A DNA stretch of 20,386 nt from a virus, in IMG/VR virus record IMGVR_UViG_3300048672_000211, positions 1-20,386 of that record. One strand, 5' to 3'. How positions within the stretch are numbered: the stretch's first letter is position 1; every line of letters starts with the position of its first letter. Below the pieces are notes generated by a model, which saw nothing but the letters and a program-made list of their open reading frames with translations, had not been told where the DNA came from and searched no databases. Both the position numbers and the translations under genes were made by a program. Below, one piece after another: positions 1-20,386 of this stretch.

Positions 1-350
1 TTTTAATTCTTCAATGCGAGAACCACGAAAATTCAGAGTGGATTGTCGCAGATCCATTTATATATAATACTGAGTTGCATCCTAATGGTAGTATCACAGT
101 ACCAGCTGGTTATCGGACTGATTTGGCATCGGTTCCGAGGATTCCTGTTGTATATGAGTTATTAGGTAATACTGCAATTAGAGCATCTGTGGTTCATGAT
201 TATCTATATACTACAATGGAAGTCCCTAGAAAGGTAGCTGATGATATATTTTTTGAGGCGATGATACTTCCAGAATCTCATATGTGTGTGCGATCGCTAA
301 TTATGTGGTTAGGGGTTAGGATATTCGGAAAATCGCGATATGGTACTTAA
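1..350 (+). CDS. DUF1353 family protein, 5' end cut off by the window
   Basis: The reading frame is open from base 3, so the gene starts outside the window; the TTG at 75 is internal. The visible 115 residues contain the DUF1353 hallmarks: a Trp-Ile-Val strand near the edge, then GSITVPAGYRTDLASVPRIP, a VVHDYLY segment, and a downstream R-x-x-AD-x-x-F-x-EAM helix. DUF1353 proteins are small, common in tailed phages and prophages, and have no settled function. Some sit near lysis or tail genes, and a peptidase-like role has been suggested only from the conserved His/Asp. The stop TAA at 348-350 is followed by 67 bp holding the promoter of the next gene. I am confident of the family, not of any role. 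Confidence 0.85.
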   Translation, partial: LILQCENHENSEWIVADPFIYNTELHPNGSITVPAGYRTDLASVPRIPVVYELLGNTAIRASVVHDYLYTTMEVPRKVADDIFFEAMILPESHMCVRSLIMWLGVRIFGKSRYGT

Positions 351-360
351 TATCATCTTG

Positions 361-389
361 TTGATTATATAGAGTGCGCGTGGTATAGT
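361..389 (+). promoter_or_regulatory. Sigma70-like promoter for homing-endonuclease-like gene 1
   Basis: TTGATT at 361-366 and TATAGT at 384-389 are separated by exactly 17 bp. The predicted start near 396 gives a leader of about 22 nt before the ATG at 418. No Shine-Dalgarno is visible in this leader. The same hexamer pair and spacing occur on the minus strand at 20324-20352. A small palindrome (GTATTA-TTTA-TAATAC, 390-405) lies over the predicted start. This is sequence inference only. Confidence 0.5.
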
Positions 390-417
390 GTATTATTTAT
401 AATACCAGATATTCAAT

Positions 418-1497
418 ATGCCAAAACCTCATGACAGGCTCAAATTCTTACACTCTGCCAGCCAAATACATGGAGATGATTATGTCTACGATTTAGTTGA
501 CTACGTCAACTCGCATACAAAAGTAACAATAATATGTCATCATCACGGAGAATTCACCATGACTCCAGCAAACCACATCCATAGTAAGCAAGGATGCCCT
601 AGTTGTAGGTATAGTAAACAAAGTGCTACTAACTTAGCAAGATATGGAGGACATCCTAGGCAAACCCAAGAAGTAAAAACCAAGCAGGAAGCGACTAATT
701 TAGAGCGATACGGATACACAAATCCATTTGGGTCGCCATTAATACGAGAGCGGATTAAATCCACTAATTTAGAAAAATACGGTACCGAGCACCCATGGCA
801 CTGTGATAAAATACGAGCGACTAATTTAGAAAAATACGGAAGCGAATCGTCATTTGGTTCGGCTCTAATACAAGGTCGTATTAGAGCTACTAATTTGAAA
901 AAATATGGAGTGGACAACCCAAGAAAGTCGGAATTGGTCAAAGAAACCATAAAAGCATCACAGTTGAAAAAATATGGGACTGAATACTACAACCAACAAC
1001 ACATGATAGACGTTCTTCCACTACTACACAACTCAGAATGGCTATTTGCCCAATATATTACTCAGTCAAAAACAGCCATTCAAATATCAGATGAATTAGG
1101 CATTAGGGACGGAACTGTTGGTAAGTATTTAAAAAAAGCGGAAATAGAAATCAGAACTAATTTCTATGTTAGCTACAAACAACTACAATGGCTTGATTCG
1201 TTAGAAATTCCTCATCTACTTCAGGAATGGTCTATTCCAGAAACCAAATATTCAGCTGATGGATACGACCCACTAACAAATACTATTTACGAATTTCACG
1301 GGGATTATTGGCACGGTAATCCAGATGTGTTCGCACCAGATATTATGAATGATGTAGTTGGAAAAACTATGGGAGATTTGTATAACAACACCAAAGCCAG
1401 AGAAGAAGAGATTCTGGCGTTGGGGTATAATTTAGTGGTTATGTGGGAAACTAATTTTAATAAGTCCCGCCATCTGGAAATGTGCCCGATGTTATGA
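418..1497 (+). CDS. Homing-endonuclease-like protein with Vsr-like C-terminal nuclease domain and six NLxxYG repeats (copy 1)
   Basis: The product has 359 residues. Residues 1-66 resemble the DUF723-type zinc-ribbon segment of phage endonucleases (C40, H43 and the pair C60-x2-C63). Residues 70-189 hold six repeats of about 22 residues starting with A/S-T-N-L-x-K/R-Y-G. Residues 218-246 look like a helix-turn-helix (IQISDELGIRDGTVGKYLKK). The C-terminus (about 280-344) has DGYDP, YEFHGDYWHG and a final GYNLVVMWE strand, as in the Vsr-like (EDxHD) endonuclease group. The likely role is site-specific cleavage driving its own spread, with repeats and HTH reading DNA. It has its own promoter but no visible RBS. 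Its last 41 bp overlap the 3' end of the lysozyme gene on the other strand, as if it had landed beside that gene. A paralogue lies at 16228-17340. The exact nuclease class is inferred from motifs. Confidence 0.8.
   Translation: MPKPHDRLKFLHSASQIHGDDYVYDLVDYVNSHTKVTIICHHHGEFTMTPANHIHSKQGCPSCRYSKQSATNLARYGGHPRQTQEVKTKQEATNLERYGYTNPFGSPLIRERIKSTNLEKYGTEHPWHCDKIRATNLEKYGSESSFGSALIQGRIRATNLKKYGVDNPRKSELVKETIKASQLKKYGTEYYNQQHMIDVLPLLHNSEWLFAQYITQSKTAIQISDELGIRDGTVGKYLKKAEIEIRTNFYVSYKQLQWLDSLEIPHLLQEWSIPETKYSADGYDPLTNTIYEFHGDYWHGNPDVFAPDIMNDVVGKTMGDLYNNTKAREEEILALGYNLVVMWETNFNKSRHLEMCPML
625..984 (+). repeat. In-gene tandem repeats, six units encoding (A/S)TNLx(K/R)YG
   Basis: Six imperfect units of about 57-69 bp lie head to tail in one reading frame. 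Each begins with a variant of gcgactaatttagaaaaata. The first five are spaced at 19-23 residues, and the sixth (SQLKKYG) runs into the HTH segment. Such repeats are known in phage homing endonucleases and are thought to be modular DNA-binding elements. The regular antisense reading frame over 543-950 is a by-product of this periodicity. Confidence 0.85.
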
Positions 1498-1939
1498 TGT
1501 TACATAGTTTTGGACCTCTAGCGGCGACTTGTTTATACCACTTAGATTGCTTAAGCCCCGAGACTACTTTTGTCCAATTTTTAGATTGATATGCTGCTAA
1601 TGTATTTTTAAACTGTATTAACCCAGCTATTCCCAAGTTAAAGCAAAGGGATATTAAGACATATTGACGTGCAGCGTCGTTATCTCTCCACCATGGCAAA
1701 CGCTTGTCTAAATCGTTGAATACGTTAGTTAAGTCGCGTCTAAACAACATAGCTGACTCATCTGGAGTTAATTTATCCCCATTGCCGAATGGTCTATGTA
1801 TTATGTTAGCAACCGGCATGGCTTGCATGTTGTGTCCTAATCCAACCGTCCATATTCCAACTGTATCTTTGTATGGGAGGTATCTGACTCCTTCTTCTTG
1901 ACTCAATTCTTTGTAAATTCTTTCAAATGATAATTCCAT
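1457..1939 (-). CDS. T4-type lysozyme (endolysin, glycoside hydrolase 24)
   Basis: This enzyme hydrolyses the MurNAc-GlcNAc bond of peptidoglycan for host lysis. The catalytic triad is spaced exactly as in T4 gpe (E11-D20-T26): E16 in EEG, D25 in YKDTVG and T31 in WTVGLGH. The C-terminal half keeps the helical core (VLISLCFNLGIAGLIQFKNTLAA) and ends like T4 lysozyme (NIITSGTFPDGGTY against VITTFRTGTWDAY). I chose the ATG at 1939 (160 aa) because GGAG lies 6 nt before it; an in-frame ATG at 1951 (164 aa) has no such site. The start codon sits inside the 12-bp palindrome attccatggaat. A late-type box lies upstream at 1975-1982. No signal peptide is visible, so a holin would be needed for release. 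The 3' end overlaps the convergent endonuclease gene. Confidence 0.93.
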   Translation of the reverse strand: MELSFERIYKELSQEEGVRYLPYKDTVGIWTVGLGHNMQAMPVANIIHRPFGNGDKLTPDESAMLFRRDLTNVFNDLDKRLPWWRDNDAARQYVLISLCFNLGIAGLIQFKNTLAAYQSKNWTKVVSGLKQSKWYKQVAARGPKLCNIITSGTFPDGGTY

Positions 1940-1974
1940 GGAATGCTCCATATAGTGGGTATTGATGTGTTAGG

Positions 1975-1982
1975 TATTTATC
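1975..1982 (-). promoter_or_regulatory. T4-late-like promoter box for lysozyme
   Basis: Read on the minus strand this is GATAAATA followed by CCTA, one mismatch from the T4 late consensus TATAAATA. It is 35 bp upstream of the preferred lysozyme start, so transcription would begin near 1968. A second such box faces the other way at 1993-2000, making a divergent late-promoter pair. No sigma70 -35 element was found for this gene. Confidence 0.5.
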
Positions 1983-1992
1983 AGAATTAATC

Positions 1993-2000
1993 CATAAATA
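1993..2000 (+). promoter_or_regulatory. T4-late-like promoter box for the virion-like gene
   Basis: CATAAATA lies 26 bp before the ATG at 2027, with the predicted start near 2007. It is one mismatch from TATAAATA and forms a divergent pair with the box at 1975-1982. A TATAAT at 2005-2010 could be an alternative -10, but it has no -35 hexamer at 16-18 bp. Confidence 0.45.
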
Positions 2001-2026
2001 TTGATATAATTATAGATACTACCAAT

Positions 2027-2995
2027 ATGCGATTAAATTTCACACAAGGTATACTTTCATATCCTGCGATATCTAATATTCAACAATTTCTTGTATATGG
2101 AGCTCAATCAGTCAGTTTATCTACTGATTCGGGGAAAGTTGATGTTGTCTTTGCACATAAGGATGTTAATTACTTATTTACTGAGACCTCCACTGTATCT
2201 AATGCATGGATTAACTTATTAGATTTTGTCGATTATTGGTTGTATTGGGATATTGATGTTAGATCCGGACTTCGGACGTTTGGTGCTACTAACATAGCAC
2301 CCACTTACGGTCCAGTCGCTCCCACCATACTAATCGAAGGATTACATTGGTTTGATACTACTACCAACACTATGTTTGTTTATCACTTAGGAGCTTTCCG
2401 TGTGGTTGTCCGAGTATTTGCGGCTAAGGTAAACACTGGAACGTTTTTCTCGTTAGGTAATAATTCGTTATCTCCGTATGCTGGTTCGCAGGTGGGATTC
2501 GTCGGTAGTGTAGTAGCTGGTAGGATTTTACACGACACCACCAATAAACCAATCAAGAAATCGAGTGGAGCATTCCTAACTACTGAAGATGATGTGTTGG
2601 TACATGGAGTGTCTATTAATTCATTAAAGGTAGATAATATTGCTATAGTGGTTACTGCTGATGAAAATATATCAAAAAATTCAGTAGTGGTATTGTCCTC
2701 TTTTGATCACATTCGCCCTGCGGTATACGCTGACACGGATACTCATGTTGTAGCATTTGCATTGGATGATATGTTAGTAGGAACATCTGGTCCCATTGTA
2801 CTACAGGGAATTATACAAGATCCAACTTGGGTACTACCTACCGTAGGCCAACGCGTGTGGATATCTCCTACCATTCCAGGAGATATTGTCGTCACGAACC
2901 CACATGATACCGCCCCATTAACGTATCCAACTAATATGAGTTCAATAGGGAAAGCACTATCCCCAACTTCGATTTATTTTACTAATACTGGTTAA
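2027..2995 (+). CDS. Putative virion structural protein (fibre- or decoration-like)
   Basis: The product has 322 residues and no recognised catalytic motif. It is rich in beta-forming residues, Thr, Ser and Val, and poor in charge, like phage tail or fibre proteins. Residues 107-132 (HWFDTTTNTMFVYHLGAFRVVVRVFAA) fit a pattern of structural proteins in large phages, W-x-D-(x4)-N-x-M-x-V-Y followed by a V-R-V-F-A-A strand. The C-terminal third (about 200-322) contains repeated short strands such as VVVLSSFDHIRPAV and IVLQGIIQD that suggest a beta-rich attachment module. It has a late-like promoter box and no clear Shine-Dalgarno (leader actaccaat). Its isolated position next to lysozyme fits late expression. 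The structural assignment is an inference from composition and context. Confidence 0.55.
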   Translation: MRLNFTQGILSYPAISNIQQFLVYGAQSVSLSTDSGKVDVVFAHKDVNYLFTETSTVSNAWINLLDFVDYWLYWDIDVRSGLRTFGATNIAPTYGPVAPTILIEGLHWFDTTTNTMFVYHLGAFRVVVRVFAAKVNTGTFFSLGNNSLSPYAGSQVGFVGSVVAGRILHDTTNKPIKKSSGAFLTTEDDVLVHGVSINSLKVDNIAIVVTADENISKNSVVVLSSFDHIRPAVYADTDTHVVAFALDDMLVGTSGPIVLQGIIQDPTWVLPTVGQRVWISPTIPGDIVVTNPHDTAPLTYPTNMSSIGKALSPTSIYFTNTG

Positions 2996-3013
2996 ATGAA
3001 AAATTAATATCCC

Positions 3014-3069
3014 TCCTTGTTAATTGGAGTTATTTGATGTATAATAACTCCAATTAATGTTCACAAGGA
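3014..3069 (+). promoter_or_regulatory. Hairpin masking the RBS of the ATP-grasp gene, overlapping its promoter
   Basis: A perfect 15-bp inverted repeat (3020-3034 with 3043-3057, 8-nt loop) is flanked by an outer stem, TCCTTG (3014-3019) with CAAGGA (3064-3069). A 6-nt bulge separates the two stems on the right side. The outer right arm holds the Shine-Dalgarno AAGGA (3065-3069), 6 nt before the ATG at 3076. An RNA reading through from the gene at 2027 would fold and hide the RBS. An RNA from the embedded promoter (start near 3052) would lack the left arm. There is no T-run, so it is not an intrinsic terminator. Confidence 0.7.
3017..3045 (+). promoter_or_regulatory. Sigma70-like promoter of the ATP-grasp gene, inside the inverted repeat
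   Basis: TTGTTA (3017-3022), a 17-bp spacer and a perfect TATAAT (3040-3045). The predicted start near 3052 gives a leader of about 24 nt with AAGGA correctly placed. Because the promoter lies within the inverted repeat, a repressor bound there could also control it. Confidence 0.6.
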
Positions 3070-3075
3070 AATATT

Positions 3076-3927
3076 ATGTTTTGGCGAATACACGAAGCTG
3101 TAATTGGTGAAGATCGAGTAGCGGAAGTCACGCAAATTTTAACTGATATGGGAGATGAGTTGCAATTAGTTCGAGGAGCGACCCATCAATGTAGTCCATA
3201 CCCATTCGAAACTGTTGTTCCTCCTATATATGCAACTCATTTAACTACTATTCAGGATGCTAGACGAGCTCCTTTTTATATAACTACCTTATTTGATTCT
3301 GATCGATATAAGGTGAGCTATTACACGTCGTTATATTCATATGACGTTCCATTTCTCAATCGTGGTGGGGTATATCTTACCACCAAACAAGTATTGAATA
3401 CTAGTTGGATGTATCAATTTTGCCATCGGTTATGGGGAACTAATAAAGTATTCATTCGCCCTAATTCTGGAAATAAATTATTCACGGGGCAAACGGTTAT
3501 TATAGATTCTCAACACGAACAGGAGCTAGCATTCACATTAAAGTCTATGGATGATGATGCTATGATTTTAGTTAATAACCACGTTGAGTTATCCCCAGTT
3601 GAGTGGAGATTTTGGATAATAGATGGAAAGATAGCCACACAAACACCATATAGTTGGGAACTGGAGGATGGGGAATTAGTGGAACATCCTGATTACCAAC
3701 TATCAACCAAAGTGATTAGAGTAGTAGAGCGGGTGGTAGAAGAAGATCGTCAGGTAGATGTAGCATATGTGGTTGATGTTTGTATAGATGATATATCAGG
3801 TGACCCATACATATTAGAAATTAACTGCATTAACACATCTGGGGTGTATAAGGCACCTTTACGCCCATTACTATCAGGATTACGCCAAGCAATTATAACA
3901 ATAGAGGATGATTTAAATGGAATGTGA
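3076..3927 (+). CDS. ATP-grasp domain protein (R2K-like clade)
   Basis: The product has 283 residues. ATP-grasp enzymes join a carboxylate to an amine or thiol using ATP and an acyl-phosphate intermediate; R2K members are frequent in phages and their substrates are mostly unknown. The sequence shows the order expected: an N-terminal lobe, VFIRPNSGNKLFTGQTV (about 125-141) as the nucleotide-binding strand and loop, a central VNNHVELSPVEWRFWIIDGKI (166-186) with the E-x-R pattern, VVDVCIDD (232-239), and the metal-binding YILEINCINTSG (245-256) with E248 and N250. The start at 3076 has AAGGA 6 nt upstream. The 3' end overlaps prs by 11 bp, which suggests translational coupling with it. Substrate cannot be read from the sequence. 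Confidence 0.8.
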   Translation: MFWRIHEAVIGEDRVAEVTQILTDMGDELQLVRGATHQCSPYPFETVVPPIYATHLTTIQDARRAPFYITTLFDSDRYKVSYYTSLYSYDVPFLNRGGVYLTTKQVLNTSWMYQFCHRLWGTNKVFIRPNSGNKLFTGQTVIIDSQHEQELAFTLKSMDDDAMILVNNHVELSPVEWRFWIIDGKIATQTPYSWELEDGELVEHPDYQLSTKVIRVVERVVEEDRQVDVAYVVDVCIDDISGDPYILEINCINTSGVYKAPLRPLLSGLRQAIITIEDDLNGM

Positions 3928-4828
3928 TATTAAGTTATTTACAGGAACGTCTAATGTGGCGTTGGCACAGGGGATAGCCAATAATTTATCAATGCAGTTA
4001 TCAGACTCTACTATTGGTAGATTTCCTGATGGAGAAATACAATTAGAGTTGTTGTCTAATGTCCGTGGGTGTGACGCCGTAATCATTCAATCCACTTGTC
4101 CTCCGATTAATGATTCTATCATGGAATTGATGTTATTTGCTGATGCATTACGTCGGTCTGCTGTTAATAGCATCACTGCTGTAATTCCATATTACGGATA
4201 CAGTAGGCAGGATCGCCGCCCAGGGTATTCTCGGTCGCCAATTTCCGCAGCAGTTGTGGCTGATATGATACAAAATGTTGGGATTACTCACGTGGTATTA
4301 GTGGACATTCACGCTGCCCAGACGCAGGGATTTTTTCACATTCCAACTGATGTAATTGGAGTATCTCGGTTATATATAGATGACATACATCAACGATATT
4401 CTAATATGGATGATGTTGTCGTATGTGCTCCTGATGTAGGAGGCCCTTTGGTTGTGTTGGATAAGAGAAGAACGGGTCCAGGTCAATCAGAGGTGATGAA
4501 CATCATTGGAGATGTAACTGGAAAGCGTTGCATTTTAGTTGATGATATCGCTGATAGTTGTGGCACGATAAAATCAGCAGCTAATGTATTAACCGCTCAT
4601 GGGGCTGTTTCTATATCTGCGTATTGTGCTCATGGTATCCTATCCGGCCTTGCTTGTTCAAATTTGATGGATTCTAGTATATCGGAATTGGTGATTACAG
4701 ATTCTATCCCACTTTCGTCTGGAGCTAGCACTTGTCCCAAAATTAGACAGGTAACTATTGCTGGTATTTTATCAGATACCATACTACGTGTCCTATCTGG
4801 ACAATCTGTTAGTGAATTATCTAATTAG
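3917..4828 (+). CDS. prs: Ribose-phosphate pyrophosphokinase (PRPP synthetase)
   Basis: It makes PRPP from ribose 5-phosphate and ATP, feeding nucleotide and NAD synthesis; in phages it often accompanies a nicotinamide phosphoribosyltransferase, which is not in this window. The 303 residues show all main motifs: RFPDGE (35-40), the ATP-contact stretch YYGYSRQDRR (92-101), DIHAAQTQGFF (130-140), APDVGG (171-176), DKRR (182-185) and the PRPP loop LVDDIADSCGT (207-217). The Cys in this loop matches the DTCGT form of animal PRPS. Between DVGG and DKRR there are 5 residues where the E. coli enzyme has about 19, an in-frame loss of roughly 14 residues that removes a helix. The start has GAGGA 8 nt upstream and lies within the 3' end of the ATP-grasp gene. 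Confidence 0.95.
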   Translation: MECDIKLFTGTSNVALAQGIANNLSMQLSDSTIGRFPDGEIQLELLSNVRGCDAVIIQSTCPPINDSIMELMLFADALRRSAVNSITAVIPYYGYSRQDRRPGYSRSPISAAVVADMIQNVGITHVVLVDIHAAQTQGFFHIPTDVIGVSRLYIDDIHQRYSNMDDVVVCAPDVGGPLVVLDKRRTGPGQSEVMNIIGDVTGKRCILVDDIADSCGTIKSAANVLTAHGAVSISAYCAHGILSGLACSNLMDSSISELVITDSIPLSSGASTCPKIRQVTIAGILSDTILRVLSGQSVSELSN

Positions 4829-4842
4829 ATGTGCCTTGTTCA

Positions 4843-4850
4843 TATAAATA
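4843..4850 (+). promoter_or_regulatory. Exact T4-late consensus box TATAAATA
   Basis: TATAAATA lies in the 47-bp gap after prs and 25 bp before the ATG at 4876. The predicted start is near 4857. It is the only perfect match to the T4 late -10 consensus that I found in a gap directly upstream of a same-strand gene. It suggests that the helical unknown at 4876 is a late protein although it sits between early-type genes. Confidence 0.5.
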
Positions 4851-4875
4851 ATACATAAAATATGTGAGATGATTT

Positions 4876-5634
4876 ATGTTATTGTGCGAAACTGCTGTAG
4901 ACGTCTTAGGAGCAATTCCTCAAGTAATAAGAATATCCAATAGTCTGGCTGTATTATACGCAGCCACGATCCGGGGACAATTAGAAAAACTATATAGTGA
5001 AAACGAACATAGTGATATGAAGCGAACTACTCGATTTGTAGTTGGTCGGACTAAAGCTAAGTGGTTCACTGAAAATTACTTATCAACCACCCGCCATACT
5101 ACATCGGTACATGGGTTAAAGGCTGCGTTGCGTGTATTATCAGCATCCCCTGAATATCAGTCAGTTCGAAATGAATTAGTACAATTAGCTGCGTTGCAGG
5201 TTAATATGGATAATAAATTTAGACAAGAGCATGAAATTTCATATTCAGGTCACACTAGTACCATTGCTGGTCTACTACCGGTGATTTTGTCTAAAATGGC
5301 GAAGATTACGAAAAACCCACAACAAGCAGATGGATTAAATGCAGCGTCTCGTAAACTATCCACATCTGTTACTGAATTGCAAGCGTTGTGGGATCGGTTG
5401 CACAGCAAATGGGAACAAGAAAATCCAGATGAGTCCAAGCCAACTAAAACCAAGCCAGTAAAAGATGCATCTATTGGTCAACAATTATCACAAGCGGATC
5501 AAATGGTAGCTCAGATTTTATCATCATTGCCTGACAAAAAAGTGGCTCACGAAATCCGTACTAACATATCCAGATCTGACAATAAACTACAGGCATTGCT
5601 GGCTGAATTCACTAAACGTGGAATTAAAATGTAA
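4876..5634 (+). CDS. Hypothetical protein, mostly alpha-helical
   Basis: I do not recognise the family. The product has 252 residues, with long helix-forming stretches (about 1-40, 80-125, 130-180 and 205-252) and a Lys/Pro/Thr-rich linker near 183-198 (NPDESKPTKTKPVKDA) that divides a larger N-terminal part from a C-terminal helical part. There is no signal peptide or clear membrane segment; residues 8-32 are hydrophobic but broken by charged residues. The RBS is weak (GAG 8 nt upstream). An exact late-type box precedes it, so a virion or assembly role is possible but unproven. The downstream MazG-like gene has its own promoter and hairpin. Confidence 0.75.
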   Translation: MLLCETAVDVLGAIPQVIRISNSLAVLYAATIRGQLEKLYSENEHSDMKRTTRFVVGRTKAKWFTENYLSTTRHTTSVHGLKAALRVLSASPEYQSVRNELVQLAALQVNMDNKFRQEHEISYSGHTSTIAGLLPVILSKMAKITKNPQQADGLNAASRKLSTSVTELQALWDRLHSKWEQENPDESKPTKTKPVKDASIGQQLSQADQMVAQILSSLPDKKVAHEIRTNISRSDNKLQALLAEFTKRGIKM

Positions 5635-5641
5635 TCCAATG

Positions 5642-5670
5642 TTGTAACTTTAGTACATTCCTTGTACAAT
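5642..5670 (+). promoter_or_regulatory. Sigma70-like promoter of the MazG-like gene
   Basis: TTGTAA (5642-5647), a 17-bp spacer and TACAAT (5665-5670). The predicted start near 5677 lies in the loop of the inverted repeat 5654-5699. A locally started mRNA would therefore lack the left arm and keep its RBS free. Confidence 0.55.
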
Positions 5671-5699
5671 ATTATTTTTTAATTAATACAAGGAATGTA
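5654..5699 (+). promoter_or_regulatory. Perfect 13-bp inverted repeat masking the RBS of the MazG-like gene
   Basis: TACATTCCTTGTA (5654-5666) and TACAAGGAATGTA (5687-5699) are exact reverse complements, separated by a 20-nt AT-rich loop. The right arm contains the Shine-Dalgarno AAGGA for the ATG at 5701. The left arm overlaps the -10 element. This is the same layout as at 3014-3069 and 16191-16219. It could also be a DNA operator. Confidence 0.7.
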
Positions 5700-5700
5700 T

Positions 5701-6264
5701 ATGTCATTAGATAACTATATCGCTGATGCAGTAAGAACAGAGAGCCAATTAGATACAATCTCTACCAACAAAGAAGTATTATTGGCTGTCCTGCGATTGA
5801 GCATTGCATCTGGTAACTTATTGGATATGGTAAAGAAAGAAATATTCTACGGTAAACCGATTGATCAAACTCGTTGGTGGAATTATCTGTGTGATGCTGA
5901 AACTCAAATGCATGAAATTGAAGATGGTTCATTTGAGGTCCCAGTCCAAGATTGTCCTGAGATTGGTTGTAACACTAGATTGCTACATTCTGCTATTGGA
6001 ATAAGCACAGAAGGAGCCGAATTACTAGAAGCTATGGTATCCCATTTAACAGATGGTACTCCGATTGATGAAGTAAATTTCAGAGAAGAGATTTTCGACA
6101 CTATGTGGTATGGTCTGATTGCACATGATGCAATGCGATCATCTATCGATAAAACTCTTATTGCTGGGTTTAACAAATTAAGAGCGCGATATCCTGATAA
6201 ATTTACATCTGAGGATGCAATTAACCGAGATTTAGATGTAGAGCGAGCTATTTTGGAACAATAG
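5701..6264 (+). CDS. MazG-like nucleotide pyrophosphohydrolase
   Basis: All-alpha NTP pyrophosphohydrolases hydrolyse (d)NTPs or related alarmone-type nucleotides to monophosphates; phage members are often proposed to tune ppGpp or clean up dNTPs. The 187-residue product shows the metal-site pattern in the right order: TEGAELLEAM (103-112, E104 and E107), EEIFDTMWY (129-137, E130 and D133) and then FNKLRARYPDKFTSEDA (157-173), followed by a RDLDVERAIL tail typical of phage MazG-like proteins. The N-terminal 90 residues are an extra helical part. I chose the ATG at 5701 because AAGGA is 6 nt upstream; the in-frame ATG at 5695 lies inside the hairpin arm without an RBS. The substrate is not predictable. 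Confidence 0.85.
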   Translation: MSLDNYIADAVRTESQLDTISTNKEVLLAVLRLSIASGNLLDMVKKEIFYGKPIDQTRWWNYLCDAETQMHEIEDGSFEVPVQDCPEIGCNTRLLHSAIGISTEGAELLEAMVSHLTDGTPIDEVNFREEIFDTMWYGLIAHDAMRSSIDKTLIAGFNKLRARYPDKFTSEDAINRDLDVERAILEQ

Positions 6265-6310
6265 GTCGATTATAACCAATTGTTTGTTGTTGTAATTTCT
6301 GTAAGCGTCG

Positions 6311-6336
6311 TGGGTGATACGTATCCCCCATAAATA
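6311..6336 (+). promoter_or_regulatory. Palindrome abutting a late-like box (CATAAATA)
   Basis: TGGGTGATACGTATCCCCCA (6311-6330) is a 20-bp palindrome with one mismatched pair and no loop, so it is more likely a protein-binding site than an RNA hairpin. It runs into CATAAATA (6329-6336). The predicted start near 6343 would give a leader of about 138 nt for phoH. Confidence 0.4.
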
Positions 6337-6424
6337 GTATTAGTACTACCCTGCATATTTGTGTCTATTGTGACATAGCAGTATTTGAAGTCATGATTGT
6401 CACCTGCAGGTTAGCTGCATCCTC

Positions 6425-6452
6425 CTACAACAAGCAATTCCGCTTGTTGTAG
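6425..6452 (+). promoter_or_regulatory. Strong RNA hairpin in the phoH leader
   Basis: CTACAACAAGC (6425-6435) and GCTTGTTGTAG (6442-6452) form a perfect 11-bp stem with loop AATTCC. No T-run follows, so it is not a normal terminator. It ends 16 nt before the GGAG of phoH and does not cover it. It may stabilise the message or mark a processing site. Confidence 0.6.
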
Positions 6453-6480
6453 TGACTATCAATCATCATGGAGATATCGC

Positions 6481-7269
6481 ATGTCTAGACAACGCACAGT
6501 AAAAGCCAGAACCAAGTCGAAAAATCAATCCGCTGCTGTATACGAATTATCTAATGCCTTAATCAATAACTACGAAGCTCGTAAAATAGGCCCCAAAGCC
6601 AAAACATGGCACATCCGGGATATGGTCAATATCCAGCCGCTAACAGAAACTCAGAAAGATTTCTTTGCTGCCTTTTACAGTGGAGCTGATGTAATCGGAG
6701 TGGGAAGTGCTGGAACTGGAAAAACGTTCATCTCATTATACTTAGCAATCAGTGATATATTGGATCCCCAACAACCTCAGCAAAAATTAATTATTGTTAG
6801 GTCCAATGCAGCTTCTCGTGAGATGGGGCATTTGCCGGGTACTGCCGAAGAAAAGATGTCAGGATTTGAAGCACCATATCGTGTTATTCTTAGTGAGTTA
6901 TTCGGTCGCGAATCAACGTATGATGATATGAAGGAAGCGGGAATAATCGAATTCGTATCTACTTCGTTTATTAGAGGTATGACTTGGTCTGATAGTTTTG
7001 TGTTGTGTGATGAAATACAAAATCTCAACTTACATGAAATTGACACAGTAGTAACCAGACTTGGTGACACGTCTCGATTAATTGGGGTAGGTGATATTAG
7101 ACAAACTGATTTAATTTATAAAAAGAATGATGTAAGTGGATTGGGAGCAGCATTGCAAGTGTTTGCTAGAATGCCTACTGTATCAACAGTCACCTTTACT
7201 AAAAATGACATCGTCCGTTCTGGATTGTGTCGCGATTGGATAGTCGCCAGGGAAGACTTAAACTTATAG
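6481..7269 (+). CDS. phoH: PhoH-like ATPase
   Basis: PhoH-like proteins are P-loop NTPases of the RecD-like helicase fold, common in phages; RNA-related roles have been proposed. The 262-residue product contains Walker A GVGSAGTGKTF (73-83), Walker B SFVLCDEIQN (172-181), an SFIRGMTW loop (162-169) and sensor GVGDIRQTD (202-210), all in the family order. The N-terminal 50 residues are basic and could bind nucleic acid. The start at 6481 has GGAG 8 nt upstream; the leader carries a hairpin. An intrinsic terminator starts 7 bp after the stop, so phoH ends its transcription unit. Confidence 0.93.
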   Translation: MSRQRTVKARTKSKNQSAAVYELSNALINNYEARKIGPKAKTWHIRDMVNIQPLTETQKDFFAAFYSGADVIGVGSAGTGKTFISLYLAISDILDPQQPQQKLIIVRSNAASREMGHLPGTAEEKMSGFEAPYRVILSELFGRESTYDDMKEAGIIEFVSTSFIRGMTWSDSFVLCDEIQNLNLHEIDTVVTRLGDTSRLIGVGDIRQTDLIYKKNDVSGLGAALQVFARMPTVSTVTFTKNDIVRSGLCRDWIVAREDLNL

Positions 7270-7275
7270 TCCGAT

Positions 7276-7318
7276 AACTCAAGAGTTGAGGTGAAAAATC
7301 CAACTCTTGAGTTTTTTT
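7276..7318 (+). terminator. Intrinsic terminator after phoH
   Basis: AACTCAAGAGTTG (7276-7288) pairs with CAACTCTTGAGTT (7301-7313), and the right arm runs into seven T residues (7312-7318). This is a textbook rho-independent terminator. It separates phoH from the Thg1-to-phosphoesterase run. Confidence 0.92.
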
Positions 7319-7335
7319 GTAAATTGTGTTATTAT
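7308..7335 (+). promoter_or_regulatory. Possible extended -10 promoter for the Thg1-like gene run
   Basis: TATTAT (7330-7335) is preceded by TG one base away (7327-7328), giving an extended -10. TTGAGT (7308-7313) lies 16 bp upstream but is inside the terminator arm. The predicted start is near 7342, with AGGA 8 nt before the ATG at 7369. A promoter is expected here after the terminator, but the exact hexamers are uncertain. Confidence 0.4.
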
Positions 7336-7368
7336 ATTATCTTTAATCCACAAATTAGGATAATTGCA

Positions 7369-8148
7369 ATGGCTAAGCACAGTTACGACGATCTCAGCAC
7401 TCGTATGAAAAAATACGAAGCAGCATCAGGTGGCATTTTAGTTCCTCGCATGCCCGCCATCATCCGATTGGATGGCAAAGCATTCCATACATTTACCAGA
7501 CGACGGTGCGATCGTTCAGTAGCATATGACCCAATCATGCATGATGTTATGTGTCATACTATGTTAGGGTTAACTCGTACTATACAAAACGTCAAATTTG
7601 GGTACACCCAATCCGATGAAATTTCTCTGTTGTTGATTGATTATACATCCCATACCAGTAGTCAGTGGTTCGATGGAAAAATTCAGAAGATAGTATCAGT
7701 CGCCGCCGCTGCTGCTACTGCTAATTTTACATATTGGTGGAATTTGTTACATCCTGACGATCAGCTGTCGTTGTGTGATCTTCCTATGTTTGACGCTCGA
7801 GTCTTCACGGTACCGGAATCTGATGTGTGTAATGCGTTCATCTGGCGACAACAAGACGCAATGCGCAATGCGGTTCAAATAATAGGAAGGCATCATTACA
7901 GCCACACAGAAATGCACGGCAAATCCTGTAAAATTATTCGAGAGTGTTTACAACGGGATCACAATATCGAGTGGCAACGTGATGTGCCTACTTGGCAGAG
8001 ACATGGTACTGCTATGTGCAGACAACCCGGTGGATGGGCAGTAGACCTATCCATGCCTATGATATCACAAAACCGCCATTATGTTGAACAATATATACCA
8101 GGGATTAATTTAAAAAGTTCCGATGACACAACCAACAATAGTATTTGA
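7369..8148 (+). CDS. Thg1-like tRNA 3'-5' nucleotidyltransferase
   Basis: Thg1 enzymes add nucleotides to RNA 5' ends in the 3'-5' direction; Thg1-like proteins (TLPs) repair truncated tRNA 5' ends in vitro. The 259-residue product has the metal-binding strand IIRLDGKAFHTFTRR (31-45, D35) and YTQSDEISLLL (79-89, D83 and E84). The conserved block after IWRQQDA (158-164) reads MRNAVQ instead of the HINNLYN of eukaryotic tRNA-His guanylyltransferases, which points to a TLP. I chose the ATG at 7369 (AGGA 8 nt upstream, residues MAKHSYDDLSTRMKKYE); the frame is open further up, but that region is terminator and promoter. It heads a 12-gene run, overlapping the next gene by 26 bp. No tRNA gene lies in this window. 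Confidence 0.9.
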   Translation: MAKHSYDDLSTRMKKYEAASGGILVPRMPAIIRLDGKAFHTFTRRRCDRSVAYDPIMHDVMCHTMLGLTRTIQNVKFGYTQSDEISLLLIDYTSHTSSQWFDGKIQKIVSVAAAAATANFTYWWNLLHPDDQLSLCDLPMFDARVFTVPESDVCNAFIWRQQDAMRNAVQIIGRHHYSHTEMHGKSCKIIRECLQRDHNIEWQRDVPTWQRHGTAMCRQPGGWAVDLSMPMISQNRHYVEQYIPGINLKSSDDTTNNSI

Positions 8149-8320
8149 AGGTATTGAAGTGCGGCCTACTGGCCGCACAGCTAGAAAACAACTTCGTAGT
8201 GGAAAATATGATATATTACATGAAGTCGCCCCAGTTGACAAACTAGCTGGGGCATGGCGGAAATGGATCCGATTGTCTGACGCTCATGAAGTTATTATTG
8301 ACGACACTCCACCTAATTAA
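8123..8320 (+). CDS. Small hypothetical protein (65 aa)
   Basis: I do not recognise the family. It is basic in the middle (RPTGRTARKQLRSGKYD) and ends in an acidic strand (EVIIDDTPPN). A WRKWIR segment is at 45-50. Its start lies in the last 26 bp of the Thg1-like gene without its own clear Shine-Dalgarno, so translation is probably coupled. The frame fills the space before the next gene, which has a proper RBS. I think it is real. Confidence 0.6.
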   Translation: MTQPTIVFEGIEVRPTGRTARKQLRSGKYDILHEVAPVDKLAGAWRKWIRLSDAHEVIIDDTPPN

Positions 8321-8333
8321 TAAGGATAATAAT

Positions 8334-8585
8334 ATGATACCAGAACATTTTTGCATTTGGCTACAAGGATATGTGGAAACAGTTGGAGCAGCTCCAACTG
8401 ATCCACAGTGGCAAATTATCGTAGATCATTTACAGTCAGTATTTGATAAACAAACCCCGGATAGATCAGCCACCAAACCCATGGAGGTTCCACCAAAACC
8501 AATATTTCCGCCTGCTAGGTTTATAAATGAAGGGGGATTTTTTATTCCTCCAGTTACTTGTTCAACTAATCCAATAATTTGTTAA
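8334..8585 (+). CDS. Small phage protein with FxxWLQGYxE motif
   Basis: The product has 83 residues. The start FCIWLQGYVE followed by QWQIIVDHLQSVFDK is a pattern I associate with a widespread family of small phage proteins of unknown function. The second half is Pro-rich (KPMEVPPKPIFPPARF) and probably flexible. The ATG at 8334 has AAGGA 7 nt upstream, so it is better than the upstream ATG at 8286 inside the previous gene. Its stop TAA shares one base with the start of thyA. Confidence 0.7.
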   Translation: MIPEHFCIWLQGYVETVGAAPTDPQWQIIVDHLQSVFDKQTPDRSATKPMEVPPKPIFPPARFINEGGFFIPPVTCSTNPIIC

Positions 8586-9457
8586 TGGATAACTATATAT
8601 TAAGTGAGTACGACTCAGCCCTTGCTGCGATTTTAGAATCTGGAATTACTATATCGGGGGATAGAACTGGAGTTGGAACTAGATGTAAGTTCGGTTTAAG
8701 CACATCGTACGACATATCAACTAGAGTTCCAATTTTAACCAAACGCAAAATGGTGTGGAAGTCATTCGTTAAAGAACTACTGTGGTACATATCCGGATCG
8801 TCTAATATAAACGATTTAGAGCGAATGGGATCTAATATATGGACGCCGTGGAAGAATGCTGAGTTCACAACAAAGAACCATTTCCCAGATGGGAGTGGTG
8901 GGTATATCTATGGAGCTAATCTAATTCATTATGGAGCGGCGTTGGATGATCCAAACCTAGATGCTGGGTTTAATCAATTAAATTATGTGATTGACACGTT
9001 AAGAAACAACCCAGCTAGCAGACAAGCATTATTCACTTTTTGGCGCCCAGACACGAATAATCGCGCTATATTACCTGCTTGTCACGCTATGTACCATTTT
9101 ATTCTTATTCCAGATGAACAAGGGCAGTTAACGAGATTGGATTGTCATTTATTTCAACGTAGTTGTGACTATCCAATAGGTGGTCCCGCAAATTTGTTTA
9201 TTGCGTCCATGTTTGTGTATATGATAGCTCAACAATTGAGAGTATCCCCTAATAGGCTGTATCATTATGCATCTCATGCTCACGTATACACCAATGCTAT
9301 TGAGGCATCTACTGAATACTTGGCGCGATCTGAATCTCCAGATTCGCCCATATTACTTCTTAATTATAAGCCATCTATGTATGATTATACAGTAGATGAC
9401 TTTGATATAGTAGATTACAACCCGCTTCCTCCCATTAAATTTCCAATTGCAGTATAA
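8585..9457 (+). CDS. thyA: Thymidylate synthase (ThyA type)
   Basis: It converts dUMP and methylene-tetrahydrofolate to dTMP and dihydrofolate, and so works with the DHFR encoded 1.4 kb downstream. The 290-residue product shows DRTGVGT (26-32) for phosphate binding, IWTPWKN (85-91), the catalytic Cys166 in LPACHAMYHF, QRSCDYPIGGPAN (191-203) and HAHVYTN (231-237), all in ThyA order. The ATG at 8585 overlaps the previous stop as TAATG; there is no clear RBS, so coupled initiation is likely. A TTG at 8579 is less likely. No intron is visible, unlike T4 td. Confidence 0.96.
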   Translation: MDNYILSEYDSALAAILESGITISGDRTGVGTRCKFGLSTSYDISTRVPILTKRKMVWKSFVKELLWYISGSSNINDLERMGSNIWTPWKNAEFTTKNHFPDGSGGYIYGANLIHYGAALDDPNLDAGFNQLNYVIDTLRNNPASRQALFTFWRPDTNNRAILPACHAMYHFILIPDEQGQLTRLDCHLFQRSCDYPIGGPANLFIASMFVYMIAQQLRVSPNRLYHYASHAHVYTNAIEASTEYLARSESPDSPILLLNYKPSMYDYTVDDFDIVDYNPLPPIKFPIAV

Positions 9458-9478
9458 TTACCATAACAGGAATTAATC

Positions 9479-10873
9479 ATGACAAATGATATAGAACGAC
9501 TACTAGTTGAGTTATCCCTAGACTCTAGTAGAAACAACAAAATTCAGATACTAATGGACAACAAGAGCAATGTTTGTTTATCTAAGGTGTTAGATTACAC
9601 GCTGAATCCATTTAAGACATACGGAATTACTCCATTCCTGGTGGATCGGGATTGTACCGATGGATTTGAATTTGATTTACTGACTTGGGATTTATTAGAT
9701 CGATTAATTGAACGATCGTTAACTGGTAATGCGGCCAAGGTAGCAATCGAGACTGAAATGTTGAGATTATCAGCAGACTCAGCATCCTTATTCTTTAAAA
9801 TATTAGCAAAGGATTTGCGCTGCGGTGTAAATGCGTCCACCATCAATAAGGTATTTCCGGATTTGATTCCTGTATTTCCATATCAGCGGTGTAGTTTGCC
9901 TAAAGACGTTAAGTTAGATAAATGGAATTGGGTAGGTGGGATTCATTCCCAGCAAAAGTGTGATGGTATGTATATCAATCTCACTATAGTCAGTAGCACT
10001 AATTTTTCTATTGCTAGCAGGAGTGGAACTCCTTTCCCAATATCAGCGTTCTCTGCGCTAGATGATGTAGTATCAAATTTAGATGCGGCTTATCTTGGAT
10101 TCCAATACCAAGGCGAGATGTTGGTATATAAAGGAGGCTCACTGGAGCCTCTTCCTCGAGAGATAGGAAATGGAATCTTAAATAGTGTTCAACAGGGTGG
10201 ATCATTTGCTGATGATGAATATCCATCATTTGTCATATGGGATCGCATAGCAGTATCTGCGGTAAAGGCAAAAGGACAAGATAAAACTCCATATCGGGAA
10301 CGATTCGCAGCTGTTTCAGCATTGGTAAATGATGTAGTATCACAATCCAGTGATGCGTTAGATGTAGAAGGGTATTGGCCTATTCAATTAGTAGAAACTA
10401 AAATCGTATATAGCATGGCAGAAGCGTATGCTCATTATTCTCAGATGTTGGCAGCTGGGAGAGAGGGCACAATCATTAAAGAGTCGGATGGGATATGGAA
10501 AGATGGTACATCTAAACAACAAGTTAAATTAAAATTAACGGTTGATTGTGATTTGAAGATAGTAGGATTCACACCTGGATCAGGCAAGCACCAATCTACA
10601 TTTGGGTCTATTACTTGTCGTACATGTGATGATTTACTGGAAGTTAATGTATCTGGGTTTGCTGATGCTAAGCGGTTGGATATTCACAATAACCGGGAGT
10701 CCTTAATCGGTACTATTATGGCAGTGCAATTTAATGATATTATGAAGCCCACTGAATCGAATCCGGTGTATTCGTTATTCTTACCGAGGCATCTGGAGTT
10801 GCGAACAGATAAGACGGAAGCGGACACTCTCCAGCGAGTGATAGATCAATTAGAATCCGCTAAGGAGGCCTAA
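9479..10873 (+). CDS. ATP-dependent DNA ligase (T4 gp30-like)
   Basis: It seals nicks in phage DNA during replication. The 464 residues comprise a helical N-terminal part (to about 140), the nucleotidyltransferase domain and an OB-fold. Motif I is QKCDGMYINL with nucleophile K160, motif III is GEMLVY (212-217), motif IV is EGTIIKESDG (329-338) and motif V is KLKLTVD (350-356). Motif I reads KCDGMY, where most ligases end in Arg; Tyr replaces it, which is worth noting. The ATG at 9479 has AGGA 8 nt upstream. The stop codon overlaps the DHFR start as TAATG. An RNA ligase is unlikely given the motif IV-V spacing and size. Confidence 0.93.
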   Translation: MTNDIERLLVELSLDSSRNNKIQILMDNKSNVCLSKVLDYTLNPFKTYGITPFLVDRDCTDGFEFDLLTWDLLDRLIERSLTGNAAKVAIETEMLRLSADSASLFFKILAKDLRCGVNASTINKVFPDLIPVFPYQRCSLPKDVKLDKWNWVGGIHSQQKCDGMYINLTIVSSTNFSIASRSGTPFPISAFSALDDVVSNLDAAYLGFQYQGEMLVYKGGSLEPLPREIGNGILNSVQQGGSFADDEYPSFVIWDRIAVSAVKAKGQDKTPYRERFAAVSALVNDVVSQSSDALDVEGYWPIQLVETKIVYSMAEAYAHYSQMLAAGREGTIIKESDGIWKDGTSKQQVKLKLTVDCDLKIVGFTPGSGKHQSTFGSITCRTCDDLLEVNVSGFADAKRLDIHNNRESLIGTIMAVQFNDIMKPTESNPVYSLFLPRHLELRTDKTEADTLQRVIDQLESAKEA

Positions 10874-11412
10874 TGGAGTATCGGACTATTGCTGCTGTAG
10901 ATAATAAGTGGGGATATGCTCGTGATGGAGAAATTCCTTGGTATTTTTCGGAAGACTTCCGTAGGTTTAAAAATCTAACAATGGGTGGAATATGTATCAT
11001 GGGGAAGTCCACGTATTATGATATTGATAGGCGTACATCAATATCATCCCCTGATTGTTTATTACCTGGTAGACAAAGTATAGTATTATCCACTAAATTA
11101 TCGACTATCCCAAACGCTCATGTTGTTCCTGACGTAATAAGTGCGTTAGATTTGGTATTCCAATTGCAGAAGGAGTCTAACGGGATAGTATTTTTCATAG
11201 GAGGAGGGAGTATATTCGACGTTGGAGTTGAATTATCCAACTGTTTACATTTAACTCATATTGATGGAAACTATAACTGTACTAGATTTTTTCCAAAAGC
11301 TATTGTCAACGAGAATTTTAGTATAATAAGTAAACAAGTATCACCCAACCATAATCAGGTTACTTATACCGATTATACTAGACAATTTCCTCGGATCCCA
11401 CATGAATCCTGA
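10873..11412 (+). CDS. Dihydrofolate reductase
   Basis: It reduces dihydrofolate with NADPH and recycles the product of thymidylate synthase. The 179-residue product has AAVDNKWGYARDGEIPWYF (7-25), the acidic site D28 in SEDFRRFKNLT, GICIMGKSTYYDI (39-51) for NADPH and the FFIGGGSIFDVG loop near the C-terminal half. It has the strongest Shine-Dalgarno in the region (AAGGAGG, about 5 nt before the start), inside the end of the ligase gene. It overlaps the next gene by 11 bp. Confidence 0.94.
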   Translation: MEYRTIAAVDNKWGYARDGEIPWYFSEDFRRFKNLTMGGICIMGKSTYYDIDRRTSISSPDCLLPGRQSIVLSTKLSTIPNAHVVPDVISALDLVFQLQKESNGIVFFIGGGSIFDVGVELSNCLHLTHIDGNYNCTRFFPKAIVNENFSIISKQVSPNHNQVTYTDYTRQFPRIPHES

Positions 11413-11683
11413 TTTATTAAATTCTATGTTCGAGTGGATTGGGGGGTTGATGGTATTCAACCATTGTCGTGTGCTATACCGAGATAAGGCGGTACAGGGA
11501 ATTAGCCTTCTCAGCAATTTATTTTTTACGGGATGGGGAGTTTGGAATATTATATACTACCCTATGCTAAATCAAATGTGGAGTTTTTATGGTAGTGTAT
11601 TCTTAACAGTGGCAAATATGTCGTGGTTAGGAGGATTATTATGGTATCGCCGCAAACCCAAGTACAACATTAATAAGGACTAA
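11402..11683 (+). CDS. Small three-helix membrane protein, possibly PQ-loop/SemiSWEET-like
   Basis: The product has 93 residues with three hydrophobic segments at about 8-24, 36-54 and 60-81, and a basic C-terminal tail (WYRRKPKYNINKD) that suggests a cytoplasmic C-terminus. The pattern WIGGLMVFNHCRVLYRDK-VQGIS followed by FFTGWGVWNIIYY recalls PQ-loop or SemiSWEET-type half transporters, although the Pro-Gln pair itself is absent. Transport of a metabolite is possible but not shown. A holin role is also conceivable, but the place amid replication genes argues against it. Confidence 0.6.
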   Translation: MNPDLLNSMFEWIGGLMVFNHCRVLYRDKAVQGISLLSNLFFTGWGVWNIIYYPMLNQMWSFYGSVFLTVANMSWLGGLLWYRRKPKYNINKD

Positions 11684-11688
11684 ATAAC

Positions 11689-12330
11689 ATGGAACGTAAA
11701 CACCACTCACATAATTCAGATGACTACCAACAAATCATCATTCCTAATGATAGAGTTCCTCCGTTTAAACAATTAGACATTCTCCACACCGCAGTTGAAA
11801 CTCATTTTTATATTAGTGGCGAAATCGGTCCTCCAGATCAATTCATTGATATGAACCATAGACTAGCTACCGCGGGGCCTGATGACGCGATTGTTATCTA
11901 TTTAAACACAATCGGTGGGCAATTGGACACTGGTGTCCAGATTATGAACGCAATGCGCTCTAGTCAAGCGGAGGTAATTACTGTAATGTCGGGTATGGTA
12001 TATTCTCTGGGTAGTTTATTGTTTTTATCCGGCAAGCAGAGAATAGTCACACCTAATTCGATTATGATGATTCATAATTATAGAGGGGGCTCGTTTGGTA
12101 GTGGGCATGAGATTAAATTACAAACCGCTGCCACTGAACGGTGGTTCAATAAACTCGCCAGTGAGGTTTATTTGCCGTTTCTATCAGAGGATGAACTCAG
12201 TCGCATGCTGAAGGGGGAAGATATCTGGTTATTATCTGATGACGTGAGTGAACGGCTAGCCATGGTAGAGGAGATGTTGGCTAATGAGGAAGAACTCGAA
12301 GTGGATGATGACCCAACAGAAGTAGAGTAG
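11689..12330 (+). CDS. clpP: ClpP-like serine protease
   Basis: The 213-residue product has the ClpP fold: FYISGEI (40-46), IYLNTIGGQLDTGVQIMNAMR (70-90), catalytic S106 in GMVYSLGSLLFLSG, H129 in MIHNYRGG and a probable Asp at 178 (GEDIWLLSDD). The N-terminus is His-rich and the last 20 residues are strongly acidic (ANEEELEVDDDPTEVE), unlike bacterial ClpP. In phages, ClpP-type proteins can be prohead proteases or act on host proteins. Here no capsid gene is near and the neighbours are DHFR and primase, so I favour a regulatory or host-directed role. AAGGA is 11 nt before the start. Confidence 0.88.
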   Translation: MERKHHSHNSDDYQQIIIPNDRVPPFKQLDILHTAVETHFYISGEIGPPDQFIDMNHRLATAGPDDAIVIYLNTIGGQLDTGVQIMNAMRSSQAEVITVMSGMVYSLGSLLFLSGKQRIVTPNSIMMIHNYRGGSFGSGHEIKLQTAATERWFNKLASEVYLPFLSEDELSRMLKGEDIWLLSDDVSERLAMVEEMLANEEELEVDDDPTEVE

Positions 12331-12333
12331 TAT

Positions 12334-13347
12334 ATGAAAGATGTTATTGAATCTTACATTCCATTACCTCCTGCTAAAGGAAGTGGTTGGCATCAAGTTG
12401 CCTGCAAAGTGTGCAACGACCATTCCCATAAGGGATTGCGGGCAGGATTCAAATTCACAGATGGCGCAGTTGGATACAAGTGTTATAATTGTGGGATTTC
12501 AGCTAAGTATGATCCTGATGTTAATGTAGTTTCAGTAAACATGCAAACGATATTAAGGGCGTTTGGAATTAATGAGATTGATTGGCAAAGAGTGGTATTG
12601 TTAAATATGAAGCAAGGAGTGGATTCACCACCCACTCCTGCTATTCCTCGTGTTATGCTTATTCCACCATCTGTCATCAACCTTCCGTCTATCTTTTACC
12701 GAATGGAAGAAGGCGATGAATGGGGTGATGCAGCTATATCATATTTGATTAGTAGAGGGATAGACCCATCTAGTCAACTTTTTTATTGCGTTAAGCAGTC
12801 CCAAGTAGAAGCTGATCGCAGATGGTACGGACGCATTATTATACCTATATATTACAATAACCAATTGATTTATTATCAAGGTAGAGATTTAACCCAGTTG
12901 CACCAAAAGAAGTATCTAACCCCTTCTATCAGCAAGCAAAATATTTTATTCGGCTACCACAATATTCAGGAAAACTCATCTAAGCCTATTTATGTGGTGG
13001 AGGGGTGGTTCGATGCTGTATTAATTAATGGCGTTGCGGTATTTGGTAGTGAGATGACGGATGCTCAAATCGCATGGCTAAACTCATCCAATCGTCCTAA
13101 AATAGTAATCCCGGATAAAACAGGTGATGGTTGGAGGCTTGCTAGTCAAGCTCTTCAATTGGGATGGGGAGTATCGTTACCTGCGATAGATAATAGCATG
13201 GGAGATTGCAAAGACATATCCGATATGATATCGGTGTTTGGGAAGCTATACACTATGTCAGTAATCGACAAATACACAATATTAAACGAATGCGTGGCGG
13301 AGGTATCATTACACGCAATTTATGGGAAGCCACCATCAAGGAGATGA
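12334..13347 (+). CDS. DNA primase (zinc ribbon plus Toprim, gp61/DnaG-like)
   Basis: It makes RNA primers for lagging-strand synthesis. The 337 residues start with a zinc ribbon, C24-x2-C27 and C50-x2-C53 (CKVC, CYNC), then a linker, a central domain with GRIIIPIYYNNQLIYYQGRDL (166-185) and a Toprim domain with IYVVEGWFDAVL (219-230, E223), IVIPDKTGDG (257-266) and GDCKDISD (290-297). No helicase domain is fused, as in T4 where gp41 is separate. The gene starts 3 bp after clpP ends with a weak RBS. A CHC2-type helicase-primase fusion is excluded by length. Confidence 0.9.
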   Translation: MKDVIESYIPLPPAKGSGWHQVACKVCNDHSHKGLRAGFKFTDGAVGYKCYNCGISAKYDPDVNVVSVNMQTILRAFGINEIDWQRVVLLNMKQGVDSPPTPAIPRVMLIPPSVINLPSIFYRMEEGDEWGDAAISYLISRGIDPSSQLFYCVKQSQVEADRRWYGRIIIPIYYNNQLIYYQGRDLTQLHQKKYLTPSISKQNILFGYHNIQENSSKPIYVVEGWFDAVLINGVAVFGSEMTDAQIAWLNSSNRPKIVIPDKTGDGWRLASQALQLGWGVSLPAIDNSMGDCKDISDMISVFGKLYTMSVIDKYTILNECVAEVSLHAIYGKPPSRR

Positions 13348-13353
13348 TGTAAC

Positions 13354-13551
13354 ATGATAGATCCACAATTTTATAACAAGTCTCGTCAAGAACTCGAGCA
13401 GCATTATCAGAAATATACCGATGATTTAAATCGGTTATATGACTTACCAAACAACCAAACAACGCAGCTACTTCGCACAGCATTAACACACGCAATTGAT
13501 GATATTCGATATATGTTGGAGAACCCAACTGACAGAGAAGGTAATACCTAG
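13354..13551 (+). CDS. Small hypothetical protein (65 aa)
   Basis: I do not recognise it. It is predicted to be two helices (SRQELEQHYQKYTDDLNRLYDL and TQLLRTALTHAIDDIRYMLEN) and is moderately acidic. A strong AAGGAG lies 10 nt before the ATG at 13354, in the end of the primase gene. It ends 1 bp before the topoisomerase start. Spacing and RBS support a real gene. Confidence 0.7.
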   Translation: MIDPQFYNKSRQELEQHYQKYTDDLNRLYDLPNNQTTQLLRTALTHAIDDIRYMLENPTDREGNT

Positions 13552-13552
13552 C

Positions 13553-15457
13553 ATGAGCTCCGATTCGTACACAAGTGATGATATCTTAGTATTAGACGAC
13601 AGAAGTCATGTTCGATTGCGAACTAGCGTCTACTTAGGCAACATGAATACTATTCAGGGACACATACCGGACTATACAAAACAATCATATACCATTCCAA
13701 TTGCATTTGTGCCTGCTGCGTATCGGGCATTGTGTGAAATTATCGACAATGCTATAGATGAATTCTCTCATATGCCATCTGGCGTTAAAGAATTAAGAAT
13801 ACAATCTGATGTAGCATCTAACACATTTGTGGTTAGTGATACAGGACGAGGAGTGCCTATCGATAAACACGTTACTGGAAAACACACACCAGAAGTCGTG
13901 TTCGGCTCATTGCGATCAGGACGAAACTTCGTTGAAGATCGAGGGTTGGGAGTGATTGGTCAAAATGGAGTTGGGTCTTCGGTGACGAATTTCTGTAGTA
14001 AGAGTTTCGAGGTTTTAATTCATAGAGGAGGTAAGCAATATTATCAAAAATTTGAAGATGGTGCAGCAACAGCATCTGTTCCTACTATACATTCGGTAAA
14101 AAAAGCTCCTACTGGAACACAGATTAAATTCCAGTTAGATCCCGCTATTTTTCCTATTGGATCGATTCCACCAGAATTGGTAATGTCCAAGGCTCATGAA
14201 TTAGCAGCGTTACACCCAGAAATAACAGTATTTTATAATAACAGTAAGATTGTTATGAATAACGGTATTAATGAGTTTATCCACTCCACCGAAAGTGCGT
14301 ATTCATTCAATATTTCTAGTGACCGCGTCAAAGGTACCATTTTAGTTGTATTGGGAGAAATGGATGATACTATATCTCCTGAAGCTAGATGTTTAACGTG
14401 GGTTAATAGTTCATTTCTGTTTGATGGTGGGAAGTGTAATACACAATTGTTTAATTCTTTGTATGAGCACATAATAGATAGTAATAATAAATTGTTATCT
14501 AAATCTGGAGTTGATTTAACCAAAAATGACATCAGAAACAGCATGCGGATATTATGTAGCTTGCACATACACAACCCTGAGTACGATAGTCAGAGCAAGT
14601 TAAAATTAACAGGTCCTGATCTGAGAAAAGATTTCGATTCAATTATAGTGACACACGAAAAGGCATTTAATAAACATAGCAAATCTTGGATAGCAGATAT
14701 TATCGAATTAGTTCAAAGTAGAAATAATATTATTAGCACTAAGAAGGCTCAACAGAAGCAAGAACGCAAAAGTAGACATATAATAGATACTCTATTAGAT
14801 GCTACCAATACTAATCGAATGACCTGTATATTGTTTATAACAGAAGGCCTTAGTGCAAAATCGAGTATATCGGAAGCGAGAGACCCCAAAACTATGGCAG
14901 TTATTCCATTAACTGGAAAAATTAATAACGTATATGGTTTATCGCCACATCAGCTATTGGAAATTAGTGCGGTAACAGATTTAATAACCACTATAGGATT
15001 GGTTCCAGGCAAAAAAGCTATTAGGTCGATGTTGTCATACGGATCCATAGCGATATCTACCGATGCTGATTATGATGGAGGAGATATTTTTTGTTTGTTG
15101 ACCAATTTATTTTACCAGTTCTGGCCTGAATTGTTGGATCCAACCCAACCACCTTTTATTCATCGATTGATTGTACCGAATGTGGTGGTATCAAAAGGAC
15201 GGAAGCGTATTCACTTTTCCGATAGAGAGCAATTTGAAGCCAATAAACACAAGCATGTGAATTGGACAGTGGAGTATATGAAAGGGTTGGGATCCATGAG
15301 CATGCCAGACTGGAATGTTATATTGGGAGATGTTAAGAAATACTTGATTCCAATAGTAGATGATGGTAAATTAGGTGAAGCTCTATTTTTGTTATTTGGA
15401 GCTGAACCAGAAATTCGCCGAACTTGGTTATCTAACCCAGCACAGGAGATGTTATGA
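13553..15457 (+). CDS. DNA topoisomerase II large subunit (ATPase plus Toprim, T4 gp39/gp60-like)
   Basis: The GyrB/ParE-like subunit of a type IIA topoisomerase. It has the GHKL ATP site CEIIDNAIDE (61-70, E62 and N66), DTGRGVP (96-102), GQNGVGSSVTN (136-146), a QSK form of the QTK loop (347-349), then Toprim FITEGLSAKSS (428-438, E431), STDADYDGGD (502-511, D504, D506, D508) and YMKGLGSM (575-582). In T4 the equivalent is split into genes 39 and 60; here it is one uninterrupted 634-residue protein. I chose the ATG at 13553 (MSSDSYTSDDILVLDD) over the frame opening at 13496 because the latter overlaps the previous gene. The stop overlaps the next start by 4 bp (ATGA). Confidence 0.95.
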   Translation: MSSDSYTSDDILVLDDRSHVRLRTSVYLGNMNTIQGHIPDYTKQSYTIPIAFVPAAYRALCEIIDNAIDEFSHMPSGVKELRIQSDVASNTFVVSDTGRGVPIDKHVTGKHTPEVVFGSLRSGRNFVEDRGLGVIGQNGVGSSVTNFCSKSFEVLIHRGGKQYYQKFEDGAATASVPTIHSVKKAPTGTQIKFQLDPAIFPIGSIPPELVMSKAHELAALHPEITVFYNNSKIVMNNGINEFIHSTESAYSFNISSDRVKGTILVVLGEMDDTISPEARCLTWVNSSFLFDGGKCNTQLFNSLYEHIIDSNNKLLSKSGVDLTKNDIRNSMRILCSLHIHNPEYDSQSKLKLTGPDLRKDFDSIIVTHEKAFNKHSKSWIADIIELVQSRNNIISTKKAQQKQERKSRHIIDTLLDATNTNRMTCILFITEGLSAKSSISEARDPKTMAVIPLTGKINNVYGLSPHQLLEISAVTDLITTIGLVPGKKAIRSMLSYGSIAISTDADYDGGDIFCLLTNLFYQFWPELLDPTQPPFIHRLIVPNVVVSKGRKRIHFSDREQFEANKHKHVNWTVEYMKGLGSMSMPDWNVILGDVKKYLIPIVDDGKLGEALFLLFGAEPEIRRTWLSNPAQEML

Positions 15458-16107
15458 CATACAATGAATTAGTCCAGTTATATGTGCGAGATTTGAGTAC
15501 TATCGACACAACTCACGATAATCGAGTTAAAAATCGAAATCCTCAAATGTGGACTTTTCCTAGTGAACACTACAAAAATTCACGAGTTTTCACTTCCCAA
15601 ATTGAAAATATATACGTATGGTCAGATCAACATTTTAATCACAAAAATATTATAAAATATAGTGATCGTCCATTTGGTAGTATTCAGGAAATGAATGAGT
15701 ATATGGTGTTTCAGTACTGTAGTCTAATTACACCAAATGATGTGGTAATTTGGGTAGGGGATGTTGGATTTGGAGATATTACATTAGTTCAACAGTTATT
15801 AGCTGAATGTGTGGGGTATAATGTGCTGATCCCAGGCAATCATGATTTCAAAGGACTAACTGGAAAACTTCGTGATATGGAGTTTGATGAGATTCATGCT
15901 ATTGCGTCATTACCAATTGATGGCACTGAATATATTTTTACGCATTATCCATTAACTGATATTCCAGATGGATGTGTGTCTGTTCACGGACACACGCATA
16001 CTATTAATCTATCACAACGTCACATTAATGTGTCAGTTGAACAACTTGGATACTGTCCTATTAACTTACGCGATCTTGTAATAAGAAGACGATTAGTTCC
16101 AGCTTAA
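15454..16107 (+). CDS. Calcineurin-like metallophosphoesterase
   Basis: The 217-residue product has a complete dinuclear metal site: SDQHF (57-61, D58 and H60), GDVGFG (102-107), GNHD (128-131), H164 in THYPL and HGHTH (178-182). These define the calcineurin-like phosphoesterase superfamily; substrates can be nucleotides, cyclic nucleotides, nucleic acid ends or phosphoproteins. HINVSVEQLGYCPI (190-203) is a conserved ending of the short phage and bacterial members. The first 50 residues are an extra N-terminal part. GGAG is 5 nt before the start, and translation is coupled to topoisomerase through a 4-bp overlap. Confidence 0.9.
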   Translation: MTYNELVQLYVRDLSTIDTTHDNRVKNRNPQMWTFPSEHYKNSRVFTSQIENIYVWSDQHFNHKNIIKYSDRPFGSIQEMNEYMVFQYCSLITPNDVVIWVGDVGFGDITLVQQLLAECVGYNVLIPGNHDFKGLTGKLRDMEFDEIHAIASLPIDGTEYIFTHYPLTDIPDGCVSVHGHTHTINLSQRHINVSVEQLGYCPINLRDLVIRRRLVPA

Positions 16108-16172
16108 CACACAGAATTATAGTTATGCTGCTACTAATAATAAACCACATGATCAATCAGTCAACTCATCCG

Positions 16173-16201
16173 TTGATTTAACACAACAACCCTCGTATAA
16201 T
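16173..16201 (+). promoter_or_regulatory. Sigma70-like promoter for homing-endonuclease-like gene 2 and the topoisomerase cleavage subunit
   Basis: TTGATT (16173-16178), 17-bp spacer and TATAAT (16196-16201). The predicted start near 16208 gives a leader of about 20 nt carrying GGGGA 7 nt before the ATG at 16228. A short repeat TCAAC/GTTGA (16161-16176) overlaps the -35. The rest of the 120-bp gap (16108-16160) shows nothing I can name. Confidence 0.6.
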
Positions 16202-16219
16202 ATTATTTAATTTACGGGG
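16191..16219 (+). promoter_or_regulatory. Inverted repeat masking the RBS of homing-endonuclease-like gene 2
   Basis: CCTCGTA (16191-16197) pairs with TACGGGG (16213-16219), seven pairs including one G-U, with a 15-nt loop. The right arm holds most of the Shine-Dalgarno GGGGA. The -10 element overlaps the left arm and the loop, so a local transcript lacks the left arm. It is the weakest of the three hairpins of this type. Confidence 0.55.
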
Positions 16220-16227
16220 ATTTTTTT

Positions 16228-17340
16228 ATGAAATTGACCAAGAAAATGAAAGAATGGCTTATGATTAACGATAAAGAATGGCCAATTAAATGTAAAATGT
16301 GCTATAATGACGTTAAGTGGCAAGCATCGCATGGTAGATTTAGTACTTACTGCTGTAGTATCTGTTATCACGCGGATACTGAGGTATTTGATGTCAGACG
16401 GTTGACTAATTTAGATAGATATGGAACCGAATCTCCACTGAGCTCTCCTATTATCCGGGAAAAGATAAAAGCTACTAATTTAGATAGATATGGACACGAA
16501 AATATTGCTCAAGGGACAAAGAAAGAAAAAGTTACAGTAACCAACATGGAACGATATGGAACTAAATCCCCCCTTAGTTCTCCTATTATTAGAGATAAAC
16601 AAAGGGCAACTAATTTAGAGAGACACGGACACGAATCCCCGTTTGGTTCTGATGTAGTTAAGTCGAAAGTTGCATCTACTAATTTAGAGAGATATGGACA
16701 CAACAACGCTCTTAGTTCTCCTGGTATTCGAGAAAAAGTTAAATCTACTAATTTAGAACGATATGGAACTGAATTTGCTGGTCAGAAGGATATAGTAGAT
16801 GCACTTCCGTTGCTACTAGACTCACATTGGTTATTTGACCAATATATATCACAAAACAAACCATCAACACAAATAGCATATGAACTGGGAGATGTGTATT
16901 ATGGCACCATTATCTCTCACCTACGGAAAGCAGGAATAGAAATTAGAAATACATGCACTAGTTACGCAGCGAATCAATGGCTCGACTCATTAGGAATTAC
17001 AGAAAGAGAATATCAATGGCACCCAACTAATACTCGGTTACGATCAGATGGATACTGCCCAATAACGAATACTATTTATGAATTCCATGGTGATTATTGG
17101 CATGGAAATCCAGCTAATCAAGACCAAGCAAAAATATTCCATGGAGATGTGACCTTGGGAGACAAATACAGAAATACCAAGTTAAGAGAAGAAGAGATTC
17201 TGGCTTTGGGATATAATTTAGTAGTTATGTGGGAAAATGATTGGAGAAATATAACCCATAGAGCGGTAGATGTCCAACCGAGTGCCATCCTATCAACCAA
17301 TACGTCGTCATTGAAGACACGGGAGACTCATGAAAATTAA
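16228..17340 (+). CDS. Homing-endonuclease-like protein with Vsr-like C-terminal nuclease domain and six NLxxYG repeats (copy 2)
   Basis: The product has 370 residues and is a paralogue of the protein at 418-1497. Its N-terminus differs: a compact zinc finger with C22-x2-C25 and C43-x2-C46 replaces the DUF723-like part. Residues 59-182 carry six repeats of (A/S/V)TN(L/M)xRYG, then an HTH-like segment (STQIAYELGDVYYGTIISHLRKAGIEIR), then the nuclease block SDGYCPITNTIYEFHGDYWHG (273-293) and GYNLVVMWEND (328-338). After that the two copies diverge. It lies between the phosphoesterase and the topoisomerase cleavage subunit and overlaps the start of the latter by 11 bp. It has its own promoter and an RBS-masking repeat, as known for T4 I-TevI. 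Free-standing homing is inferred, not shown. Confidence 0.8.
   Translation: MKLTKKMKEWLMINDKEWPIKCKMCYNDVKWQASHGRFSTYCCSICYHADTEVFDVRRLTNLDRYGTESPLSSPIIREKIKATNLDRYGHENIAQGTKKEKVTVTNMERYGTKSPLSSPIIRDKQRATNLERHGHESPFGSDVVKSKVASTNLERYGHNNALSSPGIREKVKSTNLERYGTEFAGQKDIVDALPLLLDSHWLFDQYISQNKPSTQIAYELGDVYYGTIISHLRKAGIEIRNTCTSYAANQWLDSLGITEREYQWHPTNTRLRSDGYCPITNTIYEFHGDYWHGNPANQDQAKIFHGDVTLGDKYRNTKLREEEILALGYNLVVMWENDWRNITHRAVDVQPSAILSTNTSSLKTRETHEN
16402..16773 (+). repeat. In-gene tandem repeats, six units encoding TNLxRYG (copy 2)
   Basis: Six units of about 66-69 bp share a core close to actaatttagatagatatgga. Units 1, 3 and 5 end in a similar (L)SSPxIR(E/D)K motif, while 2 and 4 differ, so the array looks like an alternating two-type repeat. 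Copy 1 at 625-984 has the same unit length and count. Confidence 0.85.
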
Positions 17341-18682
17341 AAGTTCGGAATATGTATTAGCGCAACGTAGAGCATATGCTATGTATGTAATGCGCAATCG
17401 AAGTCTCCCATTCATTTGCGATGGGTTGAGATCGGCCAGCCGCCGGATCTTGTGGGTACTAAAGGATGGCCACAAGTACAAGAGTGCTGCCGTTGGGGGG
17501 AATACACTGTGCATTCACCCACATGATACTCCAGAAGATACCATCGATGGGATGGCAGCTCCTTATGGTAACAATATTCCGTTATTAGAAGGACATGGAT
17601 CATTTGGTACCTTACTGGAACCTCGGGCGTTTGGGGCCTCCAGATACACGTCCATCAAAATTAGTGAGTTCAGTAAAGATGTCGTTTTGTGTGATATGGA
17701 TATAATCCCTATGGTATACAACTACGATGATACCTTACTAGAGCCATTACATTTCTTGCCATTAATTCCAATTGTATTGTTAAACCGCACAGAAGGAATT
17801 GGAGTTGGGTATGCTACCAACATTCTTCCTAGAATGTTGGATGATATCATAGGAGCTCAGTTGTGTTATCTAAAGAAAAAACCAATCACTCCTAAGTTGA
17901 CCCCAACGTTTCATCCACTGGATAACGCAGCGTGTAATTGTAAAGTAATGGACAATGGTAATGTTGCGTATACATTCAAGGGAGCGTTTGAACGAGTGTC
18001 TCCTAATGTCATCCGAATTACTAAGTTACCATATGGGCAGCGACATACTGTAGTTATATCGAATATCAATAGAATGATTGTAGATGGGCAGATTATTTCG
18101 AAGTTAGACAATTCTAAAGATGTGATTGATATTACCGTTAAATTTGCTCCTAATGTATTAGTAGATTGGACAGACGATAAAATATGTACTGAGTTGAAAT
18201 TGGTAGTGCGCGAAGTCGAGAATTTGAACGTTTTGGATTTTTCCGGACAGTATGTAATTAAGCCATCTAGTGCAGATATAATTACGCAGTTTACGGATTG
18301 GCGAGTCGATTGGTATATTAAACGATTTGAGTTTCTTCGGGATAAGTTATTAATTGATATAGAGCGAATGCATAGCATTATAAAAGCTGCTGATAATAAT
18401 ATAACAACAAAGATGAAGAAATTTGTGGATAAGAATCAGTTGAGTGAGTTTTTGGTTAGTATTGGAGTGGTATCTGTTGACTATATATCAACCTTACCGA
18501 TGTTTAGATTTACTCATCACGAAGTAGAGAAAACTAGATTGGCGTTGACTGAAGCAATGGATAAATTAGCTACGTATGAGGTGTATATTACATCACATGA
18601 TGCCCGAGTGGAGTTGTATATAACCGAACTAACTCAGATATTATCTAATTATAAAAAAGGAAAGTACAACAAAAAAGAGTAG
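17330..18682 (+). CDS. DNA topoisomerase II DNA-cleavage subunit (T4 gp52/GyrA-like)
   Basis: It cuts and rejoins both DNA strands together with the large subunit at 13553-15457. The 450-residue product begins with SSEYVLAQRRAYAMYVMRNRSLPFICDGLRSASRRILWVL (5-44), equivalent to the GyrA winged-helix start, and has the active-site Tyr106 in GASRYTSIKIS after Arg105. GIGVGYATNILPRMLDDII (156-174) matches the GyrA G-x-G-x-A-T-x-IP region. The C-terminal part (about 300-450) is coiled-coil-like. The C-terminal DNA-wrapping domain of GyrA is absent, as in T4 gp52. GGAG lies 5 nt before the start. The last codons contain the stem of a minus-strand terminator. Confidence 0.94.
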   Translation: MKIKSSEYVLAQRRAYAMYVMRNRSLPFICDGLRSASRRILWVLKDGHKYKSAAVGGNTLCIHPHDTPEDTIDGMAAPYGNNIPLLEGHGSFGTLLEPRAFGASRYTSIKISEFSKDVVLCDMDIIPMVYNYDDTLLEPLHFLPLIPIVLLNRTEGIGVGYATNILPRMLDDIIGAQLCYLKKKPITPKLTPTFHPLDNAACNCKVMDNGNVAYTFKGAFERVSPNVIRITKLPYGQRHTVVISNINRMIVDGQIISKLDNSKDVIDITVKFAPNVLVDWTDDKICTELKLVVREVENLNVLDFSGQYVIKPSSADIITQFTDWRVDWYIKRFEFLRDKLLIDIERMHSIIKAADNNITTKMKKFVDKNQLSEFLVSIGVVSVDYISTLPMFRFTHHEVEKTRLALTEAMDKLATYEVYITSHDARVELYITELTQILSNYKKGKYNKKE

Positions 18683-18700
18683 GCTGGTTTCAGCCCACTC
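18671..18700 (-). terminator. Intrinsic terminator for the minus-strand genes
   Basis: Read on the minus strand, GAGTGGGCTG-AAAC-CAGCCTACTC forms a 9- to 10-bp stem with one mismatch and runs into six T residues (18671-18676). It lies just past the stop of the single-TM protein (18710) and overlaps the last codons of the topoisomerase gene. On the plus strand there is no T-run, so it works mainly leftward. Confidence 0.85.
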
Positions 18701-18709
18701 TATGAGTAA

Positions 18710-19084
18710 TTATCTGTGTTGTTTGATCTTGTGAATGTCAGTTGACAATTTGTGGACTTCTTGTTGCAGCGATGATATAGATTTTTCCAAATCTACTTTT
18801 TTCGCTACATCGATCCCACCTTGTACCAATAATCTTTCACGCTCCAATTGAACTTTCGCGTCATCCAATTTGGATTGCAATTGTTGTGCTTCTGACCGTA
18901 ACCGTAGATCTGCATCTTGTTGTGTCTTTGTTAAATCTCCTACATCAATTCCCAAACTTAACACTAGCGTTACCAAGGCTGTCATTATGCCAACGATTGC
19001 TCTTGCCCACGATGGCATATCATTTATGGTATTATTCAATGTATTAGTTGTGGATCCATCGACAACTGGCTTTTCCGGTTCCAT
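18710..19084 (-). CDS. Single-TM coiled-coil membrane protein, candidate lysis protein
   Basis: The product has 124 residues: a 25-residue hydrophilic N-terminus, one TM helix at about 27-46 (WARAIVGIMTALVTLVLSLGIDV) and a long heptad-rich coiled coil from 52 to 120 (LRLRSEAQQLQSKLDDAKVQL). An N-in, C-out topology would place the coiled coil in the periplasm, as in an inner-membrane spanin or a T4-type holin. I see no overlapping lipobox gene for an outer spanin. GAGGA is 5 nt before the start, a late-like box is upstream, and an intrinsic terminator follows, so it is probably a one-gene late unit. The lysis role is inference. Confidence 0.6.
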   Translation of the reverse strand: MEPEKPVVDGSTTNTLNNTINDMPSWARAIVGIMTALVTLVLSLGIDVGDLTKTQQDADLRLRSEAQQLQSKLDDAKVQLERERLLVQGGIDVAKKVDLEKSISSLQQEVHKLSTDIHKIKQHR

Positions 19085-19113
19085 TCAAATCCTCATTAAT
19101 ATAATAACAGGGG

Positions 19114-19121
19114 TATTTATG
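19114..19121 (-). promoter_or_regulatory. T4-late-like promoter box for the single-TM protein
   Basis: On the minus strand this reads CATAAATA followed by CCCC, 29 bp before the ATG at 19084. The lysozyme box (GATAAATACCTA) is the closest relative, sharing ATAAATACC. Confidence 0.5.
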
Positions 19122-19132
19122 TGAACGTTGGA

Positions 19133-19504
19133 TTATTTACATAGTTCAACATTCCCATTGATTGGAATGTTGATATCCCAAACAATGTCGTTTGGGTATG
19201 ATAATAGGCATAGATTAGAATCGTTTGGCTTCTTTCCAGCGTCTTTATTAATCGACCAGGTGATGTGATATGTGCCACCATTCGGCCTAGTGGTTGCTCC
19301 ATTAATAGCAACCACTAGTATATCCATATCAGTGACTTGTAGTCTACCTACTATTGTAGCTGAATGTATAGTTGGTATTTTGTGTCTCACATCTCCCATT
19401 CCAAGAGTAACGTGATGGGCGATTGTGTGATGTTCGGATGGAACGAACACATTAAGTAGATTGGATCGTTGATTTGTATCTATTACAAATGCGGTATACG
19501 ACAC
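19133..19504 (-). CDS. 2H-phosphoesterase-like protein (two HxT motifs)
   Basis: The 123-residue product from a GTG start reads MSYTAFVIDTNQRSNLL at its N-terminus. It has two H-x-T motifs, HHVTLG (30-35; H31, T33) and YHITWSIN (79-86; H80, T82), separated by about 49 residues. That is the signature spacing of the 2H phosphoesterase fold (RNA ligase-like or cyclic phosphodiesterase). GGKP-like AGKKPNDSN (89-97) follows, as in related phage proteins. The GTG at 19504 overlaps the HAD gene by 22 bp and has AGAGG about 10 nt upstream. An ATG at 19582 would add 26 poorly fitting residues. Substrate is unknown; RNA 2',3'-cyclic phosphate is one guess. Confidence 0.65.
   Translation of the reverse strand: MSYTAFVIDTNQRSNLLNVFVPSEHHTIAHHVTLGMGDVRHKIPTIHSATIVGRLQVTDMDILVVAINGATTRPNGGTYHITWSINKDAGKKPNDSNLCLLSYPNDIVWDINIPINGNVELCK
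19146..19173 (-). repeat. 10-bp hairpin in the last codons of the 2H-like gene
   Basis: TCAACATTCC (19146-19155) and GGAATGTTGA (19164-19173) are perfect reverse complements with an 8-nt loop. There is no T-run on either side, so this is not an intrinsic terminator; it could protect the 3' end of the transcript or act as a boundary before the late box at 19114-19121. Confidence 0.5.
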
Positions 19505-20037
19505 GATAGGATTGCCTCTAGTTTCAATAACGTATCTAATGCTGATGTATGCAAAATCCCAATTCCTCCAGCGGCAACCCACGGATCAATTGCTATTGAT
19601 CTATCATCAATTAATATGTGGTTTGGTGCGGCGTGTGCTGCTTTATCTTTACCATCTCGCACAAACAACGCATTAGATGCAAATCCAGCTCCACAAAAAT
19701 CCTTCACCCACTCTCGTTTTTCCACAGCAGCATTTTGTACATGCCCCGTTGCTGATAATATAGTTGGAGTCGTGAATTGAATCAATGCCTTCCATAATAT
19801 ACTGGCATCATCTAATGGTTCCATAGCTTTAAAAAATTGGTTACCATCTCTCGTCCATTTATCCACGGCCTTCCAAAACTCTTTTTTTCGATTTGCTCCA
19901 GTTTCTGGATCAACTGGAGTTATTCCTATTGTAACACGCGCAAATTTCTCAAAATTTACCAAAACCCCATCTAAATCCACGAACACCTTGTATTTCTCGT
20001 GTCGTGGTCGTCTGGGGAGGTTATTATGCATCGACAT
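19483..20037 (-). CDS. HAD-family phosphatase, 5'-nucleotidase-like
   Basis: The 184-residue product has HAD motif I VFVDLDGVLVNF (18-29, D21 and D23), motif II LSATGH (94-99), a conserved Lys in EKREWVKDFCG (106-116) and motif IV ILIDDRSIAI (141-150, D144 and D145). This layout is like the NT5C 5'(3')-deoxyribonucleotidases often found in phages, which dephosphorylate dNMPs. The ATG at 20037 has AAGGA 10 nt upstream, overlapping the stop of the preceding gene. It sits directly before a 2H-like gene, so a phosphatase acting on RNA ends is an alternative. Confidence 0.85.
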   Translation of the reverse strand: MSMHNNLPRRPRHEKYKVFVDLDGVLVNFEKFARVTIGITPVDPETGANRKKEFWKAVDKWTRDGNQFFKAMEPLDDASILWKALIQFTTPTILSATGHVQNAAVEKREWVKDFCGAGFASNALFVRDGKDKAAHAAPNHILIDDRSIAIDPWVAAGGIGILHTSALDTLLKLEAILSCRIPHL

Positions 20038-20044
20038 GGTTGGA

Positions 20045-20305
20045 TCATCCTTTGTGGTTGGTTAAACACTGTAAAATTCTTGTATTATATTGTTCTTGTA
20101 TTGCTCGTTTTGCCTCATCTACTGAGGGATAACTATCTGATGGGTATGGATCCCAAGGACATTCATCCAATGTCGGCCAGTCATATAGTTTCCACCCTTT
20201 CCAGGTGACTAAAAACGATCCGATCGACGTGGTTGCTTTTATGTGATCGTATCTACAATCATCATCGGGAGGCAATGGGTCTGACCATTCAATTTCTTTT
20301 ATCAT
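20045..20305 (-). CDS. Small hypothetical phage protein (86 aa)
   Basis: I do not recognise a named family. It has many Trp, Pro and Asp residues in its middle (KGWKLYDWPTLDECPWDPYPSD), and a helical end (SVDEAKRAIQEQYNTRILQCL) of a kind I have seen in small phage proteins. There is no Shine-Dalgarno; the predicted leader is only about a dozen bases (promoter at 20324-20352). It is the first gene of the minus-strand run with the HAD and 2H genes. Confidence 0.7.
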   Translation of the reverse strand: MIKEIEWSDPLPPDDDCRYDHIKATTSIGSFLVTWKGWKLYDWPTLDECPWDPYPSDSYPSVDEAKRAIQEQYNTRILQCLTNHKG

Positions 20306-20323
20306 GCAAATTATAAAAATATT

Positions 20324-20352
20324 ACTATAATGTTATTTAAGAAAATAATCAA
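20324..20352 (-). promoter_or_regulatory. Sigma70-like promoter of the minus-strand 86-aa/HAD/2H genes
   Basis: On the minus strand TTGATT (20352-20347), a 17-bp spacer and TATAGT (20329-20324). The hexamers and spacing are identical to those at 361-389. The predicted start is about a dozen bases before the ATG at 20305, which lacks an RBS, so the message may be nearly leaderless. Confidence 0.5.
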
Positions 20353-20386
20353 CTTGGGATATCATCGTGAGATGTTGGTCATAAAA
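20333..20386 (-). CDS. Possible 3' end of a further minus-strand gene
   Basis: From the right edge one minus-strand frame is open for 17 codons and stops with TAA at 20333-20335 (…DQHLTMISQVDYFLK). The other two minus frames close quickly. It is too short to name and would overlap the promoter at 20324-20352. Confidence 0.3.
   Translation of the reverse strand, partial: FYDQHLTMISQVDYFLK

What the first reader, a model, noticed from the sequence alone, without database searches (positions are those of the whole stretch)
3014..3069. Promoter inside an RBS-masking hairpin, with a late gene upstream
The 15-bp inverted repeat plus outer stem pairs the Shine-Dalgarno of the ATP-grasp gene with upstream RNA. 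The sigma70-like -10 (3040-3045) lies within the structure, so only read-through RNA contains both arms. Read-through would come from the virion-like gene, which has a late-like box. The logic would be that late read-through RNA is translationally silent for the ATP-grasp and prs genes. In T4, genes e, 49 and I-TevI are reported to use this device in the reverse order (early read-through masked, late promoter inside). Here the direction appears swapped. That inversion is my inference.
Basis: partly seen in the sequence, partly recalled or inferred. Interest (0 to 1): 0.7.

Follow-up and report, generated by a model that had tools for sequence, protein, structure and literature searches.

The report
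Early promoter inside RBS-masking hairpin
In front of two nucleotide-metabolism genes of an uncultured T4-like phage, a hairpin hides the ribosome-binding site in any RNA that runs in from upstream but leaves it free in RNA started at the gene's own promoter; the same arrangement turns out to be common in front of early genes of phage T4 and its relatives, so it is real and probably functional but not an inversion unique to this phage.

Summary
The hairpin is real. A 15-bp perfect repeat (3020-3034/3043-3057) acts as a clamp. An outer 6-bp helix (3014-3019/3064-3069) pairs the Shine-Dalgarno (SD). A sigma70-like promoter (TTGTTA-17-TATAAT) lies inside. Predicted cost of opening the SD is 7.4 kcal/mol in read-through RNA and 1.6 in RNA from the internal promoter.

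It is not unique in the window. The MazG-like gene (start 5701; 11.4 vs 0.0) and an HNH-type gene (16228; 6.3 vs 1.9) have the same layout. Gene 2027 is virion-like and carries a T4-type late box, as does gene 4876, so two masked genes sit directly behind late-box genes.

The claim that the direction is swapped relative to T4 fails. T4 itself has at least nine early genes (regB, denV, modB, alc, mrh.2, alt.-3 and others) with the early promoter inside an SD-masking hairpin: 9 of 32 early-promoter leaders against 0.8 expected. The denV hairpin is present in 17 of 21 distinct leaders against 1.5 expected, with different stem sequences.

Most likely function: translation private to the gene's own promoter. 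Silencing late RNA specifically is plausible here but is not the general rule. The reviews I could read describe this device only for late genes. No expression data exist.

The parts
3014..3019 (+). left arm of the SD-masking (outer) helix, TCCTTG
   Evidence: fold; SD is freed when the RNA 5' end lies 3' of about 3018
3020..3034 (+). left arm of the 15-bp clamp stem
3043..3057 (+). right arm of the 15-bp clamp stem
3064..3069 (+). right arm of the outer helix, CAAGGA, holding the Shine-Dalgarno AAGGA of the ATP-grasp gene
3017..3022 (+). -35-like TTGTTA
3040..3045 (+). -10-like TATAAT; predicted start about 3052
   Evidence: start inferred
3076..3927 (+). R2K-clade ATP-grasp gene
   Evidence: Pfam PF14243/PF18299
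3917..4828 (+). ribose-phosphate pyrophosphokinase (prs), overlapping the ATP-grasp gene
1993..2000 (+). T4-type late box CATAAATA, 34 nt before gene 2027
2027..2995 (+). virion-like gene; homologous to the N-terminus of collagen-repeat fibre-like proteins of G002
4843..4850 (+). exact late box TATAAATA, 33 nt before gene 4876
4876..5634 (+). gene of unknown function with late box, directly upstream of the second hairpin
5653..5700 (+). second SD-masking hairpin (arms 5653-5666/5687-5700) with -35 TTGTAA 5642-5647 and -10 TACAAT 5665-5670; MazG-like gene, likely start 5701
   Evidence: 11.4 vs 0.0 kcal/mol, p 0.001
16191..16219 (+). third, weaker SD-masking hairpin (CCTCGTA/TACGGGG) with -35 TTGATT 16173-16178 and -10 TATAAT 16196-16201; DUF7487 HNH-type gene 16228
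   Evidence: (6.3 vs 1.9, p 0.04)

Best explanation
The 3014-3069 element is a cis-acting filter on transcript origin. RNA that enters from upstream, most likely from late-box gene 2027 (no terminator-like site was found between them), carries both arms. The 15-bp clamp then holds TCCTTG against CAAGGA, so the ribosome cannot reach the SD of the ATP-grasp gene, and prs, which overlaps it, may be silenced with it. RNA started at the internal sigma70-like promoter (about 3052) lacks the left arm, has a free SD and is translated. The gene pair is thus made only when its own, presumably early, promoter fires. The same device serves the MazG-like gene at 5701 and probably the HNH-type gene at 16228. 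It belongs to a class found here in T4-like phages, where a minority (about 10-28%) of early-promoter leaders hide their SD in this way. Shown: the sequences, the predicted pairing, its excess over shuffles, its recurrence in relatives. Inferred: promoter activity and timing, read-through, folding in the cell, translational effect.
For: Structure z -5.2. Opening cost 7.4 to 1.6 kcal/mol when the left arm is lost. Three leaders in the window with the same layout, p 0.01, 0.001 and 0.04 each with promoter and SD held fixed. No + strand terminator-like site between 2995 and 3076 or between 5634 and 5695. Late boxes before 2027 and 4876 and virion-like homology of 2027. Masked (7 kcal/mol or more) early-promoter leaders, observed vs shuffle expectation: T4 9/32 vs 0.80, relative G002 12/49 vs 2.12, G009 7/35 vs 1.70, G014 4/22 vs 1.18. 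denV leaders: 17/21 vs 1.45, maximum 5 in 200 shuffles, with many different stem sequences. G002 also shows the clamp-plus-outer-helix form with -10 in the clamp (leaders of 1988- and 2414-).
Against: No relative of this locus was found, so the hairpin at 3014-3069 itself has no covariation test; the distant ATP-grasp homologue in G002 lacks it. SD masking alone is only p 0.01 for this leader. The promoter call is a consensus match, and such matches are not in excess in the window as a whole. G012 is not significant and G018 shows none. Enrichment behind late genes was not found elsewhere.
Confidence: 0.72

Rival explanations
1. The dyad is a DNA operator: a repressor binds the 38-bp palindrome over the -10 region and shuts the early promoter off; RNA pairing is a by-product.
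For: Perfect 15-bp dyad centred close to the -10. The 15-bp part does not itself hold the SD.
Against: The pairing continues outside the dyad to the SD through an asymmetric bulge, which a symmetric operator does not need. The second and third leaders in the window have unrelated stem sequences. In denV relatives stem sequence and position vary while SD pairing persists.
Confidence: 0.1
2. The hairpin is an RNA-processing or stability element, or an attenuator or weak terminator, between the late gene and the early pair.
For: Long stem directly after the stop codon of gene 2027; phage intercistronic stems are often processed (general knowledge).
Against: No run of T after the stem, not called as terminator, and pairing extends to the SD. 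Shuffle tests in T4 and relatives show an excess of SD pairing specifically.
Confidence: 0.08
3. SD masking at this locus is chance in an AT-rich leader; the strong stem has some other or no role.
For: 1% of shuffles mask the SD as well, and 26 leaders were examined; the distant homologue lacks it.
Against: Three leaders in one 20-kb window; stem z -5.2; same class in excess in T4, G002, G009, G014 and denV.
Confidence: 0.1

Closest known systems
T4 genes e, soc, 49, I-TevI (and I-TevII, segB, Aeh1 mobE): promoter inside an RBS-sequestering hairpin
   Same: SD hidden in read-through RNA; a promoter placed inside frees it (PMC3014915, PMC2988022). e, I-TevI, I-TevII, segB and 49 are recovered by the same scan.
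   Different: There the inner promoter is late and the masked RNA early or middle; here the inner promoter is sigma70-like and the likely masked RNA late.
T4-like early genes with an early promoter inside an SD-masking hairpin (regB, denV, modB, nrdC.8, alc, alt.-3, mrh.2, 30.8, e.8), identified here
   Same: Same direction and geometry: -10 about 31-37 nt before the ATG in most, left arm near or between -35 and -10, SD free in the short RNA.
   Different: T4 promoters have TTTAC-type -35 boxes; most are not directly behind a late gene; different, non-homologous gene at this locus.
IS10/IS50/IS200-type protection of transposase from outside transcription (from memory; not tested)
   Same: Read-through RNA folds over the RBS; the inner promoter gives translatable RNA.
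   Different: Mobile-element transposase genes; no kinship to this locus.

Membership tests
T4 late-type RBS-hairpin device (e, I-TevI) | SD or AUG paired in RNA from upstream promoters | tested here: met
   SD opening 7.4 kcal/mol
T4 late-type RBS-hairpin device (e, I-TevI) | promoter placed so that its RNA lacks the 5' arm | tested here: met
   -10 at 3040-3045, predicted start 3052, opening 1.6 kcal/mol; promoter activity untested
T4 late-type RBS-hairpin device (e, I-TevI) | inner promoter is a late (TATAAATA) promoter | tested here: not met
   TATAATAA, not NATAAATA; no late box at 3000-3076
T4 late-type RBS-hairpin device (e, I-TevI) | helix lowers 30S binding and translation | not testable with these tools
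   needs toeprint or reporter
early-promoter-in-SD-hairpin class of T4-like phages (defined here) | sigma70-type promoter of at least 9/12 with -10 about 25-50 nt before the start | tested here: met
   10/12, -10 at -36
early-promoter-in-SD-hairpin class of T4-like phages (defined here) | SD opening at least 7 kcal/mol long, about 3 or less short | tested here: met
   7.4 and 1.6; 11.4/0.0 for 5701; 16228 falls just short at 6.3
early-promoter-in-SD-hairpin class of T4-like phages (defined here) | conserved SD pairing with changing stem sequence among relatives of the same gene | tested here: inconclusive
   met for denV and regB; no close relatives of the window gene
intrinsic terminator | stem followed by a T run | tested here: not met
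   sequence after 3057 is TGTTCACAAGG
described RNA element (Rfam) | match at gathering score | tested here: not met
   no match in the window

The most novel reading that the evidence does not exclude
T4-like phages use one structural trick in both time directions: late promoters inside hairpins keep late proteins out of the early phase, and early promoters inside hairpins keep early proteins out of the late phase. In this phage the second form sits at both places where an early gene directly follows a late-box gene, so that late read-through RNA cannot restart early nucleotide metabolism.
Probability: 0.35. Interest if true: 0.7.

Novelty: new variant of a known kind. Interest (0 to 1): 0.55.

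Why it matters
A review states that the T4 genes controlled by RBS-sequestering hairpins 'are all late genes' (PMC2988022), and the other two T4 reviews read do not mention early ones in the passages searched. The scan here suggests that 9 of 32 T4 early-promoter leaders, and nearly all denV leaders of T4-like phages, carry the device. If confirmed, it explains how tightly packed phage genomes with leaky termination keep immediate-early proteins tied to their own promoters, and it gives a simple design rule (place a promoter between an SD and its complement) that can be tested in T4 at once. Older papers not held here may already have noted such stems; from memory, one 1986 T4 sequence paper reports stem-loops before denV and the gene later named regB.

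Tried and rejected
ATP-grasp homologue in G002: no hairpin. MazG homologues in L018 and L020: no hairpin; the L004 homologue has one (13.5 kcal/mol) but only a weak promoter match, 7/12. Terminator and known RNA family: rejected. Late read-through as the general purpose: not supported (2/35 vs 3/132; relaxed late box in G002 1/17 vs 0/56; both low power). My first start for the MazG-like gene (5695) hid its SD from the scan; 5701 is better spaced and used. The arm-swapping test is biased because arms were taken from predicted pairs, so I rest on the shuffle test. Gene calls for phages other than T4 are my own simple ORF caller (220 of its 241 T4 starts equal the annotated ones).

Full report
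WHAT THE WINDOW IS. The window is a complete 20386-base virus record, classed as a possible fragment. Its genes (PhoH, DNA topoisomerase II subunits, ClpP, MazG-like, Thg1, prs, phage lysozyme) fit a large T4-like phage. DNA similarity to known phages over 2000-7000 is absent. The nearest relatives by PhoH are about 50% identical; L004, in the 292-kb record G002, is the most useful.

THE OBSERVATION. The perfect 15-bp repeat and the fold are as described. The SD lies in the outer helix 3014-3019/3064-3069; the 15-bp stem is a clamp. The predicted cost of opening the SD falls from 7.4 to about 2 kcal/mol once the RNA starts 3' of about 3018, and is 1.6 for a start at 3052. Keeping promoter hexamers and SD fixed and shuffling the rest gives p 0.01. 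The TTGTTA-17-TATAAT site is one of the best matches in the window, but a consensus match is not proof.

NOT ALONE. Two further leaders in the window hide the SD in a hairpin with a promoter-like site inside: the MazG-like gene (best start 5701; 11.4 vs 0.0 kcal/mol; p 0.001) and the DUF7487 HNH-type gene at 16228 (6.3 vs 1.9; p 0.04).

LATE GENES UPSTREAM. NATAAATA occurs 8 times on both strands. Four of these lie 31-37 nt before gene starts: 2027, 4876, the lysozyme gene at 1951 (minus) and 19084 (minus). Gene 2027 matches the N-terminus of long proteins of G002 at 32-35% identity. One of these (G002 228122, 1111 aa) contains collagen repeats and has GATAAATAC in its leader. In G002, GTATAAT, TAAATAC and ATAAATA are enriched about 30-fold at 20-48 nt before starts, which supports separate early and late promoter classes in this lineage. 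Thus 3076 and 5701, two genes with the device, each directly follow a late-box gene, with no terminator-like site called in between.

COMPARISON WITH T4. I scanned 272 annotated T4 starts for the cost of opening the SD. Known cases came up (e rank 1, I-TevII 7, I-TevI 9, segB 13, 49 rank 19; soc, I-TevIII and mobE did not). Many other top leaders are early genes with an early promoter inside: nrdC.8, modB, regB, denV, alt.-3, e.8, 30.8, mrh.2, alc. Of 21 leaders at 7 kcal/mol or more, 18 contain an early or late promoter, against 64 of 251 others (Fisher p 6e-8). Because both features favour intergenic leaders, I repeated the test within leaders of at least 45 intergenic bases (15/16 vs 39/79, p 7e-4) and by shuffling with promoter and SD fixed: T4 9/32 observed vs 0.80 expected; G002 12/49 vs 2.12; G009 7/35 vs 1.70; G012 3/29 vs 1.40 (not significant); G014 4/22 vs 1.18; G018 0/25 vs 0.70. 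For denV, 17 of 21 distinct leaders are masked against 1.45 expected, maximum 5 in 200 shuffles; four 345-378-kb phage records lack it. Stem sequence, and even the position of the left arm relative to the -10, differ between phages. This fits selection on SD pairing rather than on a protein-binding site.

PURPOSE. In T4 some cases fit by gene order (soc then mrh.2, alt then alt.-3, e/ipIII/ipII then denV), but overall masked early genes are not clearly enriched within 1.5 kb of an upstream late promoter (2/35 vs 3/132, p 0.28; a rank test gives p 0.03 but pools unlike phages). The safer statement is that the gene is translated only from its own promoter's RNA, whatever the read-through is. In this window that read-through would be late.

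LITERATURE. PMC3014915 and PMC2988022 describe the device for late genes and homing endonucleases, the latter noting that the genes so regulated are all late genes. PMC2988021 does not mention it in the passages searched. Further searches found nothing on an early form. Most old T4 papers are not held, so novelty of the early class is not established.

LIMITS. No expression data; thermodynamic predictions only; no close relatives of the locus; simple gene caller for relatives. The thresholds (7 kcal/mol; 10/12 promoter match) were chosen by me after seeing the T4 ranking.

Noticed in passing
7276-7313: Perfect 13-bp inverted repeat (AACTCAAGAGTTG/CAACTCTTGAGTT) followed by TTTTTT after the PhoH gene: a likely intrinsic terminator missed by the scan because of its 12-nt loop, with a promoter-like site (TTGAGT-17-TATTAT) overlapping its right arm and T run.
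   Followed up: partly
7369-8148: Thg1 (tRNA-His guanylyltransferase) homologue in a phage (Pfam PF04446, E 7e-28).
   Followed up: no
418-1497 and 16228-17340: Two DUF7487/HNH-type genes of the same family with repeated 'TNLERYG' units. The second has an SD-masking leader like some T4 homing endonucleases; the first has a palindrome GTATTATTTATAATAC in its leader but no SD.
   Followed up: partly
L011 1988 and 2414 (minus strand): Two neighbouring leaders of G002 share a nearly identical SD-masking hairpin with TTGACA-TATAAT inside, as if the leader had been duplicated with its gene.
   Followed up: no
G002 186978, 196372 (L024) and 228122 (L026): Three large genes of G002 share the N-terminal domain of window gene 2027; the one read through (228122) has long collagen-like repeats. 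The leader of 186978 shows a hairpin TTCCCTA/TAGGGAA around a late-like CTAAATAC, i.e. the T4-type late form in the same phage.
   Followed up: partly
L021, L030, L031 (T4): T4 late genes 51, 53, 26, 4 and alt also place TATAAATA inside an SD-masking hairpin, beyond the commonly cited e, soc, 49 and I-TevI.
   Followed up: partly

Follow-up and report, generated by a model that had tools for sequence, protein, structure and literature searches.

Fold-back inhibition of the transposase genes of IS10 and IS50 depends on where a transcript originates: impinging transcripts from outside the transposon end include an additional arm by which the ribosome site is hidden, and those started inside lack it. 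Hairpins that bury a Shine-Dalgarno sequence (SD) are described in the relevant passages of PMC3014915 for the phage T4 genes e, soc, 49 and I-TevI, and those of PMC2988022 add I-TevII, I-TevIII, segB and Aeh1 mobE and present all genes regulated in this way as late genes. As these passages describe the gene e type, the SD is paired on RNA started upstream, and a late promoter, TATAAATA, is placed so that its own RNA lacks the 5′ arm.

A different arrangement occurs in the T4 genes denV and regB, where a sigma70-type promoter of the early kind lies inside an SD-burying hairpin. The inverted repeats of these leaders (C/C′ and D/D′) are labelled "pot. transcription terminator" in X04567. No account of them as translational silencers was found in the searchable literature, which covers few subscription papers, and one may exist; the excerpts of PMC2988021 returned by a term search do not mention ribosome-site structures in connection with early promoters.

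The locus reported here lies in a 20,386-base virus record, analysed over its whole length and referred to as the window. It encodes PhoH, Thg1, thymidylate synthase, an ATP-dependent ligase, DHFR, Prs and a topoisomerase pair, and this gene content makes it a probable fragment of a large T4-superfamily-like phage. Two homing-endonuclease-like genes (phrog_3339; 418-1497 and 16228-17340) contain repeated TNLERYG-type motifs. Searches with the MazG, 4876, Prs and topoisomerase genes found no close relatives of the window. The best relative, IMG/VR record G001 (190 kb), has homologues of gene 4876 (39% identity), MazG (about 50%), Thg1 (46%) and Prs, as well as a gp55-like late sigma factor (30%, E 1e-11). 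The terminase of G001 is nearest to those of the jumbo phages XacN1 and RAS14/CM1 (about 50%).

The leader of the MazG-like gene

The gene for a MazG-like pyrophosphatase of 187 aa occupies 5701..6264 on the plus strand (phrog_229, E 1.6e-27; a Pfam search of the gene gave no match), and its start agrees with the homologue alignment. Its leader contains two perfectly complementary 13-nt arms, TACATTCCTTGTA at 5654..5666 and TACAAGGAATGTA at 5687..5699, extended by a flanking G-U pair and separated by a loop of 20 nt (5667-5686). The left arm includes the anti-SD TCCTT, and the right arm holds the SD itself, AAGGA (5690..5694), at a 6-nt spacing from ATG 5701. An in-frame ATG at 5695, also within the right arm, touches the SD and is too close to it for use as a start. 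The predicted fold reaches -19.1 kcal/mol (z -4.7), and none of 200 shuffles was equally stable. The perfect repeat with AAGGA in its right arm, on which the initial annotation was based, is thus confirmed.

A local promoter, TTGTAA (5642..5647; 4/6 to TTGACA) and TACAAT (5665..5670) with a 17-nt spacer, overlaps the left arm, most of which falls within the spacer. RNA from it would therefore begin in the loop, at about 5677, and lack the left arm; as a prediction, this bears out the earlier proposal that RNA starts inside the loop. In predicted folds, opening the SD costs 13.7 kcal/mol on RNA reading through from upstream and 1.2 kcal/mol on locally started RNA. Sigma70-like matches are not in overall excess in the window (64 vs 81.6 in shuffles), so the hexamers say little by themselves, and the evidence lies in their place inside the hairpin.

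The gene upstream, of unknown function (252 aa; 4876..5634, plus strand), is preceded at 4843..4850 by a T4-late-type promoter box, TATAAATA. The claim that this gene alone has a perfect same-strand box in front of it was upheld: the only other copy in the window, at 394-401, is on the minus strand. In the window and G001 together, 30 of 43 copies of TATAAATA are followed within 60 nt by the start of a gene on the same strand, where 1.5 would be expected, which makes it a credible late promoter in this lineage.

We consider it likely, at a probability of roughly 80%, that the MazG leader is a hairpin that silences read-through RNA and so makes translation depend on the class of promoter behind each RNA. 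RNA that arrives from upstream (the TATAAATA promoter of gene 4876 being one possible source) would contain both arms, fold, hide the MazG SD and go untranslated, while RNA made from the MazG-like gene's sigma70-like promoter would lack the left arm, having begun in the loop, and be translated. The most likely function would be translation from the gene's own early-type transcripts only, with silence on read-through RNA. That read-through RNA is perhaps late RNA, in which case an early-type gene behind a late-type gene would be silent on late RNA. Which transcripts are made, when, by which form of polymerase and with what translation is here deduced from promoter motifs and folds.

In its predicted folds and predicted RNA start, the leader resembles the gene e type as described in the passages cited, both in the pairing of the SD on upstream-started RNA and in a promoter placed to omit the 5′ arm. 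However, the freeing promoter there is late, whereas neither an ATAAATA box nor TATAAATA is found inside either window hairpin, which carry sigma70-like hexamers instead. The MazG hairpin, if it works as modelled, is therefore a variant of the gene e type with a sigma70-like promoter rather than a member of it. The closest match in layout is denV/regB: as in those leaders, a sigma70-type promoter sits inside an SD-burying hairpin with the anti-SD between the -35 box and the RNA start, although the T4 -35 boxes (GTTTAC) differ from that of the window. The extra arm confined to outside transcripts is also shared with IS10/IS50, but the gene here is a MazG-like phage gene in an operon-like run and not a transposase gene at a transposon end.

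SD-burying hairpins serve in other systems as translational switches that are part of the functional mRNA and are opened by a ligand, a protein or temperature, and the AU-rich stem of the MazG leader would suit such a role. We regard this as unlikely, since the predicted RNA start strips the left arm from local RNA and a search of the window against Rfam 15 gave 0 matches at gathering score. Still less likely is a transcription terminator for the upstream gene. The hairpin does lie 19 nt past the upstream stop codon, and the X04567 labels give the T4 repeats that role; yet the right arm, which coincides with the SD, is followed by no T run, the G+C-rich stem and T run of a terminator are lacking, and the hairpin was not listed by a terminator scan. 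Elsewhere in the window, a strong hairpin with a T run before Thg1 (7276-7313) is an apparent intrinsic terminator, and an 11-nt-arm hairpin before PhoH (6425-6452) leaves the SD uncovered.

A second copy of the layout and the genes upstream

Read-through silencing by the same layout would also control an ATP-grasp (R2K) gene at 3076-3927 on the plus strand. Its leader (3014-3069) has an outer left arm, TCCTTGT (3014..3020), an inner 14-bp stem-loop (3021..3056, in which 3021-3034 pairs with 3043-3056) and a right arm, ACAAGGA (3063..3069), with the SD of the gene; the promoter TTGTTA-17-TATAAT spans 3017..3045. The fold of -25.6 kcal/mol (z -5.8) was matched by 0 of 200 shuffles, and the cost of opening the SD falls from 7.3 to 0.0 kcal/mol once RNA upstream of the predicted start is removed. 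A pattern search verified that the arms CCTTGT and ACAAGGA recur here: CCTTGT-N15..45-ACAAGG has two occurrences in the window (0.01 expected), and these coincide exactly with the two structures. The description of the two as the same switch holds for the layout and not for the sequences, which are unrelated apart from CCTTGT/ACAAGG.

These shared half-sites, and the fact that a -10 box within an inverted repeat is a typical operator feature, could point to a DNA operator at which the arms bind a repressor or activator and cover the SD only by coincidence. Although this is the least improbable of the alternatives, its probability is small. The half-sites are 22 nt apart in one copy and 42 nt in the other, the hairpins of G001 have unrelated arm sequences and cover the SD all the same, and in denV leaders the pairing to the SD is kept while the arm sequences change.

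The gene immediately upstream of each copy has a late-type box, which for the second copy is CATAAATA at 1993..2000 (plus strand), before the gene at 2027-2995 (plus strand). The upstream stop codons are 19 nt (MazG copy) and 18 nt (second copy) from the left arms, so a terminating ribosome would probably melt neither hairpin. A similar case is found at the orthologous place in G001, 3′ of its gene-4876 homologue, where CCTTAATA..TATTAAGG surrounds TTGACA-17-TATAAT before an HNH gene whose SD costs 6.5 kcal/mol to open; here too the gene immediately upstream has a late-type box. The counts no more than suggest a position of sigma70-type hairpin genes behind late-type ones (5/10 vs 2/16, p 0.05). 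A phage lysozyme gene lies on the minus strand at 1457-1951 (Pfam E 1.5e-11), with GATAAATA at 1982, 31 nt before the start of the long ORF.

Hairpins and promoters across phage genomes

The initial annotation proposed a genome-wide comparison with shuffled sequence, and its outcome was favourable. At an SD opening energy of at least 10 kcal/mol, hairpins cover 1/18 genes of the window (0.05 in shuffles), 6/146 of G001 (0.35), 7/102 of T4 (0.2) and 16/2333 of other phage contigs (6.67), which may include distant kin of the window's phage. Perfect arms of at least 8 nt over the SD give a like picture: 1/18 (0.1) in the window, 7/146 (0.3) in G001, 2/103 (0.6) in the first 100 kb of T4 and 9/2343 (8.3) in the other contigs. 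The excess in the window itself comes from two genes. Since the excess is found in the window, G001 and T4 and is far smaller in the other contigs, SD-burying hairpins are a trait of the window lineage and T4 that phage DNA in general shows much more weakly. The earlier argument for selection is supported by this excess and, with the SD freed on predicted local RNA, so is the reading as a switch.

Of the T4 genes already known for such hairpins, e, 49 and I-TevII were picked up by the scan. Gene starts came from a simple caller biased toward starts with an SD, and 11 of 2610 genes with unreadable or short leaders were dropped. Hairpin counts exclude L001-L005, L027, L032 and L089, which duplicate other loci or G001 or were already covered; L002-L004 overlap L037, L040 and L050. 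An earlier measure, an SD pairing probability of >0.9, proved too loose in AT-rich DNA (G001 17 vs 14.2 in shuffles, T4 18 vs 9.8), and SD opening energy was used in its place. At a cut of at least 7 kcal/mol, chosen in the knowledge that the second window copy scores 7.3, hairpins exceed shuffles in whole T4 (18/169 vs 5.0), XacN1 (20/279 vs 8.2) and PA5oct (5/209 vs 2.5), and show no excess in two of the four jumbo phages, RAS14 (6/278 vs 6.5) and G002 (4/314 vs 6.0). The single strongest hairpins of RAS14 and G002 nonetheless carry an ATAAATA box.

Promoters were scored as sigma70-like or ATAAATA with an RNA start 4-30 nt before the SD. This rule was set after a looser one (8-60 nt) had shown no clear association in G001 (7/11 hairpin vs 56/118 unstructured leaders), so the p values are post hoc. 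With it, promoters are found in 13/14 hairpin leaders of the window and G001 and in 46/133 unstructured ones (p 3e-5, post hoc), and in 13/13 and 34/69, respectively, where only intergenic gaps of at least 40 nt are considered. The corresponding figures are 8/12 vs 13/79 in T4 and 5/5 vs 24/92 in PA5oct; no association was seen in XacN1 (5/14 vs 36/113), and that in other phage contigs was not significant (10/72 vs 229/1913).

In G001, hairpin genes with ATAAATA include the terminase, a PAAR/CHAP protein and an unknown protein, while among the genes with sigma70-like boxes are three homing endonucleases and also Thg1, whose arm is shorter. Homing endonucleases are likewise among the hairpin genes of T4 in the passages cited. 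Two of the three in G001 (L016:17331 and L016:15738, minus strand) have the same hairpin, with 15-nt arms and TATAAT inside, and these identical copies represent one event, not two; the third (L016, 12213) has a hairpin of its own. In the leader of a minus-strand gene of L015, the right arm appears to cover the start codon and not the SD, and CATAAATA lies in the left arm.

The nearest MazG homologue, that of G001 (L005:12122, about 50% identical), has a sigma70-like promoter in its leader without such a hairpin, so conservation of the gene does not extend to the switch; inspection by eye of the MazG leaders of L002 and L004 found nothing comparable. A chance palindrome in AT-rich intergenic DNA would fit that absence, and promoter-like hexamers are common. 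Chance is nevertheless the least probable explanation and a very improbable one, given the lineage-wide excess and two folds that each beat 200/200 shuffles. Arms of 13 nt with loops of 4-60 nt, of which the window has three (at about 3020, 5654 and 7276), occurred at all in only 3/200 whole-window shuffles.

Early-type genes of T4 and possible promoter-class-locked translation

Silencing of read-through RNA could extend well beyond the MazG-like gene. Phages keep early and late genes in long same-strand runs between which transcription leaks, and an arm hidden in a promoter would be a compact block on translation at the wrong time that needs no terminator. The textbook version concerns late genes only; a sigma70 version in early-type genes, as in the denV leaders, would make the rule two-way. 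At slightly less than even odds, we suggest as a single reading that T4-like phages and some jumbo phages lock translation to promoter class as a general device, for early and late genes alike. The anti-SD would be written into the promoter, either in the spacer or between the -10 box and +1, and only RNA of the gene's own temporal class would be translated; early genes would be locked against late read-through and late genes against early. T4 denV and regB would use it and, by prediction, modB, nrdC.8, motB.2 and alc. If this is true, an operon-style reading of phage RNA-seq can overstate expression.

The T4 scan also returned regB, denV, modB, nrdC.8 and motB.2, with GTTTAC...TATAAT-like promoters that we take, by motif and recall, to be early. 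Early-type genes whose SD is buried in a promoter-containing hairpin are denV (L026:15355), regB (L026:12740), modB (L025:13130), nrdC.8 (L026:3885), motB.2 (L025:8161) and alc (L169:36278). For regB, the hairpin is present at at least 7 kcal/mol in 6/9 leaders and absent at that cut in those of RB49 and Klebsiella phage kv_tblp2.

In denV, the SD is buried at at least 7 kcal/mol in 32 of 37 distinct T-even-like leaders with an SD (3.1 expected) and at at least 10 kcal/mol in 30 of the 37; among distant denV leaders (at most 47% identity), the hairpin is found in 1 of 12 with an SD. The anti-SD lies mostly in one of two places relative to the -35 box: 2-6 nt downstream or, immediately ahead of the RNA start, about 26-30 nt downstream. 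A few leaders whose -35 boxes are ambiguous fit neither. Both places are absent from local RNA, as predicted by selection for silencing of read-through RNA and not by an operator.
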